DNA of 64,000 bases from the NCBI GenBank assembly GCA_021555105.2, contig CP134604.1, forward strand, positions 1,116,001 through 1,180,000, read 5' to 3'. This DNA is from Thalassospiraceae bacterium LMO-JJ14 (lineage in GTDB: Bacteria; Pseudomonadota; Alphaproteobacteria; Rhodospirillales; Casp-alpha2). Positions within the stretch are counted from its first letter, which is position 1, and each line of letters opens with the position of its first letter. Below, piece by piece: positions 1-64,000 of this stretch. The notes under the pieces are model-generated. The model was not told where the DNA came from. It searched no databases and saw only the letters and a program-made list of their open reading frames with translations. The position numbers were made by a program, and so were the translations under genes.

Positions 1-1
1 C

Positions 2-1030
2 TCCGGCATCACCGCGGCGATCATCACGGCCGGGACACCGTTGAAGGAACGCCGGCGTATTCTCGCCGGGCATGACTGCGGTGATATTGAAGCGCTGGTT
101 TCAGTCGGGGTGCTGACGGAAGGCTGGGACAATCCCGAGTGCAATATCATCGTACATATGCGGCCGACGTTGTCGAAAGTGTTGTGGGGGCAGTCGGTCG
201 GTCGTGGATTGCGCTCTTCGCCAGGCAAAACGAAATGCGTCGTCATCGACGTCAGCTCGAACTGGACGACGTTCGGGCCGGTGGAAAAGCTGAAGTGGAC
301 CCTGTGGTCGCCGCCAAGATCGTTTTTGCAGTATAAGAACCGCTTTAACTGGATCGGACAGCAACAGGACGATGAAGAAGAGTCGGAGACCTATCTGCTG
401 TGCAAGAACGATATCGCGCGTGGCCGGCCTTGTTCGCATATTTATAAAAAGAACGAGACTGAAGGCGATGCCTGCCCCGTATGCGGGACGTACTCGGCGG
501 TGGATATCTATAAGGAGCGCAGGCTCGATCTGACGATCAACGACAACAAGCTGCATAAAATCTTCTTCACCAAGGTGCCTGAAATTTATGACGGGCTGAA
601 TATCTCGGTCTGGAACAGTCTCGGTGACAGTGCATGGCGCACGGCGACGCGCCAGGAAATCGCTTATCTGCTGTTTTGCGATGCCTTTGTACGGGCCTCG
701 GCCGAGACGGCGGCGTCTGAAGGCGAGTACTGGGAGGCAACGTTGCAGACAGAAGCCGAGATGCGGGCCGATATTCTTGAACGCGGCTACAGTGTCGACA
801 AGCAGATGGAGTTCGACCTGGGCTGGATTGCCGACGGTCTGGAAACCCGCCGTGAAGTGCGGACTCTGCAGGCCAATTACGGCGTCGCCATCGTCGGCCC
901 TGTTCTGAATGCAGTGTCACGCAGCGAAAGCGAGACGAAATACCAGCGTGCGGTCAAAATTACCGAACGCCTGGTGACGCTCGGCTGCACGGTGAATGAC
1001 GACTTGCCGTACTTCAAGGCGCAGCCCTGA
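2..1030 (+). CDS. Superfamily 2 DEAD/DEAH helicase, C-terminal part (5' truncated)
   Basis: This is the 3' part of a larger gene. The frame is open from base 2 and no start is needed, so the N-terminal ATPase half lies outside the window. The visible portion begins inside the helicase C-terminal RecA-like domain. It carries a motif V-like stretch (VSVGVLTEGWDNPE) and a motif VI-like stretch (LWGQSVGRGLR) with the arginine expected to contact ATP. About 40 residues on, the sequence CxxD...CSH...CPVC suggests a small zinc-binding element (Cys/His cluster around 420-490 of the window). The remaining C-terminal region of roughly 180 residues is not recognisable. The layout resembles stand-alone bacterial DEAD/DEAH helicases of the ResIII type, so a restriction or repair role is possible but cannot be decided without the N-terminus. 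Confidence 0.8.
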   Translation, partial: SGITAAIITAGTPLKERRRILAGHDCGDIEALVSVGVLTEGWDNPECNIIVHMRPTLSKVLWGQSVGRGLRSSPGKTKCVVIDVSSNWTTFGPVEKLKWTLWSPPRSFLQYKNRFNWIGQQQDDEEESETYLLCKNDIARGRPCSHIYKKNETEGDACPVCGTYSAVDIYKERRLDLTINDNKLHKIFFTKVPEIYDGLNISVWNSLGDSAWRTATRQEIAYLLFCDAFVRASAETAASEGEYWEATLQTEAEMRADILERGYSVDKQMEFDLGWIADGLETRREVRTLQANYGVAIVGPVLNAVSRSESETKYQRAVKITERLVTLGCTVNDDLPYFKAQP

Positions 1031-1065
1031 CGCATGGCGCCTGACGGTCCGCCGATTTCCTTTTT

Positions 1066-1326
1066 TCAGTAATCGACCTGTAAGGCCTGCCGAAGGCGGT
1101 CCCTGAGGGCGCGGTCTTTTTTCAAATACCACTCGCGGCTCATGGCTTCGCTGCGAGTCTCGTATTTTTCCAGATACAGAAGCTGCCAGTCGCGCCCCCG
1201 TGTGCTTTTCGCGCCTTGCCCGGCGTTGTGCGCGCCAAGCCGCGCTTCCGGGTCGACCGTCCAGCCGACATAAGTCCGGGACGCCGGTTTGTTTTTCGAT
1301 CCGATGACGTAAACGTAGGCTGCCAT
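1066..1326 (-). CDS. GIY-YIG domain protein (UPF0213/YhbQ-like)
   Basis: This protein of 86 residues consists of a single GIY-YIG nuclease-type domain. It opens with YVYVIGS (the GIY half) and continues with TYVGWTVDPEARLGAHN (the YIG half plus the conserved Arg helix). The ending motif is SREWYLKKDRALRDRLR with the metal-binding Glu. The length is usual for the YhbQ/UPF0213 group. I chose the ATG at 1324-1326, because the upstream in-frame ATG at 1344 adds six residues that precede the domain and are not family-like. The gene stands alone on the minus strand between the helicase tail and cbbR. These small proteins are widespread in bacteria, and nucleic-acid cleavage has been shown for only some; no specific role can be given here. 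Confidence 0.82.
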   Translation of the reverse strand: MAAYVYVIGSKNKPASRTYVGWTVDPEARLGAHNAGQGAKSTRGRDWQLLYLEKYETRSEAMSREWYLKKDRALRDRLRQALQVDY

Positions 1327-1437
1327 GAATGCCTGCCGGTACAATTGATGCTCACCCTGACAAGGGCGTCATTTTATAGCAGTGAAATAGGTAATGCCGG
1401 GTTAATCCTCTGTTTTGCCGACAACCTGTAAAACATG

Positions 1438-2361
1438 TCAAACGTGCGGCAGGAACGATCCGTTCAGGCTGATGACAAAATCGCGGCAGTGCGTCGCGGC
1501 AGGCGTCAGCTTCCTGTCTGCGCTGTGCACGACAAACCAGCGACGGACAATCGGCAGGCCTTGCATGTCGATGGTCATGAGCCGGCCGCTTTCCAGTTCC
1601 GCAATGACCGTATGTGCGGAAATAAGCGCAATCCCGAGACCGGCAATCACCGCCTGCTTGATGGTCTCGTTGGTCCCCAGTTCGATCTTGTCGTACGGTT
1701 GACCTTCACCGATCCGGTCCAGATAGCGTTCCATCAGAATACGCGTCCCGGATCCCAGTTCACGGCAAAGGAACGTCTCTTTCAGCAAATCTTCTGCCTG
1801 GACCTGTTTGCGCGCAAGCAGGGGATGGCCCGGCGGGGCAATCAACAGATGCGGGTGCGGCCCAAGGTCTTCGGCATCGACGACGGGCTCGCGCGGCGGG
1901 CGCCCCATGATCGCCAGATCGACATCGTGATTCCGCAGCTTTTCAATGATTTCGCCACGGTTGCCGACGACCAACTCCAGATCGATATCGGGCAGCGCCT
2001 CTCTGATCTGAACAAACAAACTGGGCGCGTAGTACTTCCCGGTACTGACGACACCCAGAATCACATGACCTTCCTTGCCGGATTTGAGTGCGTCGACACG
2101 CTTCATACAGTGCAGCAGCGACGTTTCGATCTCGTCCACGGCCGTCAATACCGCCTGCCCTGCCGGCGTGACGTCAACATAGCCGTCCGGGCCGCGCACC
2201 AGCATGGGGGTGCCGAAATTCTCTTCCAGATTGCGCAGTTGGGTGGACACCGCAGGTGTCGTGACATTCAAGGCTGCTGCGGCTTTCGACAGGTTACCGA
2301 ACTCCACGATCGCGGCCAGCGCACGCAGTTGTTTGAGGGTGAGAGATTTCTCGAAGATCAT
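1438..2361 (-). CDS. cbbR: LysR-type regulator CbbR of the Calvin-cycle operon
   Basis: A LysR-family activator of 307 residues. The winged helix-turn-helix lies at about residues 5-62 (LTLKQLRALAAIVEFGNLSK, then AAALNVTTPAVSTQLRNLE). The rest is the effector-binding periplasmic-binding-protein fold typical of the family. It is divergent from cbbF with a 103-base gap, the standard cbbR position in proteobacteria, and the protein matches the CbbR subgroup in length. CbbR proteins sense sugar phosphates or nucleotides such as RuBP and activate the cbb operon. The start ATG at 2359-2361 was preferred over 2433 because the extra 24 residues are AT-rich promoter DNA and precede the family start MIFEKSLTLKQLRAL. 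The start codon lies inside an inverted repeat (2359-2380), so autorepression is likely. Confidence 0.93.
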   Translation of the reverse strand: MIFEKSLTLKQLRALAAIVEFGNLSKAAAALNVTTPAVSTQLRNLEENFGTPMLVRGPDGYVDVTPAGQAVLTAVDEIETSLLHCMKRVDALKSGKEGHVILGVVSTGKYYAPSLFVQIREALPDIDLELVVGNRGEIIEKLRNHDVDLAIMGRPPREPVVDAEDLGPHPHLLIAPPGHPLLARKQVQAEDLLKETFLCRELGSGTRILMERYLDRIGEGQPYDKIELGTNETIKQAVIAGLGIALISAHTVIAELESGRLMTIDMQGLPIVRRWFVVHSADRKLTPAATHCRDFVISLNGSFLPHV

Positions 2362-2380
2362 AGTTTTATTTAACACTATG
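2359..2380. promoter_or_regulatory. Candidate CbbR binding palindrome
   Basis: The arms CATAGT (2359-2364) and ACTATG (2375-2380) form a perfect inverted repeat around 10 AT-rich bases, and TAGT...ACTA contains the T-N11-A core of LysR boxes. It lies in the cbbR-cbbF divergent region and overlaps the cbbR start codon, fitting activation of cbbF and repression of cbbR. Binding is inferred. Confidence 0.5.
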
Positions 2381-2427
2381 AAAAAAATATTCAATTTATT
2401 TTTATGCTGGTGACTGGCACCAATTCG

Positions 2428-2457
2428 TCCCAAGGGAAACGCGCTTCACGCTTGGGA
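2428..2457. promoter_or_regulatory. Inverted repeat just upstream of cbbF
   Basis: TCCCAAG (2428-2434) and CTTGGGA (2451-2457) are perfect 7-base arms around a 16-base loop, ending 7 bases before the cbbF ATG. In the transcript this could form a hairpin next to the start codon, or the DNA may be a second regulator site. No strong Shine-Dalgarno sequence is visible apart from TTGGGA, which lies in the right arm. Confidence 0.35.
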
Positions 2458-2464
2458 AAAAATA

Positions 2465-3478
2465 ATGACATCCAAGACCGAACTGGACGATTACCTGAAG
2501 GCGCATGTGGACAGTGAGCTGTCCACCGTCATCTCGGCTGTTGCCGACGTCGCCGTGCAACTCTCCGCCCGCATTTCGGCCGGCCCGCTTGGCGGTGCAC
2601 TTGGTGATGCCGCCGGTGTAAATACCGATGGTGATCAGCAAAAAGTCCTCGATATCGAAGCGCACGAAGCGTTCGTCGCGGCTTTCCATGGGACACCGGT
2701 CCGCTGGATTGCTTCGGAAGAGTGCGAAACGGCCATCGAACAATCGTCTGATGGCAAACTAGCGGTCGCCATCGATCCGCTGGACGGCTCGTCGAATATC
2801 GATGTGAATGTTTCCATCGGCACGATTTTCTCGGTTTTCGATTCTGGAGAGACAGCCGACGAGACGTTTCTGCGCCCGGGAAGCGAGCAGCTGGCGGCGG
2901 GTTACGTAATCTACGGGCCGCAGACGGCATTCCTTCTCACCTTCGGCAACGGCGTTCTTCATTTTGTACTCGAACCGGCATCGCACAAATTCGTGCTTGT
3001 CTCTGGCGCGCTTCAGATCCCGTCGACGGCCACCGAGTTCGCCATCAACGCTTCCAATTTCCGTCATTGGTCAGCGCCTGTGCGGGCTTATATCGACGAC
3101 TGCCTGGCTGGCGACGAGGGACCACGTGGAAAGAACTTCAACATGCGCTGGGTCGCTTCACTTGTCGCCGAAGCGCACCGGATCATCATACGCGGCGGCA
3201 TCTTCCTGTATCCGGCGGATGCACGCGCGGGATACGAAAAAGGCCGGTTGCGCATGGTTTATGAATGCGCCCCGATCGCCATGCTGGTCGAACAGGCCGG
3301 TGGACAAGCGACGGACGGTTCCGAGCGCATTCTCGACCAGGTTCCCGCAAACCTGCACGCACGCTCACCGCTGGTGTTCGGTTCAACCGACAAGGTCGCC
3401 CGCGTGACCGCTTATCACGACCTGCCTGCCGCCGAGGTTTCGCCATTGTTCGGCACACGCGGCCTGTTCAGCGCCTGA
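2465..3478 (+). CDS. cbbF: Fructose-1,6-bisphosphatase class I
   Basis: This cytosolic enzyme of 337 residues hydrolyses fructose-1,6-bisphosphate, and often sedoheptulose-1,7-bisphosphate, to regenerate RuBP. The metal-binding signature DPLDGSSN is at residues 104-111. The substrate-binding block [20 protein letters not shown] lies near residue 243, followed by the [14 protein letters not shown] motif, all as in class I enzymes. The length is normal. It is the first gene of the cbb operon, with a 23-base gap to cbbP. Translation begins at the ATG at 2465 and the Shine-Dalgarno is poor (see the inverted repeat at 2428-2457). Divergent cbbR points to CbbR control. Confidence 0.95.
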
Positions 3479-3501
3479 ACAAAAGAACCCTGAGGGACAC
3501 C

Positions 3502-4374
3502 ATGAGCAAAAAGCATCCGATCATTTCCGTAACCGGCTCATCCGGTGCAGGCACATCGACGGTCAAGCATACGTTCGATCAGATATTCCGCCGTGAGAAC
3601 ATCAATGCGGTATCGATCGAAGGCGATGCGTTTCACCGATATGAACGCGCTGAAATGAAAGCCGAGCTGGACAGGCGGCTTGCCGAAGGGGATGCCACAT
3701 TCAGTCATTTCAGTTATGAGGCCAATATCCTGGAAGAGCTTTCCGAGGTGTTCCGCATCTATGGCGAAACCGGAAAAGGCCAGACACGTCATTACGTACA
3801 TGATGAAGCGGAATCCGAAAATTATGGCGCAGCACCGGGCACATTTTCCGCATGGGAAGATTTCGATGCCGGGTCAGACCTGCTTTTTTACGAGGGCCTG
3901 CACGGTGCGGTCGTCACCGACAGCGTCAATGTCGCGCAGCATGCGGATCTGAAGATCGGGGTGGTGCCGGTCATTAATCTTGAATGGATTCAGAAAATCC
4001 ACCGAGATCGCGCGATGCGCGGTTACACAACCGAAGCCGTCACCGATACGATCCTGCGCCGTATGCATGCATATGTTCATTGCATCACGCCGCAATTCAC
4101 CGAGACGGATATCAATTTCCAGCGCGTCCCGGTTGTCGATACCTCGAATCCGTTCGTTGCGCGCTGGATCCCGACAGCCGATGAAAGCCTTGTGGTTATC
4201 CGCTTCAAGAACCCGCGTGGCATCGATTTCGCCTATCTGAGCAGCATGATCCAGGGCAGCTGGATGAGCCGTGCAAACTCCATTGTGATCCCCGGCGGCA
4301 AGCTGGATCTCGCCATGCAATTGATCCTGACACCGATGATTCTCCGCCTGGTCGATCAATCGAAACGCGCCTGA
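3502..4374 (+). CDS. cbbP: Phosphoribulokinase (proteobacterial type)
   Basis: This enzyme phosphorylates ribulose-5-phosphate to ribulose-1,5-bisphosphate with ATP, the committed step that supplies RuBisCO. The P-loop GSSGAGTST is at residues 12-20. The residues SIEGDAFHRY (about 39-48) and the ENYGAAPGTF...FYEGLHG region are typical of the bacterial, octameric PRK group of about 290 residues. The start at 3502 (ATGAGCAAAAAG) follows a GAGGGAC Shine-Dalgarno. A longer frame from 3265 runs back inside cbbF and is a shadow. The gene sits between cbbF and cbbT in the same operon. Confidence 0.95.
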   Translation: MSKKHPIISVTGSSGAGTSTVKHTFDQIFRRENINAVSIEGDAFHRYERAEMKAELDRRLAEGDATFSHFSYEANILEELSEVFRIYGETGKGQTRHYVHDEAESENYGAAPGTFSAWEDFDAGSDLLFYEGLHGAVVTDSVNVAQHADLKIGVVPVINLEWIQKIHRDRAMRGYTTEAVTDTILRRMHAYVHCITPQFTETDINFQRVPVVDTSNPFVARWIPTADESLVVIRFKNPRGIDFAYLSSMIQGSWMSRANSIVIPGGKLDLAMQLILTPMILRLVDQSKRA

Positions 4375-4413
4375 AACATGTCCCTGAAGTGAGCCCCGGA
4401 GAGGAGTTGTTCC

Positions 4414-6432
4414 ATGAACGTTCAAGCCGCAGCAGCCAGGCAAACAGCCGTATGGAGCGAGAAGGAAATGGCAACGGCAATCCGGGCACTGGCGATGGAT
4501 GCCGTCGAAGCCGCCAACTCCGGTCATCCCGGCATGCCGATGGGTATGGCTGACGTTGCTGCGGTGCTCTTCAACCGGTTCATGGACATCGATCCCACCG
4601 ATCCGGCGTGGCCGGACCGGGACCGGTTTGTGCTTTCGGCCGGTCACGGATCAATGCTGCTGTATGCCATCCATCATCTGCTCGGCTACGGCGATATGGA
4701 CGTCGAGGAACTGAAGAATTTCCGCCAGCTTGGCCGCCGAACGGCGGGGCATCCGGAATACGGGCACGCCGCAGGTATCGAAACCACGACCGGGCCGCTG
4801 GGGCAGGGGGTATCCACCGCCGTCGGCATGGCGCTCGCAGAGCGTATGATGAACGCGCGTTTCGGCGACGACCTTGTCGATCACTTCACGTACGTCATCG
4901 CCGGCGACGGTTGCCTGATGGAAGGCATCAGCCACGAAGCCATCGATTTAGCCGGGCACATGTCTCTGGGGAAGCTGATTGTGCTCTGGGACGACAACGA
5001 AATTTCCATCGACGGGGCGACGTCGATCTCGACGTCGACGGACCAGCTCGGACGATTCCGCGCCGCCGGATGGCACGTCCAGGCCATCGACGGCCATGAC
5101 TATGAAGCCATCGCCGCCGCCATTCACACGGCGCGCTTCGATCCGCGTCCGTCCATGATCGCGTGCAAGACGGTGATCGGTTTCGGCGCACCGAACAAGC
5201 AAGGCACGGCGGCGACGCATGGCGCACCGCTCGGCAAGGATGAAATCGCGGCGGCCCGCGAAACGCTAGGATGGCCGTACGCGCCGTTCGAAGTGCCGGC
5301 CAGCACCGTCACCTTGTGGCGGAGTATCGCCGCGCGTGGCCGAGAACGGCGTCAACGCTGGTCCGGGCGACTACAAGCCAGCGATTCACAACAGGCGTTC
5401 AACGATGCGCTCTCGTACAAGCACCTGAATGACCTGAACGCGGCCATCTGCACCTTTAAGAAAGTGATGTCGGAAACCACGCCAACGGTCGCAACACGTA
5501 AAGCCTCCGAAATGGCGCTTGAGGTCATCAACGCGACACTGCCGAACACCGTCGGCGGATCAGCGGACCTGACCGGGTCCAACAACACACGGTCCAGCGG
5601 CATGACACCGGTCAGCCGCAACGACTATTCCGGCAATTACATTCACTACGGCGTGCGCGAGCACGGCATGGCCGCCGCCATGAACGGCATTGCGCTGCAC
5701 GGCGGGTTCATTCCCTACGGCGGCACATTCCTGGTGTTCGCGGATTATTGCCGCCCGGCCATCCGCCTGTCCGCGCTGATGAGAAAACGGGTTATCTACG
5801 TCATGACCCACGACAGCATCGGCCTTGGCGAAGACGGCCCGACACACCAGCCGGTCGAGCACCTGGGCTCGTTGCGCCTGATGCCGAACGTCAAGGTCTT
5901 CCGGCCCTGCGACGCCGTTGAAACAGCCGAATGCTGGGCGCTTGCGCTCAATGACAATACCGGTCCGTCGGTGCTGGCACTGTCACGCCAAAACCTGCCG
6001 ACGGTACGCACCGATCACACCGACGACAACTTGTCGGCAAAAGGCGGCTACGTGCTGCGCGTGGCATCTTCGAAGCCCACCGTGACACTGGTTGCGACCG
6101 GCTCGGAAGTGGAACTCGCCATCAAGGCCCGGGACATGCTCGAAGCCGACGGCATCCCCGCTACCGTCGTCTCCATGCCGTGCTGCGAACTGTTCGACGC
6201 CATGGATGCGACGTACCGAAACACCGTTCTGCCGGAAGACGCCGTCACCGTCGTCATCGAGGCCTCATCAGCGGACGCATGGGCGCGTTACGCGGGCTGC
6301 GACGGCGGCGTCATCGGCATGCACGGGTTCGGGGCGTCGGGCCCGGCGCCGTTGCTGTACGAGGAATTCGGCATCACCGCCACAGCCGCCGCCAATCTGG
6401 CGAAATATCTGCTCGCGAAGAAAGGAAGCTGA
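4414..6432 (+). CDS. cbbT: Transketolase
   Basis: A thiamine-diphosphate enzyme of 672 residues that moves two-carbon units between sugar phosphates in RuBP regeneration. The N-terminal ThDP-binding half has [17 protein letters not shown] and the GDG-containing stretch AGDGCLMEG that ligates ThDP and metal. The central PYR half has [14 protein letters not shown] with the conserved Glu, and [20 protein letters not shown]-terminal domain of about 120 residues ends the protein. The length is the usual 660-680. It follows cbbP by 39 bases with a GAGGAG Shine-Dalgarno and abuts cbbA by 2 bases, so the genes are co-transcribed. Confidence 0.95.
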
Positions 6433-6434
6433 AG

Positions 6435-7514
6435 ATGGCCATTATCACGTTACGTCAACTGCTCGATCACGCCGCCGAACACGGCTACGGCGTGCCCGCC
6501 TTCAACATCAACAACATGGAGCAGGGCCTCGCCATCATGAAGGCGGCCGAAGCCTGCGACGCGCCGGTGATCCTGCAGGCCAGCCGGGGCGCGCGGTCCT
6601 ATGCCGGCGACGTGATGCTGCGCCGGATGATCGAGGCGTTCGCCGAGATGTACCCGCAGACCCCGATCTGCATGCATCAGGATCACGGCAACAACGAAGC
6701 AACCTGCATGTCGGCGATCCGGCACGGCTTTTCGTCGGTGATGATGGACGGCTCGCTGGAAGCCGACATGAAGACGCCCGCCAGCTACGACTACAACGTC
6801 GATATCACCGAGCGGGTGTCGCGCATGGCGCACTGGGTCGGCGCGTCCGTCGAAGGAGAGCTGGGGTGCCTCGGCTCGCTGGAGACCGGCATGGCCGAAA
6901 AGGAAGACGGCAGCGGCGCCGACGGCAAGCTTTCCGAAGGCCAGTTGCTGACTGACCCGGACCAGGCCGTCGATTTCGTTGCCCGCACCAAGGTCGACGC
7001 GCTGGCCATCGCCTGCGGCACGTCGCACGGCGCCTACAAATTCTCGCAAAAGCCGACCGGCGAAACGCTCGCCATGTCGGTGATCGAGGCGATTCACGAG
7101 AAGCTGCCGAATACGCATCTGGTGATGCACGGCTCGTCATCGGTGCCGCAGGAACTGCAGGACGTCATCAATGCGTTCGGCGGCGAGATGCCGCAAACCT
7201 ACGGCGTGCCGGTCGAAGAGATCGAACGCGGCATCCGCTCCGGCGTGCGCAAGGTCAACATCGACACCGATTGCCGCATGGCCATGAGCGGTCAGTTCCG
7301 CAAGGTCGCCAGCGAAAAACCGGAAGAATTCGATCCACGCAAATTCCTGGTCCCGGCCATGCAGGCCATGGAAGACATCTGCCGTGACAGGTTCGAGCGG
7401 TTCGGCACCGCCGGCAACGCGTCGAAGATCGACGTCATCCCCATGGACGACATGGCGAAACGATACGCCGACGGCACCCTGGATCCGCGCGTCGCGGTTT
7501 CCGAAGCAGCCTGA
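6435..7514 (+). CDS. cbbA: Fructose-bisphosphate aldolase class II
   Basis: This zinc-dependent aldolase (359 residues) condenses dihydroxyacetone phosphate with glyceraldehyde-3-phosphate or erythrose-4-phosphate in the Calvin cycle. Visible class II features are [13 protein letters not shown] near residue 18, the metal-binding HQDHGNN (about 79-85), the glycine-rich [28 protein letters not shown], and [10 protein letters not shown] near residue 235. The ATG at 6435 is three bases past the cbbT stop, with GGAAG as Shine-Dalgarno. The frame upstream of 6435 lies within cbbT and is not part of the gene. The sequence is of the cbb (FbaA/CbbA, about 350-residue) type. Confidence 0.95.
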
Positions 7515-7550
7515 ACAGACCAAGAAATCATAGTTGGAAGGAACAGACAC

Positions 7551-8930
7551 ATGGACCAGTCAAATCGATACGCCAATCTCGAGCTCCGCGAAAGCGACCT
7601 GATCGCAGGCGGAAAACATGTTCTCTGCGCGTACATCATGAAGCCGAAGGCGGGATACGGTTACCTTGAAACGGCAGCGCACTTCGCGGCCGAAAGCTCA
7701 ACCGGCACCAACGTCAATGTATCGACGACGGACGATTACACCCGCGGCGTCGACGCACTGGTTTACGAGATCGACGAAGCCACCGAGCTCATGAAAATCG
7801 CCTACCCGGTGGAGCTGTTCGACTTCAACATCACCGATGGCAAAGCAATGATCGCGTCCTTCCTGACGCTCACCATCGGCAACAACCAGGGCATGGGCGA
7901 CGTCGAATACGCGAAAATGCACGACTTTTATGTGCCCAAGGACTACCTGAACAAGTTCGATGGCCCCGAGACCACGATTTCCGATCTGTGGCGCGTGCTT
8001 GGGCGTCCGGAAAAGGACGGCGGTTTCATCGTCGGCACGATCATCAAGCCGAAGCTCGGCCTGCGTCCGCAACCGTTCGCGACGGCGGCTTATGAATTCT
8101 GGCTCGGCGGGGATTTCATCAAGAACGACGAACCGCAGGGCAACCAGTCGTTTGCGCCGATGAAGGAAGCTATCCCGCTGGTTGCCGACGCCATGCGCCG
8201 CGCTCAGGATGAAACAGGCATGGCAAAGTTGTTCTCGGCGAACATCACAGCCGACGATCATTACGAAATGCTTGCACGCGGTGATTATATACTCGAAACT
8301 TTCGGCGAGAATGCGGACCACGTGGCGTTTCTGGTCGACGGTTACGTGACCGGTCCGGCGGCGATAACCACCGCGCGACGGAGTTTCTCCAAGCAGTTTC
8401 TGCACTATCACCGGGCGGGACATGGCGCCGTGACGTCACCGCAGAGCAAACGTGGTTACACTGCTTATGTGTTGTCGAAAATGTCGCGTCTGCAGGGCGC
8501 ATCCGGCATTCACACCGGGACGATGGGATACGGCAAGATGGAAGGGGAATCCGCAGACAGGATTATCGCGCACATGTTGGAGCAGAATTTTGTTAAAGGC
8601 CCTTACTATGCACAGGAATGGCACGGGATGAAGCCGACCACCCCGATTATTTCCGGCGGCATGAACGCTCTCAGGATGCCCGGGTTTTTCGAAAACCTGG
8701 GGCACTCCAACCTGATCATGACAGCGGGTGGCGGAAGTTATGGGCATATTGACGGCCCGGCCGCGGGCGCCACATCGCTCAGGCAGGCTGAAACCTGTTG
8801 GCGTGAGGGTGCCGATCCGATCGCGTTCGCACGCGAGCACCCTGAATTTGCCCGCGCATTCGAAAGCTTCCAGAGCGATGCCGACAAGTTGTATCCGGAA
8901 TGGCGGCAAGCGCTGAACATCGCCGCATGA
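7551..8930 (+). CDS. cbbM: Ribulose-1,5-bisphosphate carboxylase/oxygenase, form II
   Basis: Form II RuBisCO of 459 residues, a large-subunit-only enzyme that carboxylates RuBP. Key residues fall exactly at the R. rubrum numbers: K166 in GTIIKPKLG, the carbamylated K191 with D193 and E194 in [12 protein letters not shown]287 and R288 in [10 protein letters not shown]321, and the loop-6 lysine K329 in [14 protein letters not shown]. No small-subunit gene or CbbQ/CbbO activase is next to it. Form II enzymes have poor CO2/O2 specificity and suit low-oxygen or high-CO2 settings. It overlaps cbbZ by 4 bases (ATGA). A GGAAGGA Shine-Dalgarno precedes the ATG. Confidence 0.97.
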
Positions 8931-9589
8931 GTGCAATCGTCTTCGATCTCGACGGGACAATGGTGCATTCCGCACCTGACCTGCACGCTGCTGCTGTCAG
9001 AATGTTGGGCGATTTTGGCCTGCCGCCGCTCTCACTCGGCAAGGTAACGTCCTTCATCGGCAACGGTGTGCCGGTACTTGTTGCAAAATGTCTCGGCGAA
9101 TCTGGGGCCGCCGATGTCTCTCATGACGATGCACTGGCGTGCTTTCGTGAGCATTACATGGCGGATCCGGCGACGCTGAGCCGACCCTTTCCCGGCGTGC
9201 TTCATATGCTGCATATCCTGCGGCACAACGGTTACCAGCTTGGAATCTGCACCAACAAATCGGCGGATCTGACGCTGGAGGTCCTGAAGCGGCTCGATCT
9301 TGTCGTCTATTTCGATGTTGTCATCGGCGGGGACAGCCTGGCGAGCCGGAAACCCGATCCTGCACCGCTGTTAGCCGCCTTCGATAGGCTGGGTGCAGAT
9401 ATTTCCAACGGGCTTTATGTCGGCGACAGCGAAGTTGACGCAGCAACCGCAGCAGCGGCGCACTGCGATTTTGCGTTGTTCAGCGGCGGGTATCGGAAAA
9501 CGCCGGTCGAACAACTGCAGGCAAGATACGTATTCGATTCATTCGAAGCCCTCACGGATTACATTCTCACGAACAAGAAAACTGCATGA
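8927..9589 (+). CDS. cbbZ: Phosphoglycolate phosphatase (HAD family)
   Basis: This HAD hydrolase of 220 residues removes the 2-phosphoglycolate formed by RuBisCO oxygenation. HAD motif I is FDLDGT with nucleophile D7 and acid/base D9. Motif II is in ICTNKS (Thr/Ser), the motif III Lys is in SRKPDP, and motif IV is YVGDSEVD. A helical cap domain lies between motifs I and II. The start ATG (8927) overlaps the cbbM stop as ATGA, and the stop overlaps cbbY the same way, so the three are translationally coupled. The longer frame from 8900 lies in cbbM and was rejected as a start. Confidence 0.93.
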
Positions 9590-10272
9590 CGCTCTCGGCT
9601 ATTATCTTCGACGTTGACGGCACGCTTGCCGAGACCGAGGAGCTACATCGTCAGGCCTTTAACGCTGCCTTTACCGAGGCCGGGATGGACTGGCATTGGG
9701 GCCGGGAACTGTATGGCGAGTTGTTGAAAACGACGGGTGGAAAGGAGCGGATCCATGCCTACCACCACAACTATAAATCAAACCGGGCGATTATAACCCG
9801 CGAACAGATCGCCGAGCTACATCGTGCGAAAACGCTGCGCTACGGGGAATTGCTGGATGGTGGCGGCCTTGAACTGCGTCCGGGGATTGCGACGTTGATC
9901 GAACAGGCCCGGCAAGAAGGAATCCGGCTTGCCATTGCCACCACGACCAGCCGCGCCAACGTCGACGCGTTATGCCGTACATGCTGGAAATCAGAACCTG
10001 AACGAATATTCGAGGTCATAGCCGCCGGTGACGAAGTGCCGAATAAAAAACCGGCGCCGGACGTCTATCTTCTTGCCCTTGAGCGGTTGGGACTGGCGGC
10101 GAATAAATGTGTTGCGATCGAGGATTCGCGGAACGGCGTTTTTTCGGCAATCGAAGCGGGGTTGCGCGTTCACGTTATCCCGAGCACTTATACCGCTGCC
10201 GAGGAGTTCGGCGACCGGGCGAGGATTTGGCAAAGTATGCCGACCCTGGAAGAAATCCTGCAAATATTCTAG
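9586..10272 (+). CDS. cbbY: CbbY, xylulose-1,5-bisphosphate phosphatase-like HAD hydrolase
   Basis: A HAD hydrolase of 228 residues. Motif I FDVDGTLAETEELHRQAF (D9, D11) with the extended ETEELHR is characteristic of CbbY. Motif II is in AIATTTS, the Lys is in NKKPAPDVY and motif IV is IEDSRNG. CbbY proteins dephosphorylate the RuBisCO-inhibiting misfire product xylulose-1,5-bisphosphate. It is the last gene of the cbb operon, coupled to cbbZ through an ATGA overlap. No clear terminator hairpin follows in the 192 bases before the next gene. Confidence 0.92.
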   Translation: MTLSAIIFDVDGTLAETEELHRQAFNAAFTEAGMDWHWGRELYGELLKTTGGKERIHAYHHNYKSNRAIITREQIAELHRAKTLRYGELLDGGGLELRPGIATLIEQARQEGIRLAIATTTSRANVDALCRTCWKSEPERIFEVIAAGDEVPNKKPAPDVYLLALERLGLAANKCVAIEDSRNGVFSAIEAGLRVHVIPSTYTAAEEFGDRARIWQSMPTLEEILQIF

Positions 10273-10464
10273 TTTCTGATCGCTGAAACCCACAGAACCG
10301 GTCTTGTCTCAACGATTCCCTTCAAAGTCGGCAGGGAATAACATGCAGACAATAAAATGAAACATGTGCCGCTCAGAGAATGATTGGCATGTCATAAGTG
10401 TTGATAGGGATAATCAATTTGAAATGTGAAAGTGCCCTTTGTTTGCTGAATGTAGGAACACCCA

Positions 10465-11160
10465 ATGTTGCACGATGAGGGAAGAAGTTTTTCTGACCTG
10501 ATGCGCGCGCGTTTCTCGACGCGCCGGTTTAAGGATATGCCGGTAAGCCGTAACGAACTTGAGGAGATTTTCGAGACTGCGCGGCGGGCACCGAGCGGCG
10601 CTAATATTCAACCGGGAAAACTGTATGTGATGAACGGTGCGTCGAAGATACGTCTTGCCGATGCGCTGAGCGCCGCTTTTCTGTCGGGAGATAAGGGAAG
10701 CGAGGAATATTCATACTTTCCATCGCCGATGCCGCCGCATCTAAAGCAACGCCAGCATGCGACCGGATGGGCCCTGTACGGCAGTTTGGGTATCGAGCGT
10801 CGGGATGTTGCCGGGCGCCGCGATCAGCACCTGAAAAATTACCGGTTCTTCGATGCCCCCGTCGGCCTGATCGTCACGATCGATAGGGCAATGGGTGCGG
10901 GTTGTTACATGGACCTCGGTATGTTTCTGCAATGCCTGATGCTGGCGGTTAAGGCACGCGGCCTTGATAGCTGCGCGATTGGCGCGCTTTCCCCATATCA
11001 TCGTATCGTTCGTGAATTTGTACCGGTCCCGGATGAAGAGATTGTCATTTGCGGGATGGCGATCGGATATGGAGACGATGAAGCCCCGGAAAACAATTTC
11101 CGGACGACGCGGGCGCCATTAGAGGAATTTACGGATTTCTCGGGTTTTGATCAGGATTAA
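10465..11160 (+). CDS. Nitroreductase-family FMN oxidoreductase
   Basis: This protein of 231 residues has the nitroreductase fold. The FMN-phosphate motif RFSTRRFKD is near residue 16, APSGANIQPGKLYV is near 41, the segment LGMFLQCLMLAVKARGLDSC is at about 153-172, and the C-terminal GMAIGYGD is typical. The family reduces nitro groups, quinones or enones with NAD(P)H, and the substrate cannot be told. It reads toward the thiolase gene, with which its end overlaps by 4 bases (convergent). The start has TAGGAA nine bases upstream. A short inverted repeat, TTGAT (10401-10405) with ATCAA (10413-10417), lies in the leader. The 192 bases after cbbY hold nothing else recognised. Confidence 0.85.
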   Translation: MLHDEGRSFSDLMRARFSTRRFKDMPVSRNELEEIFETARRAPSGANIQPGKLYVMNGASKIRLADALSAAFLSGDKGSEEYSYFPSPMPPHLKQRQHATGWALYGSLGIERRDVAGRRDQHLKNYRFFDAPVGLIVTIDRAMGAGCYMDLGMFLQCLMLAVKARGLDSCAIGALSPYHRIVREFVPVPDEEIVICGMAIGYGDDEAPENNFRTTRAPLEEFTDFSGFDQD

Positions 11161-12284
11161 ACCCGCTTAAGCAGAATGCATGAAGCGAGGCCGCCGGCCC
11201 CTGCGATAGCTGCTAAGCCCATACTTCCCGGCGGAAGCCGGCGCAACTCATGAACCAATCTAACGACCAGGATTGCACCACTCGCACCAATTGGATGGCC
11301 TCTGGCAAGGGCGCCGCCGGAGATGTTGAGCTTAGATGATGGTAAGCTGAGCGCTTCAATAAACGCCTGCGCCTGCGCGGCAAACGCTTCCATGATTTCG
11401 ATGCAAGCCAAATCCCCGGCGTGTAGCCGGTTTCGATGCAGTAAAGCCTTCGCAGCATCTATGGGGGCTAACCCGGGCATTGCCGGATCGCCCCCAAGGC
11501 TCAAATCGTCGAGGACCCTGATCGCAGGCGTGGCCGCGGGCGGTGCATGGTGCAATGTCACGAACGCTGCAGCATCGGCTTCAACCGCCGTGGTTGCCGT
11601 CGTGATTGCCGTCGGGCCTTTGCCTGCCAGATCAGGCAGGCGTTCGCATAGCCGTTGGCTGAGTTCGCGCGTGAATTCGTCATTCGACGTTCCGGCAATC
11701 GGGACGATCTCCGCAGAGAAATTTCCGGCGGCAATCGCAATGCGTGCCTTCGCATGACTCTGGATGGCGAATTCTTCCTGATCCGAACGGGTAATATTAT
11801 GTGAAGTTGCCAGCTCAGCAGCAGCGTCGAGCATGTCTGGGTCCCGTTCCGGCCACGGTGTAAATGGGGGCCGGTTATACGGAACGTGTTCGTCTGCGGG
11901 ACCGTACCCGCGATGCATGCGGATCGGGGCGCGGCTGAAACTCTCGACCCCTCCGGCGAGGGCATATTCCGCCCGGCCGGATCGAATGGCGCCGGCTGCC
12001 AGCGAAATCGCATCCATACCGGCGCAGCATTGCGTATCGATGGTCATGGCAGGCACCCGTTCACTGATACCGGCATCCAGGGCAATCAGACGCGCGGGAT
12101 TGCCGCCGCCATAAAGCGCGTTACCGATCACAACCAAATCCACGGCCGATAATGAAGACGCCGGGTCATGCATCGCGCCGATTACCGGCGTGCAAAGATC
12201 CTGGACACGCAAGGAGGAGAATGCCCCGCCACGGGGGGCGACAGGTGTCCGCCTGGCGTCAGAGATGAAAACATCATTGCTCAT
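11157..12284 (-). CDS. Thiolase-family protein of a biotin-transport operon (YhfS-like)
   Basis: A thiolase-fold protein of 375 residues. The nucleophilic cysteine is present as C86 in DTQCCAGMDA, and the acid/base histidine is in GHPIGASGA near residue 325. The second catalytic cysteine, normally in the C-terminal CxGGG motif, is missing: the equivalent stretch is GLAAIAGAGG with Ala at about 361. Thiolysis or Claisen condensation may therefore be altered. It is the last gene of bioM-bioN-bioY-ligase-thiolase and starts 10 bases after the ligase stop. In Bacillus, yhfS (thiolase) and yhfT (acyl-CoA ligase) follow a bioY gene in the biotin regulon. By analogy it may act in making or salvaging a pimelate-type biotin precursor, which is an inference. 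The start at 12284 gives the family opening MSNDVFISDARRTP. Confidence 0.8.
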   Translation of the reverse strand: MSNDVFISDARRTPVAPRGGAFSSLRVQDLCTPVIGAMHDPASSLSAVDLVVIGNALYGGGNPARLIALDAGISERVPAMTIDTQCCAGMDAISLAAGAIRSGRAEYALAGGVESFSRAPIRMHRGYGPADEHVPYNRPPFTPWPERDPDMLDAAAELATSHNITRSDQEEFAIQSHAKARIAIAAGNFSAEIVPIAGTSNDEFTRELSQRLCERLPDLAGKGPTAITTATTAVEADAAAFVTLHHAPPAATPAIRVLDDLSLGGDPAMPGLAPIDAAKALLHRNRLHAGDLACIEIMEAFAAQAQAFIEALSLPSSKLNISGGALARGHPIGASGAILVVRLVHELRRLPPGSMGLAAIAGAGGLASCILLKRV

Positions 12285-12294
12285 TGCGGTATGT

Positions 12295-13737
12295 TCATAA
12301 TTGCGGCAACGCTTCGGGGGCGTTTGCCATCGCCAGCAGGGCTTGATGATTAGTCTTTCCGGATGCGGCCAGCGGCCAATCATCGACGAGATAGAATTTA
12401 GAAGGTATCGCGTGCCGCCCTAACTGCGATCTGCAAATTGCGGCAAATTCCCGGGCATTCGGCTTGCACCCGTTCTGCTTGAGCTTCAGAAACGCAATTA
12501 CACGCTGCCCGCGGAGCGCCTCATCTATTCCGATTACCGAGACATTCTCGACGGATTCATGTACGCCGATTGCGGCTTCGACGGCTTCTGCATAAAGATT
12601 GGCACCAGAGGTTATAATCATCCGCATTTCACGGCCGGCTAAATACAGAAACCCGTCCGTGTCCAGATAGCCGTGATCGCCGACCGTAAAAAAACCTTTG
12701 TCCCACATGCATTCAGGGCTTTCACCGATCACATAACGGCTGAACAGCATCGGACTCCTTACCCAAATCGCGCCGGTCCGCCCTTGTTCCAGGCTGGTGC
12801 CGTCAGCGCCACGGATATCTATTTCAACCCCGTCGAATGCTTTGCCGACGGAATTTGCCGGCGGGTTATCGCCGGGGCGGGCGATGCTTACAAAACTAAG
12901 TTCGGAAGCGCCGTAAAACTCCAGTATTTCCGCATTCTGTATTGCGCACTGTTGGTCATTCGTGATGCCGCCACGCCATTTTGCACCGCTTGTAATTATT
13001 AAACGAAGCGAGTCCGAAAGCGGCACGCCGGATCGACTGGCCATGTCGATAAGAAGCTTGGCCTGGGTTGGAACGGCCAGCAATACAGTGCTCCTGTCAG
13101 AGCGCATGTCCGCAAGAATATTCTTTGGCTGGAACTGCTGGCAAAGCCTTAGGCTGGCGCCGACATAAATGCAGTGCGCCAAAGCATAAAGAAACAAGGA
13201 AAAAGACACCGACCCCGGTGCACAGACGCGGTCGTCATGGCGCATTGAGAATTCGGATTGCGCCGCAAGGATGCTTGAGACCCAAGAGCCATGCGTCCGC
13301 TCAAAGCCTTTAACCTTGCCGGTCGAGCCGGACGTGAAGCCGACCATCAATGGGGTGTCTGCGTCAGGTGTTTTTATCGAGAGGCTCGCGCATGGAAGGG
13401 TGCGGATATCCGGGAACGATGTCTGCGAAACACACAGATCAACCTGCACCGATTTCTCGACGTCCGATCGGATTGTCGGCGACCATGTGTTGTCATAGAT
13501 AATAGCCCGGCGACCGGCGTTCGCGGTCGCAAGGAACGTCACCGCAAACTCTATTGATGTTGGGATATCTATCGCAACACTCCCGTCCTCGGGTGTTTGC
13601 GATGCTATCCATGCCCCCAGAATCTCAACCTGATTGAAAAGTTCGGCCCATGTAAGCTGTGACTTGCTGCAGTACAAGGCAACGTCATCTGGCCGTTCGG
13701 CAGCATGAGCTCCCAAAAATTCAGTTAAGTAAGTCAT
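12295..13737 (-). CDS. AMP-forming acyl-CoA ligase of a biotin-transport operon (YhfT-like)
   Basis: An adenylate-forming enzyme of 480 residues. The ATP-binding loop GFTSGSTGKVKGF is near residue 153, the A5-type EFYGASELSFVS near 280, the adenylate-binding VGDHGYLDTDG near 361, and the C-terminal catalytic lysine in AASGKTNHQALL near 466. It would convert a carboxylic acid to its CoA thioester. The start ATG overlaps the bioY stop (ATGA), which couples it to a biotin transporter. The length (480) and neighbourhood resemble Bacillus YhfT, so a pimelate-like or biotin-related acid is a reasonable substrate guess. It is not the BioW type, because BioW has a different fold. Confidence 0.85.
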   Translation of the reverse strand: MTYLTEFLGAHAAERPDDVALYCSKSQLTWAELFNQVEILGAWIASQTPEDGSVAIDIPTSIEFAVTFLATANAGRRAIIYDNTWSPTIRSDVEKSVQVDLCVSQTSFPDIRTLPCASLSIKTPDADTPLMVGFTSGSTGKVKGFERTHGSWVSSILAAQSEFSMRHDDRVCAPGSVSFSLFLYALAHCIYVGASLRLCQQFQPKNILADMRSDRSTVLLAVPTQAKLLIDMASRSGVPLSDSLRLIITSGAKWRGGITNDQQCAIQNAEILEFYGASELSFVSIARPGDNPPANSVGKAFDGVEIDIRGADGTSLEQGRTGAIWVRSPMLFSRYVIGESPECMWDKGFFTVGDHGYLDTDGFLYLAGREMRMIITSGANLYAEAVEAAIGVHESVENVSVIGIDEALRGQRVIAFLKLKQNGCKPNAREFAAICRSQLGRHAIPSKFYLVDDWPLAASGKTNHQALLAMANAPEALPQL

Positions 13738-14288
13738 GACCTGCTTAACAACGACTCGGGTTGAAAGCGGTCAACGGTTCTGGCGATGAGTGCGCAGATA
13801 ATGACTTTGAGAATATCGCCAGGAATGAAAGCCATGCTCCCGACTGCTGCGGCAGTAATTGTTAGATCCGCCATCGCGGCGAGCACGGGAATACCCAAGA
13901 TATATACGACGCCTATTCCGCCGACGGATGCGGCAATTAAGGCCGCGGTGAAGACCGGCAGCCTTTTTAAAGACGTCATCAGCGCACCAGAGACAAGCGC
14001 GCCGAGCGGGAACCCGATAAGAAATCCGGCAGATGGGCCAAAGAATACGCCGAGGCCGCCGCGACCGCCGGCAAGCAGGGGCAAGCCGATGGCCACAACA
14101 AATAAAAACAGCAGACACGCGAGAAACCCGCGGACAGGGCCAAGCATCACGCCGGCAAGCATCACGCCAAGGGTTTGCGCGGTAATGGGTACACCGCCGG
14201 CAATCGGGATGTTGAATTTTGGCAGCAGCCCCAGGATGCCAATCAGGGCTGCGTATATTGCAATGTGCGAAACGGATCGTGCGTTCAT
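13734..14288 (-). CDS. bioY: Biotin ECF transporter S component BioY
   Basis: An integral membrane protein of 184 residues with about six hydrophobic segments. The BioY fingerprint is present: PIAGGVPITAQTLGVMLAGVMLG (about 28-50), the GLPLLAGGRGGLGVFFGPSAGFLIGFPLGA stretch, and a GGIGVVYILG segment. It binds biotin and forms the BioMNY complex with the ATPase BioM and the coupling protein BioN encoded just upstream. Its start overlaps the bioN stop by one base (TAATG) and its stop overlaps the ligase ATG. A second bioY copy without bioM/bioN lies at 60901-61476. Confidence 0.92.
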   Translation of the reverse strand: MNARSVSHIAIYAALIGILGLLPKFNIPIAGGVPITAQTLGVMLAGVMLGPVRGFLACLLFLFVVAIGLPLLAGGRGGLGVFFGPSAGFLIGFPLGALVSGALMTSLKRLPVFTAALIAASVGGIGVVYILGIPVLAAMADLTITAAAVGSMAFIPGDILKVIICALIARTVDRFQPESLLSRS

Positions 14289-14932
14289 TAGGCTTCCTTA
14301 CCCTTGGTATTTTGCCGTGAAAAACCGCGTGCTTCCAAGGCCGTGCCGATATTGTTCGATAGTTGCAGGACACCTAGAAAATAGGCGGGCAGCAATCGCC
14401 AGGTATTTCTCCCGCCGCCACGCGCGCGCCATGAACGTTCCCGGGCATCCCACTCGGCGAACAGTACGGGTATGAACCGGAGGACAAGCGCTACAGCCAG
14501 CGCAACCGTTGTCGGCTGGAGACCAAACCGCCGAAATGGAGAGAACAGCGGGATAACTGCGTCCATCATGTCCGACATAGTTGTCGTCATGGTTACGGCG
14601 TTTGCCAACAATACCATCGCCAAGAGGCGGCTTACGGCGACGAGTCCAACCTGCCAGTCCGTGACCCAAAGATGGAGTGCGAACAGCATGGCCAGGATTG
14701 GAAGCAGCGGTCGCAGGACGGATAACATCCGGACGGCTTCCTTGCCGAGCGACACATAGAGCAACAGCACGGCCGCAAGAACGCCAAGCATAATCCCGGT
14801 GTCGTTTACGGGCAGTATGGAAATGCTGATCAAACATAATGCGACCAGTTTGACGCCCGCCGAAAGCTGATGCGCCCATGTCTTATTTGAAAGTTGGAGG
14901 TTTAAAATTCTATGCCTCCTGCAGAATTCCAC
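14288..14932 (-). CDS. bioN: ECF transporter T component BioN
   Basis: This transmembrane coupling protein of 214 residues has four to five hydrophobic helices and the two EcfT coupling-helix signatures: RSWRARGGGR near residue 166 and ALEARGFSR near residue 199. Each has the A-R-G triplet that contacts the ATPase. It connects BioM to BioY. The only conventional start is a GTG at 14932, which overlaps the end of bioM by 31 bases and has a weak Shine-Dalgarno. A perfect AGGAGG (14915-14920 on this strand) lies inside the frame, six bases before an ATT codon at 14908. No ATG, GTG or TTG follows until well into the first helix, so a rare ATT start is an alternative. Confidence 0.88.
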   Translation of the reverse strand: MEFCRRHRILNLQLSNKTWAHQLSAGVKLVALCLISISILPVNDTGIMLGVLAAVLLLYVSLGKEAVRMLSVLRPLLPILAMLFALHLWVTDWQVGLVAVSRLLAMVLLANAVTMTTTMSDMMDAVIPLFSPFRRFGLQPTTVALAVALVLRFIPVLFAEWDARERSWRARGGGRNTWRLLPAYFLGVLQLSNNIGTALEARGFSRQNTKGKEA

Positions 14933-15624
14933 GCATCTTCGCGGTATTCCGGCAATACGTCCGATGGCTTTCCGTCAGAATGAACCTGTCCGCTATCCAG
15001 CCATATAATGCGGTCGAAATCGCTGAGTACCTCCAGATCGTGGCTGATCAAGAATATCTGCTGGGTAAACTTGGAAATCCACTTCACAAGCCGATACCTG
15101 TTGAGGAGATCCAGGCTGGAGAAAGGCTCGTCCAGGACAAGAACTTTAGGTTTGGTAACGAGAACCGCATGTATGCATAGCCACTGCTTCTGACCTTCGG
15201 ACAACATATGAACGGGGCGATGCGTTAAATTTGAGGCACCCAGAGAGGTCAGGTATTCGGCGGCTATCGATTTGGCATCTTTCCGTTCGGTGCCGGACAT
15301 CTCCAATGAGAATGCGATCTCTTCAATGACCGTCGGAAAAATGATCTGATGGTCTGGGTTCTGAAAAATATACCCAACATTCGCGCGTCTATCGCGGCCC
15401 TTGTCCGTAACGTTGACACCGTTTATCAGCACTTGCCCTGATGTCGGCTTCAACATGCCGTTGAAAAGGCTCACGAGTGAACTTTTGCCCGATCCGTTTC
15501 GGCCTATCAAACCGATGCGTCGTTCCGACAGCTGCAAACTGACATTGTCGAGTACGCAGTTTCCTGCGCGCTCCAACGTTACGTTTCTGAGCGTCAGTGA
15601 ATCCGTGATGGGGATACTATTCAT
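14902..15624 (-). CDS. bioM: ECF transporter ATPase BioM
   Basis: An ABC ATPase of 240 residues that energises biotin uptake with BioN and BioY. Walker A is GRNGSGKSS (about 41-49), the Q-loop is in GYIFQNPDHQIIFPTVIEE, the signature is LSEGQKQ, Walker B is VLVLDEPFSSLD, and the switch histidine is in ISHD. The QNPDHQ motif is characteristic of energy-coupling-factor ATPases. It is first in the bioM-bioN-bioY-ligase-thiolase operon. I see no convincing BioR or BirA box in front of it. The 231-base region upstream carries a small inverted repeat (15729-15748). Confidence 0.92.
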   Translation of the reverse strand: MNSIPITDSLTLRNVTLERAGNCVLDNVSLQLSERRIGLIGRNGSGKSSLVSLFNGMLKPTSGQVLINGVNVTDKGRDRRANVGYIFQNPDHQIIFPTVIEEIAFSLEMSGTERKDAKSIAAEYLTSLGASNLTHRPVHMLSEGQKQWLCIHAVLVTKPKVLVLDEPFSSLDLLNRYRLVKWISKFTQQIFLISHDLEVLSDFDRIIWLDSGQVHSDGKPSDVLPEYREDAWNSAGGIEF

Positions 15625-15728
15625 TTTGGAAATTCTAGCACCGAATGACGATTATCAGGAAAAACCTATTTAAAGAGCGATAGCATCGGATTTTAATGTT
15701 GCTCTAACTCTATGACAAATCGATAAAA

Positions 15729-15748
15729 TATCCGCCTTCGTACGGATA
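15729..15748. promoter_or_regulatory. Short inverted repeat upstream of bioM
   Basis: TATCCG (15729-15734) and CGGATA (15743-15748) are perfect 6-base arms around 8 bases in the 231-base gap between the MFS gene and bioM, about 105 bases before the bioM start. It may be an operator for the biotin operon, but it does not match the BioR or BirA consensus I know. Nothing else is recognised in this gap. Confidence 0.25.
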
Positions 15749-15855
15749 AATTAATGATCAGGCAGAGGGCCGTTCAATCGTGGCGCCGGCCCGATTGGGG
15801 ACGATTCCGGAAAGAGAGTTAATGCCGAAGTTCGATTACCCTGCGGCCCTTTCTG

Positions 15856-17388
15856 TTACCCTGTGGGTCGTGGACGGCTGACAAACAAGATCAACGGGAT
15901 TGCCGCTGCCGAGGCGATTGTATACAGGCCGAATGCGTTCAGGTAACTGATCAGCGATGCCTGATGGACAATTTCCCTGGATAGCCGTTCAAGCCCGACA
16001 ACAGTTCCCACATCCCATTGCCCCATTGCCCATGGCATTTTCAATATTGGATTGAAGTTCGAAATGTTTTCCGTCAGTCGCTCATAATTGGTTGCGGTTG
16101 AGCGGATAATTTCTGTCACGGACATGGAAATGAAAAAACTGGAACCGATATTCCGCAACAAATGATAGACGGAACTGGTCTCGTCAAAATCTTTCGGATC
16201 TAAAGTCGAGAACGTCACGACGGTCAACGGAACCCAGATCGATCCGACGGCGAGCCCTTGGACGATCCCATTGAGGACGAATTCGACGGGTGCCGTATTC
16301 AGATTTACCGTCATCAGCCACAGGCCGGCGATGACCTGAAATGAAAAGCCCAGGGCGATCGATTGCCTGGGAAACTTCTGGCCAAAGAAAATGGCGGCAA
16401 AAAAGCCGACCATTGCCCCGACGCCGCGCGAGCCGACGACATAGCCGATCAGGGAATCCGGCAAGCCGACATGTTCCCTCAACAACCCGGGCAGAATCAC
16501 CATCGGCGTAAAGTTCAGCATGCCGTAGATCGTCACCAGGACCAGTCCGATCGAATAATTCCGGTTCAGCAACAGTTTCAGATTCAGAAATGGTTTTTCG
16601 TGCGTCAGGCTATGCACGACAAAAAGGTAGAGCGTCAGCACCGCCAGAAAAACCTCAATCAGGATCTCGGTGGATTGGAACCAGTCAAGCCGTTGCCCGC
16701 GTGACAGCGCCAACTGGGTGCAGGCGATTGTCACGGTTAACAGAAGAAATCCCGTCCATTCCAGTCTGACGGGGGATGCATTTCTCATGCGCGGCAAAGT
16801 CAGCATTACGCCGATAGAAGCAATGGCGGCGACCGGAACGATCAGATAAAAAGCATACCGCCAGGTATAGAGTTCCGCCATCACGCCGCCGATCATTGGC
16901 CCAATGAACGCGCCCATGACGACCCCGATCCCGAACAGCCCGATGCATATGCCATGCTGGTGCTTGGGAAAAATAGCCAGTGTGATGGTTTGGCCGATGG
17001 GGGCGAGCGGCGCACCTGCGGCGCCTTGTACGATCCGCCAGAAAATCAATGCTTCCAACGACGTTGCAGCACCGCAAAAATATGTGGCGACGGCAAAAAT
17101 AGCGACGCTTCCAGCCATCAGGTTGCGCCGTCCAAGACGACCTGCAAGCCAGCCCGATAAGGGTGTCGCCACCGCCGTCGCCAGGATGTTGAACGTCATG
17201 GTCCAGGAGATTTCATCGGGCGTCGCCGATAGCGATCCCTGTATCTGCGGCAAAACGGCGGCACCGATCAGGATCGACGTGCCGTAAAGTGTCACGCTCA
17301 GGACAACCATCGACAGGATCACATAACGCCGTGCCGGCGTTATTTCCGGGGGCTGTGCAGCAGCATCATGTGAGTTGGCGGCAGACAT
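15856..17388 (-). CDS. DHA2-type MFS efflux transporter (EmrB-like)
   Basis: A 14-helix major facilitator of 510 residues. Motif A appears as GWLAGRLGRRNLMAGS near residue 79, motif C as GIGVVMGAFIGPMIGGVMAELYTWR near 152, and ILLGAAVLPQIQG-type residues (ILIGAAVLPQIQGSL) lie in helix 1, all as in EmrB/DHA2 drug exporters. It is divergent from the marR-emrA pair, with a 59- to 74-base shared promoter. The usual inner-membrane partner order emrA-emrB is thus split into two transcripts around the MarR operator. It probably extrudes hydrophobic acids or uncouplers together with the EmrA-like protein at 17956. The substrate is unknown. Confidence 0.9.
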   Translation of the reverse strand: MSAANSHDAAAQPPEITPARRYVILSMVVLSVTLYGTSILIGAAVLPQIQGSLSATPDEISWTMTFNILATAVATPLSGWLAGRLGRRNLMAGSVAIFAVATYFCGAATSLEALIFWRIVQGAAGAPLAPIGQTITLAIFPKHQHGICIGLFGIGVVMGAFIGPMIGGVMAELYTWRYAFYLIVPVAAIASIGVMLTLPRMRNASPVRLEWTGFLLLTVTIACTQLALSRGQRLDWFQSTEILIEVFLAVLTLYLFVVHSLTHEKPFLNLKLLLNRNYSIGLVLVTIYGMLNFTPMVILPGLLREHVGLPDSLIGYVVGSRGVGAMVGFFAAIFFGQKFPRQSIALGFSFQVIAGLWLMTVNLNTAPVEFVLNGIVQGLAVGSIWVPLTVVTFSTLDPKDFDETSSVYHLLRNIGSSFFISMSVTEIIRSTATNYERLTENISNFNPILKMPWAMGQWDVGTVVGLERLSREIVHQASLISYLNAFGLYTIASAAAIPLILFVSRPRPTG

Positions 17389-17423
17389 CTAAAAGGTATA
17401 TGTGTTGACAGTAATCTAGGCAA

Positions 17424-17441
17424 TAGTAACAATCATTACTA
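17424..17441. promoter_or_regulatory. Candidate MarR operator
   Basis: TAGTAA (17424-17429) and TTACTA (17436-17441) are perfect arms around 6 bases in the divergent promoter between the EmrB-like gene and marR. This 18-base palindrome has the size typical of MarR-family sites and lies 21 bases before the marR start chosen here. A MarR dimer bound here could control both directions. Binding is inferred. Confidence 0.55.
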
Positions 17442-17462
17442 TATTTTATGAGGTTTTCAGCC

Positions 17463-17963
17463 ATGGCTAAAAACAGCCCGCCGGCGCTTTCAGAGGGGCG
17501 CTCACTGGCACTGATGATTCAGGAGGCGGCGCGTCTGCAGCGGACGGTTTTCGATCGCCGTGTGCACAAGATCGGCTTTACACGTACGCAGTGGCAGGCC
17601 CTTAGACAGGTCATTGATCTGCCGGGCGTCAGCCAGTCGGAATTGGCGGAACTTCTCGAAGTTGAAAAAGCCTCGGCGGGACGTTTGATTGACAAGCTCG
17701 AAGCCTTCGGATGGCTAGAACGTCGTCCGGATAAGGCCGACAGGCGGGTCAAGCGTATCTATGCGACCGAGCTTGGGCGCCGCATCCATCGGAAGATTAC
17801 ACCCGTCGCCGAGGCCATGGTCGAAGAGGAATTATCAGGATTAAGCAAGCGTGAGCGGGAAATGCTGTCCGGGCTTCTGCTCAATATCAAGCATCGGCTT
17901 CAGGAGATGGCACTGGCAAATGATTTGATCGATTTGAAAGAGCTCGAAAAAGACAATGCCTGA
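17463..17963 (+). CDS. MarR-family transcriptional regulator
   Basis: A winged-helix repressor of 166 residues. The helix-turn-helix is LPGVSQSELAELLEVEKASAGRLIDKLE (about 56-83), followed by the wing ERRPDKADRRVKRIYATELG with the DxRxK signature of MarR proteins. Such dimers lose DNA binding when phenolic or other lipophilic ligands bind. It sits between the divergent emrB-like gene and the emrA-like gene, and its end overlaps emrA by 8 bases. An ATG at 17448 would add five residues (MRFSA). I prefer 17463 because GAGG lies ten bases before it and MAKN is a more usual beginning. Confidence 0.9.
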   Translation: MAKNSPPALSEGRSLALMIQEAARLQRTVFDRRVHKIGFTRTQWQALRQVIDLPGVSQSELAELLEVEKASAGRLIDKLEAFGWLERRPDKADRRVKRIYATELGRRIHRKITPVAEAMVEEELSGLSKREREMLSGLLLNIKHRLQEMALANDLIDLKELEKDNA

Positions 17964-19077
17964 TGACGTCTCTATTTCCGGCATCGGCGAGACCGAGTTG
18001 CCTATTCTCAAGCGGTCCAGAAAAAAACTGCTGACACGCCTCGTCCTGCTTGGTGTCGTGCCGCTGATTGCGATCGTTTTTGCTGTCGGATACTGGATGT
18101 ATAGCGCCCGCTATGTCTCGACCGAAAACGCATATGTGAAGACCAACATCGCCAAATTGGCGGCTGAGGTTTCCGGCAGGGCAATCACGGTCAACGCGCA
18201 CGCCCATCTGAAAGTCAGGAAAGGGGATGTTCTGGTCCAGATTGATCCACGTCCCTTTGAGATTGCTGTCGAGCAAGCCCAGGCGGACCTCGACGCCGCC
18301 AGACAGGAAATCGAAACTCTTGCCGCCACACTGAAGGAAGCCAGAATTGAGCTCAAGGACGCACAGGACCGGGCCGCATACTTTCGCAAGCGCTTTGAAC
18401 GGCAAATTCAACTGACAAAACAGGGCATTACATCCGCAACCCGGAGTGATGAGCTGGAAAACGATGCCAATGCCGCCGCCGATCATGTCACGTTGGTGCG
18501 CCAGAAAATACAACGGGTAAAAGCGGCATTAGGCGGCAACGATCAACAACCGATAGACAAGCATCCGCTGGTCCGGGTGAAGATCGCAGCGCTCGAACAA
18601 GCCCGGCTGGATCTTGAGAACACGACGATCAAATCGCCGGTAAACGGGACCGTGGTCACCGTGCCGTTGCTGCCTGGTGAACAGATAACGGCAGCAGAAC
18701 CGTTGTTCGCCATCGTCAGCGATACGGCCCCCTGGGTCGATGCCAATTATAAGGAAACAGAACTGACACATGTCAGCGTTGGACAGAAGGCTACGGTGGT
18801 CCTGGATATTTACCCGGACTATACCTGGCAAGCCGAGGTGCAAAGCATTTCGCCTGCAACGGGGGCGGAATTTGCCATCCTGCCGCCACAAAACGCTTCG
18901 GGTAACTGGGTCAAGGTCGTGCAACGGTTGCCGGTTCGCCTGAAACTGTCTCCATCCCCCGAAGCGCCGGCCCTGCGCGCCGGGATGACCGCCACGGCAA
19001 CCGTCGACACAGGACAGAAAAGAACACTTGCCGATTTGCTGGGCGGCATTCAGGCAATGGCGAAATCGCTGCAATAA
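17956..19077 (+). CDS. HlyD/EmrA-type membrane fusion protein
   Basis: A periplasmic adaptor of 373 residues. A cytoplasmic lead of about 25 residues precedes one membrane helix (about 25-46). The barrel-sandwich half VSTENAYVKTNIAKLAAEVSGRAITV follows, then a long coiled-coil hairpin (about 100-200, rich in A/E/Q/K/R) and the lipoyl/beta-barrel half with IKSPVNGTVVTV and GMTATATVDT. This is the EmrA/HlyD layout. It is coupled to marR (8-base overlap) and likely pairs with the divergent DHA2 transporter at 15856. A 3' remnant of a homologous gene is found at 22356-22559. Confidence 0.9.
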   Translation: MPDDVSISGIGETELPILKRSRKKLLTRLVLLGVVPLIAIVFAVGYWMYSARYVSTENAYVKTNIAKLAAEVSGRAITVNAHAHLKVRKGDVLVQIDPRPFEIAVEQAQADLDAARQEIETLAATLKEARIELKDAQDRAAYFRKRFERQIQLTKQGITSATRSDELENDANAAADHVTLVRQKIQRVKAALGGNDQQPIDKHPLVRVKIAALEQARLDLENTTIKSPVNGTVVTVPLLPGEQITAAEPLFAIVSDTAPWVDANYKETELTHVSVGQKATVVLDIYPDYTWQAEVQSISPATGAEFAILPPQNASGNWVKVVQRLPVRLKLSPSPEAPALRAGMTATATVDTGQKRTLADLLGGIQAMAKSLQ

Positions 19078-19108
19078 TTTTAAGGTAAAAAGGTGCCGGA
19101 TTCCCTGG

Positions 19109-19126
19109 TTGACCCGACTTGGTCAA
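19109..19126. promoter_or_regulatory. Palindrome upstream of acyl-CoA dehydrogenase gene
   Basis: TTGACC (19109-19114) and GGTCAA (19121-19126) are perfect inverted arms with a 6-base spacer, about 88 bases before the dehydrogenase start. It may be an operator for an acyl-CoA-responsive regulator (TetR or GntR type). The regulator is not identified. Confidence 0.4.
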
Positions 19127-19213
19127 ATGCTATGTGCAGTGCGCTACCGGCGCAGGCGCAAATAGGCGAACAACCGACAAACGCAAAGTATTAATAACAG
19201 TAAGAGTGAGACG

Positions 19214-20374
19214 ATGGATTTTTCGCTGAATGATGAACAACGCGCGATGCAGGAATCTGCACGGCGATTTGCTGAGAAAGAGTTGGCCGAGCCTGCCAAG
19301 GAAATTGAAGAGACCGGCCATGCGGCGGGCCTCAGTGTCATGAAACGCTTCGCCGATATGGGGATGTTAGGTATTAATTTGCCGTCGGAACTTGGTGGTG
19401 CCGGGCTTACACATTTTGATGCGGTATTAGCGCTTGAAGAAATTGCCAAGGTGTCTTGCGGCGTTGCATTTCCGGTTTTCGAGTCTTGTTTCGGGCCCGT
19501 CTTGGCCATTGCTCATTTCGGCAGCGAAGAGATGAAGCAGCGAATTGTTCCGAAAGTCTGCGCCGGCGAAATGATTGTTGCCGTCGCCATGTCTGAACCA
19601 AACGCCGGAACAGCACTGACGGATCTGACGACGCGCGCCGATGTGAATGGCGATAAGGTCGTGGTTAACGGCACCAAACGCTGGTGTTCCGGTGCCGGTC
19701 ATTCGGATGTCTATGTTGTATATTCACGGATGTCCGATCAGCAGGGGGCCGCAGGCATCGGCGCCGTTCTGGTTGAAAAAGACCGCGATGGCGTTTCGTT
19801 TGGCAAGCCTGAGATTCATATGGGGCTGCGCGGGATGGTCAGCGCCGATATCTTTTTTGATAATGTTGAAGTGCCGGCCGAGAATGTTCTGGTTCCGGCT
19901 GGCGGTTTTAAAAAGCTTATGGAGGCTTTTGATCTGGAACGGTGCGGCAATACAACGATGAGTCTTGCCGTGGCCCAATCGTCACTTGATTACGTTCTGG
20001 ATTATGTTCAGGAACGCCAGCAGTTCGGGCGGCCTATTGTCGAGTTTCAGGCCGTGCAACTGCATCTTGCTGAAATGAAAATGAAGGTCGATGCAGCGCG
20101 CCTGCTTTTATACCGTGCTGTCGTAAATGCATCTCAAGGATTGCCATCGGTTGGCGACAGCTCTGTTGCCAAGTGTTATGCCAATGAAATCGCTCGCGAA
20201 GTCACCGGCAAGGCGATGCAACTGATGGGCGCTTATGGGTATTCGACCGAATTTCCTATCGAGCAAAAGATGCGCGATGCGTGGGGCTGGGGTATTGCCG
20301 GCGGTTCAATCGACATTCAGAAAGTCAACATTGCCGCATCGATGGTTGGGCGGCGTTTCTCGCAGCGGAACTGA
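19214..20374 (+). CDS. Acyl-CoA dehydrogenase
   Basis: An FAD flavoprotein of 386 residues with the three-domain acyl-CoA dehydrogenase fold. It has AMSEPNAGTALTDLTT and the FDNVEVPAENVL strand in the middle domain, and RQQFGRPIVEFQAVQ and QLMGAYGYSTEFPIEQKMRDA in the C-terminal domain. The Glu found in the short/medium-chain IYEGT motif is replaced here (IAGGSIDIQ), but E242 in FDLERCG matches the position of the catalytic base of isovaleryl-CoA and long-chain dehydrogenases. It is preceded by a palindrome and lies next to the remnant of a MocR-type gene. The substrate is not predictable. The start ATG has GAGTGAGA upstream. Confidence 0.88.
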   Translation: MDFSLNDEQRAMQESARRFAEKELAEPAKEIEETGHAAGLSVMKRFADMGMLGINLPSELGGAGLTHFDAVLALEEIAKVSCGVAFPVFESCFGPVLAIAHFGSEEMKQRIVPKVCAGEMIVAVAMSEPNAGTALTDLTTRADVNGDKVVVNGTKRWCSGAGHSDVYVVYSRMSDQQGAAGIGAVLVEKDRDGVSFGKPEIHMGLRGMVSADIFFDNVEVPAENVLVPAGGFKKLMEAFDLERCGNTTMSLAVAQSSLDYVLDYVQERQQFGRPIVEFQAVQLHLAEMKMKVDAARLLLYRAVVNASQGLPSVGDSSVAKCYANEIAREVTGKAMQLMGAYGYSTEFPIEQKMRDAWGWGIAGGSIDIQKVNIAASMVGRRFSQRN

Positions 20375-20383
20375 CCAAACGGA

Positions 20384-20572
20384 TTAGATGATCGAAACCT
20401 GCGGTTGGGGGGCCGTTGTGAGTAAGCTTGCAAAGCTGCCTAGGCCGGCTTCGATTATCCCATGCTGAGGAATGATGCCGACGGAAATACGGACGCCGCG
20501 TGGCGCGCTGATCCTGCCTGCCGCAGAGTTTTCAGCGCTTACCACGGCCACGCCGTGCATTTCTTCTCTATC
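20384..20572 (-). pseudogene. Remnant of a MocR-type (GntR/aminotransferase) regulator, C-terminal end
   Basis: Reading the minus strand from about 20572 to a stop at 20384-20386 gives roughly 60 codons. They include GVAVVSAENSAAG and APRGVRISVG. These match the final part of the intact MocR-type regulator at 42795-44180 (GVSVVQSENFNAGG and TPRGVRISLN). The rest of the gene is absent: to its right the sequence degenerates and then enters the dehydratase gene. There is no plausible start, so I treat it as a truncated relic. Its tail-to-tail position after an acyl-CoA dehydrogenase resembles the intact MocR, which ends tail-to-tail with the SDR gene at 41849. Confidence 0.7.
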
Positions 20573-20609
20573 AGGATGATGAATAAGCCCGTCCGCGCCC
20601 CGAACACGG

Positions 20610-22325
20610 TTAAGGCGTTGTGTCCGTGTATGGCTGCTTTACGAGAAAGTCGAAATCAACACCGCTTCCGGCTTGCTGGATGTGTTCGTTGAACAGCTTG
20701 GCATAGCCACGCATGGGGGGCGTGATCGGCGGTGTCCATGCTGCCCGCCGGCGGTCGAGCTCCTCGTCCGTCACCTCGAGTTGCAAAAGCCGTTTCGGGA
20801 CGTCCAGGCGGACGATATCACCGCTCTCAACGAGGGCCAATGGACCGCCGATGGCGGCTTCCGGCTCTGCATGCAGCACGATGGTGCCGAATGCGGTGCC
20901 ACTCATCCGGCAGTCGGAGATTCTGACCATATCCTTGATCCCCTGGGCCGCCAGTTTCCTGGGGATCGGTATATATCCCGCTTCCGGCATACCTGGGGCA
21001 CCCTTCGGGCCGGCGTTGCGCAGGATCAGGATATCCTCGGCAGTGACATCAAGGTCGGGATCGTCAATTCGTGCGGCCAGATCCTCCAGGGAGTCGAAGA
21101 CGACGGCGCGACCGGTATGGACAAGTAGATCCGGGGAACAGGCCGACTGTTTGATGATGGCGCCGTCGCCCGCAAGATTACCTTTAAGGAACGCAATGCC
21201 GCCGCCCGAATGGATCGGATCGGAAAGCGGGCGGACCACGTCCTGGGCGTGTCCCGGCGGCAAAGCCTCGATTTCCTCGCCGAGGGTGCGGCCGGTCACG
21301 GTCATGCATTCCAGATTCAAAAGCGGTTTGAGTTCACGCAGGATGGCTGCTGTCCCGCCGGCGCGGTGCAGGTCATCCATGTAATATTTTCCGGACGGGT
21401 TCAGATCCACCAGCACGGGCGTTTCCTCGCCCATGCGGTCGAAAGCCTCCATATCGACCTCAATACCGAGTCGGCCGGCGATCGCCGCAAGATGCACGAC
21501 ACCGTTCGTCGACCCGCCGATGGCGAGCAACATGCGCAGGCCGTTGGCGATGCTGTCCGGAGTCAGGATCTTTGAGGGGCAGAGGCCTTCCGTCGCAATT
21601 TCCATAGCCCTGGCGCCGGCGGCTTCCGCATGACGCAGGCGGTCGGCATACACCGTCGGAATGGTGGCGCCGCCGGGCAGCATCATGCCCATCGCTTCAG
21701 TCATGCAGGCCATCGTCGAGGCCGTCCCCATAACGCCGCATGTGCCGGCTGTCGGGACCAATCGGCCTTCCACCCTGTTGATTTCATCGCTGTCGATGTT
21801 TCCAGCCCGATATTGCCCCCAAAAGCGCCGGCAATCTGTGCAGGCGCCAACACGTTCCTCGCCATGGGTTCCCGAAAGCATCGGGCCGGTGACGACCTGA
21901 ATGGTCGGAATGTCGGCGCTGGCCGCGGCCATCAGTTGCGCGGGCACCGTCTTGTCGCAGCCGCCGATCAGGACACAGGCGTCCATGGGCAACGCGTGCA
22001 TCATTTCTTCCGTGTCCATGGCCATGAGGTTGCGCAGGTACATGCTGGTCGGAAATGAAAACGATTCGTGAAGCGAGATCGTCGGGAACGTCATCGGCAG
22101 ACCACCGGCCAGCATGACCCCGCGCTTAACGGCTTCGGTGATCTTGGGCACGTTGGCATGACAGGCATTGTATTCGGAAAAGGTGTCGGCAATCCCGATC
22201 ACTGGGCGCGACAACGCATCATCCGAATATCCCATGGCCTTGATGAACGCCTTGCGCAGATAAAGCGCGAATTCCTCATCGCCGTAGCGGGTAAGCCCGC
22301 GCCGCATGCCTGTTAGTTTTGCCAT
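20610..22325 (-). CDS. IlvD/Edd-family dehydratase (sugar-acid type)
   Basis: An iron-sulfur dehydratase of 571 residues. Three cysteines expected to hold a [2Fe-2S] cluster are visible at C55 (EYNACHANVP), C123 (GGCDKTVPAQ) and C196 (AGTCGVMGTAST). K125 next to the second is the usual carbamylated lysine. The motif CRMSGTAFGTIVLHAEPEA is in the C-terminal half. The length and RGLTRYGDEEFALYLRKAFIKAMGYSDD opening fit the pentonate or arabinonate dehydratase branch better than the valine/isoleucine IlvD, but the substrate is uncertain. It is bordered by two gene remnants (20384-20572 and 22356-22559), which suggests that it arrived by rearrangement. Confidence 0.88.
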   Translation of the reverse strand: MAKLTGMRRGLTRYGDEEFALYLRKAFIKAMGYSDDALSRPVIGIADTFSEYNACHANVPKITEAVKRGVMLAGGLPMTFPTISLHESFSFPTSMYLRNLMAMDTEEMMHALPMDACVLIGGCDKTVPAQLMAAASADIPTIQVVTGPMLSGTHGEERVGACTDCRRFWGQYRAGNIDSDEINRVEGRLVPTAGTCGVMGTASTMACMTEAMGMMLPGGATIPTVYADRLRHAEAAGARAMEIATEGLCPSKILTPDSIANGLRMLLAIGGSTNGVVHLAAIAGRLGIEVDMEAFDRMGEETPVLVDLNPSGKYYMDDLHRAGGTAAILRELKPLLNLECMTVTGRTLGEEIEALPPGHAQDVVRPLSDPIHSGGGIAFLKGNLAGDGAIIKQSACSPDLLVHTGRAVVFDSLEDLAARIDDPDLDVTAEDILILRNAGPKGAPGMPEAGYIPIPRKLAAQGIKDMVRISDCRMSGTAFGTIVLHAEPEAAIGGPLALVESGDIVRLDVPKRLLQLEVTDEELDRRRAAWTPPITPPMRGYAKLFNEHIQQAGSGVDFDFLVKQPYTDTTP

Positions 22326-22355
22326 CTTCTGATTTTCGCTCCCAATTGGTATCAG

Positions 22356-22559
22356 TTCGTTGCCATCCTGCCGCCGAAAAATGGTTCCGGCAACTGGATC
22401 AAGGTCGTTCAGCGCTTACCGGTGAGACTGAAATTTATCGCACACACTGATTCGCTGGTTCGGCACGCCGGTATAACGGCAACCGTCGATATGGGCCAGA
22501 GATGGCCACTTTCCGGCCTGTTGAGCGGCATCCAGGCGAGGGCGGAACCCTTACAGTAA
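22356..22559 (+). pseudogene. Remnant of an EmrA/HlyD gene, C-terminal end
   Basis: Plus-strand codons from 22356 to a TAA at 22557-22559 translate to a sequence that includes AILPPKNGSGNWIKVVQRLP, VRLKF, AGITATVDMGQ, and LLSGIQARAEPLQ. This lines up with the last 68 residues of the intact EmrA-like protein at 17956-19077 (AILPPQNASGNWVKVVQRLP, VRLKL, AGMTATATVDTGQ, LLGGIQAMAKSLQ). Nothing upstream continues the gene, because the frame meets the start of the divergent dehydratase gene at 22325. It is therefore a 5'-truncated relic of a second efflux adaptor and not an expressed gene. The stretch to 22654 holds nothing else I recognise. Confidence 0.8.
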
Positions 22560-22654
22560 CGTCGGTCTGCGTTTTTGCCAGACGGTATCGGGTTTTAATA
22601 TCTTTTTATGAGCCCGTTCGATGATAAGACGTTTGTATATTTCCCGGTCTCAAT

Positions 22655-23833
22655 TCATTCATGCTCAGCGGCCTGATAGAGCACCTTTTTCTCGATAAGC
22701 GTATCAATTTCATTCTTTTTATATCCCCATTCGGCAAGCGCCGAGATGGTGTCCGCGCCTTCCCTGGCGGGGGCATTCTGGATCGCCCCGGGCGTTCGCT
22801 CAAAGCGTGGGGCAGGCGCAGGTTGGATATCGCCGTTCACATCAATGAATGTCCCGCGCGCCTGATTGTGCGGTTCTGCAGGTGCTTCCGATAATGTCAT
22901 CACCGGTGATAGGCATGTTTCGGCATCGGCAAAAAGACGCGCCCACTGATCGCGGGTTTTCTCACGGATCACAGCGGCGATACGTTCCTTTAACGCAGGC
23001 CATTTCGCGCGGACGTTCTGGTCTTGCGCCAAAGATACCGGTAGACCGAGACGGCGCAAAAGCTCTGTGAAGAATTTGGCTTCGACAGCACCGACAGCAA
23101 CAAACCTACCATCGGACGTCTGATAGCAGGTATAGAAAGGCGCGCCGCCATCGAGCACATTGTTGCCGCGATTGCTGTCAGACCATTGTCCCGCCCGCAT
23201 CATGCCGAAAAATGACGTCATCATGCTTGCGGATGCATCAATCATCGCAGCGTCAATAACCTGCCCGGTATTCGAGTTTGATCTTTCGAAAAGCGCAGCG
23301 ACGATACCGAAGGCAAGCAGCATGCCGCCGCCATAATCACCGACAAGATTGAGCGGCGGCACAGGGTATCCATCCGGACTGCCGATGCCCGCCAATACGC
23401 CCGTGGTCGCGATGTAGTTGATGTCATGTCCGGGAAGGCCGGCATTCGGGCCTTCCTGTCCCCAACCGGTCATGCGCCCGTAAATGAGCCTGGGATTCTT
23501 TGCCTGAGCAACATCGGGACCAAGGCCCAGCCGTTCCATGACGCCTGGGCGCATGCCTTCTACCAGTACGTCGGTTTTGGCGATGAGATCCAACGCAAAG
23601 GCTGTCGCCTCGGTGTTCTTGAGGTCTATGGCAATGGACCGGCGTCCCCGGTTCATGGGGTCATGTTGCGTCTTCGCCATGCTGGCGTCCGCCACCGCGC
23701 GGTCCAGCCGCAGAATGTCGGCGCCTAAATCCGAAAGCAACATGCTGCAATAGGGGGCCGGTCCCTTGCTTGCGAATTCAAGGACCCGCACGCCGACAAG
23801 TGGCCCTTGTGCTTTTTTAGGAGACTCAGTCAT
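22655..23833 (-). CDS. CaiB/BaiF class III CoA-transferase family, alpha-methylacyl-CoA racemase-like
   Basis: A protein of 392 residues of the family III CoA-transferase fold. Residues matching the racemase catalytic set are visible: H136 in LPGHDINYIATTG, D166 in NLVGDYGGGM, and E251 in AVGAVEAKF. The sequence around them (GVLAGIGSPDGYPVPPLNLVGDYGGG) is typical of alpha-methylacyl-CoA racemases rather than formyl-CoA transferases. It would invert the C2 stereocentre of 2-methyl-branched acyl-CoA esters before beta-oxidation. It stands alone between the efflux remnant and the TRAP genes. The 325 bases upstream to 24158 show only a terminator for the TRAP gene (24070-24105) and no gene. Confidence 0.85.
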   Translation of the reverse strand: MTESPKKAQGPLVGVRVLEFASKGPAPYCSMLLSDLGADILRLDRAVADASMAKTQHDPMNRGRRSIAIDLKNTEATAFALDLIAKTDVLVEGMRPGVMERLGLGPDVAQAKNPRLIYGRMTGWGQEGPNAGLPGHDINYIATTGVLAGIGSPDGYPVPPLNLVGDYGGGMLLAFGIVAALFERSNSNTGQVIDAAMIDASASMMTSFFGMMRAGQWSDSNRGNNVLDGGAPFYTCYQTSDGRFVAVGAVEAKFFTELLRRLGLPVSLAQDQNVRAKWPALKERIAAVIREKTRDQWARLFADAETCLSPVMTLSEAPAEPHNQARGTFIDVNGDIQPAPAPRFERTPGAIQNAPAREGADTISALAEWGYKKNEIDTLIEKKVLYQAAEHE

Positions 23834-24069
23834 CTGCGATCACGTTTGTCGGGACCGCTATTAAGTGCCACGTGCGGCAAACGATGCGGTTCTCAAAATC
23901 ATGATTTGCGATAAATTGAATCATCACACCTAAACCAATTCCATCAGATTGTTGTAGTATTTAACCCTAAAATTCCCAGCTTCACATATCAATCAAGATC
24001 GCTGAAAAGCCAAGGCTTCACGCACATAACATGAATCTGCGTGTAGATATTCCGGACGAACAGCAGCGT

Positions 24070-24105
24070 AAAAAAAACGGGGAGCAAATTAGATTGCTCC
24101 CCGTT
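24070..24105 (-). terminator. Rho-independent terminator after dctP
   Basis: Read on the minus strand, AACGGGGAGCAA (24105-24094) pairs with TTGCTCCCCGTT (24087-24076) around a 6-base loop and runs directly into a T tract. The 12-base stem lies 54 bases past the dctP stop and should end the TRAP transcript. Confidence 0.85.
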
Positions 24106-24158
24106 CAGTTGGCTAGCGGAATGTCAGGGAGGACACCGCTGAGAGATAATTTTTCGAA

Positions 24159-25274
24159 TTATTTGACAGGCATTTTGCTGTAAATTTCCTGCCACAGCAG
24201 TTTCTCGAGGGTTTCCGGCGTACGGCCGTTATCCGCAATCAGCTTTTTCCATTTGACCGTCAGACGCTGCATCGAAGCGAGGATTTTTGCAGGATCCTTG
24301 ATGCCGCGCGATTTGCCTTTGTCGACGACTTTGTTCTTGATGAAATCAGCCCGGAACTCCGTGATGAATTTCGCAAGGTCAGGGTCGGCTGCATAGAACT
24401 TGTTACCCTTGGCTTCCATTTCCTTTTTCACGGAAATGTCCTGATTGACGTAGTTAAAAACGCTGCTGGAGATCAGCTTCGGCAGGTTTTTCAGGATTGC
24501 CGTCTTTTCGTCTGCTGTCAGGTTGTCCCATTTGTCCGTGCGAAGGTTGATCAGGGATGCGCCCATGAAACCACCAAGAGAGTTGGTGATGATGTTGTGC
24601 GCCACTTCACCCAGAGAACGCGTTTTCTGGCTGGTGATGCTGTGGGTGGCACAGTCGATGATGCCTCTTTCGAGCGCTTCGTACATTTCGTTGGCGGAAA
24701 CGGAAACCGGAACGGCATCCATACCCTTGATCATTTCAGTCCAACCCGCAAAGCCGCGTGCTTTCTTCCCTTTGAAGTCAGCAAGGCTCTTGAGCGGTTC
24801 TTTGCACTGGAAAAGATAGTCCGTCAGCGCATACGTACCCAGGAACTGGGTGTTGAAATTCTCGCGGTATTCGTCCGCGCATTCATCACATTCGAACAGA
24901 ACCAATTCGTTGAGAGCGCCGGTCATCGCGATGGCGTCATCGTTCAGGAATGCGAAATCACCGATGAAGTTATCTACCGGCATTTCCGAAGGCACATACA
25001 CGCCAACGAAATAACCGGCATCGGCAATACCGTCACGAATGCCGGCGGGAATGTCCTTTGGGCCGAGCAGTGAAGATGCGAAGTGCCATTCCCATTTAAG
25101 GCTGCCGTTGGAATCTTCTTCAACAGCCTTGAAGAACTTTTCTAGTTCAGGGTTGGTCGAGTGTTTCAATCCAAGGTAGTTGGCGTATACCAGTTTTTTC
25201 TCTGCTGATGCAGGATAGGCGAACGCCAGGACGGCAAGAGCAAGTGCCGCCATTTTCAATATTGAGTGTTTCAT
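24159..25274 (-). CDS. dctP: TRAP transporter solute-binding protein (DctP family)
   Basis: This periplasmic binding protein of 371 residues begins with a Sec signal peptide (positive MKHSILK, hydrophobic core, cleavage near AYPASA-EK at about residue 24). The DctP-family arginine that clamps the substrate carboxylate is probably in KGKKARGFAG near residue 170. It delivers a carboxylic acid to the DctQM permease encoded upstream. The conserved ALERGIIDCATHS segment is typical of TRAP SBPs. Four cysteines occur in the mature part (FECDEC, LFQC, IDC), which is unusual for this family and could give disulfides. A strong terminator follows. The 125 bases in front of it may hold a separate promoter or a processing site. 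Confidence 0.9.
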   Translation of the reverse strand: MKHSILKMAALALAVLAFAYPASAEKKLVYANYLGLKHSTNPELEKFFKAVEEDSNGSLKWEWHFASSLLGPKDIPAGIRDGIADAGYFVGVYVPSEMPVDNFIGDFAFLNDDAIAMTGALNELVLFECDECADEYRENFNTQFLGTYALTDYLFQCKEPLKSLADFKGKKARGFAGWTEMIKGMDAVPVSVSANEMYEALERGIIDCATHSITSQKTRSLGEVAHNIITNSLGGFMGASLINLRTDKWDNLTADEKTAILKNLPKLISSSVFNYVNQDISVKKEMEAKGNKFYAADPDLAKFITEFRADFIKNKVVDKGKSRGIKDPAKILASMQRLTVKWKKLIADNGRTPETLEKLLWQEIYSKMPVK

Positions 25275-25399
25275 TTCCGTCTCCCAACTAAGGTAGTGGT
25301 GTTAATTTTTCGATTCTCAACTGTTTACACCACGGAAACAGATGAGATGTTGGCCGTAAAAAATTCTGATGGCCGCATGTGGTTGTGATGCATATCCCG

Positions 25400-26707
25400 T
25401 TACCTCAACATCATTGTCGGCAACAGCAGGGATATGTCCGGGAACGCAATCAGCAGGGCCAGCGTGACGATGTCGGCCAGGACAAACCACAAGACGCCCT
25501 TGAAGATCGTCTCAAGTGGAACTTTGTCGCCAACGACACCCTTGATGACATAAACATTGAGGCCGACCGGCGGCGTGATAAGGCCGATCTCGAGATATTT
25601 GATCACCAGCACGCCAAACCAGATGATGTCGGCGCCCGATGCCTCAAACAGCGGCAACAGAACGGGCAGCGTCAGGAGCATCAGGCCGATAGAGTCCAGG
25701 AACATCCCGAGGACGATGAATATCACCGAAGATGCGATCACCAGAACGATCGGGTCCAGGGCGTGGTCGCCAAGCGCCAGGCTGAGGGCTGCGGGAACGC
25801 CGGACATGGCCATGAAGCGGGTGAGCATGATGCCGCCAAGGGCGATGAAGAAAATCATCGATGTCGCTTTAAGGGATTCGATGACTGATTCTTTGAAGAC
25901 CTGCATCGTCAGTCGACGCTGCATCCCGGCGATAACGAAGGCCAGGAAGGCGCCGCCGGCACCGGCTTCGGTCGCTGTGAATACGCCTGAATATATGCCG
26001 CCGAGAACACCGAGAATGAGAACCGGCAGCGGCCAGATATCGCGCAGCACGGCAATACGCTCGCCCCAAGTGACGCCGCCTTCGACCTTTGGTGCCAATT
26101 TCGGATTGATGATGCACCGGGTCACGATCATCGTTGCGAACACCAGAGCCGAAAGAATGCCGGGTAAAATACCCGCGATCAGCATTTGACCAATTGATGC
26201 TTCGGCGAAAATAGCAAACAGAATGATCAGGATGGACGGCGGGATCAGCGATCCCAGCGTGCCCGCCGCAGCGACAGTGCCGGTCGCAAGGCCCGGATCG
26301 TACTTGTATTTCAGCATTTCCGGGATGGCGATCCGGCCCATGGCGGAGGCGGTGGCGACGCTTGAGCCCGAGGCTGCAGCAAACAGTGCGCATGCCGCAG
26401 TGCTGGCGATGGCAAGGCCACCCGGCAGTGAGCTGAGCCAAAGACGCGTCGCGCGGTACAGGCTCTGCGTCAGACCCGACTTATACGCGACGTTCCCCAT
26501 CAGCAAGAACATTGGCACGGCGGACAGCGACCAGTGCGCAATGAAGTTGAATGTCAGCGTTTCCAGGGCGGCAACGGCAGGCATCGGGCCTCGAATAAGG
26601 GCAATGCCGCCTAGTGAAACAAGACCGAGAGCAAACGCGATTGGAATGCGAAGAGCCAACAGCACGAGCAGGACGGTAAGTCCTATGATTCCGATAGTCA
26701 GGGCCAT
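25400..26707 (-). CDS. dctM: TRAP transporter large permease (DctM family)
   Basis: An integral membrane protein of 435 residues with about 12 hydrophobic segments. DctM hallmarks are SSLPGGLAIASTAACALFAAASGSSVATASAMG (about 91-123), the LGSLIPPSILIILFA repeat and GLITPPVGLNVYVIKG near residue 383. It forms the sodium-driven transport channel for the acid delivered by DctP. It lies 11 bases after dctQ and 125 bases before dctP in transcription order. The class is shared by transporters for C4-dicarboxylates, 2-oxo acids and many other organic acids, so the solute is not known. Confidence 0.92.
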   Translation of the reverse strand: MALTIGIIGLTVLLVLLALRIPIAFALGLVSLGGIALIRGPMPAVAALETLTFNFIAHWSLSAVPMFLLMGNVAYKSGLTQSLYRATRLWLSSLPGGLAIASTAACALFAAASGSSVATASAMGRIAIPEMLKYKYDPGLATGTVAAAGTLGSLIPPSILIILFAIFAEASIGQMLIAGILPGILSALVFATMIVTRCIINPKLAPKVEGGVTWGERIAVLRDIWPLPVLILGVLGGIYSGVFTATEAGAGGAFLAFVIAGMQRRLTMQVFKESVIESLKATSMIFFIALGGIMLTRFMAMSGVPAALSLALGDHALDPIVLVIASSVIFIVLGMFLDSIGLMLLTLPVLLPLFEASGADIIWFGVLVIKYLEIGLITPPVGLNVYVIKGVVGDKVPLETIFKGVLWFVLADIVTLALLIAFPDISLLLPTMMLR

Positions 26708-26718
26708 TTATAGATTAC

Positions 26719-27261
26719 TCACACTTGTTCGGAATCTTCGGCGTGCATCGGTTCTTGATAATGCTCGCCGGTGATTGCGGATTGGAATTCACGGATGGCT
26801 TGAAGAAACATAATCAGCATCATGATGCCGAGGCCAAAAGGCAGTGCCCAACGCGCCGGCCAAATGGTGACCTCGATCATACCGATCCACATTTCGTTCT
26901 TTGCCGTCATCTTTATGGCTTTGTCGAAGGTGGCGTATGTGAAAACCGCGAGGGCGCCGCCACAGATTATGTAGACAAAGCCGTCGATCCAGGCCTTCAG
27001 ACGCGGACCGGCCTTGAGAGTAAACAACTCGATAATGACGTGACCGCGTTCAAGCTGCACGTAGGCAAGCGGCAGAAAAACCACGGCGACCATATAGTAG
27101 CCGGAGACAATTTCTTCCGTTCCTGGAATGGATTTGTTGAACAAGGTCCGCAGTATGACTTCAAGCATGACATGCGTCATCATCAGGACGATTGCTACGG
27201 CGCCTACGAACAGCAGGGCTCGTGCGCACCAAGATATGAGTTTTTCCGTAATCTCCAGCAT
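26719..27261 (-). CDS. dctQ: TRAP transporter small permease (DctQ family)
   Basis: A four-helix membrane protein of 180 residues. Hydrophobic stretches lie at about 14-36, 52-68, 92-110 and 135-155, and the family's RxxxxxxxPGTEEI loop is seen as RTLFNKSIPGTEEI. It supports DctM in the transporter. The start ATG at 27261 was chosen because GGGTGG precedes it by five bases and MLEITEKLISW is a normal DctQ opening. An upstream frame to 27330 would cover promoter DNA containing palindromes. It is the first gene of the TRAP operon and is divergent from the MmgE/PrpD gene across a 212-base region. Confidence 0.88.
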   Translation of the reverse strand: MLEITEKLISWCARALLFVGAVAIVLMMTHVMLEVILRTLFNKSIPGTEEIVSGYYMVAVVFLPLAYVQLERGHVIIELFTLKAGPRLKAWIDGFVYIICGGALAVFTYATFDKAIKMTAKNEMWIGMIEVTIWPARWALPFGLGIMMLIMFLQAIREFQSAITGEHYQEPMHAEDSEQV

Positions 27262-27323
27262 GTAACCACCCATTAAAAGGCATCTATTCCGATTCCGGAT
27301 CGTCCAAAATCGCCAGTGCCTAT

Positions 27324-27338
27324 TTATCAATTTGATAA
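27324..27338. promoter_or_regulatory. Palindrome in the TRAP-MmgE divergent region
   Basis: TTATCAA (27324-27330) and TTGATAA (27332-27338) form a perfect 7-base-arm palindrome around one T, 63 bases before dctQ. It shares the TTGATA half-site with the ATTGATACAAT element 13 bases further on. Confidence 0.5.
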
Positions 27339-27351
27339 CGCAAACTATAAC

Positions 27352-27362
27352 ATTGTATCAAT
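27352..27362. promoter_or_regulatory. ATTGATACAAT element, copy A
   Basis: ATTGTATCAAT on the plus strand (ATTGATACAAT on the minus strand) is an ATTG-N3-CAAT palindrome between the divergent dctQ and MmgE/PrpD genes. The same element occurs before the genes at 34866, 39152 and, with one change, 54533. The remaining 212 bases hold AT-rich promoter DNA with another TATCAA half-site near 27380. Confidence 0.5.
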
Positions 27363-27473
27363 TCTAATCAACACAAAGATATCAAATCGCCTAAAAAAAA
27401 GTAATCAATATTGGTGCTTTGCCTCTATATAAGAGGTGCGATAATGTGGAGAAGCAAGGAGTGACATAAACGG

Positions 27474-28865
27474 ATGCCGGATAATGGGATTATAGAAGAC
27501 GTTACAAAGTCCTGCCATGACGACAGCAATCGGCTTCTGGCATCGTTTGTTGCCAGCGGGGATTTCGGCGCCTTAACCGAGGAGGGATGGATATCCGCCG
27601 CTCGGCAGATTGCCGATACCGTTGCTGTCGGCTGGGCCGGCAGTGTCGAGGCGGGGGCTTCCCAGGCGGCGGAGCTTGCGCTGCTCGAATCCGCAGCACC
27701 GGCCGCACGTTTATGGGGCCGCGCCGAATCGGTCAGTGTCGCGCAAGCGGTTTTTGTGAATGCGGTTTCCGCCGCGGCATTGGATTACGATAGCGTGCAT
27801 CAGGAATCGCTGCTGCATCCAGCGGCCATTACCGTTCCCGTCGCTCTGGCCATCGGCGAGGACATAAAAGCGAGCGGCGAACAGATCGTTGCCGCGCATA
27901 TTGCCGGCTGCGAAGTCATGTGCCGGATATCGCTGGCGACGCCTCGCCAGTCGAACTGGTTCCCGGCCTCGGTCTATGGCGTATTTGGCGCAACGGCAAC
28001 GGCGTCGGCGCTGCTCGGTCTGAGCACCGAGCAAACGCTGAATGCCTTCGGTCTGGCCTTAGCCCAGACTTCCGGAACAAAACAGGCGATTGTTGAACGC
28101 GCCCTTGCGAAACGATATCAGACGGCTTTTGCCGCGCGTGCGGGTGTGCTTTCGGCGGCGCTGGCGAAGCGTGGGGTTACGGCGGCGCACCGTTTTCTTG
28201 ACGGTCCGGCGGGGCTTTTTTCGCTGTACGAGGAAGGTCAACCTGAGCAGGTGGTGGCCGGTCTGGGGCAGACATACGTCTTTCAGAACGTGACAATCAA
28301 GCTTTTCCCGACCTGCCTGTGCACCCACGTCATCATTGATGCCGTGCTGTCGCTGATGGCCGCGCACGGTTTTACCAAGGATGACGTCAGCGCGCTGAAG
28401 GTGTGTATAACGCCTTATATGAATCGCATCATCGGCGGCGACTACACGCCGGACGCCAACCCGCAGGTCGCGGCGCAGTTTTCCGCCCGTTACGCGGCGG
28501 CACGCGCGCTGTTTTCCGGCGGCGTCAAACTGGCCGATATCGAACCCGCGCAGGCGCTGGACCCGGAGGTCGTCCGCTTTGCCCGGGCATTGGATTTAAC
28601 GCTGTTCGACGATAGAGACGGCCACGTCGCGCCGTGCGAGGTGACGGTTGAGCTGAAGGGGGGGCAGACACATACGCAGCATGTACGCGATGTGCCGAAT
28701 GCCGCCGAGGGCGCGGATGCCCACGCGGTGCTCGCCGAAAAAGCCGGCGATTGCCTGACGCGCGGAGCCAGCCCGATGCAGCCGGATGCAGCGCGGCGTG
28801 TCTATGAGCGGCTGGTCGGTCTGCGGCAGGCCCCCTCGCTTGATGGTTTGTACGACGGCGCCTGA
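27474..28865 (+). CDS. MmgE/PrpD-family protein
   Basis: A protein of 463 residues of the MmgE/PrpD fold, which includes 2-methylcitrate dehydratase, cis-aconitate decarboxylase and iminodisuccinate epimerase. Family features are the helical N-terminal domain with VSAAALDYDSVHQESLLHPAAITVPVALAIGE (about 97-128), GVFGATATASALLGLSTEQTLNAFGLA near 168, and the small second domain with FPTCLCTHVIIDAVL near 284. It is divergent from the TRAP operon, so it probably acts on the acid that is imported. The product is not predictable, since the family includes isomerases, dehydratases and decarboxylases. The gap to the next SDR gene is 37 bases. Confidence 0.85.
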   Translation: MPDNGIIEDVTKSCHDDSNRLLASFVASGDFGALTEEGWISAARQIADTVAVGWAGSVEAGASQAAELALLESAAPAARLWGRAESVSVAQAVFVNAVSAAALDYDSVHQESLLHPAAITVPVALAIGEDIKASGEQIVAAHIAGCEVMCRISLATPRQSNWFPASVYGVFGATATASALLGLSTEQTLNAFGLALAQTSGTKQAIVERALAKRYQTAFAARAGVLSAALAKRGVTAAHRFLDGPAGLFSLYEEGQPEQVVAGLGQTYVFQNVTIKLFPTCLCTHVIIDAVLSLMAAHGFTKDDVSALKVCITPYMNRIIGGDYTPDANPQVAAQFSARYAAARALFSGGVKLADIEPAQALDPEVVRFARALDLTLFDDRDGHVAPCEVTVELKGGQTHTQHVRDVPNAAEGADAHAVLAEKAGDCLTRGASPMQPDAARRVYERLVGLRQAPSLDGLYDGA

Positions 28866-28902
28866 GACGGCCCATACATTATAAATAAGAGGAGAGAACA
28901 TC

Positions 28903-29688
28903 ATGGAGCGCATGCTTGAGGGGAAAACCGCCTGGATTACCGGGGCCGCCGGCGCGTTGGGCGCGGCGATCACCCGCCGTTTCGCCGCCGAGGGTGCCAG
29001 CATCGCGCTTTCCGGCCGGAACGCCATAACCCTGGCCGAGGTCGCGGACGGGCTGCCCGCCGGGACCAAATCGCAGGTTTTCGTGATGGACGTTGTCGAC
29101 CGCGATCAGGTGGATGCCACGGCGAAGGCGGTGTTCGACAGCTTCGGCGCAATCGACATTCTGGTGAACTCGACCACATGCCCGATCTTCGCCGATTTCT
29201 TCGATCTTTCCGACGATGACTGGATGGCGGTTCTGGATGCCAAGGCGCTGGGCTATATGCGCACATCGCGCGCAGCACTGCCGTTTATGCTCGAAAATGG
29301 CGGCGGCAGTATCGTCAATGTTTCAGGGCGTGGCGGCCACCAGCCGAATTCCCCTTCGCACCTGGCAGGAAGTTGTGCCAATGCTGCCGTGAATACGCTG
29401 ACCAAGGGCTTGGCGAATATTTACGGTCCGCAAGGGGTCCGCATCAATGCCATTGCGCCGGGACCGGTCCGCTCGCCGCGCTATGACAAGATTGCGGCCG
29501 CCAACGAAAAGATTTCCGGTGCCACCGGCAGCGATTCCAGAAGCGGCGCCAAGGCCGCGAACCCGCTCGGCGAGATGGCCGAGGTCGACGATATTGCTGA
29601 TGCTGCGCTGTACCTCGCTTCTGGAATGTCACGGTTTGTCACCGGTACGATCATGCAAATCGACGGCGGCGGGACGGTCTCCCTCTGA
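28903..29688 (+). CDS. Atypical short-chain dehydrogenase/reductase without the catalytic Tyr-Lys pair
   Basis: An SDR-fold protein of 261 residues. The cofactor motif TGAAGALG is at residues 13-20 and the C-terminal MQIDGGGTVSL is normal. The active site is not: the catalytic YxxxK is replaced by GSCAN (156-160, preceding AAVNTLTKGLA), and NNAG is NSTT (89-92). The Ser before it (S141) remains. It may be a pseudo-enzyme subunit, as in heteromeric SDR complexes such as BbsCD of benzylsuccinate degradation, or use a different chemistry. It follows the MmgE/PrpD gene with a strong GAGGAGAG Shine-Dalgarno, so it belongs to the same transcript. Confidence 0.82.
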   Translation: MERMLEGKTAWITGAAGALGAAITRRFAAEGASIALSGRNAITLAEVADGLPAGTKSQVFVMDVVDRDQVDATAKAVFDSFGAIDILVNSTTCPIFADFFDLSDDDWMAVLDAKALGYMRTSRAALPFMLENGGGSIVNVSGRGGHQPNSPSHLAGSCANAAVNTLTKGLANIYGPQGVRINAIAPGPVRSPRYDKIAAANEKISGATGSDSRSGAKAANPLGEMAEVDDIADAALYLASGMSRFVTGTIMQIDGGGTVSL

Positions 29689-29694
29689 ACATCG

Positions 29695-29736
29695 TCAGGG
29701 GGGATTGGTCAGGGGGGATTGATCAGGGGGGATTGA
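29695..29736. repeat. Three tandem 14-base repeats between convergent genes
   Basis: The unit TCAGGGGGGATTGR occurs three times in a row (29695-29708, 29709-29722, 29723-29736), and a partial fourth copy, TCAGGATTTG, runs into the end of the crotonase gene. The copies differ at one position. It lies between the stops of two convergent genes and is probably a slippage product. It is too short and spacer-free for CRISPR. Confidence 0.8.
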
Positions 29737-30474
29737 TCAGGATTTGTCCCTGAGTTCCAGGCGTGCCCGCGCATTCATGCGCCGAGCGATGCCCAGTCCG
29801 TCTTCGAGAGACACATTCTCACAGTCCTTGGTGAGTTCCTTGATCCAGGCGAGAATCCTCGGGTCGTGCGCCTTGATCGCCGCGGCCCACGCCTGTGCTT
29901 CGCCAAGCGCTTCTCCCACGGCAACGACTTTGCTGACAAGTCCGAGAGCGAACATGTCCTCGGCGCTATACTGCTTGCCGCTCGCCAGAAACTCGAACGC
30001 TCTGCGCGGCCCCACCCGTTTCACAAGGTTTGGCGTTACCAGTGCCGGCATGACGCCTTTCTTGATCTCCGGATACCCGAAAACCGCATTGTTCGAGGCG
30101 ATAAGGAAATCGCAGGCCAGCGCCAGACCGCAGCCGCCACCGAGCGCATAGCCTTCGACCGCCGCGAATGTCGGCTTGGTCATGCGCGGAATTGCCAGGA
30201 ACAGATCGGCCACGCGGCCTGCATGGGCGACGATCTCCGTTTCTTCCTTGAGGGCCGATGTTTCCTTAAGGTCCACGCCGGCACTGAAGGCCTTGTCGCA
30301 GCCCCCTAGTACGACGGCCTGTACCCCGGCATCATCCTCCGCGTCATGCAAGGCGACGGTGAGGGCTTCGATCAGTTCGCGTCCAAGTGCGTTGAGTTTT
30401 TCAGGGCGCGACAGCGTCAAGGTGCGGACGCCGTTGTCGTCATCAAGTCGAAGGCATGAAGACGTGCTGCTCAT
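29737..30474 (-). CDS. Enoyl-CoA hydratase/isomerase-family (crotonase) protein
   Basis: A crotonase-fold protein of 245 residues. The oxyanion-hole loops are AFSAGVDLKE (about 62-71) and ALGGGCGLALACD (110-122). Of the two hydratase glutamates, the first is replaced by Gly (G116) while the second is retained as E136 in YPEIKKG, so ordinary syn-hydration is doubtful and another crotonase reaction is possible. It starts at 30474, overlapping the upstream flavoprotein gene by ATGA, and ends the three-gene minus operon carboxyltransferase-flavoprotein-crotonase. An in-frame extension to 30540 lies in the flavoprotein and was rejected. Confidence 0.85.
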   Translation of the reverse strand: MSSTSSCLRLDDDNGVRTLTLSRPEKLNALGRELIEALTVALHDAEDDAGVQAVVLGGCDKAFSAGVDLKETSALKEETEIVAHAGRVADLFLAIPRMTKPTFAAVEGYALGGGCGLALACDFLIASNNAVFGYPEIKKGVMPALVTPNLVKRVGPRRAFEFLASGKQYSAEDMFALGLVSKVVAVGEALGEAQAWAAAIKAHDPRILAWIKELTKDCENVSLEDGLGIARRMNARARLELRDKS

Positions 30475-32063
30475 GGCGCCGGTTTCCGGCTTTCCAGTTT
30501 GCTTGCCTCGCTGGCGGCGATGCGGCCGCCGACGAAGCATTCCGCAAGATTTCCGCCACCGACATACAGATGTCCGAACACACTGCCCAACTCGCCGGCG
30601 GCATACAGCCGCGGGATCGGTTCGCCGAACGGGTTGAGGATTTCCTGCCTGACGTTATGGCGCGGCCCACCTTGCGTGTTGATGACGACCGGATAGATCT
30701 CCGCGAAATAATATGGCGGGGTTTGAATAGGCACCATGGTGTCGGGCTGTCGGCCGAACTCTTCATCGTGGCCGGCGGCGACGGCGGCATTCCAGGTTTC
30801 GAAGGTGCGCTTCAACTGGTTTGCGCCGACATTCAGCTTGGCGGCCAACTCCTCGATCGTGTCGGCTTTGATCAGGATGCCGTTCTCGACCTCTTTGAGG
30901 TTGTCCGGACTCCAGTCGTAGTGCGCATCGGCGTCGTTGTAGGCTGTGCGGCCCATGGCGTACATCTGCCGGCCGTGTTCATCGAAGATAGCATACGCCG
31001 GGATGCGCGGGAATTTCTGCCGTTTCGAATCGTACTGATCGAGGGGCCGGATACCGGTGTCGCCAGGATAGGGCGGGTATTCGTCCATGAACCGCTTGCC
31101 GTCCTGATCGACCAGTATCCACGCGATCTTGGCGAGCGATTTCTGTGACAGCGGCTTGCCCGCGTCATCGACGACACCAAGATCGGAAACGCTTTCCGGG
31201 TGCCCCGGCGTCCACATCGGCACGGCTTTCATGTACAGACCGAATGGATATTTCCCCGAAGGATCCTTCATGCCGTAGGGGCCGTGATAATGCCACATGT
31301 GCCAAAGGTCGGCGCCGACCGCCTGCGCCATGCGGATGCCGTCGCCGGTATTGCCGGCGAACGAGCCGGTCAGGACCGGCTGCGCCTGGAAATACTGTTG
31401 CTTCATTTCGTCATCGTTCTCAAAGCCGCCGCAGGTCAGGATCACCGCCTTGGCGGCATGAATCATAACGTCCTTGCCGTCGATGCGGGCCATGATGCCG
31501 CAAACCTCGCCCTGAGAATCGGTAATCAGTTTTTGCGCCGGCGCATTGTAATGAACCGGTATATTGCGTTTCTGGACATTATCTTCGAGGACCTTGAACA
31601 GCCGCCCGCCGTTTTTCGTCGCGTGGGTCGCGTGGTAGCGCGTGCCGTTCTCGAGTGCCGGTACTTCGCTGACTTCGCAATACGCCAATGCCTCGCAGCC
31701 CGGGAGCGGATAGTTGCCGAGCGCCGGCGTGACCTTGACCGTGGCGCCGTTGATCTCGGCCAACCCTCGCAGATAGGCCGGGACCTGGGTCATCCCGTCG
31801 GCAAGAACTTTGAGAATATCGTCCGGGGTTCGTCCGCCGCAGGTCGCCTTCAGATAGGCAAAGGCCTCGTCGGCGCTTTCGGAAACACGGATGCCCCCGG
31901 CGGAAACAGCGGAAAGCCCGCCCGGAAAGGGCATCTTTTCAAGGATCATGACACGGGCGCCGGCGTCCGCTGCATCAATTGCGGCGACGCCGCCGGCAGC
32001 ACCGAAGCCGACAATGACGATATCGGTTTCGATATCCCAGGCAGCAATGTTTTCAAGTTTCAT
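30471..32063 (-). CDS. FAD-dependent oxidoreductase, fumarate reductase/3-ketosteroid dehydrogenase type
   Basis: A flavoprotein of 530 residues (FAD-binding 2 fold). The N-terminal dinucleotide motif is VIVGFGAAGGVAAIDAADAG with ILEKMPFPGG, near residues 16-50. GTRYHATHATKNGGRLFKVLEDNV and AVILTCGGFENDDEM are shared with fumarate-reductase flavoproteins and ketosteroid dehydrogenases. The C-terminal LYAAGELGSVFGHLYVGGGNLAECFVGGRIAA closes the FAD site. No signal peptide or heme domain is present, so it is cytosolic. It is encoded between the carboxyltransferase and the crotonase, suggesting an alpha,beta-desaturation or enoate-type reduction of the same acyl substrate. The electron partner is unknown. 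Confidence 0.85.
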   Translation of the reverse strand: MKLENIAAWDIETDIVIVGFGAAGGVAAIDAADAGARVMILEKMPFPGGLSAVSAGGIRVSESADEAFAYLKATCGGRTPDDILKVLADGMTQVPAYLRGLAEINGATVKVTPALGNYPLPGCEALAYCEVSEVPALENGTRYHATHATKNGGRLFKVLEDNVQKRNIPVHYNAPAQKLITDSQGEVCGIMARIDGKDVMIHAAKAVILTCGGFENDDEMKQQYFQAQPVLTGSFAGNTGDGIRMAQAVGADLWHMWHYHGPYGMKDPSGKYPFGLYMKAVPMWTPGHPESVSDLGVVDDAGKPLSQKSLAKIAWILVDQDGKRFMDEYPPYPGDTGIRPLDQYDSKRQKFPRIPAYAIFDEHGRQMYAMGRTAYNDADAHYDWSPDNLKEVENGILIKADTIEELAAKLNVGANQLKRTFETWNAAVAAGHDEEFGRQPDTMVPIQTPPYYFAEIYPVVINTQGGPRHNVRQEILNPFGEPIPRLYAAGELGSVFGHLYVGGGNLAECFVGGRIAASEASKLESRKPAP

Positions 32064-32093
32064 AGGACAGGCGTTCCTGTTGGGCGTAATGGA

Positions 32094-33632
32094 TCAGGGG
32101 TCGATACGGTGCTTGAATCCGGTGGTGCGGACACTTTGTGCGCGCGCGAACGTGCTTTTGATTATGTCGCGCGTTTCGGCGGGAAGAATGACGTCATCGA
32201 TCAGCGCCATCTCCGCTGCATGGTGCGCGGCGGCGACCTCTTCGGCTTCCTTCAGATAGGCCGCGCGGGTGGCGGCCGGATCAGGCGACGCGGCAATCTT
32301 CTTGCCGTAGCTCAATTCGACACCGGCCGCAGGCCCCATCACGTCGAACTGTGCCGTCGGCCAGGCGACGATCGTGTCCGGTCCCATGGTCTTGCCGCCC
32401 ATTGCAAGATAGGCGAGGCCGATGGCCTTGCGGATAACGATCGTGGTGATCGGAACGGTCGTTGCGATCATTGTATTCAGGAACCGCGCAGCCAATGAAA
32501 CCATACGCTGATTCTCGATCTCAGGCCCAACGACGAAGCCGGGGCAGTCGGTCAGGAACACCAGGGGTATGTGATATGCGTCGCACAGCTCGACGAATTT
32601 CCGGGCCTTGCGGATGGCCTTGTCGTCCAGCGCACCGGCCCAGTGTTTCGGCTGGTTGGCGACGATCCCGACCACTTCGCCGTCGATGCGGCTCCAGGCT
32701 GTAATCAGGTTGCGGCCGTACAGTTCGCGGTAGTGGAAGAATTCCCCATTGTCGACGATCAGTCGGACCAGTTTTTCCATGTCGTAGGCGCGCCGGTGAT
32801 TGTCGGAAACGAGGGCATCGATTTCTTCGCGCCCCTCTGGCGTGTCGATCGGTGCCGGTGCCGGTTCGGCGCGCGGCGGCAGCTCGTCGCAGTTGTTGGG
32901 AAAGTAAGACAGGAATTCGCGGATAGAGCGGATGCAGTCCTGTTCGTCGCTGGCCATGTAATCGACCTGACCGGTTTCCTTGGCAGCTTTCTCGGCGCCG
33001 CCGACTTCCTCTGCGGTGACGTCGCGGCCGATGCCGACCTTAACCACAGGCGGGCCGGACATCCCCATGTATCCCGTCGGATTGACGATCGTGACGAAGT
33101 CGGACTGCATTGCCGTGAAGGACGGGCCGCCGAAGCAAGGCCCCATGAAAGCGGAGACGACGGGCGCGTGGCCGGAAAGTCTGTAGTGTTCCCGGAACCG
33201 GTCGCCGATACCGGCGGCAATGGCGCCGTTGGCTTCCTGGAAACGGCCGGCGCCGGCCTCCATCAATGCGATATAAGGTGCGTTATGCTTGGCGCAAAGT
33301 TCGCGGATGCGGCGCGTTTTCGCTTCGCCGATGCGACCGCGCGTGCCGGCCAGCACGGTGTAGTCATCGGAGGTGACGTAGACGGTGCGGCCATGAATTT
33401 TTCCGGACCCGGCGATCAAGCCGTCCGCCGGCGTGCGGTCATGAAGTGTCGGGTGCTGGCTGCGGGCCAGGATGCCGATCTCTTCGAATGTGCCGGGGTC
33501 CAGCAATAAATCGATACGCTCGCGTGCGGTTAGTTTGTTTTTTTGATGCAAAGCATCGATTTTTTCCTGACCGCCCATTTGCATAGCTTCCCGGCGGCGG
33601 CGTTCAAGCTCTTCAATCGTCGTTTTTTCCAT
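32094..33632 (-). CDS. Acyl-CoA carboxylase carboxyltransferase (beta) subunit
   Basis: A biotin-dependent carboxyltransferase of 512 residues with the two fused crotonase-like halves. The N half has KLTARERIDLLLDPGTFEEIG and the oxyanion loop GPCFGGPSF. The C half has NQPKHWAGALDDKAIRKARKFVELCDAYHIPLVFLTDCPGFVVG and MGGKTMGPDTIVAWPTAQFDVMGPAAGVEL. It transfers CO2 from carboxybiotin to an acyl-CoA such as propionyl-, methylcrotonyl- or another branched acyl-CoA. I chose ATG 33632 (MEKTTIEELERRRR) after GGGGCGAAC over the 90-base longer frame. The biotin carrier is divergent at 33846 and a biotin carboxylase lies at 59502, so the complex appears to be assembled from scattered genes. Confidence 0.9.
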   Translation of the reverse strand: MEKTTIEELERRRREAMQMGGQEKIDALHQKNKLTARERIDLLLDPGTFEEIGILARSQHPTLHDRTPADGLIAGSGKIHGRTVYVTSDDYTVLAGTRGRIGEAKTRRIRELCAKHNAPYIALMEAGAGRFQEANGAIAAGIGDRFREHYRLSGHAPVVSAFMGPCFGGPSFTAMQSDFVTIVNPTGYMGMSGPPVVKVGIGRDVTAEEVGGAEKAAKETGQVDYMASDEQDCIRSIREFLSYFPNNCDELPPRAEPAPAPIDTPEGREEIDALVSDNHRRAYDMEKLVRLIVDNGEFFHYRELYGRNLITAWSRIDGEVVGIVANQPKHWAGALDDKAIRKARKFVELCDAYHIPLVFLTDCPGFVVGPEIENQRMVSLAARFLNTMIATTVPITTIVIRKAIGLAYLAMGGKTMGPDTIVAWPTAQFDVMGPAAGVELSYGKKIAASPDPAATRAAYLKEAEEVAAAHHAAEMALIDDVILPAETRDIIKSTFARAQSVRTTGFKHRIDP

Positions 33633-33845
33633 GTTCGCCCCAAATATTCTCATCGCCCGGCGGGACTGCGGCAGTATATTAGCATTGTTTTGGCCGATAA
33701 TTCCCGAGGGCACTTGCCTCATTTTTGTTGTTTCTTATTCCATAATGTCCTAGGTCATATCAACACATTTAACGAATATTGAATCGGTTTTGATCATGAC
33801 AAGCGCATCTTCAATGCGCTGAAGAAACACGAAGGGGGCATGAAA

Positions 33846-34073
33846 ATGGCACAAATCGAGGTCTTGGCATCGGTGACCGGCTCGGTCTGGAAGATTGAAA
33901 AAAAAGTTGGCGAATCGGTCAGCGCAGGCGAGGAGATTATGATCTTGGAGTCCATGAAAATGGAAATCGGTATCGAAGCCCCTGCTGACGGAACGGTCTC
34001 TGCCATCAATGTTGCAGAACAGGATGCCGTTGATGAAGACCAGGTATTGGCGCTTATCGAAACGGCGGATTAA
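33846..34073 (+). CDS. Biotin carboxyl carrier protein (biotinyl-domain protein)
   Basis: A single biotinyl domain of 75 residues. The biotin acceptor is K38 in ESMKMEIG, with the hallmark glycine-rich loops TGSVWKIEKKVGESVSAGEE before it and APADGTVSAI after it. It swings biotin between a biotin carboxylase and the carboxyltransferase. It is divergent from the carboxyltransferase (33632) across about 210 bases. I prefer ATG 33846, with AAGGGGG seven bases before it, to the in-frame ATG 33840, which lies directly against the Shine-Dalgarno. Free carriers this short occur in a few decarboxylase and acyl-CoA carboxylase systems. Confidence 0.9.
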   Translation: MAQIEVLASVTGSVWKIEKKVGESVSAGEEIMILESMKMEIGIEAPADGTVSAINVAEQDAVDEDQVLALIETAD

Positions 34074-34151
34074 ACCTTCACGATCTGTGGGGTGGGCGTT
34101 GGCGGGCGGCACCCCTCAGGCCGCACCCTGCCGGCGCCGTCCGGTTGGGGC

Positions 34152-34649
34152 TCAGGAAAACGGCTCCACGCTCAATCCCGAATAGCATCCGTTATGATAC
34201 AAAAGCGGCCGGCCGTCGACATCGGCGAAGCGGATGGCGGCGACTTCACCGAAGAATACCGTGTGTGAGCCTGCTTCAACCGCATTGACGACACGTGCAT
34301 CGAAATTCACAAGGGCATCGCGAATGGCCGGCGCCCCCGTTTGAAGCCTGTCCCAATCGCACAGCTTGAATCTCTCCGCGCCGCTGACAGACAAGAATTT
34401 TGACGCCGTACCAAGCTGGCGTTCGTCCAGAACACTGACGCAGAAACAACCACTCTCAACGACGGCGGCATGCATTGACGCACTTTTGTTGATGCAGACC
34501 AGCAGTGTCGGCGGTTCCGCGCAGACCGAGCACACTGCTGTTGCCAGCATGCCGCGCGGCTCGTCGTTTTCCATCGTCGAGATGACGCTTACGGCCGCTG
34601 CAATATGGCGCATGCCGAGCTTGAAGTCGTCGCTAGATACCAGAGTCAT
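34152..34649 (-). CDS. Flavin reductase-like FMN-binding protein
   Basis: A 165-residue protein of the flavin reductase domain family (HpaC/HsaB-like). It has the N-terminal RHIAAAVSVISTM, MLATAVCSVCAEPPTLLVCINKSASMHAAV, the FCVSVL strand and the final HTVFFGEVAAIRFADVDGRPLLYHNGCYSGL. Such proteins reduce free FMN or FAD with NAD(P)H and feed a separate monooxygenase. The nearest candidate monooxygenase partner is the acyl-CoA dehydrogenase-fold protein at 57031, 22 kb away. The gene is read away from the acyl-CoA dehydrogenase at 34866, and the region between carries the operator-like palindrome at 34795. Confidence 0.87.
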   Translation of the reverse strand: MTLVSSDDFKLGMRHIAAAVSVISTMENDEPRGMLATAVCSVCAEPPTLLVCINKSASMHAAVVESGCFCVSVLDERQLGTASKFLSVSGAERFKLCDWDRLQTGAPAIRDALVNFDARVVNAVEAGSHTVFFGEVAAIRFADVDGRPLLYHNGCYSGLSVEPFS

Positions 34650-34766
34650 GGTTGTTTCCTGCGTGAATCATAATAGCCGCGGTTAAGGTTTGTCTCTTGC
34701 GGCACGATTTATGCGATATTGGAAAACAAATGCACTTGGCGCAAGAAAAAATGTACCCATCAAAGA

Positions 34767-34797
34767 TTGACAATTAATGCAAAAAGTAGCGTTATAT
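34767..34797 (+). promoter_or_regulatory. Possible sigma70 promoter for the 34866 operon
   Basis: TTGACA (34767-34772) is a perfect -35 hexamer and TTATAT (34792-34797) a weak -10 at 19 bases' spacing. The following palindrome (34795-34811) would cover the -10 and start site, as expected for a repressor. Confidence 0.4.
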
Positions 34798-34811
34798 ATT
34801 GATACAATATA
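34795..34811. promoter_or_regulatory. ATTGATACAAT element, copy B (perfect palindrome)
   Basis: TATATTG (34795-34801) and CAATATA (34805-34811) are perfect 7-base arms around ATA, 54 bases before the acyl-CoA dehydrogenase start. It is the best copy of the repeated element. The surrounding CGTTATAT is shared with copy C near 39017. Confidence 0.6.
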
Positions 34812-34865
34812 AGAATATTGATCTGGAACCGCGCCGCGATTCTGGATGTCCGGGCAGGAGGAAAC

Positions 34866-36020
34866 ATGGACTTTGCACAAACCGAGAGCCAAAAGGAACT
34901 CGTTGAGGCCGCACGTGAGGCATATGCCCGCAAGCTTGAGCCGTTAACCGCCGACAAATCGCCGGAAGGTGTCCGCAAGCTGCGAAAGGCAATGGCGGAA
35001 CAGGGATTGCTGGGACTGAACATGCCCACGGAATATGGCGGTCTCGGCTTGCCTCTTCTCGACACGGTGATGGTCATTCAGGCACTGCATGCCTGCTCGC
35101 CTGCTACAGGCGGTCTGGCGCACCGGACGTCGACGGGCGCTTGCGGTGCAATCGAGGCTTATGGGACAGACGAGCAGAAGGAAAAATACCTGCGCGGAAT
35201 CTCGCAGGGCGATATCGGTATTTCCATTGGTATCACCGAACCCGAAGCGGGATCGGCGGCGACGGCGATGCGGACAAGGGCGGAAGTTGTCGGTGACGAA
35301 GTCGTTATCAACGGCAGCAAGCAGTTTGTCAGCGCGGTCGATGTTAACGATTTTACCGTCTTGTATTGCCGCTTCGGCAACACCGGCAAGTCCGCCGATA
35401 TCGGTGCCGTGATCGTGCCGCACGACGCGCCGGGATTCAGCCGCTCGACCGGAACGGTAAACATGGCCGATGAGCTGTTGTTTGAATTGTACTTCGACGA
35501 CTGCCGGGTGCCGAAATCCAATATCCTGCTGGACGGCAATGCCTTCGGTAAACTGATCAGCGTCTATAACGCCGAACGACTTGGCAGTATTTCCAGGATG
35601 CTCGGCTCGGCCCAGGCGGCGTACGAATATGCGCTCGAATATTCCAAGGAGCGCCGTCAGTTCAATCGCGAGATCAGCGACTTCCAGGGCATCCAGTGGA
35701 TGCTGGCGGAAATGCGGGTCAAACTGGATGCGGCGCAACTGCTGACCTACCGGGCAGCATCCACGGCGCAGGCGACAGGCCTGCCCGATGCGCTTGAGAC
35801 CTCGATCGCCAAGGTCTTTACGGCGACGGCGGCCAAGGAAATCTGCGACGACGCAATCCAGATCATGGGTGCCAACGGATATACCAAGGAATATCCGCTT
35901 GCGCATCGCTATGCCGAAGTACGTGGCGGCTCGATCTATGGCGGCACCGTGCAGATCCACAAGAACATGATCGCCGGAAAGATTCTCGGGCGCAGTAACA
36001 GTCAGTGGAAAAAGAACTAA
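34866..36020 (+). CDS. Acyl-CoA dehydrogenase
   Basis: An FAD flavoprotein of 384 residues. It has ITEPEAGSAATAMRTRAE (about 123-140), FDDCRVPKSNIL, RRQFNREISDFQGIQW, QIMGANGYTKEYPLAHRYAEVRGGSIYGGTVQIHKNMI. The IYEGT-type Glu is Gly here (IYGGT), and E237 in YNAERLG fits the isovaleryl-CoA dehydrogenase position for the catalytic base. The start at 34866 follows GGAGGAAAC, and a frame from 34818 would add unlikely residues. It opens the operon dehydrogenase-MaoC-rhodanese-hydrolase (34866-38992) under the palindrome at 34795-34811. It introduces the double bond in an unknown, perhaps branched, acyl-CoA. Confidence 0.9.
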   Translation: MDFAQTESQKELVEAAREAYARKLEPLTADKSPEGVRKLRKAMAEQGLLGLNMPTEYGGLGLPLLDTVMVIQALHACSPATGGLAHRTSTGACGAIEAYGTDEQKEKYLRGISQGDIGISIGITEPEAGSAATAMRTRAEVVGDEVVINGSKQFVSAVDVNDFTVLYCRFGNTGKSADIGAVIVPHDAPGFSRSTGTVNMADELLFELYFDDCRVPKSNILLDGNAFGKLISVYNAERLGSISRMLGSAQAAYEYALEYSKERRQFNREISDFQGIQWMLAEMRVKLDAAQLLTYRAASTAQATGLPDALETSIAKVFTATAAKEICDDAIQIMGANGYTKEYPLAHRYAEVRGGSIYGGTVQIHKNMIAGKILGRSNSQWKKN

Positions 36021-36042
36021 GAATAACTCCGGAGGAAACACC

Positions 36043-36501
36043 GTGTCGGAAATTGACCGCTCATTGATCGGATCGGAATCGGCCCCTTATGTGGTCGAAG
36101 TCGAGAAAGGTGCCATACGTAAATTTGCGGACGCCATTGGCGACGCTTCTGCGTTTTATCGTGATGAGGCTGCTGCGAAAGAAAACGGATATCCCGGGAT
36201 CATTGCCCCGCCGACATTTCCGGTTTCATTCTATCCGCCGGAAGAGCCGGCGTGGACGCGTGATCTCGACCGCAAACGCATCCTGGCCGGTGAGCAGGGC
36301 TTCAGGTATTCCCGCCCGATCGTCGCCGGCGACGTGCTGACCTGCAGGATCGTTTTCAAATCCGTTGAGGAAAAACAGGGCAAGTCCGGCCGCATGGAAA
36401 TCCTCTATCAGGAAGTCATCGGCGAGGACGGTGACGGCAATCACGTCTTCACGAACTGGAAGTCCACCGTCTACCGGGAATCCCCCAACGAGCTTAAGTA
36501 A
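36043..36501 (+). CDS. MaoC/FAS1-like dehydratase subunit (N-terminal type)
   Basis: A hot-dog-fold protein of 152 residues of the N-terminal MaoC (FAS1-like dehydratase) group. The motif GDASAFYRDEAAAKENGYPGIIAPPTFPVSF replaces the catalytic GDxNxxH, with the His position occupied by Tyr. It is therefore probably a non-catalytic partner that binds the CoA substrate. Such subunits work as heterodimers with a catalytic MaoC. The only candidate in view is at 58211. Translation begins at GTG (36043) after a near-perfect GGAGGAAAC, 22 bases behind the dehydrogenase, and ends 11 bases before the rhodanese gene. Confidence 0.82.
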   Translation: MSEIDRSLIGSESAPYVVEVEKGAIRKFADAIGDASAFYRDEAAAKENGYPGIIAPPTFPVSFYPPEEPAWTRDLDRKRILAGEQGFRYSRPIVAGDVLTCRIVFKSVEEKQGKSGRMEILYQEVIGEDGDGNHVFTNWKSTVYRESPNELK

Positions 36502-36512
36502 GGACGCGCGTC

Positions 36513-38126
36513 ATGGATTTTACTTCGGTCCAGGATCTACATTCGGCTTGCAATGCAGAAGACGGCATCTGGCCACACCGCAGCTGGGCGCTATTTGATG
36601 TGCGTGAGCTTGGCGAAGCGCAGAAGGGGCATATTCCCGGCGCGACGTTCCTGCCGCGTCGCATGATCGAACTCAGGCTGGAGGAACTCCTGCCTGCGCC
36701 GAAAACCCGCATCGTCGTTTATGACGATGGCGGCGATGACAGTCGTGCGACGCGTGCGGCGCAAACCATGTCGGATTTCGGATACGTGAATGTCAGTGTG
36801 CTGGAAGGCGGCTTGCGCTCCTGGCAGGCGGCAGGCCATGAAGTGGCAACCGGTTGGAACGTGCCGTGCAAGGACTTTGGCGAGCGATTGCTGGTTTCGA
36901 GCAAGGTTCCCTATATCACGTCGGATGATCTGGCTGCCCGGATCGATGCCGGCGAGAACATCGGTGTGTTCGATGTCCGCACACCGCAGGAATACACGGA
37001 AGGGTCCTTGCCGGTCAGCACATCCGCGCCATCGTTCGACTGGAGTCTGCATGTCGATGACTGGGCCAGGAACTATGACGGCATCGTCATTCATTGCGCG
37101 GGGCGGACGCGCTCGATCTTCGGTACGGAAACAGGGCGTCTGCTCGGGATGAAGAATCTGTGGGCGCTGGAAAACGGCACCATGGGATGGCGTCTTTCGG
37201 ACCGCGAGCTGGCCGCCGGGCAGAACCGCACACTGCCGCCACCGAGCATGGACAGCATCGCCGGGGTGCGAGACCGGGCGCTGGAACTCGCCAGTGCCGA
37301 GGGGGCGAAAATCCTCACACCGGCCGAACTGAGCCAGCGTGTCGACGCCCGGCTCGAAAAGCCGATTTACATTTTCGATACCCGCGACGTCGCGGCTTTC
37401 AAGAACGGCCACATCTGCAGTTCGATCCTGCTGCCCGGCGGTCAGGCGTGTCAGCGGGCCGACGATTTCGCCGCCGTACCGGACGCGGATATTGTCTTCG
37501 TGGATGATAACGATTCCCGTGCCGGCGTGACGGCGTACTGGTATCGCCGCATGGGCTTCCGCAATGTTTTTGTTTTGCAAGGCGGTGTCGAGGCGTGGCG
37601 TGTGGCAGGCTTGCCGATCGCGACGGGTCGCGGCCGAACGCCGCCGCTGGGTTTATCCGAAGCCGAGACGGCGACGCCGTCATGCAGTCTTGATGAACTG
37701 AACGCGGCTTTGGCGGCAGACGCGGCGTTAGTGGTTGTCGACGTCGGCAAAGGCAGCGATTACAAGGCATGCCATGTCAAAGGCGCGCACTGGATACCGA
37801 GAGGATATCTTGAGGACCGGATCGCCGACACGGCGACGCCGTCGCAGCCGGTCGTTATCACGGCCCGCGATCCTGCGCAGGCGGCGTACGCGGCCGCAGC
37901 CCTGGCCGGCATGGGCTACGGCGATGTCCGGTGGCTGAATGCGCCGGGCAAGACCTGGCAGGGGGCGATTTCAACGGAGGCCGGTTCGGCCGGCGACGAT
38001 GCGCTGATCGATGACGCGCTCGCCATTCCATATAAGAAGACCAAAAAAGAGATGGTCGAATATCTGGAATGGGAAGAAAAGCTGGGCGAGAAGTATAAAG
38101 CTGCCGGCTCGGACGAGAGTGCGTAA
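36513..38126 (+). CDS. Tandem four-domain rhodanese-like protein
   Basis: A protein of 537 residues with four consecutive rhodanese domains, at about 8-115, 132-240, 268-375 and 390-490. The active-site loop in each is DDGGDDSRA (71-79), CAGRTRS (195-201), DDNDSRA (331-337) and ARDPAQA (451-457). Only the second carries the catalytic cysteine (C195), so it has one possible persulfide site and three inactive domains. The tail after about 500 is charged (KKTKKEMVEYLEWEEKLGEKY). Two- to four-domain rhodaneses act as thiosulfate or 3-mercaptopyruvate sulfurtransferases or as sulfur carriers. It is inside an acyl-CoA operon, 11 bases behind MaoC and 5 bases ahead of the hydrolase. Confidence 0.88.
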   Translation: MDFTSVQDLHSACNAEDGIWPHRSWALFDVRELGEAQKGHIPGATFLPRRMIELRLEELLPAPKTRIVVYDDGGDDSRATRAAQTMSDFGYVNVSVLEGGLRSWQAAGHEVATGWNVPCKDFGERLLVSSKVPYITSDDLAARIDAGENIGVFDVRTPQEYTEGSLPVSTSAPSFDWSLHVDDWARNYDGIVIHCAGRTRSIFGTETGRLLGMKNLWALENGTMGWRLSDRELAAGQNRTLPPPSMDSIAGVRDRALELASAEGAKILTPAELSQRVDARLEKPIYIFDTRDVAAFKNGHICSSILLPGGQACQRADDFAAVPDADIVFVDDNDSRAGVTAYWYRRMGFRNVFVLQGGVEAWRVAGLPIATGRGRTPPLGLSEAETATPSCSLDELNAALAADAALVVVDVGKGSDYKACHVKGAHWIPRGYLEDRIADTATPSQPVVITARDPAQAAYAAAALAGMGYGDVRWLNAPGKTWQGAISTEAGSAGDDALIDDALAIPYKKTKKEMVEYLEWEEKLGEKYKAAGSDESA

Positions 38127-38131
38127 GCGGC

Positions 38132-38992
38132 ATGGTACCGTCTTCCGGAAATCGGGCCTGGCTTGGAATGGCGGAAGTCGAGCGCCTGGACCGGTCGGCG
38201 AAGAAACATGAAACCCCTTGCGGGGACGGCATCATGGTTTGGCGCGAATGGGGTGCCGGCCCGGCGCTGGTTCTGCTGCATGGCGGTTTCGGCTCGTGGA
38301 AGCACTGGGTCAGCAATATTCCCGCACTGGCGGACACGTTCACCGTTTATGCCGCGGACCTGCCGGGACTGGGCGATTCCAATATGCCGCCGGAACCCAT
38401 CAGCGCGGAAAGTGTCGGCGACATTATCGGGGACGGCATCGATGCACTGATTGGCCCCGATGCCCGTTTCAGCATCGGCGCGTTTTCCCTGGGCGCGGTC
38501 ATCGCGACGCTGATCGTTAAGTCGCGTTACGCGCGTGTCGATCAGGCCGTGTTTATCGGCGCCGGCGGCCTGGGGCCTTATTGGCGCAACGCGGTCGGCG
38601 ATTTACGCCGCCGCAGTTCGTCAATGACCGAGGAAATGCTGCGCGATCTGGTGCGCGAGAACCTGAGCCAGACCATGATCGGCAATCCGGCATTGATCGA
38701 TGAGGATGTAATCACATTGCAATTGGGCCTGCTGAACAGGCGGGAGCGCCTGATCGGGCTGCCCATGTCGGAGTCAGATATTGTCCTGCGCTGCCTGCCG
38801 GTGATCGCTGAAAAGTCGGTTTTCGTCTGGGGGCGTATGGATCCCTATCTGGATCCGGATGTCGGGCAGGGCATTGAACGGTTGCAAAAGGAATTCCCTT
38901 CGCTCGATGCGCGGATCATCGAGGATGCCGGGCACTGGGCCAATTTCGAGCAACCCAAGCGCATAGAGCAACTTTTCCTTGAGCGGCTTTAG
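38132..38992 (+). CDS. Alpha/beta hydrolase (copy 1)
   Basis: An alpha/beta-hydrolase of 286 residues. Nucleophile S119 is in GAFSLGAVIA, the oxyanion motif LLHGGFGSWKHW is at 48-59, the acid is probably in WGRMDPYLD near residue 237, and the His is in AGHWANFEQP near 266. It is clearly paralogous to the hydrolase at 58648-59505 (IHGGFGSWTHW, GGGHWVMYE). Like that one, it follows a MaoC-type gene. MhpC-like C-C hydrolases, esterases and thioesterases all share the fold, so CoA-thioester release or ring-fission product cleavage are possibilities only. An alternative start at 38168 (MAEVERLDR) is possible. It ends the operon from 34866. Confidence 0.85.
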   Translation: MVPSSGNRAWLGMAEVERLDRSAKKHETPCGDGIMVWREWGAGPALVLLHGGFGSWKHWVSNIPALADTFTVYAADLPGLGDSNMPPEPISAESVGDIIGDGIDALIGPDARFSIGAFSLGAVIATLIVKSRYARVDQAVFIGAGGLGPYWRNAVGDLRRRSSSMTEEMLRDLVRENLSQTMIGNPALIDEDVITLQLGLLNRRERLIGLPMSESDIVLRCLPVIAEKSVFVWGRMDPYLDPDVGQGIERLQKEFPSLDARIIEDAGHWANFEQPKRIEQLFLERL

Positions 38993-39005
38993 GGTAACAT
39001 TTTTC

Positions 39006-39011
39006 TATAAT
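39006..39011 (+). promoter_or_regulatory. Perfect TATAAT -10 hexamer upstream of the 39152 operon
   Basis: TATAAT at 39006-39011 lies in TTTTCTATAATTG, close to the form TTTCTATAATCG at 44545 before the ligase operon. I do not see a convincing -35 hexamer at normal spacing. It precedes copy C of the operator-like element by 13 bases. Confidence 0.4.
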
Positions 39012-39015
39012 TGCC

Positions 39016-39038
39016 ACGTTATATTTGATACAATACGT
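39016..39038. promoter_or_regulatory. ATTGATACAAT element, copy C
   Basis: TTTGATACAAT (39024-39034) sits between ACGT (39016-39019) and ACGT (39035-39038), giving a nested palindrome, about 118 bases before the HMG-CoA-synthase-like gene. The flank CGTTATAT also occurs in copy B. The sequence to the start at 39152 includes CGTCACAATTGACT, partly like the CGTCAC palindrome at 54443. Confidence 0.5.
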
Positions 39039-39151
39039 CACAATTGACTTGAAAACAGGGCTCTCAGGGGGGACAATCCTGAAAATGAAAACGGACGGCG
39101 CATGCTTGCGTGCGAGCGTCCTGTTTCAAACATGTGATCTGGAGGAAACGA

Positions 39152-40624
39152 ATGGTAGGTCTGACCGGCTTCGGTGGATATGTACCTCGGTTGAGGTTGT
39201 CGAGGAAAAGCGCCGCGGATGCGAACGGCTGGATACAGCCGGGTGTGAAGCGCTTCGGCAAGGGTGAACGAAGCATCTGCAACTGGGATGAGGACAGCGT
39301 CACGATGGCGGTCGAAGCCGCACGTGATTGCCTGGAGGAAAAGCCGGACCGCGAGATCGCCTCGATCTACATGGGATCGACGACGTTTCCGTTTCAGGAC
39401 CGTCAGAACGCAGGCATCGTCGCCGCGGCCATGAACCTCGATGAAAATCTTTCCACTGTCGATATCGGTGCATCGCAACGCGCCGGCACCTCGGCATTGG
39501 GTGCGGCACTCGACGCGGCCAAGGGTGTGGACAACCAACATATTCTTGTGCTCGCCAGCGATGCCCGGCGGACACGCGCCGGCGCCCAGGACGAAATGAT
39601 TTTCGGCGATGGTGCGGCATCCCTGATGGTGGGCAATACCGGTGTCCTCGCAGAACTGGTTGGGCGCCATTCCGTTGCCATCGATTTCGTCGATCACTAT
39701 CGGGGTGAAAACCGCGCCTACGACTACAACTGGGAAGAACGCTGGATCCGCGATGAAGGCATTCTGAAGATCGTGCCCGATGCAATTAACACCGCCTTGT
39801 CGAAGGCCGGGGTTGCGCCGGATAGCGTGAACACATTGATCGTCCCCTCGGCGATGAAACGGGTGCCTTCGAAAATTGCCAAAATGACCGGAATCGCCGA
39901 AGACGCGCTGATGGAATCCATGGATGGCGTGATCGGTGAAACCGGCTGTGCGCATCCGTTATTGATGCTGTCGCTGGCGCTGGAAAGCGCGGTTGCGGGG
40001 CAGATCATTGTAGCGGCGTCGTTCGGTCAGGGATGTGACGTGCTGATCTTCAAGGTCACGGATGCAATCGCGTCATATAAAAAGAAAGCCGGTGTTTCCG
40101 GTTACATCGCGCGCCGCCGCGAAGAAACCAACTACGGCAAATTCATGGCCTTCAACGACCTGGTCGTACAGGAAAAGGGCATGCGCGCCGAGCTGGATAA
40201 TCAGACCGCGCTTACCCAGCTATATCGCCGCCGCGACATGCTGAACGGTCTTGTCGGCGGTGAGTGCGAGAAATGCGGCACGCGGCAGTTTCCGCGCTCC
40301 AGGGTCTGCGTCAATCCGAACTGCAATGAATGGAATTCGCAAAAGCCGTTCGTATTTTCGAATGTGCCGGCAAAGATCATGACATGGTCGGCAGACCACC
40401 TGACATACTGCCCCGATCCGCCGTTGCATTACGGGATGATCCAATTCGAGGGCGGTGGCCGGTTTCTTGCCAACTTCACCGACGCCGATGTCGGCAAGGT
40501 CGGGGTCGGGCAGGATGTCCGCATGATGTTCCGGATCAAGGATTTTGATAACAACCGCGGGTTCCGGAGATATTTCTGGAAAGCAGCACCCGCTATGGCA
40601 AATGAGGCACAGAACAATGGCTAA
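39152..40624 (+). CDS. HMG-CoA-synthase-like protein fused to DUF35 OB-fold/zinc ribbon
   Basis: A 490-residue protein. Residues 1-340 have the thiolase-like fold in the order seen in archaeal HMG-CoA synthases: MVGLTGFGGYVPRLR, then MGSTTFPFQDRQNAG and the glycine-rich end VAASFGQGCD. The stretch DIGASQRAGTSALG (104-117) aligns with the archaeal LEFACKAGT block, but Gln109 stands where the nucleophilic Cys should be and I see no other candidate. Residues 365-490 form a DUF35 module with zinc-ribbon cysteines C372, C375, C386 and C391, then an OB-fold. In archaea DUF35 bridges acetoacetyl-CoA thiolase and HMG-CoA synthase. Here the fusion precedes an SCP2-like thiolase with an 8-base overlap, so a similar complex is likely. 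The start at 39152 follows GGAGGAAAC. Confidence 0.85.
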   Translation: MVGLTGFGGYVPRLRLSRKSAADANGWIQPGVKRFGKGERSICNWDEDSVTMAVEAARDCLEEKPDREIASIYMGSTTFPFQDRQNAGIVAAAMNLDENLSTVDIGASQRAGTSALGAALDAAKGVDNQHILVLASDARRTRAGAQDEMIFGDGAASLMVGNTGVLAELVGRHSVAIDFVDHYRGENRAYDYNWEERWIRDEGILKIVPDAINTALSKAGVAPDSVNTLIVPSAMKRVPSKIAKMTGIAEDALMESMDGVIGETGCAHPLLMLSLALESAVAGQIIVAASFGQGCDVLIFKVTDAIASYKKKAGVSGYIARRREETNYGKFMAFNDLVVQEKGMRAELDNQTALTQLYRRRDMLNGLVGGECEKCGTRQFPRSRVCVNPNCNEWNSQKPFVFSNVPAKIMTWSADHLTYCPDPPLHYGMIQFEGGGRFLANFTDADVGKVGVGQDVRMMFRIKDFDNNRGFRRYFWKAAPAMANEAQNNG

Positions 40625-41819
40625 TGGAATCAGAGATAAAGTCGCGATCATTGGCATGGGGTGTTCGAAGTTCGGTGAACGCTGGGATTGCGATGCCGAA
40701 GACCTGATGGTTGAAGCGTTCGAGGAATGCATTGAGGACGCGGGGATCGACTTCAAGGAAATCCAGGCCGCCTGGCTGGCCACGGCGATCGAGGAAATCC
40801 ACGTCGGCAAGGGCGGCCTGCCGCTCGCCTTCGCGCTACGCCTGCCGTATATCCCCGTGACGCGGGTCGAGAATTTCTGTGCCAGCGGTTCCGAAGCGCT
40901 GCGCGGCGCGACCTATGCGGTTGCGTCGGGAGCCTGCGATATCGCCCTGGCGCTTGGCGTGGAGAAGCTGAAGGACACCGGCTATGGCGGCTTGCCGCAA
41001 CGCAGCCGGGGATCGCTCAATTCCATGTGGTGGGCCAACTATTCCGCGCCGGGTTCGTTTGCCCAGTTGGCGTCGGCATACCGGGGCAAGCACGGCATTG
41101 ATGCAGCCGAATTGAAGCGCGCCATGGCACACATTTCAATCAAAAGTCACGATAACGGCGCCAAGAATCCGAAGGCTCACCTGCAGCGTCAGATCACCGA
41201 GGAACAAGTGCTGTCCGCACCGATGGTGGCCGAGCCGCTTGGCATTTACGACTGTTGCGGCGTCAGCGACGGTGCCGCCTGCGCCATCGTGACCACGCCG
41301 GAAATCGCCAAGGCGATGGGCAAGAAGGATCTGATCACGGTCAAGGCACTGCAGCTTTCCGTCTCCAATGGGATCGAAGCCGGCCACAATTCATGGGATG
41401 GCAGCTATTTCATGACGGCGCGGATTGCCAGCAAGCGTGCCTATGAAGAAGCCGGGATTCGTAATCCACGTGAAGAGATCAGTCTTGCCGAAGTACATGA
41501 CTGCTTCTCGATTACCGAGTTGGTGACGATGGAAGATCTGTATCTGTCACCCGAAGGCGGCGCGGTGAAAGACGTTCTTGACGGATTTTACGATTCCGAC
41601 GGTGGGCTGCCGTGCCAGATCGACGGCGGCCTCAAGTGTTTCGGCCACCCGATCGGATCGTCCGGGCTGCGCATGATCTATGAATTGTATCTGCAAATGC
41701 AGGGTCGTGCCGGCAAACGGCAGGTCAGCAATCCGACGATGGGCCTGACGCATAATCTGGGCGGCGCGCCGCATCAGAATGTGTGCTCGGTTGCGATTAT
41801 CGGTCAAATGGGCGCGTGA
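40617..41819 (+). CDS. SCP2-type thiolase / acetyl-CoA acetyltransferase-like
   Basis: A thiolase of 400 residues of the SCP2/BbsB branch. The catalytic Cys is C88 in RVENFCASGSEALRGATYAV, the His motif is CFGHPIGSSGLRM near 339, and the ending NLGGAPHQNVCSVAIIG supplies the second Cys. The start ATG (40617) overlaps the stop of the HMG-CoA-synthase-like/DUF35 gene by 8 bases. SCP2-type thiolases often need a DUF35 partner (for example BbsA with BbsB in benzylsuccinate degradation, and the archaeal thiolase complex). It would thiolyse a 3-oxoacyl-CoA, perhaps branched. Note that the second Cys is present here and lost in the biotin-operon thiolase at 11157. Confidence 0.9.
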   Translation: MANGIRDKVAIIGMGCSKFGERWDCDAEDLMVEAFEECIEDAGIDFKEIQAAWLATAIEEIHVGKGGLPLAFALRLPYIPVTRVENFCASGSEALRGATYAVASGACDIALALGVEKLKDTGYGGLPQRSRGSLNSMWWANYSAPGSFAQLASAYRGKHGIDAAELKRAMAHISIKSHDNGAKNPKAHLQRQITEEQVLSAPMVAEPLGIYDCCGVSDGAACAIVTTPEIAKAMGKKDLITVKALQLSVSNGIEAGHNSWDGSYFMTARIASKRAYEEAGIRNPREEISLAEVHDCFSITELVTMEDLYLSPEGGAVKDVLDGFYDSDGGLPCQIDGGLKCFGHPIGSSGLRMIYELYLQMQGRAGKRQVSNPTMGLTHNLGGAPHQNVCSVAIIGQMGA

Positions 41820-41848
41820 CGCCTTCTAGCGGACGAAAGGGATCGAAC

Positions 41849-42763
41849 ATGGGGAAAATGCTTGAGGGCAAGGTAGCGATCGTTACCGGTTCCGGCCGCG
41901 GTATTGGCCGTGGCATTGCCGAGATGATGGCCGAGAATGGTGCCCGGGTCGTTATCAACGACCTTGGCGCGACGGAAGCCGGCGAGGGGCAGGATACGGG
42001 GCCGGCCACTGAGGTCGCCGAGGCGATCAAGTCCAAGGGCGGCGATGCCATCGTCAACGGCGACAGCGTCGCAAGTTGGGATGGCGCGCATGCGATGGTC
42101 GACGCCGCGCTTTCAAAATGGGGGCGCATTGATTGCGTCGTCAATAATGCCGGCATCTTGCGCGACACCATATTTCACAAGATGGAAGAAGCGGATTTCG
42201 ATGCCGTGATCGGCGTGCACCTGAAAGGCGCCTTTAACGTATCGCGCGCCGCCGCACCGCATTTCAGACAACAGGGTAGTGGCGCATATGTGCACATGAC
42301 GTCGAATTCAGGGCTGATCGGCAACTTCGGACAATCGAACTATGCCGCCGCAAAAATGGGGATTGTCGGCCTGTCGAAATCGATCGCCCTGGATATGGCC
42401 AGATTCAATGTCCGCTCGAACTGCATCTCACCGACGGCATGGAGCCGGTTGACGGGTTCCATTCCGCAGGAAACGGAAGATCAGAAGGCGCGCGTGAAGA
42501 AAATCATGGCGATGACGCCTGATAAAATCGCGCCGCTGGCGACATTCTTATGCAGCGATGATGCCGACGCCGTTAACGGTCAGATCTTTGCCGTGCGGAA
42601 CAATGAAATTTTCTTCATATCCCAGAACCGGCCAATTCGCTCAGTGCACAATTCCGAAGGATGGACGCCGGAACGGATCAAGGATCACGCGATGCCGGCC
42701 TTGCAGGCCTCGTTCTATGACCTTGATCGTTCGGCGGATGTCTTCAGTTGGGACCCGATCTGA
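41849..42763 (+). CDS. SDR-family 3-hydroxyacyl-CoA dehydrogenase (MFE-2 type)
   Basis: An SDR of 304 residues with cofactor motif TGSGRGIG (13-20), NNAG (99-102), and the catalytic S152/S154, Y165 and K169 in TSNSGLIGNFGQSNYAAAK. After the Rossmann core it has a C-terminal extension (FAVRNNEIFFISQNRPIRSVHNSEGWTPERIKDH) seen in MFE-2-like dehydrogenases that oxidise (3R)-hydroxyacyl-CoA. This fits between a MaoC-type hydratase and the adjacent thiolase. The start 41849 follows AAAGGGAT by seven bases. It closes the operon 39152-42763 and ends 32 bases before the tail of the convergent MocR gene. Confidence 0.9.
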   Translation: MGKMLEGKVAIVTGSGRGIGRGIAEMMAENGARVVINDLGATEAGEGQDTGPATEVAEAIKSKGGDAIVNGDSVASWDGAHAMVDAALSKWGRIDCVVNNAGILRDTIFHKMEEADFDAVIGVHLKGAFNVSRAAAPHFRQQGSGAYVHMTSNSGLIGNFGQSNYAAAKMGIVGLSKSIALDMARFNVRSNCISPTAWSRLTGSIPQETEDQKARVKKIMAMTPDKIAPLATFLCSDDADAVNGQIFAVRNNEIFFISQNRPIRSVHNSEGWTPERIKDHAMPALQASFYDLDRSADVFSWDPI

Positions 42764-42794
42764 GCCGGAGGCCGTCACGGGCATCCGGAAAAAA

Positions 42795-44180
42795 TCAAAC
42801 GACTGCAAATCTGGGGCTCGGATGTTCTTCGGCGACCTTTCGCATGATGCGAAGGGCGTCCTTCAAGCCTGTCATGTTGGTTTGCGGGTTGAGGGAAATG
42901 CGAACGCCGCGTGGCGTCTCTCCTCCGCCTGCGTTGAAGTTCTCCGACTGTACCACCGACACGCCTGCGCGTTGAACGGCATCCGAAAACTCACTGGACG
43001 TCCAGTGGTCAGGTAAGTTCAGCCACGCGAAGAAAGCTGCCGGATTGTGGCTGACGTTCATTCCCTTGAGCTCTTTCATGAGGAGGTTGTGGCGGATTGC
43101 AAGCTCCTCATTGTTCTGTTTTGCGATCTTGTCGGCGACGCCGTCCATGATCAGGACCGACGCCGTTTCGAAAATAAGCGGCGGATTCGCCAGCGACAGA
43201 GTATGGATGGTGTTGGACAGCGGCTCGACCAGTGCCGTTGGCGCCGCCATGAAGCCGGCGCGAAGAGCCGGGCTGACGCATTTCGACATGCTTGTGATAT
43301 AGATGGTCCGCTCAGGTGCCAGTGCGGCAATCGGCACATCGCGTTCCGTCTCTCCGGCGGCAGCAACATCGTCCTCGATGATGATCAGATCATAGGCTCG
43401 CGCGATTTCGGCAATCTTTTCACGGCGTTTCATGGACATGGTGCAGCCGAGCGGGTTATGCACGGTCGGTTGCACGTAAACGATCCGGCCGTTCGATTTC
43501 TTGTGCGTGGCTTCCAGCGCTTCCGGGAGAATGCCCTCTTTGTCCATCTCCAAGGGTTCCAGCGGAATTTCGCGCAGGGCTGCAATTGATTTCAGGCCGG
43601 AATACGTCAGTCTTTCCGACAGAATCGGCCCGCCAAGGCTGGCAAGCGTCATGATGGCCGTCAGCAATGCCTGCTGCCCACCGTTGCAGACAATTACCCG
43701 TTCGGGCGGGACATTGAGCCCGCTACGGCTGATCCATGCCGCGCCCGCCGTGCGATGCGTGGTGAATCCGGATGCCGGCGGGTAGGCAATCAGAGGCAGC
43801 AACACGGTATGATTGGCGACTTCGGCGAATGAATTCGCGAGCGAGCTCACAATGTCGTCAACGGGGATCCTGAAGCAGGCGAGATCAATCGTGCCTGGCT
43901 TGCGCTCGGGCAGAAAGTTGGCATATGCCCCCTTGTCTTCCAACTTCTTGACGAAAGTACCCCGTCCAACTTCGCCGCTCACAAGTTCACGTCTTTTCAC
44001 CACCATGTAAGCTCGGCCGACAGTGCCGACGGTAACGCCGAGCTTTTCCGCGAGTTCCCGTTGCGGCGGCAATTGTGTGCCAGCCGCCAGCTCCCCGCTG
44101 TTGATCGCTTCGGCGATAGCGCTGGCCAAGGCCAGATATCTTGGTCCGCCTATACCTGAAATATCAGGTGTCCACATCAT
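42795..44180 (-). CDS. MocR-type regulator (GntR winged helix fused to PLP aminotransferase domain)
   Basis: A fusion regulator of 461 residues. Residues 1-75 form a GntR winged helix (LPPQRELAEKLGVTVGTVGRAY near 37-58). The remainder is a fold-type I aminotransferase with the N and D of VHNPLG and IIIEDD, and Schiff-base lysine K300 in TSMSKCVSP. MocR proteins such as PdxR and GabR sense PLP or amine ligands. It lies between two acyl-CoA operons and is a candidate regulator for the repeated ATTGATACAAT element. The start has GAGGAG and two adjacent ATGs (44180 and 44177). A remnant of a similar gene is at 20384-20572. Confidence 0.9.
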   Translation of the reverse strand: MMWTPDISGIGGPRYLALASAIAEAINSGELAAGTQLPPQRELAEKLGVTVGTVGRAYMVVKRRELVSGEVGRGTFVKKLEDKGAYANFLPERKPGTIDLACFRIPVDDIVSSLANSFAEVANHTVLLPLIAYPPASGFTTHRTAGAAWISRSGLNVPPERVIVCNGGQQALLTAIMTLASLGGPILSERLTYSGLKSIAALREIPLEPLEMDKEGILPEALEATHKKSNGRIVYVQPTVHNPLGCTMSMKRREKIAEIARAYDLIIIEDDVAAAGETERDVPIAALAPERTIYITSMSKCVSPALRAGFMAAPTALVEPLSNTIHTLSLANPPLIFETASVLIMDGVADKIAKQNNEELAIRHNLLMKELKGMNVSHNPAAFFAWLNLPDHWTSSEFSDAVQRAGVSVVQSENFNAGGGETPRGVRISLNPQTNMTGLKDALRIMRKVAEEHPSPRFAVV

Positions 44181-44577
44181 TGTGCTCCTCTTGTCCGCAA
44201 ACAAATTTGATATCAATTTTGCAAAATTATACCTTAAAGCATTGTTACATTGATCTCATATTGAAACGATATTATTGTAACCTCTCTGGCGCATTCGCTA
44301 TGTCAGATGCTCAGGCTTTCTCTCGTTCCCGAGGGATTTGGGCAATTATAGCAGATAATTGAAAATGTTACAGCCAAGACCAACACAATATCACTACTCA
44401 AATACGTGTCAGAATCGCATACAGCTCATTTCATTTTCTTCAAAATGGAATGCTTGGGTGAAACAACACAATTTCCCAAGATTGAATAGTGAAACTCAAC
44501 AAGTAAGTCGTTGTGGCACCTGTGTCTATTAAAAGATGTATTTCTATAATCGCTAGGTGCTAAAGCCTGGAGTAAAT
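44181..44577. promoter_or_regulatory. MocR/ligase divergent promoter region
   Basis: These 397 AT-rich bases hold no gene. TTGATATCAA (44207-44216) is a perfect 10-base palindrome 27 bases before the MocR start. Near 44242-44280 the sequence GTTACA...TGTAAC is a long-range inverted repeat with two ATTGA half-sites inside. TATAAT at 44545-44550 is a perfect -10 hexamer 28 bases before the first ligase start, with no clear -35. The TTGATA half-site is shared with the elements at 27324, 27352, 34795 and 39024, compatible with autoregulation. Confidence 0.5.
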
Positions 44578-46191
44578 ATGAACGAGTTTGCAGGAAAAAC
44601 ATACGCTGAAGCGATCTCCATGGTTTGCACCCGCTATGCGGACCGGAAAGCGCTGGTTTTTCAAGGCATGCATTATTCCTTCGCAGATATCAAAGATGAA
44701 ATCGATAATGCATCGCGCCGTCTTCTTGAACTTGGTCTGCGTCGGGGCGACAAAATTTCCGTCTGGATGCCGAATTGCCCTGAGTTCATCTTTATCTGGA
44801 TGGGGGCGTCCCAGATCGGGCTGGTAACGGTCATGTTGAATACCCGGCTCCGCATCGAAGAAGCGCAATACCAGATCATGCAGTCCGATAGCCGTGCGGT
44901 CGTCGTCCCGGGCGGCGGCGCGTACCGGGATTTCCTCGGCGATGTGCTGACGATGTTGCCAAAGGACAGCGGCGCGGCGGGTGCAGGTATTGGTGGCGGC
45001 AATCTGCCGATGCTGGAATACATCATTACAACCGGGCTGAAAGGGGAACATGGGCCAGGCATGTACCACTGGCCGGACATAACGTTCGCGGAAAACAGTG
45101 CCATCGACTATGAAACCGATCCCCAGGCTCCGGCGCAGATTGTTTACAGTTCGGGCACGACGGCGCTGCCGAAGGGCGTGATGTTGTCGCACGCCGTCTG
45201 GCGCAAGGCTGCCGACCATGGCGCGCGGTTCTATCAGAATCCTGACGACCAGCTATATCTCTGCATTCCGCTGTTCTCGATATTATCGACCGTAAACGGG
45301 GTAATGACGTTCTGGGTCGGCGGCTCGTCCGTTGCGCTGGACGATCAATTCGACGCCGAGAGGCTGCTTTCGACGGTGCAGGCCGAACGAAGCACGGCGA
45401 TTTATCTTCTGCCGGTCATGATGAACCGGATGCTCGAACTGCCGGATTTTGACAGTTATGACATTTCAAGCCTGCGGACCGGCATTCTGCTGACGCTTGA
45501 GCGGGACGTCTATATGACGGCGGTCGAAAAATTCGGGATCGATGGCGTCTTTACCAGTTACGGGATGACGGAAACCTCAAGCGCATGCACGCGGACCTGG
45601 GCCGACGATCCTTTGGAAACACGCATTACGACGCACGGCAAGCCCTTGCCGGATATTGAGGTACGCATCGCCGATCCGGATACGAACCGGGAACTGCCGC
45701 CGGGACAGATCGGCGAGATCCAGGTGCGCGGCTACAACACGATGATTGGTTATTACAACAAGCCCGAGGAAACCGCGCGCGCGTTCACCGCCGACAGGTG
45801 GTACAAAACCGGCGACGCCGGCGAAATGCTCAGCGACGGATCGTTCAGATTTATCAGCCGTCTGGTCGATGGCTACAAACACAAGGGATTCAATGTCTCC
45901 ACTGCGGAAGTGGAGACGGTTTTATCGCGTCACCCGTCGGTCGCGGAAGCGGCGGTAACGGCCATACCTCACAAGGATTTCGGCGAAGTTGGCGTTGCTT
46001 TTGTCATCCTTGCGCCGGACACCGCTTTCGATGAAGCGGGGATGATCGAATTCGTCAAAGAGCATCTGGCGACCTTCAAGGTGCCGGCACATGTGTTTGA
46101 GACGGATTCCTTCCCGACGACCTCAGGCACCGGAAAAGTCCAGAAGTTCAAGTTGCGCGAACAGGCGCTCGAACTGCTGCAAGCGAAATAA
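44578..46191 (+). CDS. AMP-forming acyl-CoA ligase 1
   Basis: An adenylate-forming acyl-CoA synthetase of 537 residues. The ATP loop YSSGTTALPKGVM is near residue 190, TSYGMTETSSACT near 327, the adenylate-binding KTGDAGEMLSDG near 412, and the C-terminal catalytic lysine is K520 in SGTGKVQKFKLRE. It activates a carboxylic acid to a CoA ester. It is the first of three consecutive paralogues (44578, 46236, 47875), which share the opening TYAEAI/TYAQSI and the C-terminal VQKFKLRE. The operon continues with a membrane protein and a crotonase. ATG 44578 follows GGAGTAAAT. The paralogues may serve different acids of the same pathway. Confidence 0.88.
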   Translation: MNEFAGKTYAEAISMVCTRYADRKALVFQGMHYSFADIKDEIDNASRRLLELGLRRGDKISVWMPNCPEFIFIWMGASQIGLVTVMLNTRLRIEEAQYQIMQSDSRAVVVPGGGAYRDFLGDVLTMLPKDSGAAGAGIGGGNLPMLEYIITTGLKGEHGPGMYHWPDITFAENSAIDYETDPQAPAQIVYSSGTTALPKGVMLSHAVWRKAADHGARFYQNPDDQLYLCIPLFSILSTVNGVMTFWVGGSSVALDDQFDAERLLSTVQAERSTAIYLLPVMMNRMLELPDFDSYDISSLRTGILLTLERDVYMTAVEKFGIDGVFTSYGMTETSSACTRTWADDPLETRITTHGKPLPDIEVRIADPDTNRELPPGQIGEIQVRGYNTMIGYYNKPEETARAFTADRWYKTGDAGEMLSDGSFRFISRLVDGYKHKGFNVSTAEVETVLSRHPSVAEAAVTAIPHKDFGEVGVAFVILAPDTAFDEAGMIEFVKEHLATFKVPAHVFETDSFPTTSGTGKVQKFKLREQALELLQAK

Positions 46192-46235
46192 GCCTCAATC
46201 TATAAAAACAAGATCTGGTATGGAGACACGAACGG

Positions 46236-47870
46236 ATGAATCCTTTTCTAAATATGACATACGCTCAGAGCATTGCCTATATCGCCGACAAATTCGGCGA
46301 TCGGGAAGCGGTTGTCTTTCGTGATCAGAGATTTACCTACGCCGATGTTAAACGCGAAATCGACAGTGCTTCGGCGCGGTACGCCTCGCTCGGTTTAAAG
46401 CCGGGCGACAAGGTTGCCATCCTGCTGCCGAACCGTCCCGAATTCATCTGGTGCTGGCTGGGCGCGTCGCAAATGGGGCTGGTCGCCGTGATGATCAACA
46501 CCAGGCTGCGTCAGGAGGAATTGTCCTATCAATTGGCACAATCCGATACGCGTGCCGTCGTCATCCCGGGCGAGGGGGCGTTCCGCGACTTTCTTGATGA
46601 ACTGAGCGAGCTGGCACCGGCCATTCGCGATGGCGCGCCCGGGGCGCTGGGCAGCGAGAAGCTACCCGAGCTTTCATATGTGCTGGTGGTTGATGATTTC
46701 GATACTCAGTACAAGGGGGCGCTTTCATGGTCCGAACTGGCGCTTGATGATCTGCCATTGCCTGAAATGGAAAAGGATCCAAACGTCGCCGGGCTGATAA
46801 GCTACAGTTCCGGCACGACGGCCCTGCCGAAGGGCGCGATGATTACGCACTGCGTCTGGCGCAAGGCCTATGACATCGGGGATCGTGTGGATATGACGTC
46901 GGAGGACTGCCTGTATATGGCAATTCCGATGTTCGGCTCCATGGCGGTTCTGAACGGCGTTCTGCCCTATCTGGCGCGGGGGGCGAAACTGGTCATTGGC
47001 GAGCAGTTCGATGCCGATAAATGTCTGGCAGCGATCGAACAGGAAAAAGTGACGGCGATGCATCTGTTGCCGCCAACGGTCAAGCAGTTGATCGAATGTC
47101 CGAACTTCGATAAGTATGACCGCTCGTCGCTTAAAATCTCATATACTTTATCGATCGACCCGGACATTCTCGATGCAGTTGCAGACGTCATCGGCATCCC
47201 CGGCGTGATGACCGGATATGGCCTGACGGAGACGACGACCGTGGCCACGCGTAACCGTTGGGATGACTCACGCGAGATCCGTCATACGACACAGGGATGG
47301 GCGCTGCCGGACGTCGAAATCAAGGTTGTCGATCCCGAGACCTTCAAGGAACTGCCTGAAAACGAACCCGGCGAGCTTTGGGTGCGCGGTTATTGTGTGA
47401 TGCTTGGATACTACAAGAAGCCCAAGGAAACCGAAGCCGCCATTCGCCCCGATGGCTGGTTCAGGACAGGGGACATGGGAAAGATGGATTCCACCGGCAG
47501 GATTCAATTCCTGGGCCGGTTGGGCGACGGTTATAAATCGCGCGGCTTTAATGTCTCGCCGGAAGAAGTCGAATTCACGATTAACCAGCACCCGTCGGTC
47601 TATGCCGCCGCCGTGATCGGCGTGGCGGACCCGGTCGCGGAAAAAATCGGCGCGGCGTTCATCGTCAAGCGCAAGGGTTGCGAGCTTGATGAGCAGGCGC
47701 TCCTGGATTTCCTCAAGCCGAAACTCTCCGGCTACAAGATGCCGAAGTACGTTTTATTCGTCGATGAGCTGCCGCTCACCCCGGGAACCGGCAAGGTGCA
47801 GAAATTCAAGCTGCGTGAACTTGCCGCGGACCTCCTGGAGTTGGAAAATTTTTCTGCAAAGAGGGCATGA
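46236..47870 (+). CDS. AMP-forming acyl-CoA ligase 2
   Basis: An acyl-CoA synthetase of 544 residues, paralogous to its neighbours. It has YSSGTTALPKGAM near residue 189, MTGYGLTETTTV near 326, WFRTGDMGKMDSTG near 408, and the catalytic lysine in PGTGKVQKFKLRE near 523. The gene starts 44 bases after ligase 1 with GGAGACACGAACGG upstream, and stops just 4 bases before the ligase 3 ATG. Its mid part (FDTQYKGALSWSELALDDLPL) differs clearly from ligase 1, so the acyl-binding pockets are likely not identical. Confidence 0.88.
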   Translation: MNPFLNMTYAQSIAYIADKFGDREAVVFRDQRFTYADVKREIDSASARYASLGLKPGDKVAILLPNRPEFIWCWLGASQMGLVAVMINTRLRQEELSYQLAQSDTRAVVIPGEGAFRDFLDELSELAPAIRDGAPGALGSEKLPELSYVLVVDDFDTQYKGALSWSELALDDLPLPEMEKDPNVAGLISYSSGTTALPKGAMITHCVWRKAYDIGDRVDMTSEDCLYMAIPMFGSMAVLNGVLPYLARGAKLVIGEQFDADKCLAAIEQEKVTAMHLLPPTVKQLIECPNFDKYDRSSLKISYTLSIDPDILDAVADVIGIPGVMTGYGLTETTTVATRNRWDDSREIRHTTQGWALPDVEIKVVDPETFKELPENEPGELWVRGYCVMLGYYKKPKETEAAIRPDGWFRTGDMGKMDSTGRIQFLGRLGDGYKSRGFNVSPEEVEFTINQHPSVYAAAVIGVADPVAEKIGAAFIVKRKGCELDEQALLDFLKPKLSGYKMPKYVLFVDELPLTPGTGKVQKFKLRELAADLLELENFSAKRA

Positions 47871-47874
47871 CTCC

Positions 47875-49497
47875 ATGTCCCATGGCAAGGAAAACAACCC
47901 GTTCAGGGGACTGACATATGCGCAGTCGATCAATCATATCGCGGATACCTATGGCGATAAAACTGCCCTGACATTCCAGGGGCGGTCATACTCGTTTCGC
48001 GACCTGAAGCGTGAAGCGGACCTGGCATCGTCCCGTCTTGTTGCGCTTGGGGTGCGGCCTGGCGAAAGCATCGGAATCTGGATGCCGAACCGTCCCGAGT
48101 TTCCTTTCCTGTGGTTCGGCGCGGCGCAGATCGGCGTCATACCGGTTATAATCAATACACGCCTCAAACAGCACGAGTTCGAGTATCAGATCAGGCAATC
48201 CAAAAGCGTGGCGATCTTCGTGCCCGGGGCGGGGGCGTTCCGGGATTTTATCGGTGAATTGACGCAATCCCATCCCGCCATCGCATCGGGCAAACTCCCA
48301 TCTGACCCGTTCCCCGATTTACGATCCGTCGTTTCCATGGATCCGGTGCCCGACAATGCCGGCAACGTTATCGGCTGGCATGATCTTGGAGAAGATCATC
48401 CGGTGCCGGCATATAACACGGACCCCGATTCCGTCGGCCTCATCGCCTACAGTTCCGGGACGACATCCCTTCCCAAGGGCGCGATGCTGTCGCATTGCAT
48501 ATGGCGCAAGGCGTTCGACGGTGGCCGGTATCTGAGGCTGACGTCGGCGGACAGCCTTTACCTGACGGTGCCATTGTTCGGCGTGCTTGGATGCCTCAAC
48601 GGGTTGTTGATGTTCTGGTCCAGGGGCTGCGAGATTCATTTGCGCGAACGATTTGATGAAGAGGACTTCATAACGTCGCTGAGCGAGACAAGGTGCACGT
48701 TTGCGCATTTGCTGCCGACCATGATCGAACGCATCGCCAGACACCCTGCTTATGACAAGGACAAATTCAAATCCTTGCGCGGCGGCGTGATCCTGAGCAG
48801 CCAGGGCAGTCATTTCCTGCGCGCCATCGAGGTTTTGGGGGCGGAGGGATTTACCTCGGGTTACGGACTAACGGAATCCACAGGGTTGGTCAGCCGGTGC
48901 TATCTGGATGACCCGCTTGAGGACCGGTTGGGCCATCAGGGCTGGCCTTTGCCGGACTGCCCGATCCGCATCGTAGACCCGGAAACGAGGGAAGACCTGC
49001 CACCTGGGCAGGAAGGCGAAATCGTCATCGGCGGATACTCGGTAATGTTGGGCTATTTCGACAAACCGGAAGAAACGCAAGCATGCATATCGGATGACGG
49101 CTGGCTTTATTCAGGCGACCTCGGGGTCATGAGCGAAGCCGGTGCGCTGAAGTTCCTGCGACGGGTCAAGGACGGCTACAAACACAAGGGGTTCAACGTT
49201 TCGACGCCGGAAGTGGAAGCCGCCATCCTGAAATTCCCCGGGATCCGCGCAGCGGCAGTCGTCGGTGTACCGGACCCGGAATTCGGAGAAACCGGCGCGG
49301 CCTTTGTCATTCCCGACGGCGATGTGGAACTGGATGAGCATGAATTGCTGACATACCTCGACGCCGAGATTTCTTCATTTAAGGTGCCGGGCGCGGTCTT
49401 TGTTGTGAATGAATTCCCGCTGACAGGGGGCACCGACAAGGTCCAGAAGTTCAAGCTGCGCGAGCAGGCGATGTCCAGACTCGGGATTGCGGGTTGA
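47875..49497 (+). CDS. AMP-forming acyl-CoA ligase 3
   Basis: An acyl-CoA synthetase of 540 residues. The ATP loop YSSGTTSLPKGAM is near residue 192, TSGYGLTESTGLV near 328, and LYSGDLGVMSEAG near 410. The C-terminal signature reads GGTDKVQKFKLRE where its two paralogues have GTGKVQKFKLRE: the lysine stays but the preceding glycine is aspartate, which may affect adenylation. The start ATG (47875, MSHGKENNPF) lies 4 bases past the ligase 2 stop. The long frame from 47686 lies over ligase 2 and was rejected. Its stop TGA (49495-49497) precedes the next gene by 2 bases. Confidence 0.86.
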   Translation: MSHGKENNPFRGLTYAQSINHIADTYGDKTALTFQGRSYSFRDLKREADLASSRLVALGVRPGESIGIWMPNRPEFPFLWFGAAQIGVIPVIINTRLKQHEFEYQIRQSKSVAIFVPGAGAFRDFIGELTQSHPAIASGKLPSDPFPDLRSVVSMDPVPDNAGNVIGWHDLGEDHPVPAYNTDPDSVGLIAYSSGTTSLPKGAMLSHCIWRKAFDGGRYLRLTSADSLYLTVPLFGVLGCLNGLLMFWSRGCEIHLRERFDEEDFITSLSETRCTFAHLLPTMIERIARHPAYDKDKFKSLRGGVILSSQGSHFLRAIEVLGAEGFTSGYGLTESTGLVSRCYLDDPLEDRLGHQGWPLPDCPIRIVDPETREDLPPGQEGEIVIGGYSVMLGYFDKPEETQACISDDGWLYSGDLGVMSEAGALKFLRRVKDGYKHKGFNVSTPEVEAAILKFPGIRAAAVVGVPDPEFGETGAAFVIPDGDVELDEHELLTYLDAEISSFKVPGAVFVVNEFPLTGGTDKVQKFKLREQAMSRLGIAG

Positions 49498-49499
49498 AC

Positions 49500-50921
49500 A
49501 TGGATCGGACGCAAACAGGAACCATCGGGACGATGCAGTCCACCAGGTTGCAAATCGGCAATCTGAGCGGTGCGATGTTGCTTTTCCTCTGCAGTTCCCT
49601 GGCGAGTGCTGGGATACTCGGTGGCTGGCCGCAATCGACCACGGCCGCAACCGTGGTGCTGGCGATCTTCGTCGCATTACAAATATACAAGGTCCCCCGC
49701 CAGCAACTGTTCACAGGACTGTTTCTGGTGCTGATCGGCAGCCTGGCCGCTTTTCCGGAAGGCGGCATCATCGATTCAGCGATCAAGGCGTCAAAGGGGA
49801 CGTTGATCTTTGTCGCTTTGTTCGTCGCCGTGGCGTTCCTGCAATACCCGGCGCTGAACAGTCCCTCAATGTTTGCTGTCAGAGAGGTGATCGTCAGCCA
49901 GCCGGCCGGCCGGCGTTATGCGACACTTACCCTGTCGGCGCACTTCTTCGGTGCCTTGACGAATTTTGCCGCGCTCAGTCTGCTCTCCACATTCCTCTTC
50001 GGTAATCTCGATACCAATGCCCGTGAGCGGATGGCGTGTGCCATGATTCGCGGTTTCGCTCTCGCTGCGTCATGGTCTCCGTTCTTCGTGAGCGTCGCCG
50101 TAATCCTTTACATCATGCCGGACCTGAGCTGGTTCAGAATTGCCTTGCCGGGCGTGCCGCTGGCTTTTCTGCTGCTTGTATACGGTTGGGGGTTCGATCG
50201 TATGGCGCATCGCAAGCCGCCGCCGCCGGGATCGAAGCCGATACAAGCCCCGGCGCCGGTAAAGCTGGAAGCGGAAACGATTTACAAGATCGGTGTGCTT
50301 GGTCTGGTGCTTGTCGGCTCGATCCTTTTCGTTTCGGAAACGCTGGCGGTTTCCATGCCGATCGCCATCTTTCTCGTCACACCGCTGATCTCTGTTATCT
50401 GGCAGGCATTGCTGTCGAGGCGGGATGGGCACGGCAGCCTTGGCGAAATGGCGAAAAGCGTCATCGAGAATATTTCCAAGTTGCGTGCGGAGATCGTGGT
50501 TTTTCTTTCGGCAAATTTTCTGGGGTATTCCGCCGCGCTGATCATTGATCCGGCGACGATTTCATCGACCCTCATAAACGCCGGGATATACGGATGGTCG
50601 GCGATCTTCGTGCTGTTGGGTTTCATGTTGATGTGTACCATGCTGATGGTGCACCCACTGGTCCTGATCGTCCTGCTGGGGCAGATATTCCCGGGCGAGG
50701 CGCTCGGGGTGCAAAGTGTGAGCCTCGCTTTATGCATGTCGGCGATTTGGGGTGTCGGAACGCCGTCTTCGCCCGGCTCCGGGTTGACCCTGTTCATGAC
50801 ACGTATTCTGGAACGCTCGCCTTGGTATGTTTCATGGCGGTTGAATGCTGCGTATTCTGTGGGCGGTATTGTTGTGGCGGGTGTTTACATCGCGATCGTT
50901 AACCGCTGGTTTTTGCTGTGA
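49500..50921 (+). CDS. Integral membrane protein, possible organic-acid transporter
   Basis: A protein of 473 residues with about 11-12 hydrophobic segments, not assigned to a family from sequence alone. Segments are visible near 24-40, 45-62, 68-85, 95-110, 136-160, 175-195, 200-220, 255-285, 335-350, 360-395 and 440-470. Between helices, HRKPPPPGSKPIQAPAPVK (about 233-252) forms a proline-rich cytoplasmic loop, as in ion-transporter-superfamily anion carriers. Its position between acyl-CoA ligases and a crotonase suggests uptake of the acid that the ligases activate. A TTG overlap start (49494) would add two residues. ATG 49500 is preferred. Confidence 0.7.
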   Translation: MDRTQTGTIGTMQSTRLQIGNLSGAMLLFLCSSLASAGILGGWPQSTTAATVVLAIFVALQIYKVPRQQLFTGLFLVLIGSLAAFPEGGIIDSAIKASKGTLIFVALFVAVAFLQYPALNSPSMFAVREVIVSQPAGRRYATLTLSAHFFGALTNFAALSLLSTFLFGNLDTNARERMACAMIRGFALAASWSPFFVSVAVILYIMPDLSWFRIALPGVPLAFLLLVYGWGFDRMAHRKPPPPGSKPIQAPAPVKLEAETIYKIGVLGLVLVGSILFVSETLAVSMPIAIFLVTPLISVIWQALLSRRDGHGSLGEMAKSVIENISKLRAEIVVFLSANFLGYSAALIIDPATISSTLINAGIYGWSAIFVLLGFMLMCTMLMVHPLVLIVLLGQIFPGEALGVQSVSLALCMSAIWGVGTPSSPGSGLTLFMTRILERSPWYVSWRLNAAYSVGGIVVAGVYIAIVNRWFLL

Positions 50922-50973
50922 TCGCTTAAATGGCGGTGTTTCGCCGCAGGGAAGTTTGGGAAGGAACGAAACA

Positions 50974-51747
50974 ATGAACGATAGCCAGATCGTCGTCACC
51001 GACTATCCGAGTGAATACATTGCCAGAATCAGCCTGAACCGGCCGGAAAAAAGGAATGCGTTGGGGCCGGAATTGCGCGAAGGCCTGCTGGTCGCGTTGC
51101 ACGATGCCATGGTCAATGCGGATATCCGGGTACTGATTATCACGGCCAACGGCGGACATTTTTCCGCCGGCGGCGATCTGGCGAGCTTGGCCGATGTCGA
51201 CATGGTGTCCGGGCGGCACCGCATCAAGCGCGGACACATGGTGGCGCGCGCGATCCTGACGTCTGAGAAACCGGTTGTCGCCGCCGTCGAAGGTTACGCG
51301 ATGGGCGCCGGCGCGGCGCTGGCCATTGCCTGCGACACGGTCGTGGTGGATGGCGAAGCAACGCTCGGCTTCCCGTTCCTGAAGGTCGGCCTGGGGCCGG
51401 ACTTCGGCGTTTCCTATACCCTGCCCAGGCGTATGGGGGCCGGCCGGGCCCAGCATGCCTTTCTGCACGCGAAGAATTTCAAGGGCGAAGCGGCGGTCGA
51501 TTGCGGGCTCGCGGATGTATTAGCGGAAACGGGCCAAGTTCAGGCGCAGGCGCTGGATTTGGCGAAGGATCTGGCGGCGTTACCGCCGAATGCGCTGGCG
51601 CTCGCCAAAAGACAATTCGCGGCGGCGCCGTGCGATTTCGAAACCGCGGCGGAAATGGAGGCCATGGGCCAGGCGCTCTGTTTCGCGGGAACGGAATTTC
51701 CAGAAGGCGTGGCGGCCTTTCAGGAAAAGCGGAAACCGAAATTCTAG
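50974..51747 (+). CDS. Enoyl-CoA hydratase/isomerase-family (crotonase) protein
   Basis: A crotonase of 257 residues. The oxyanion-hole motifs are HFSAGGDLASL (62-72) and AMGAGAALAIACD (109-121). The hydratase glutamates are both absent: Ala115 and Phe135 (GFPFLKVGLGPDFG) stand in their places, while D143 in GLGPD resembles the acid of isomerase members. It therefore may isomerise a double bond or use another crotonase reaction. The start at 50974 follows AAGGAACGAAACA. The frame upstream to 50845 overlaps the membrane protein and was rejected. It is the last gene of the ligase operon and overlaps the convergent MFS gene by 4 bases. Confidence 0.85.
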   Translation: MNDSQIVVTDYPSEYIARISLNRPEKRNALGPELREGLLVALHDAMVNADIRVLIITANGGHFSAGGDLASLADVDMVSGRHRIKRGHMVARAILTSEKPVVAAVEGYAMGAGAALAIACDTVVVDGEATLGFPFLKVGLGPDFGVSYTLPRRMGAGRAQHAFLHAKNFKGEAAVDCGLADVLAETGQVQAQALDLAKDLAALPPNALALAKRQFAAAPCDFETAAEMEAMGQALCFAGTEFPEGVAAFQEKRKPKF

Positions 51748-53042
51748 CCTTTCGGCGGGATATCCTTGGTCCGGCGATAGGATAGCATCATCAGGAAGAA
51801 CGCGACGCCAACCGACGCGAACACGAGCCGGTAGCCGAGCGTCGATCCGGTGACGTTCGGATCGTCCGTCACCGAGGATATGAGAAAACCTGTCAGATAC
51901 TGCATTACGAAGATGCCGGAAATCGCCAGCAGATTGACCAGCGAGACGACCCGGCTTGCGAACTCGGCGTCGAACAGAGCTTGGGTATGGGCCAGCACGA
52001 GGACGAAAAAGGGCGCGCTGACCGTGATCACAACAAATAACGGCACAGCCATCCATACATGCGCATAGCCGACCGCGGCGAGGAATACAAAGAGGGCGGA
52101 AATGAACGACATGGCGCAGAGGATGACTTTGCGCCGGGTGTTGAAATACTGCTCGATGGGCGCATAAATCAGCATGCCGATATTCATGCCGATGGCCATG
52201 AAGAAAAGGATATAGCTGCGGTCGATTGCCGCAATGTGATGCACGTCCTTCAGGAATGGTCCCGCCCACAGACCGATCAGAACCTGTAACGGTGCATACA
52301 TGAACATCGATATGCTGAGCGCCGGCCAGATTCGACGATCTTTCAGAACGGATAGCAGTCCGATAACGCTGCTGCGCAGGGTTACCGGCTCTGACGGCTC
52401 GCTGGCGTTGTCTTTCATGGTCGGGACATCGCGGACAGAGATGTAGGTTGCGATGGCCATGCTCAGAGTCGCGATGCCGATGAACAGAAAAACCACCCGC
52501 CAGGAAAATATTTCGATCAGATAGGCGAACGGCGCCGTGGCGAAAAGCCCGCCGAAACTGCCGAAGAACAGGAACCGGCCGGTCAACGAGGCGATGTTGC
52601 GGGGCTCGCCCCATTTGACGAAAACGGTATAGGCCCCGAGCAAGGACGCGGCAAAGCCGATGCCGAGCAAGAACCGGCCGGCCAGTATGCTGGTCCAATC
52701 ACTGGCGTATGAGATCAGAAGGGAGCCGGCGACAGCGATGAGCGCCGTCGACGCCATGATGATACGGCACCCATAACGGTGAATGAGCAGACCGAAAGGT
52801 ATCTGTATAAGTCCCTGAGCCAGGAACATGCTGCCCATGACCATGCCGATTTGCTGGGCGTTAAGGGAAAGCTCGTCGACCAGGACCGGCGCCAGCACGG
52901 AGCCGGAACTGCGGTGAAATTGGCCTAATGCGAATAGCAGGCACAGCACGCAGAACATGAATATGAAGCGGAATGATTTCGTCGGTTGTTCGGGCACGGT
53001 GCGAACTGATATTGGTCGTGGTGTCACACTTGAGGCTTTCAT
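51744..53042 (-). CDS. MFS transporter
   Basis: A major facilitator of 432 residues with 12 predicted helices and a hydrophilic N-terminal tail of about 25 residues. Family features are QFHRSSGSVLAPVLVDELSL, the motif A-like FGLLIHRYGCRIIMAS (about 84-99), AGRFLLGIGFAASLLGAYT, and an inter-lobe loop rich in Glu/Ser/Pro (DVPTMKDNASEPSEPVTLRSS). It is read convergent to the crotonase and away from ribB. The start ATG at 53042 follows CGAGCAGAGG... with modest Shine-Dalgarno. The transported solute is unknown. It may import an acid or anion used by the surrounding cluster. Confidence 0.85.
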   Translation of the reverse strand: MKASSVTPRPISVRTVPEQPTKSFRFIFMFCVLCLLFALGQFHRSSGSVLAPVLVDELSLNAQQIGMVMGSMFLAQGLIQIPFGLLIHRYGCRIIMASTALIAVAGSLLISYASDWTSILAGRFLLGIGFAASLLGAYTVFVKWGEPRNIASLTGRFLFFGSFGGLFATAPFAYLIEIFSWRVVFLFIGIATLSMAIATYISVRDVPTMKDNASEPSEPVTLRSSVIGLLSVLKDRRIWPALSISMFMYAPLQVLIGLWAGPFLKDVHHIAAIDRSYILFFMAIGMNIGMLIYAPIEQYFNTRRKVILCAMSFISALFVFLAAVGYAHVWMAVPLFVVITVSAPFFVLVLAHTQALFDAEFASRVVSLVNLLAISGIFVMQYLTGFLISSVTDDPNVTGSTLGYRLVFASVGVAFFLMMLSYRRTKDIPPKG

Positions 53043-53152
53043 GTAGGGCGAGCAGAGGATACATTATGATCGAATCACACCCATTACAGCGAGTCATTTT
53101 GTTAAAATTGTACTTGGCAAATTTTTAGATTTATCGGACCGAATTGTAGGAC

Positions 53153-54301
53153 ATGGAAAAACAAGCCGAAGCATATGAGAAGCCGGTGACGGATGCGCGC
53201 GATGAGGCCTCGAATCTGGCGCCTATCGAAGAAGTCATCTCCGATATACGTCAGGGCAAGATGGTTATTCTGATTGATGATGAGGATCGCGAAAACGAAG
53301 GCGATTTCATCATAGCATCCGAGTTTGCGGATGCCGCGGCGATCAACTTCATGGCGCGATACGGGCGCGGGCTGATCTGCCTTTCTCTGACGGAGCAGAG
53401 GATCAAGGAACTAGGCCTGTCATTAATGCCCCGTCGTGAAGGGGATCGGCAAAGCACCGCCTTTACCGTGTCGATCGAAGCCCGCGAAGGCGTCACGACA
53501 GGTATTTCCGCGGCTGATCGCGCGCGAACGGTTTCCGTCGCCATTGACCGTGACAAAGGGCGGAATGATCTGTCGACGCCGGGCCACGTCTTCCCGCTTT
53601 GCGCGCGTGACGGCGGGGTGCTGGTGCGCGCAGGGCATACGGAAGCCGCCGTTGACCTGGCGCGGCTGGCGGGGCTGACGCCATCCGGGGTGATCTGCGA
53701 AATTATGAACGAAGACGGTACGATGGCCCGGCTGCCGGACCTTGTGAAGGTCGCGAAAGAGCATGATCTGAAAATCGCCTCGATTGCCAATCTGATCGCT
53801 TATCGGCGCCGCAATGAGAAACTCATCGAACGTGTCATGGAACGTGAGCTGGAATCCCGCCATGGCGGCCAATTCAAAATCATCGTCTATTTAAATCGGG
53901 TCGATGGCGTTGAACATGTCGCCATGGTGAAGGGCGATATCGGTGGCGACGAACCGACGCATGTGCGCATGCATTCGGTCAATCTGCTCGATGATATCGT
54001 TGGCGATTTGTTTTATGAACATGGCGGCGAAATCTATCGCGCCATGGAACGAATCGGTGAACTGAGCCGTGGTGTCGTTGTCTTTCTTCGTGAAACGCAC
54101 AATACCAGCCCCTCGGATGCCTTGCGCCAGCGTGAGCAGTCGGTGCAGACAAGTGGCAGCAATCTCCGCGATTACGGCACCGGCGCGCAAATTCTCGCGG
54201 ATCTCAATGTCTCGGACATGATATTGCTGACCAACAGCAATCGCAGTGTTGCGGGTCTTGAAGGATACGGCCTGCGCATCGTTGGTCGGGAACCGCTTTA
54301 A
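53153..54301 (+). CDS. ribB: 3,4-dihydroxy-2-butanone-4-phosphate synthase with degenerate RibA half (RibBX)
   Basis: A 382-residue protein. Residues 25-220 are a RibB domain: [11 protein letters not shown] (42-52), [14 protein letters not shown], the GHVFPL and GHTEAAVDL motifs, all for making 3,4-dihydroxy-2-butanone-4-phosphate from ribulose-5-phosphate. Residues 225-382 are homologous to GTP cyclohydrolase II, but the three zinc cysteines of its CLTGDVFGSLRCDC motif are lost ([16 protein letters not shown]...), so RibA activity is unlikely. This RibBX form is known in several alphaproteobacteria. Ribulose-5-phosphate is also the substrate of PRK in the cbb operon. The gene lies beside flavoenzyme genes, and a strong terminator follows. 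Confidence 0.9.
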
Positions 54302-54342
54302 GGCCGCACGGCCCCCTGCGCGCATCATAAATAACATCTGGC

Positions 54343-54377
54343 GGCTGGCATTGTTTCGATGCCAGCCATTTTTTTTG
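54343..54377 (+). terminator. Rho-independent terminator after ribB
   Basis: GGCTGGCAT (54343-54351) pairs with ATGCCAGCC (54359-54367) around a 7-base loop, followed by a T tract to about 54376. The 9-base GC-rich stem begins 41 bases after the ribB stop. Confidence 0.85.
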
Positions 54378-54391
54378 GCTAATTTGTAAAA

Positions 54392-54402
54392 ATTGATACT
54401 AT
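54392..54402. promoter_or_regulatory. ATTGATACTAT element, copy D
   Basis: ATTGATACTAT differs at one position from ATTGATACAAT and lies about 130 bases before the SDR gene at 54533, just past the ribB terminator. It is the weakest of the four copies. Confidence 0.35.
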
Positions 54403-54442
54403 TTAATGCGTGACAATATCAAAAAATAGTGTTGGTATTAAA

Positions 54443-54457
54443 CGTCACATTGTGACG
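54443..54457. promoter_or_regulatory. CGTCACATTGTGACG palindrome upstream of the 54533 operon
   Basis: CGTCAC (54443-54448) and GTGACG (54452-54457) are perfect inverted arms around ATT, 75 bases before the SDR start. A related CGTCACAATTGACT lies at about 39036 after copy C. A dimeric repressor or activator could bind here, but none is identified. Confidence 0.5.
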
Positions 54458-54532
54458 CAACCTCTTGCCCATGGCGTCTTGCCTTGGCCAGGGAGGGTTT
54501 AAAAAGAATATCGAATTGGGTGGAAATAAAAT

Positions 54533-55306
54533 ATGTCGAAAAAATTCTCCGGCCGGACGGCCGTTGTAACAGGTGGTGCGGGCGGGATTGGCCGGGCGAC
54601 AGCCGAGGAATTTGCCCGTGGCGGGGCGAACGTTGCTATTTGTGAAATCAATATCGATGCTGCATCGGCAGCCGCGGAAGAGATCGCCAAGCAGCATGGG
54701 GTCATATGCAAGGCATATAAGTGCGATGTATCCGATGTCGCGGATGTTGATGCGATGGTCAGCGATGTCGTCGAAAACCTCGGCTCGCTGGACATCCTGG
54801 TGAACAACGCCGGAATCACCCGTGACAATCTTATTTACAAGATGAGCGATGACGACTGGGACCTGGTCATGGGCGTGCACCTGAAGGGGACGTTCGTGTG
54901 CACACGGGCGGCCCAGCGCGTGATGGTCGAAAATCAGTACGGCAAGATCGTGAATATTTCCTCGACATCTGCGCTCGGCAACCGCGGGCAGGTCAACTAT
55001 TCGACAGCGAAAGCCGGCTTGCAGGGATTTACCCGGACATTGGCGCTCGAGCTTGGCCGCTACAACATCAACGTCAATTGCGTGGCGCCTGGTTTCATCG
55101 ATACCGAGATGACCCAGGCCACGGCCATCCGTCTGGGCTTCGACCCCGAAGACTACAAGGCGGAGCGGGCCAAGAATATCGCCGTGCGCAGGGTCGGCGT
55201 GCCGCAGGATATTGCGAATACCGTCTCGTTCCTTTGCAGCGACGACGCCAGCTTCGTCAGTGGTCAGGTGATTTACGTCAGCGGCGGTCCTGAGACGCGG
55301 CGCTAA
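54533..55306 (+). CDS. SDR-family 3-oxoacyl reductase / hydroxyacyl dehydrogenase (FabG-like)
   Basis: An SDR of 257 residues with TGGAGGIG (13-20), NNAG (91-94), and the catalytic tetrad residues N/S/Y156/K160 (NYSTAK). The sequence GRYNINVNCVAPGFIDTEMTQ, typical of FabG and acetoacetyl-CoA reductases, follows. In this cluster it may interconvert 3-hydroxyacyl-CoA and 3-oxoacyl-CoA. It opens the operon running 54533 to 61476 (SDR, ligase, ACAD-fold protein, MaoC, hydrolase, biotin carboxylase, bioY), and starts with a modest TGGGTGG Shine-Dalgarno. The promoter region carries the palindromes at 54392 and 54443. Confidence 0.88.
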   Translation: MSKKFSGRTAVVTGGAGGIGRATAEEFARGGANVAICEINIDAASAAAEEIAKQHGVICKAYKCDVSDVADVDAMVSDVVENLGSLDILVNNAGITRDNLIYKMSDDDWDLVMGVHLKGTFVCTRAAQRVMVENQYGKIVNISSTSALGNRGQVNYSTAKAGLQGFTRTLALELGRYNINVNCVAPGFIDTEMTQATAIRLGFDPEDYKAERAKNIAVRRVGVPQDIANTVSFLCSDDASFVSGQVIYVSGGPETRR

Positions 55307-55336
55307 CAAAGGCGGCTGGAAACAGGGCCGGAACGA

Positions 55337-56995
55337 ATGTCGAAAGAGTGGAGAGATCATACATTTTCCGAAGCCCTCGATTGGGGGCGGCGGGTGCATG
55401 GTGAAAGACTGGCGATTGTTTCCGGCGAGCACCGTTTGACATTTTCGCAACTGGCGGACCGTGCGGAATCCCTGGCCCGGGGGCTTATCGAAAGCGGCGT
55501 CCGGAAGGGCGACTGCGTTGCGCTGTGGTCAACCGACTGCCTTGAATGGCTGCTGGCCAGATGGGCGGTGCCGGCCATGGGGGCCGTTCTGGTGCCGATC
55601 AATACCCGCTTCCGTGACGAGGAAATCCGCTACATCCTTGGGCAAAGCGATGCCAAGGCCCTGATCATGTCGCGGGGCATCCCCAGTGTGAATTACTACG
55701 ATATTCTGTCGCGGATCGATCCCGGCGTGTCCGGATATCAACGCGGTGACTGGTCAAGTGAGATCTTCCCGACGTTGAAAGCGGTCGTCGGTATCGGTAA
55801 TGAGATGCCGGACAGCGTCCAGCCGATAGCGGACGTTGAGGCGCAGGGCAGCGAGTTGATGACGCGGGACGATGTATATCGGACTTTCGCTGAAGATTGC
55901 CTGCCGTCGGATGTCGCGCAGCTTATGTACACGTCGGGAACGACGTCCTTCCCGAAGGGGGCGATGGTTTGTCATGGCCCGCTTTTGCAGAACAACTTCA
56001 ACACCATTGCCAGGATGCGTCTTGATCACACCGACAGGTATCTGGCGTCGGTGCCGCTGTTCAGTGCCACGGGAACGTCGTTTACGTTGTCGCCGTTCCT
56101 GGCCGGTGCCGCCATCGTGCTGATGGAGGACGGATTCAGCGCCGAGCGTTTCTGCCGGCTTGTCGAAGCAGAGAAAGTGACGATGAGTTTTTTCGTCGAG
56201 CCCATTGTCAGGGATCTCAGAAGCCTCCCCGAGTTGTCCAAGTACAATCTGACCTCGCTTCGCACCGGCACCGGCGCGCCGTTGCGGGCGGAATCGTTCC
56301 GCTGGCTTGCCGAGGATCTGGGTGCCGAGCACCTGACGAACGTATATGGGCTTTCCGAAACGTCGAATGCGGTTTGCCGCAGTTTCTGGAACGACCCGCT
56401 CGAAGACCGCATTGAAAGCTGCGGCCGCCCGATGCTGGATGTGCGGATTCGAATTGCGGATCCGGAGACGGACAGCGATCTCGGATGCGGCCCGATGGGC
56501 GAGATACAGGTGAACGCCTACACGGTGTCGCCGGGATATTACAAAATGCCGGAAGAAACGGCTGCCTCGCGCAGTGCGGACGGCTGGCTGAAGACGGGTG
56601 ACCTGGGCGTGCTGCGCGAGGACGGCCAGCTTCTCTTCAAGGGGCGCATCAAGGAAATGATCAAGCCGGGTGGCTTCAACGTTGCCACGCTTGAGGTCGA
56701 AAACTTCATCAAGAAATTGCCCGGCATCAAGGAAGTTGCACTCGTCGGCGTGCCTGACGAACGGATGGGCGAGATCGGTTATGTCTACATTGAAACCGAG
56801 GATCAGGCGAACGTCACAAGCGAGGACGTGATCGCCCACTGCAAATCGCATATCGCTGGCTACAAAGTCCCGCGCTACGTCAGCTTCATTGAGGACTGGC
56901 CGATAACGGGAAGTGGAAAAATTCGCAAACTCGATCTTCGCGATCGGGCAATCGAGAGTATATCGCGGCAGCAAGATGAAGCCGTGGTCGGATAA
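55337..56995 (+). CDS. AMP-forming acyl-CoA ligase 4
   Basis: An adenylate-forming ligase of 552 residues. The ATP loop YTSGTTSFPKGAM is near residue 198, the A5 motif NVYGLSETSNAV near 335, LKTGDLGVLREDGQ near 418 and the C-terminal lysine in TGSGKIRKLDLRD near 526. It is divergent from ligases 1-3 (for example NYYDILSRIDPGVSGYQRGDW in the middle), so it is probably not a recent duplicate. It follows the SDR by 30 bases and precedes the ACAD-fold gene by 35 bases, so it is co-transcribed. Its acid substrate is unknown but likely belongs to the same pathway. Confidence 0.87.
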   Translation: MSKEWRDHTFSEALDWGRRVHGERLAIVSGEHRLTFSQLADRAESLARGLIESGVRKGDCVALWSTDCLEWLLARWAVPAMGAVLVPINTRFRDEEIRYILGQSDAKALIMSRGIPSVNYYDILSRIDPGVSGYQRGDWSSEIFPTLKAVVGIGNEMPDSVQPIADVEAQGSELMTRDDVYRTFAEDCLPSDVAQLMYTSGTTSFPKGAMVCHGPLLQNNFNTIARMRLDHTDRYLASVPLFSATGTSFTLSPFLAGAAIVLMEDGFSAERFCRLVEAEKVTMSFFVEPIVRDLRSLPELSKYNLTSLRTGTGAPLRAESFRWLAEDLGAEHLTNVYGLSETSNAVCRSFWNDPLEDRIESCGRPMLDVRIRIADPETDSDLGCGPMGEIQVNAYTVSPGYYKMPEETAASRSADGWLKTGDLGVLREDGQLLFKGRIKEMIKPGGFNVATLEVENFIKKLPGIKEVALVGVPDERMGEIGYVYIETEDQANVTSEDVIAHCKSHIAGYKVPRYVSFIEDWPITGSGKIRKLDLRDRAIESISRQQDEAVVG

Positions 56996-57030
56996 ACACC
57001 AGTAATCAGATGGACTTGGGAGACAGATAA

Positions 57031-58194
57031 ATGATTGATCCGGTTGATGCCCTGCAAAGCAAGGAAATTCAAGAACTTCACGAAATAGCAATTAACGAAT
57101 TTGCACCGCGGGGCCGTAAGTACGACGAGAATGCGGATATGCCCGTTGAGAATATTCAGACCCTGTTCGAAAAGGGCTGGCTCTCGACCACGCTGCCGAA
57201 GGAAAAGGGCGGCAAAGGCAGCAACCTCGATACGGACGATCCGGCAACCTATCTGCAGGCGTTGCGGGTTATTGCCCGAGGGTGCAGCGGGACCGCGCAC
57301 TGCTATCAAGTCCATAACCACACGATTTGGGCGATCAATGACCTTGGTACCGATGATCACTTCGAACGTTACATCAAGCCTGGTTTCGAGCGTCCGTTCC
57401 TGGGCTCTTTCGTCGGCTCGGAAGCCAAGCGCCGACACATGTACATGATGAACACGACGGCGACGCCGACCGAAGGCGGATTGATCGTGCGAGGCGAGAA
57501 GAACTACGCAACCAACGGCCCGACAATGGGCTTCGCGATCATCTTCACCGCGTTGGCGGGTGTCGAGGACTTCAACGAGAACCACCAGATGGTCATCATC
57601 AGACCGGATATGAAAGGCGTCAGCGTCGATCTGGATTGGTATCGTCCGGCCGGTATGCGTTGCGCGTCGAGCCCGGTGATCACGCTCGACGATGTATTCA
57701 TTCCGGATGCAGATGTTTTCTGCGCGCCGGGTACGTACCCGAAAGCACGTCTGCAGGGTAAGTTCCACCTGGGCTTTGCCGCCAACTATCTCGGTACGGC
57801 CGAGGGCATGTACGACTGGTATCTTCAGTATGTCGGCGGCCGCGGCAAAGGCGGCGACGGCATCGTGCAGATGCGCACCGGGGAAATGAAAATTCAGCTC
57901 CGCGCCGCCGAAGCGCTTTTCCACGACGCGATCCGCTCATGGAAAACCAAAAGCGTTGTCGAAGCCGAACTGATCTCGATTGCAGCGAAGTCGATGGCAG
58001 CCCATGTCGCATTCGAGCTTTCGCACAAGATCATTCATAACTCGGGTTCGACGGCGATGTTCGATCAGTTCCCGCTCGCGCGTTACATTCGCGATCTGGA
58101 AACCCACGTGCTGCATGCCGGTCACGACCGTTCGGCGCAGATCATCGGTCAGGCAGAATTCGGCCAGACGTTCGATTCCACCTTGCAGCGCTAA
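57031..58194 (+). CDS. Acyl-CoA dehydrogenase-fold protein, possibly a group D flavin monooxygenase
   Basis: A protein of 387 residues with the acyl-CoA dehydrogenase fold but unlike the two typical dehydrogenases here. The FAD-binding ERPFLGSFVGSEAKRRHMYMMN, the mid strand VITLDDVFIPDADVF, and the C-terminal AHVAFELSHKIIHNSGSTAMFDQFPLARYIRDLETHVLHAGHDRSAQIIGQAEFGQ match DszC/HsaA-type members (type 2 C-terminal domain), as does HCYQVHNHTIWAIND near residue 90. I find no catalytic Glu in the usual places. If it is a monooxygenase it needs reduced flavin, and a flavin reductase gene is at 34152. It follows ligase 4 and precedes MaoC. Both readings remain open. Confidence 0.75.
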   Translation: MIDPVDALQSKEIQELHEIAINEFAPRGRKYDENADMPVENIQTLFEKGWLSTTLPKEKGGKGSNLDTDDPATYLQALRVIARGCSGTAHCYQVHNHTIWAINDLGTDDHFERYIKPGFERPFLGSFVGSEAKRRHMYMMNTTATPTEGGLIVRGEKNYATNGPTMGFAIIFTALAGVEDFNENHQMVIIRPDMKGVSVDLDWYRPAGMRCASSPVITLDDVFIPDADVFCAPGTYPKARLQGKFHLGFAANYLGTAEGMYDWYLQYVGGRGKGGDGIVQMRTGEMKIQLRAAEALFHDAIRSWKTKSVVEAELISIAAKSMAAHVAFELSHKIIHNSGSTAMFDQFPLARYIRDLETHVLHAGHDRSAQIIGQAEFGQTFDSTLQR

Positions 58195-58210
58195 CACTTG
58201 AGGTAGCCCC

Positions 58211-58648
58211 ATGAGTACCGAAGCCACGGAAAGGCGGTATGAGGACGTGAAGGAGAACGACTTCTTCATGTTCGAAAAACCGCCGGTCACCAAACAGCAG
58301 CTCGTCATGTATGCGGGGGCTTCCGGAGATTATAACCGCATCCATTATGATCATCATTTCGCCGTCGAGGCAGGCCTCGGCGGGGTGATCGCCCACGGGA
58401 TGCTGGTTATGGGCTTTCTCAGTCAAACGGTCGTGATGTGGGGCGGCAAGGGAGCCTTCGTGACAGAAGTCCGGAGCCGCTTTGTCGCCCCTGTCCGACC
58501 CGGGGATTGCGTGGTGTTCGATGGCAGGGTTGTCAGCAAAGAAGTGGTGGATGGAAAGAAGCTTTGTCGGCTGGAGGTTGAAGGCGTTGCCAACGAACGG
58601 ATCGTTATCAAGGGGGCAGCCGTAGTTCAACTTCCTGACGGCAACTGA
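58211..58648 (+). CDS. MaoC-type (R)-specific enoyl-CoA hydratase
   Basis: A hot-dog-fold hydratase of 145 residues. The catalytic dyad D40 and H45 is in the signature SGDYNRIHYDHHFAVEAGLGGVIAHGM (38-64), typical of active MaoC domains such as PhaJ. It would hydrate an enoyl-CoA to (3R)-hydroxyacyl-CoA, the form used by the MFE-2-type SDR at 41849. The FAS1-like subunit at 36043 lacks this His, so the two may form a heterodimer although their genes lie 22 kb apart. The stop TGA overlaps the next ATG as TGATG. Confidence 0.88.
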   Translation: MSTEATERRYEDVKENDFFMFEKPPVTKQQLVMYAGASGDYNRIHYDHHFAVEAGLGGVIAHGMLVMGFLSQTVVMWGGKGAFVTEVRSRFVAPVRPGDCVVFDGRVVSKEVVDGKKLCRLEVEGVANERIVIKGAAVVQLPDGN

Positions 58649-59505
58649 TGGGCGTCTCCCAAGCGATGAATGAGCTTTCTGTGGCGGGGACTCTCCATAC
58701 AGAGCGCTGGCGTGAAGGGAAAGTCGCATGGCGGGTGTGGGGCAAAGGACCTGCGGTCGTGCTCATACATGGTGGTTTCGGTTCATGGACTCACTGGATA
58801 CGCACCATTCCGTCGTTGTCGAAGGACCGGTGCGTGCTGGTTCCCGATATGCCAGGGTTCGGAGACTCCGATGATTTTTCGATGGAAGATGCCGCCGAGG
58901 AAATCTCTGAGGCACTAAAGGACGGGTTGGGGAAACTCGTGGATCTGCGCAAGGGGATAGATGTCGTCGGTTTCTCGTTCGGCACGGTTATCGCGGGAAC
59001 CCTGGCCAGTATGCTGGTTGAATCAGACCCCAACGTTCTCCGCTCGCTGAGCCTGATCGCGCCGGCGGGGCTCGGCATTCACGTCAGAAATTACCCCAAT
59101 CTCCGCGGGATGTCGCCGGGTATGACGGTGGACGAAGTTCGCGATATGCACCGTCACAACCTTGGGGTTGTGATGATCGCAGATCCGGCCCGAATTACCG
59201 ATGAAACGATAGATTTGCAGATTGCCAATACGGCCAGAAAACGCCGGACCGCAAAGCCGTATTCCAGGTCCGACCGCTTACTCGGATATTGTCGGAAACT
59301 GCCCCTGGCGCATGTTGACGTGATCATGGGCGAGGAGGATGCATACGTGCGCCAGAACCAACCGGAGTATGGCGAAGCCCTCAAAACGCTGCATCCGGGA
59401 TTGCGCATTCACAAGATTGCGGGGGGCGGCCATTGGGTCATGTATGAGTGTCCTGAAGCGTTCAATCAAATCATTCAAAGTTGTCTGGAAGATGTAGGGA
59501 CATGA
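58648..59505 (+). CDS. Alpha/beta hydrolase (copy 2)
   Basis: An alpha/beta-hydrolase of 285 residues. S110 in DVVGFSFGTVIAG is the nucleophile, LIHGGFGSWTHW (39-50) the oxyanion loop, the acid is in MGEEDAYVR near residue 233, and the His is in GGGHWVMYECPE near 263. The sequence is paralogous to the hydrolase at 38132, and both follow a MaoC-type gene, so a duplicated MaoC-hydrolase module is likely. It is translationally coupled to MaoC (TGATG) and to the biotin carboxylase (ATGA). The reaction is unknown, with thioester or ester hydrolysis the simplest guess. Confidence 0.85.
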   Translation: MGVSQAMNELSVAGTLHTERWREGKVAWRVWGKGPAVVLIHGGFGSWTHWIRTIPSLSKDRCVLVPDMPGFGDSDDFSMEDAAEEISEALKDGLGKLVDLRKGIDVVGFSFGTVIAGTLASMLVESDPNVLRSLSLIAPAGLGIHVRNYPNLRGMSPGMTVDEVRDMHRHNLGVVMIADPARITDETIDLQIANTARKRRTAKPYSRSDRLLGYCRKLPLAHVDVIMGEEDAYVRQNQPEYGEALKTLHPGLRIHKIAGGGHWVMYECPEAFNQIIQSCLEDVGT

Positions 59506-60863
59506 AAAAAATACTGGTCGCCAACCGGGGTGAAATCGCCTGCCGAATTTTTGAAACGTGCAAAAAAATGGGATTGCAAACAGTCGCCGTTTATTCCGAA
59601 GCCGATGCCAATGCACTTCACGTTCAGCGCGCCGATGAAGCCGTTCTGATCGGCCCGTCACCGGCGCAGCAAAGCTATCTGAACGTCGATGCAATTCTGG
59701 CGGCGGTGGAGAGCACGAACGCGGATGCGGTCCACCCGGGATATGGATTCCTGTCAGAGAACACGGCTTTCGCGAAGCGCATCATGGATGTTGGAAAGAA
59801 CTGGATCGGCCCGTCGCCGGAGACCATAAAGCTCATGGGAGACAAGGAACGGGCGCGGAATATCGCTGCTGCGGCCGATGTGCCTGTTCTGCCGGCCAGT
59901 GAGCCGTTTGACGAGAACAACGTCGCGGCGATTGTGCAGGCGGCGGAAGATATCGGCTATCCGTTGCTGGTGAAGGCTGCTGGCGGTGGCGGTGGCATCG
60001 GCATGCGGCGTGTGGATGCACCGGAAAAGCTTGAGGCCGCGCTGCTTGCGACGCAAAACCAGGCGGCCCGCTCCTTCGGGGACGGTAAGGTCTATCTGGA
60101 GAAGTTCATAGAAAAAGCCCGCCATGTGGAAGTGCAGGTTTTTGGACTGGGTGACGGCCGCGCGACAACCTTTTCTACGCGCGATTGTTCCGTGCAACGA
60201 CGTTTCCAGAAAATTATCGAGGAAGCGCCGGCGCCGTTCCTGCCCGCCGAAATGGTGGAGGCTATTTGCGCGGCGGCGTTGTCGCTTGCGCAAACACAGA
60301 AGTACGCCAGTGCCGGGACCGTTGAATTCGTTGTCGATACGGAAACCGATACCTTCTTCTTCCTTGAAATGAACACCCGCCTTCAAGTGGAACATGGGGT
60401 CAGTGAGCTTGTTCTCGGTATCGATATTGTTGAAAAGCAACTTCGTCTTGCCGCCGGCGAGACGTCTGATGAACTTCTGGAAGCACGCGCGCTGCAAGGC
60501 CATGCGATCGAGGTGCGTGTTTGCGCGGAGAAACCCGAGAAGGGGTTCCTGCCACAACCAGGCAGCCTGGACACGCTCGTCTGGCCGAGCGATATGGAAG
60601 GCATTCGCATCGATACTGGGGTGCAGCAAGGCGACAGCGTCACGCCTTTTTACGATCCCATGATTGCAAAAATCATGTCGACCGGCGCGGATCGCACGCA
60701 GGCCGCCGACCGTTTGGTTCGCGCCCTGCGGGACGTCCGGATCGAGGGCGTCTCGACCAACCTTGCGTTTCTGATCAACGCGCTTGAGCATCCGGATTTT
60801 CGCGAAGGCAATATTACAACGGCGTTCGTAGAGCATCATTTGAGCGATTTAATCGGCACCTGA
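59502..60863 (+). CDS. Biotin carboxylase subunit (AccC-like)
   Basis: A biotin carboxylase of 453 residues, without a fused carrier domain. Visible are KKILVANRGEIACRIF at the start, HPGYGFLSENTAFAKR, the ATP-grasp loop KAAGGGGGIGMRRVD near 160, the cluster EMNTRLQVEHGVSELVLGIDIV near 287, and the C-terminal domain. It makes carboxybiotin on a carrier from ATP and bicarbonate. The likely carrier and carboxyltransferase are at 33846 and 32094, which makes this a complete but scattered acyl-CoA carboxylase. ATG 59502 overlaps the hydrolase stop (ATGA), and the frame from 59481 is inside that gene. bioY follows 37 bases downstream, linking biotin supply to its use. Confidence 0.92.
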   Translation: MKKILVANRGEIACRIFETCKKMGLQTVAVYSEADANALHVQRADEAVLIGPSPAQQSYLNVDAILAAVESTNADAVHPGYGFLSENTAFAKRIMDVGKNWIGPSPETIKLMGDKERARNIAAAADVPVLPASEPFDENNVAAIVQAAEDIGYPLLVKAAGGGGGIGMRRVDAPEKLEAALLATQNQAARSFGDGKVYLEKFIEKARHVEVQVFGLGDGRATTFSTRDCSVQRRFQKIIEEAPAPFLPAEMVEAICAAALSLAQTQKYASAGTVEFVVDTETDTFFFLEMNTRLQVEHGVSELVLGIDIVEKQLRLAAGETSDELLEARALQGHAIEVRVCAEKPEKGFLPQPGSLDTLVWPSDMEGIRIDTGVQQGDSVTPFYDPMIAKIMSTGADRTQAADRLVRALRDVRIEGVSTNLAFLINALEHPDFREGNITTAFVEHHLSDLIGT

Positions 60864-60900
60864 CCGGTCCACAGATATTCGAAGCACTAAAGGAAGTCAT

Positions 60901-61476
60901 ATGAGTCTCTATACGCACATCCGCAGGGAACATGCCGGCAATATCTTCTTTGAAATCGCCATTGCATTCGTTCTGACGCTGCTGATTGCCTTGGCTGCGA
61001 AGATCAGTGTTCCTTTTTATCCAGTGCCGATGACCATGCAGACCGCCGCGATTTTGGGAATCTCGTTGATCGTGGGGATGAAACGGGCGGCATTCGTTAT
61101 CGGGCTTTATCTCTTTGAAGGAGCGCTCGGCCTTCCCGTATTCACGGGCACACCGGAGCGAGGGATCGGGCTTGCCTATATGACCGGGCCGACAGGCGGG
61201 TATCTGGCCGGGTTCATGATGGCGGCAATATTCGCCGGCTATATGGCGGATCGTGGCTGGGGCATATCTGCTTTGAAAGCCGTTGCCGTCTCCGTGATGG
61301 GAACAGCGATCATACTGCTGCCGGGTTTGCTTTGGCTCGGCGTGTTGTTCGGGTGGAGCTTTTCGCTTCTTGAAACGGGCCTGTATCCGTTTGTGCTGGG
61401 TGGTTTGTTTAAATCGTTGCTTGTCGGGTTGGCTGTCAGTGGTGCCTGGCGGTTGATGCGAAAATCTGGCGATTGA
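60901..61476 (+). CDS. bioY: Solitary biotin transporter BioY
   Basis: A membrane protein of 191 residues with about six helices and strong BioY motifs: SVPFYPVPMTMQTAAILGIS (about 37-56), GLPVFTGTPERGIGLAYMTGPTGGYLAGFM (79-108) and a hydrophobic C-terminal repeat. No bioM or bioN gene is adjacent, and solitary BioY proteins are known to transport biotin on their own or borrow an ECF module. It is 37 bases after the biotin carboxylase with an AAAGGAAG Shine-Dalgarno, so supply of the cofactor is probably co-regulated with the carboxylase. It differs in sequence from the 13734 copy. Confidence 0.9.
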   Translation: MSLYTHIRREHAGNIFFEIAIAFVLTLLIALAAKISVPFYPVPMTMQTAAILGISLIVGMKRAAFVIGLYLFEGALGLPVFTGTPERGIGLAYMTGPTGGYLAGFMMAAIFAGYMADRGWGISALKAVAVSVMGTAIILLPGLLWLGVLFGWSFSLLETGLYPFVLGGLFKSLLVGLAVSGAWRLMRKSGD

Positions 61477-61590
61477 AGAATTATGGATCGTCTCAGGATT
61501 GCTGAATGGTCGATGGTTTCTCACCAGGGCGGCATGACGAATTGCAGGATGGTCCTGCCGATCGATACGTATATTTAGGAGGATGCAGAG

Positions 61591-62469
61591 ATGAGTGTCA
61601 CAATGACCGATACCCAAACAGATGAAAATCAGTCGGTTGATATAACAGGTCTTCAGGTGCGGCGTTTGTCGCCAGCACTTGGTGCGGAGATTTCCGGTGT
61701 CGATCTGGGCGCGGGTGTTGATGATGCGACGTTTGCCGCGATCCACGATGCCTTGATGGAACATCAGGTTATCTTCTTTCGTGACCAGGATATGTCTGTC
61801 GAGCGGCACCTCGAACTGGCAAAGCGTTTCGGCTCGCCGACATATTCGAAGAAACTGCCGAAGTATGACGGCAACGATTTTGTGTCACTGATTCAGAGCA
61901 ACGGCAGCAAGATCAACGTCGGTGGCCGCTGGCACACTGACAATACCGATTTCAAAGAGCCGCCGATGGGCGCCGTTCTTTACTGCGAGGAAACGCCCAA
62001 CTCCGGTGGCGATACCCTGTTTGCCAGCATGTATGCGGCTTACGACGCGCTGTCCGAGGGATTGAAGCGCCACCTCGACACCCTTGTTGCACAGCACGAC
62101 AACAGTCTCGTTGTCCTGCGTTTTGCCGGCACCGAATTTGTCGGCGACAAGGGCTTGTCCGTTGAAGCGCCGGTCGAGCATCCGGTGGTGCGTGTGCATC
62201 CGGTGACCGGCCGCCGCGCGCTCTATGTCAATTCGTCCTATACCCGCCGCATTCTTGACGTGCCGGATGTGGAAAGCCGGTATCTGCTGAACATGCTGAT
62301 GGAACACGTGATGACACCCGATTTTCAGGTTCGCTTCGAATGGCGCCCGGGCAGCGTTGCAATCTGGGACAATCGGTGCACGCAGCATTACGCGCCGAAC
62401 GATTATACTGAACCCCGGAGGATGCGCCGTGTGCAGATTGATGGTGATGCGCCGTACGGCGTCAGCTGA
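61591..62469 (+). CDS. TauD/TfdA-type Fe(II)/2-oxoglutarate dioxygenase
   Basis: A dioxygenase of 292 residues with the 2-His-1-carboxylate triad H115, D117 (GRWHTDNTD) and H266 (CTQHYAPND). The 2-oxoglutarate arginine is in RRMRR near 277-280. Such enzymes hydroxylate next to sulfonate, ether, phosphonate or similar groups and release succinate. The residues around IWDNRCTQHYAPNDY and the length fit the TauD/TfdA group. It lies 114 bases past bioY with its own AGGAGG Shine-Dalgarno. A sulfonate or aromatic ether could be the substrate, which is a guess. Confidence 0.9.
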   Translation: MSVTMTDTQTDENQSVDITGLQVRRLSPALGAEISGVDLGAGVDDATFAAIHDALMEHQVIFFRDQDMSVERHLELAKRFGSPTYSKKLPKYDGNDFVSLIQSNGSKINVGGRWHTDNTDFKEPPMGAVLYCEETPNSGGDTLFASMYAAYDALSEGLKRHLDTLVAQHDNSLVVLRFAGTEFVGDKGLSVEAPVEHPVVRVHPVTGRRALYVNSSYTRRILDVPDVESRYLLNMLMEHVMTPDFQVRFEWRPGSVAIWDNRCTQHYAPNDYTEPRRMRRVQIDGDAPYGVS

Positions 62470-62828
62470 GATCACGCAAGGCAACCTCAAAAGAATCAGG
62501 CGGGTACGCTATCTGAGGCATTGTCACGCTAACCGCTAGTGTAAGGCCCATGATCGACTGGCGAGATGAACCCCATCTCATATTCTCGCAGTCAACGGTT
62601 GCGAAGTACATGGCGGAGCGTTGTGGCCCGCCGTCTCGGGGCTGACGTACTTTCCTCGGAAACCATGCAGACAGTATTGCTGCGATCGATCGATTCGCCG
62701 TGCCGACGATCGGGTTCAAGTTATTGTTTGGGATCGTCCGACGACGTCACGTTCGCCATGTCAGTATGCCTGCGTCGGGCCGTCATAGGATCAACTCGCA
62801 GAAACCTGTTATACGGTATTCGGTTTCG
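62470..62828. other. Intergenic region, no gene recognised
   Basis: Between TauD and DUF2877 the reading frames are short. On the minus strand, an 85-codon frame (62462-62719) ends at the TauD stop, but it has no family-like segment and no good start, so I do not call it. No palindrome or terminator stands out. The DUF2877 gene may begin inside this region at 62700 or 62766. Confidence 0.4.
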
Positions 62829-63728
62829 GTGATCGGCAGCAAAGTTGCGGATTCATTGCGTGAACTTGTCGGCGGACGGGTACAGGCTGTTTTCGAAAAA
62901 ACCTTCTATATAAAATCTGGAACCCTACTATTCTGTGTGGGTGGTGCAGACATGGTGGCTGGCCCGATAAACTGTATCACGTCGGTGCCCAGCACTGTTG
63001 ATTGGAGGGTGACAGGGATTAATAATTACACGCGCGTCAGGGGCTCTTCGGAGATAATCAACGTTGGCGGAATTTTTCAATTCCTCCTGTCCAACTCGTC
63101 CACATGGATGCCCGAATTCAGTGCACAACCAGCCTCAATCCCGTTAGTTACGCGGGGCGTCGATGACTTTCGTCGCGCCGTTGCCGGCCGCGATGACATT
63201 GACGGTCTCGGGAGGTTTCTGATTTCCGGTTATCGGCCGAGCAACCTGCAACATATATGCATCGCTGCTGAAGAAGCACTGTTGGACGCTGGCGAATGGT
63301 TATCGGATGCATTTCAGAATTCGGATCAGAAATCGAGAGACGGGCTGGTTTGGATCGATAAACTGAGCGGACTTGGCCAAGGACTGACCCCATCAGGAGA
63401 TGATGTTCTTGGTGGCGTGATGATTGCTCTGCATCAATTAGGCGAAACCGATTTGTGCCGGGTGCTTTGGCACCCGATCAAGCGGTGCACGGAAGAGAAT
63501 AGCAATGAAATTTCATTGGCGCACTTGTCAGCAGCCGCGAGCGGGTCTGGAAGTGCCAGTATCCATCATATAATACAGGCAATTATGAACGGCGATACGA
63601 ATGGGATCCATGCTTCTATCGATACTATCGCGGCCATTGGTCATTCCTCAGGCTGGGACATTATGACCGGCGTCATCATTACCCTTGAAGCGTGGCTCAG
63701 CGCGCATACAGAATATGAGAAAACATAA
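62829..63728 (+). CDS. DUF2877-domain protein (AllH-like)
   Basis: A protein of about 299 residues. The DUF2877 signature GLGQGLTPSGDDVLGGVM (near 195-212) is clear, with GGADMVAGPINCITS near 36-50. E. coli AllH (YlbF), from the allantoin/oxamate locus, contains DUF2877 and is a subunit of oxamate carbamoyltransferase. The start is uncertain: GTG 62829 gives the family-like VIGSKVADSLREL. GTG 62700 and ATG 62766 are in-frame alternatives, and none has a good Shine-Dalgarno. The stop overlaps the next gene's ATG by one base (TAATG), so the two are coupled. It marks a possible nitrogen-compound pathway distinct from the acyl-CoA island. Confidence 0.78.
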   Translation: MIGSKVADSLRELVGGRVQAVFEKTFYIKSGTLLFCVGGADMVAGPINCITSVPSTVDWRVTGINNYTRVRGSSEIINVGGIFQFLLSNSSTWMPEFSAQPASIPLVTRGVDDFRRAVAGRDDIDGLGRFLISGYRPSNLQHICIAAEEALLDAGEWLSDAFQNSDQKSRDGLVWIDKLSGLGQGLTPSGDDVLGGVMIALHQLGETDLCRVLWHPIKRCTEENSNEISLAHLSAAASGSGSASIHHIIQAIMNGDTNGIHASIDTIAAIGHSSGWDIMTGVIITLEAWLSAHTEYEKT

Positions 63729-64000
63729 TGCTTGAAACAATGCGTTCATACAGGGGCATGGTTACCGCCCCTCATCATCTTGCAGCACGTGCGGGGCTGA
63801 GGGTTCTGGAAGATGGTGGGAATGCCATTGAGGCAATGGTTGCCGCTGCGGCAACGATCACCGTTGTTTATCCGCATATGAATTCCCTTGGCGGTGACAA
63901 TTTTTGGCTTATCCATGCCCCGGGAAAAGACGTTATTGGTATTGATGCCTGCGGCGGCGCGGCGGCAAAAGCTGATATCGAATTCTATAACAGCCAAGGT
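63728..64000 (+). CDS. Gamma-glutamyltransferase-family N-terminal nucleophile hydrolase (3' truncated)
   Basis: The first 91 codons are visible and the gene runs off the window. MVTAPHHLAARAGLRVLEDGGNAIEAMVAAAATITVVYPHMNSLGGDNFWLIH matches the N-terminal part of the gamma-glutamyltransferase fold, which includes oxamate amidohydrolase (HpxW) and GGT. The autocatalytic Thr and the small subunit are outside the window. Coupling by TAATG to a DUF2877 protein, which is tied to oxamate in E. coli, favours an oxamate-type hydrolase, but glutathione hydrolysis is equally possible on sequence alone. Confidence 0.85.
   Translation, partial: MLETMRSYRGMVTAPHHLAARAGLRVLEDGGNAIEAMVAAAATITVVYPHMNSLGGDNFWLIHAPGKDVIGIDACGGAAAKADIEFYNSQG

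Follow-up and report, generated by a model that had tools for sequence, protein, structure and literature searches.

In the archaeal acetoacetyl-CoA thiolase/DUF35/HMG-CoA synthase complex (PDB 6esq/6et9), CoA lies at the joint of the thiolase, DUF35 and HMG-CoA synthase (HMGCS) subunits (PMC6392133); the HMGCS is active (Cys114, Glu82), DUF35 is a separate protein, and the complex serves the mevalonate pathway. In PhlACB (PpATase of Pseudomonas protegens, PDB 5m3k/5mg5; related 9skh), three separate proteins carry out acetyl transfer in antibiotic biosynthesis: an HMGS-like PhlA, a zinc-ribbon/OB PhlB and a thiolase, PhlC. PhlA is reported to lack both Cys and Glu, and the chemistry is done by Cys88 of PhlC, whose residues alone contact the substrate; PhlA and PhlB are thought necessary for a properly formed complex, with a cavity between all three proteins and the N-terminal tail of PhlB buried between PhlA and PhlC (PMC6392133). 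MucABC of Streptococcus macacae (PDB 9vbo/9vbt), which acetylates tetramates, likewise pairs an HMGS-like subunit without the Cys (Glu in our alignment) with a thiolase-like subunit, again as separate subunits (PMC10161427). Finally, the benzoylsuccinyl-CoA thiolase BbsAB (PDB 7pxp/7pyt) combines a DUF35 partner with an SCP2-type thiolase in the beta-oxidation of a bulky acyl-CoA; the available excerpts of its description name no HMGS-like part among its subunits.

The locus analyzed here lies in a 64,000-nucleotide stretch of Thalassospiraceae bacterium LMO-JJ14 (contig CP134604.1, positions 1,116,001 to 1,180,000; hereafter the window), where all three of these folds are encoded together, two of them in one gene. 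The first gene (39152..40624, + strand) specifies a 490-aa HMGS-like/DUF35 fusion protein, as assigned from its translation, Pfam/NCBIfam matches and an AlphaFold2 model; the second (40617..41819, +), overlapping it by 8 bases, specifies a 400-aa SCP2-type thiolase. The HMGS/KAS-III-like domain of the fusion spans residues 1-336 approximately (39152..40159, +) and is followed by a linker (residues 337-366; 40160..40249, +) and by DUF35 (residues 367-480; 40250..40591, +), which consists of a zinc ribbon (C372, C375, C386, C391) and an OB fold and matches zf-ChsH2 (Pfam PF12172) and OB_ChsH2_C (PF01796). The three folds are those of the archaeal complex, and the CoA site would be shared as it is there. 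The pair also carries what its residues indicate to be the hallmark of the PhlACB type, namely an inert HMGS-like subunit beside a thiolase subunit with an active Cys. The initial annotation had named Gln109, the 8-base overlap, the thiolase C88 and the four zinc cysteines of the window protein, and translations and coordinates bear out each of them.

To characterize the HMGS-like domain, we aligned it with archaeal HMGCS (6esq), PhlA (5m3k) and MucA (9vbo). The HMG-CoA synthase fold is present; however, the catalytic Glu, Cys and His are absent, and by alignment Thr77 stands at the Glu site, Gln109 (codon 39476..39478, +; within DIGASQRAGTSALG) in the column of the nucleophilic Cys, and Pro232 at the His site. 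PhlA, which is 24-25% identical to the fusion domain, has Gly at the Cys position. The same replacements recur among 99 distinct fusion relatives: T77 is found in 99/99 and P232 in 98/99, while the residue-109 column holds Gln in 94 and Cys in none. Judged from these sequences, Gln109 is more than a chance substitution, since the Cys is missing from every relative and the other two catalytic residues have been exchanged too, and the claim in the initial annotation that condensing activity was lost thus extends from one protein to the family. A true HMG-CoA synthase is ruled out both by the missing residues and by the scores: even the best-scoring models, the archaeal TIGR00748 and PRK04262, give 132 and 176 bits where their curated cut-offs are 353 and 244. 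A further 24 fusions, more divergent and drawn from plasmids and other genomes, hold Gln, Leu, Pro, Thr, Arg, Ala, Gly or His in this column, and none has Cys there. Displaced cysteines were considered as well: two fusions have a Cys 2 residues after the column and one has a Cys 3 residues before it.

A Gln in place of a nucleophilic Cys has a precedent in the KSQ domains of polyketide loading modules, which decarboxylate a malonyl-type thioester. The prevalence of Gln among the relatives nearest the window, the acyl-CoA carboxyltransferase gene nearby, and the structures of FabH C112Q on record (9ka5, 9ka6) would all fit an HMGS-like domain that acts in this way; however, the His and Asn partners expected for decarboxylation are gone (P232 and E263 stand in their places), and among more distant fusions Leu, Pro, Thr, Arg, Ala, Gly or His takes the place of Gln. 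A literature search for KSQ gave no paper with the terms used. We rank this reading low and regard it as extremely improbable.

The AlphaFold2 model of the fusion (pLDDT 86.8, pTM 0.90) places its HMGS-like domain closest to the archaeal HMGCS chain 6esq_I (Z 43.8 over 334 residues), followed by PhlA (Z 42-43), MucA (40), MvaS (38) and FabH (34). Two segments stand out in this model. No block of the fusion is more conserved than residues 191-200 (rank 1 of 49), yet their pLDDT is only 59 in the monomer; they lie within a loop (residues 178-203, DFVDHYR...YDYNWEERWIRDEG; 39683..39760, +). The linker behaves similarly, its residues 341-360 being conserved though unordered in the monomer model. 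Because these segments are conserved yet unordered in the monomer, and because the PhlB tail is buried in PhlACB, where it would sit at the place of the fusion linker, the 178-203 loop, with its 191-200 block, and the linker are likely contact surfaces.

The zinc ribbon had been described as intact, which holds for the window fusion but not for the family: C375, C386 and C391 are kept in 77/99 relatives and lost in 22/99. The remaining cysteine, C372 (40265-40267), is kept in 99/99, including the 22 relatives without the other three.

The thiolase, by contrast with the HMGS-like domain, retains its catalytic apparatus. It scores 698 bits against NCBIfam PRK06157 (cut-off 403) and carries the C88, HDCF and GHP motifs of that family, with C88 in the sequence NFCASGS; C88, H294 and H344 are present in 84/84 thiolase relatives. 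In its structural model (pLDDT 81, active-site loops weak) the best matches are the Pyrococcus thiolase 7yvy (Z 48.3), 6esq_A (48.1) and BbsB (48.0), ahead of the Phl and Muc proteins (Z 45-47) and of classic thiolases (about 36 or less). Ltp2 and Sal also match (Z 42.3 and 40.9). These belong to the retro-aldolases Ltp2-ChsH2(DUF35) and Sal-Shy(DUF35), which resemble the window pair in thiolase fold, DUF35 partner and occurrence in degradation clusters, and the complex could be imagined to work as they do. The Ltp2 and Sal aldolases, however, use the Tyr of a YDHF/YDCY motif (PMC12329534), whereas the window thiolase and 84/84 relatives read HDCF, without that Tyr, and keep C88 and H344 invariant; other SCP2 thiolases are also the better structural matches. 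A retro-aldolase therefore ranks low and is very improbable.

The coupling of fusion and thiolase proposed in the initial annotation is borne out well beyond the window. Among 80 named loci, 75 had enough downstream sequence to be counted, and in 74 of these the same thiolase follows on the same strand, within 150 bp in 57; the exception, L093, has no thiolase in the 5.3 kb downstream of its fusion. Simple gene calls around the 80 loci, compromised by antisense ORFs in the GC-rich DNA, were dropped, and adjacency counts alone were used. Of 240 genomes from the class, 40 have both fusion and thiolase and none has only one (Fisher p about 1e-46, a value uncorrected for kinship, so that independence is overstated), and 36 of 42 fusion-thiolase copies lie within 200 bp of each other. 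The pair travels as a unit, and it is conserved and widespread among bacteria that break down unusual carbon compounds. Nor is it special to this cluster: the fusion architecture occurs in Alpha-, Beta- and Gammaproteobacteria, in Actinomycetota and in haloarchaea. Haloarchaeal plasmids (L117:5001-6416, L142:3001-4428, L143:2992-4428) encode HMGS-like/DUF35 fusions with Thr at the Cys position, and their thiolase gene lies directly upstream instead of downstream. In the tree, 29 bacterial fusions form one group (93/89), while PhlA, MucA and archaeal HMGCS fall together (98/97), apart from the bacterial fusions, with MucA on a long branch and the root unsure; the haloarchaeal fusions may be separate.

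These placements bear on whether the pair, like Phl and Muc, is a C-acyltransferase that acylates a carbon nucleophile and cleaves no 3-oxoacyl-CoA. Both complexes with a Cys-less HMGS-like subunit that have been solved, PhlACB and MucABC, are annotated as acyltransferases, and so the relatives leave the direction of the reaction unfixed. On the other hand, the bacterial fusions do not group with PhlA and MucA, the window thiolase is nearer to CoA-dependent thiolases (6esq_A, 33% identity; BbsB, 26%) than to PhlC/MucC (21-24%), and the neighborhoods consist of beta-oxidation and ring-degradation genes. We consider a C-acyltransferase unlikely.

The window neighbors make up a complete beta-oxidation round of ligases, acyl-CoA dehydrogenase, MaoC hydratase, SDR and thiolase. 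On the + strand, profile matches identify an acyl-CoA dehydrogenase (34863..36020) and a MaoC/HadA-type hydratase (36043..36501) upstream of the pair and, directly after it, a 304-aa SDR that is probably a 3-hydroxyacyl-CoA dehydrogenase (41849..42763); three acyl-CoA ligases in a row follow (44581..49497). Between the hydratase and the fusion, Pfam identifies a protein with four rhodanese domains (36513..38126, +) and an alpha/beta hydrolase (38132..38992, +). The four-rhodanese protein, inside a beta-oxidation operon, is conserved only in the near relatives L031 and L033 (55% and 49%). Farther upstream, the opposite strand (30471-33632) encodes an acyl-CoA carboxyltransferase together with an FAD protein that resembles 3-ketosteroid dehydrogenases, a hint that the substrate is cyclic. 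Homologous pairs elsewhere adjoin ring-hydroxylating dioxygenases, acyl-CoA dehydrogenases and MaoC hydratases. Outside the pair, the operon is kept only in three near relatives, L031-L033, and its neighbors were therefore not used to fix one substrate.

Based on these comparisons, we propose that the two genes encode the subunits of a single catabolic thiolase complex in which the HMGS-like domain is an inert scaffold, a reading to which we assign a probability of roughly three in four. Homology argues for a physical complex, which would be laid out like the archaeal thiolase/DUF35/HMG-CoA synthase complex and PhlACB. During 3-oxoacyl-CoA cleavage, Cys88 of the thiolase would take the acyl group and His344 would activate CoA; the HMGS-like domain, its catalysis presumably gone, and the covalently attached DUF35 would hold thiolase dimers together and wall the shared CoA/acyl cavity. 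We infer both the direction of this reaction and its substrate, which is likely to be a bulky, branched or cyclic 3-oxoacyl-CoA because the other enzymes of a beta-oxidation round are encoded in the operon. Most likely, the fusion is the subunit that gives structure and a CoA site to a thiolase serving the beta-oxidation of bulky acyl-CoAs. Our search found no biochemistry for the fusion family, and the strict conservation of Q109, T77, R84 and D104 in the dead pocket could also point to an unrecognized activity. The earlier suggestion of a scaffold or CoA-binding subunit in a new thiolase complex stands as to the role, which is the likeliest one, but the evidence does not support a complex new in kind, PhlACB being a direct precedent and MucABC a second solved example. 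The inert HMGS-like scaffold was itself already known; what is new is a fused, catabolic lineage and the match of one of its members to the "HMG-CoA synthase" of the estrogen-degradation (edc) cluster.

In that cluster, in Novosphingobium (Caenibius) tardaugens, the "HMG-CoA synthase" EGO55_13555 adjoins the thiolase EGO55_13550; it was judged non-condensing and is one of two edc genes left without a step, since a condensing reaction would be out of place in degradation (PMC7793797). A conjugative plasmid of Novosphingobium ES2-1 carries the pair in an edc-like gene order; its fusion (L114:8992-10395) reads Leu where the Cys would stand and shares about 31% identity with the fusion of the window. 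We infer that the adjacent thiolase EGO55_13550 has EGO55_13555 as its inert subunit.

Databases label these fusions HMG-CoA synthase, KAS III or "OB-fold protein", names that imply an impossible condensing step; reading them as inert thiolase subunits puts the annotation of numerous degradation clusters right. It also offers repeated cases in which an enzyme domain loses its active site and becomes an obligate partner. More tentatively, at somewhat less than even odds, they may represent a large, unnamed lineage of two-subunit catabolic thiolases in Pseudomonadota, Actinomycetota and haloarchaea, in which the thiolase requires a dead HMGS-DUF35 subunit, with a rebuilt pocket that binds either CoA or the bulky acyl portion of the substrate. 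If true, this would supply a function for the edc gene left without a step in estrogen A/B-ring degradation.
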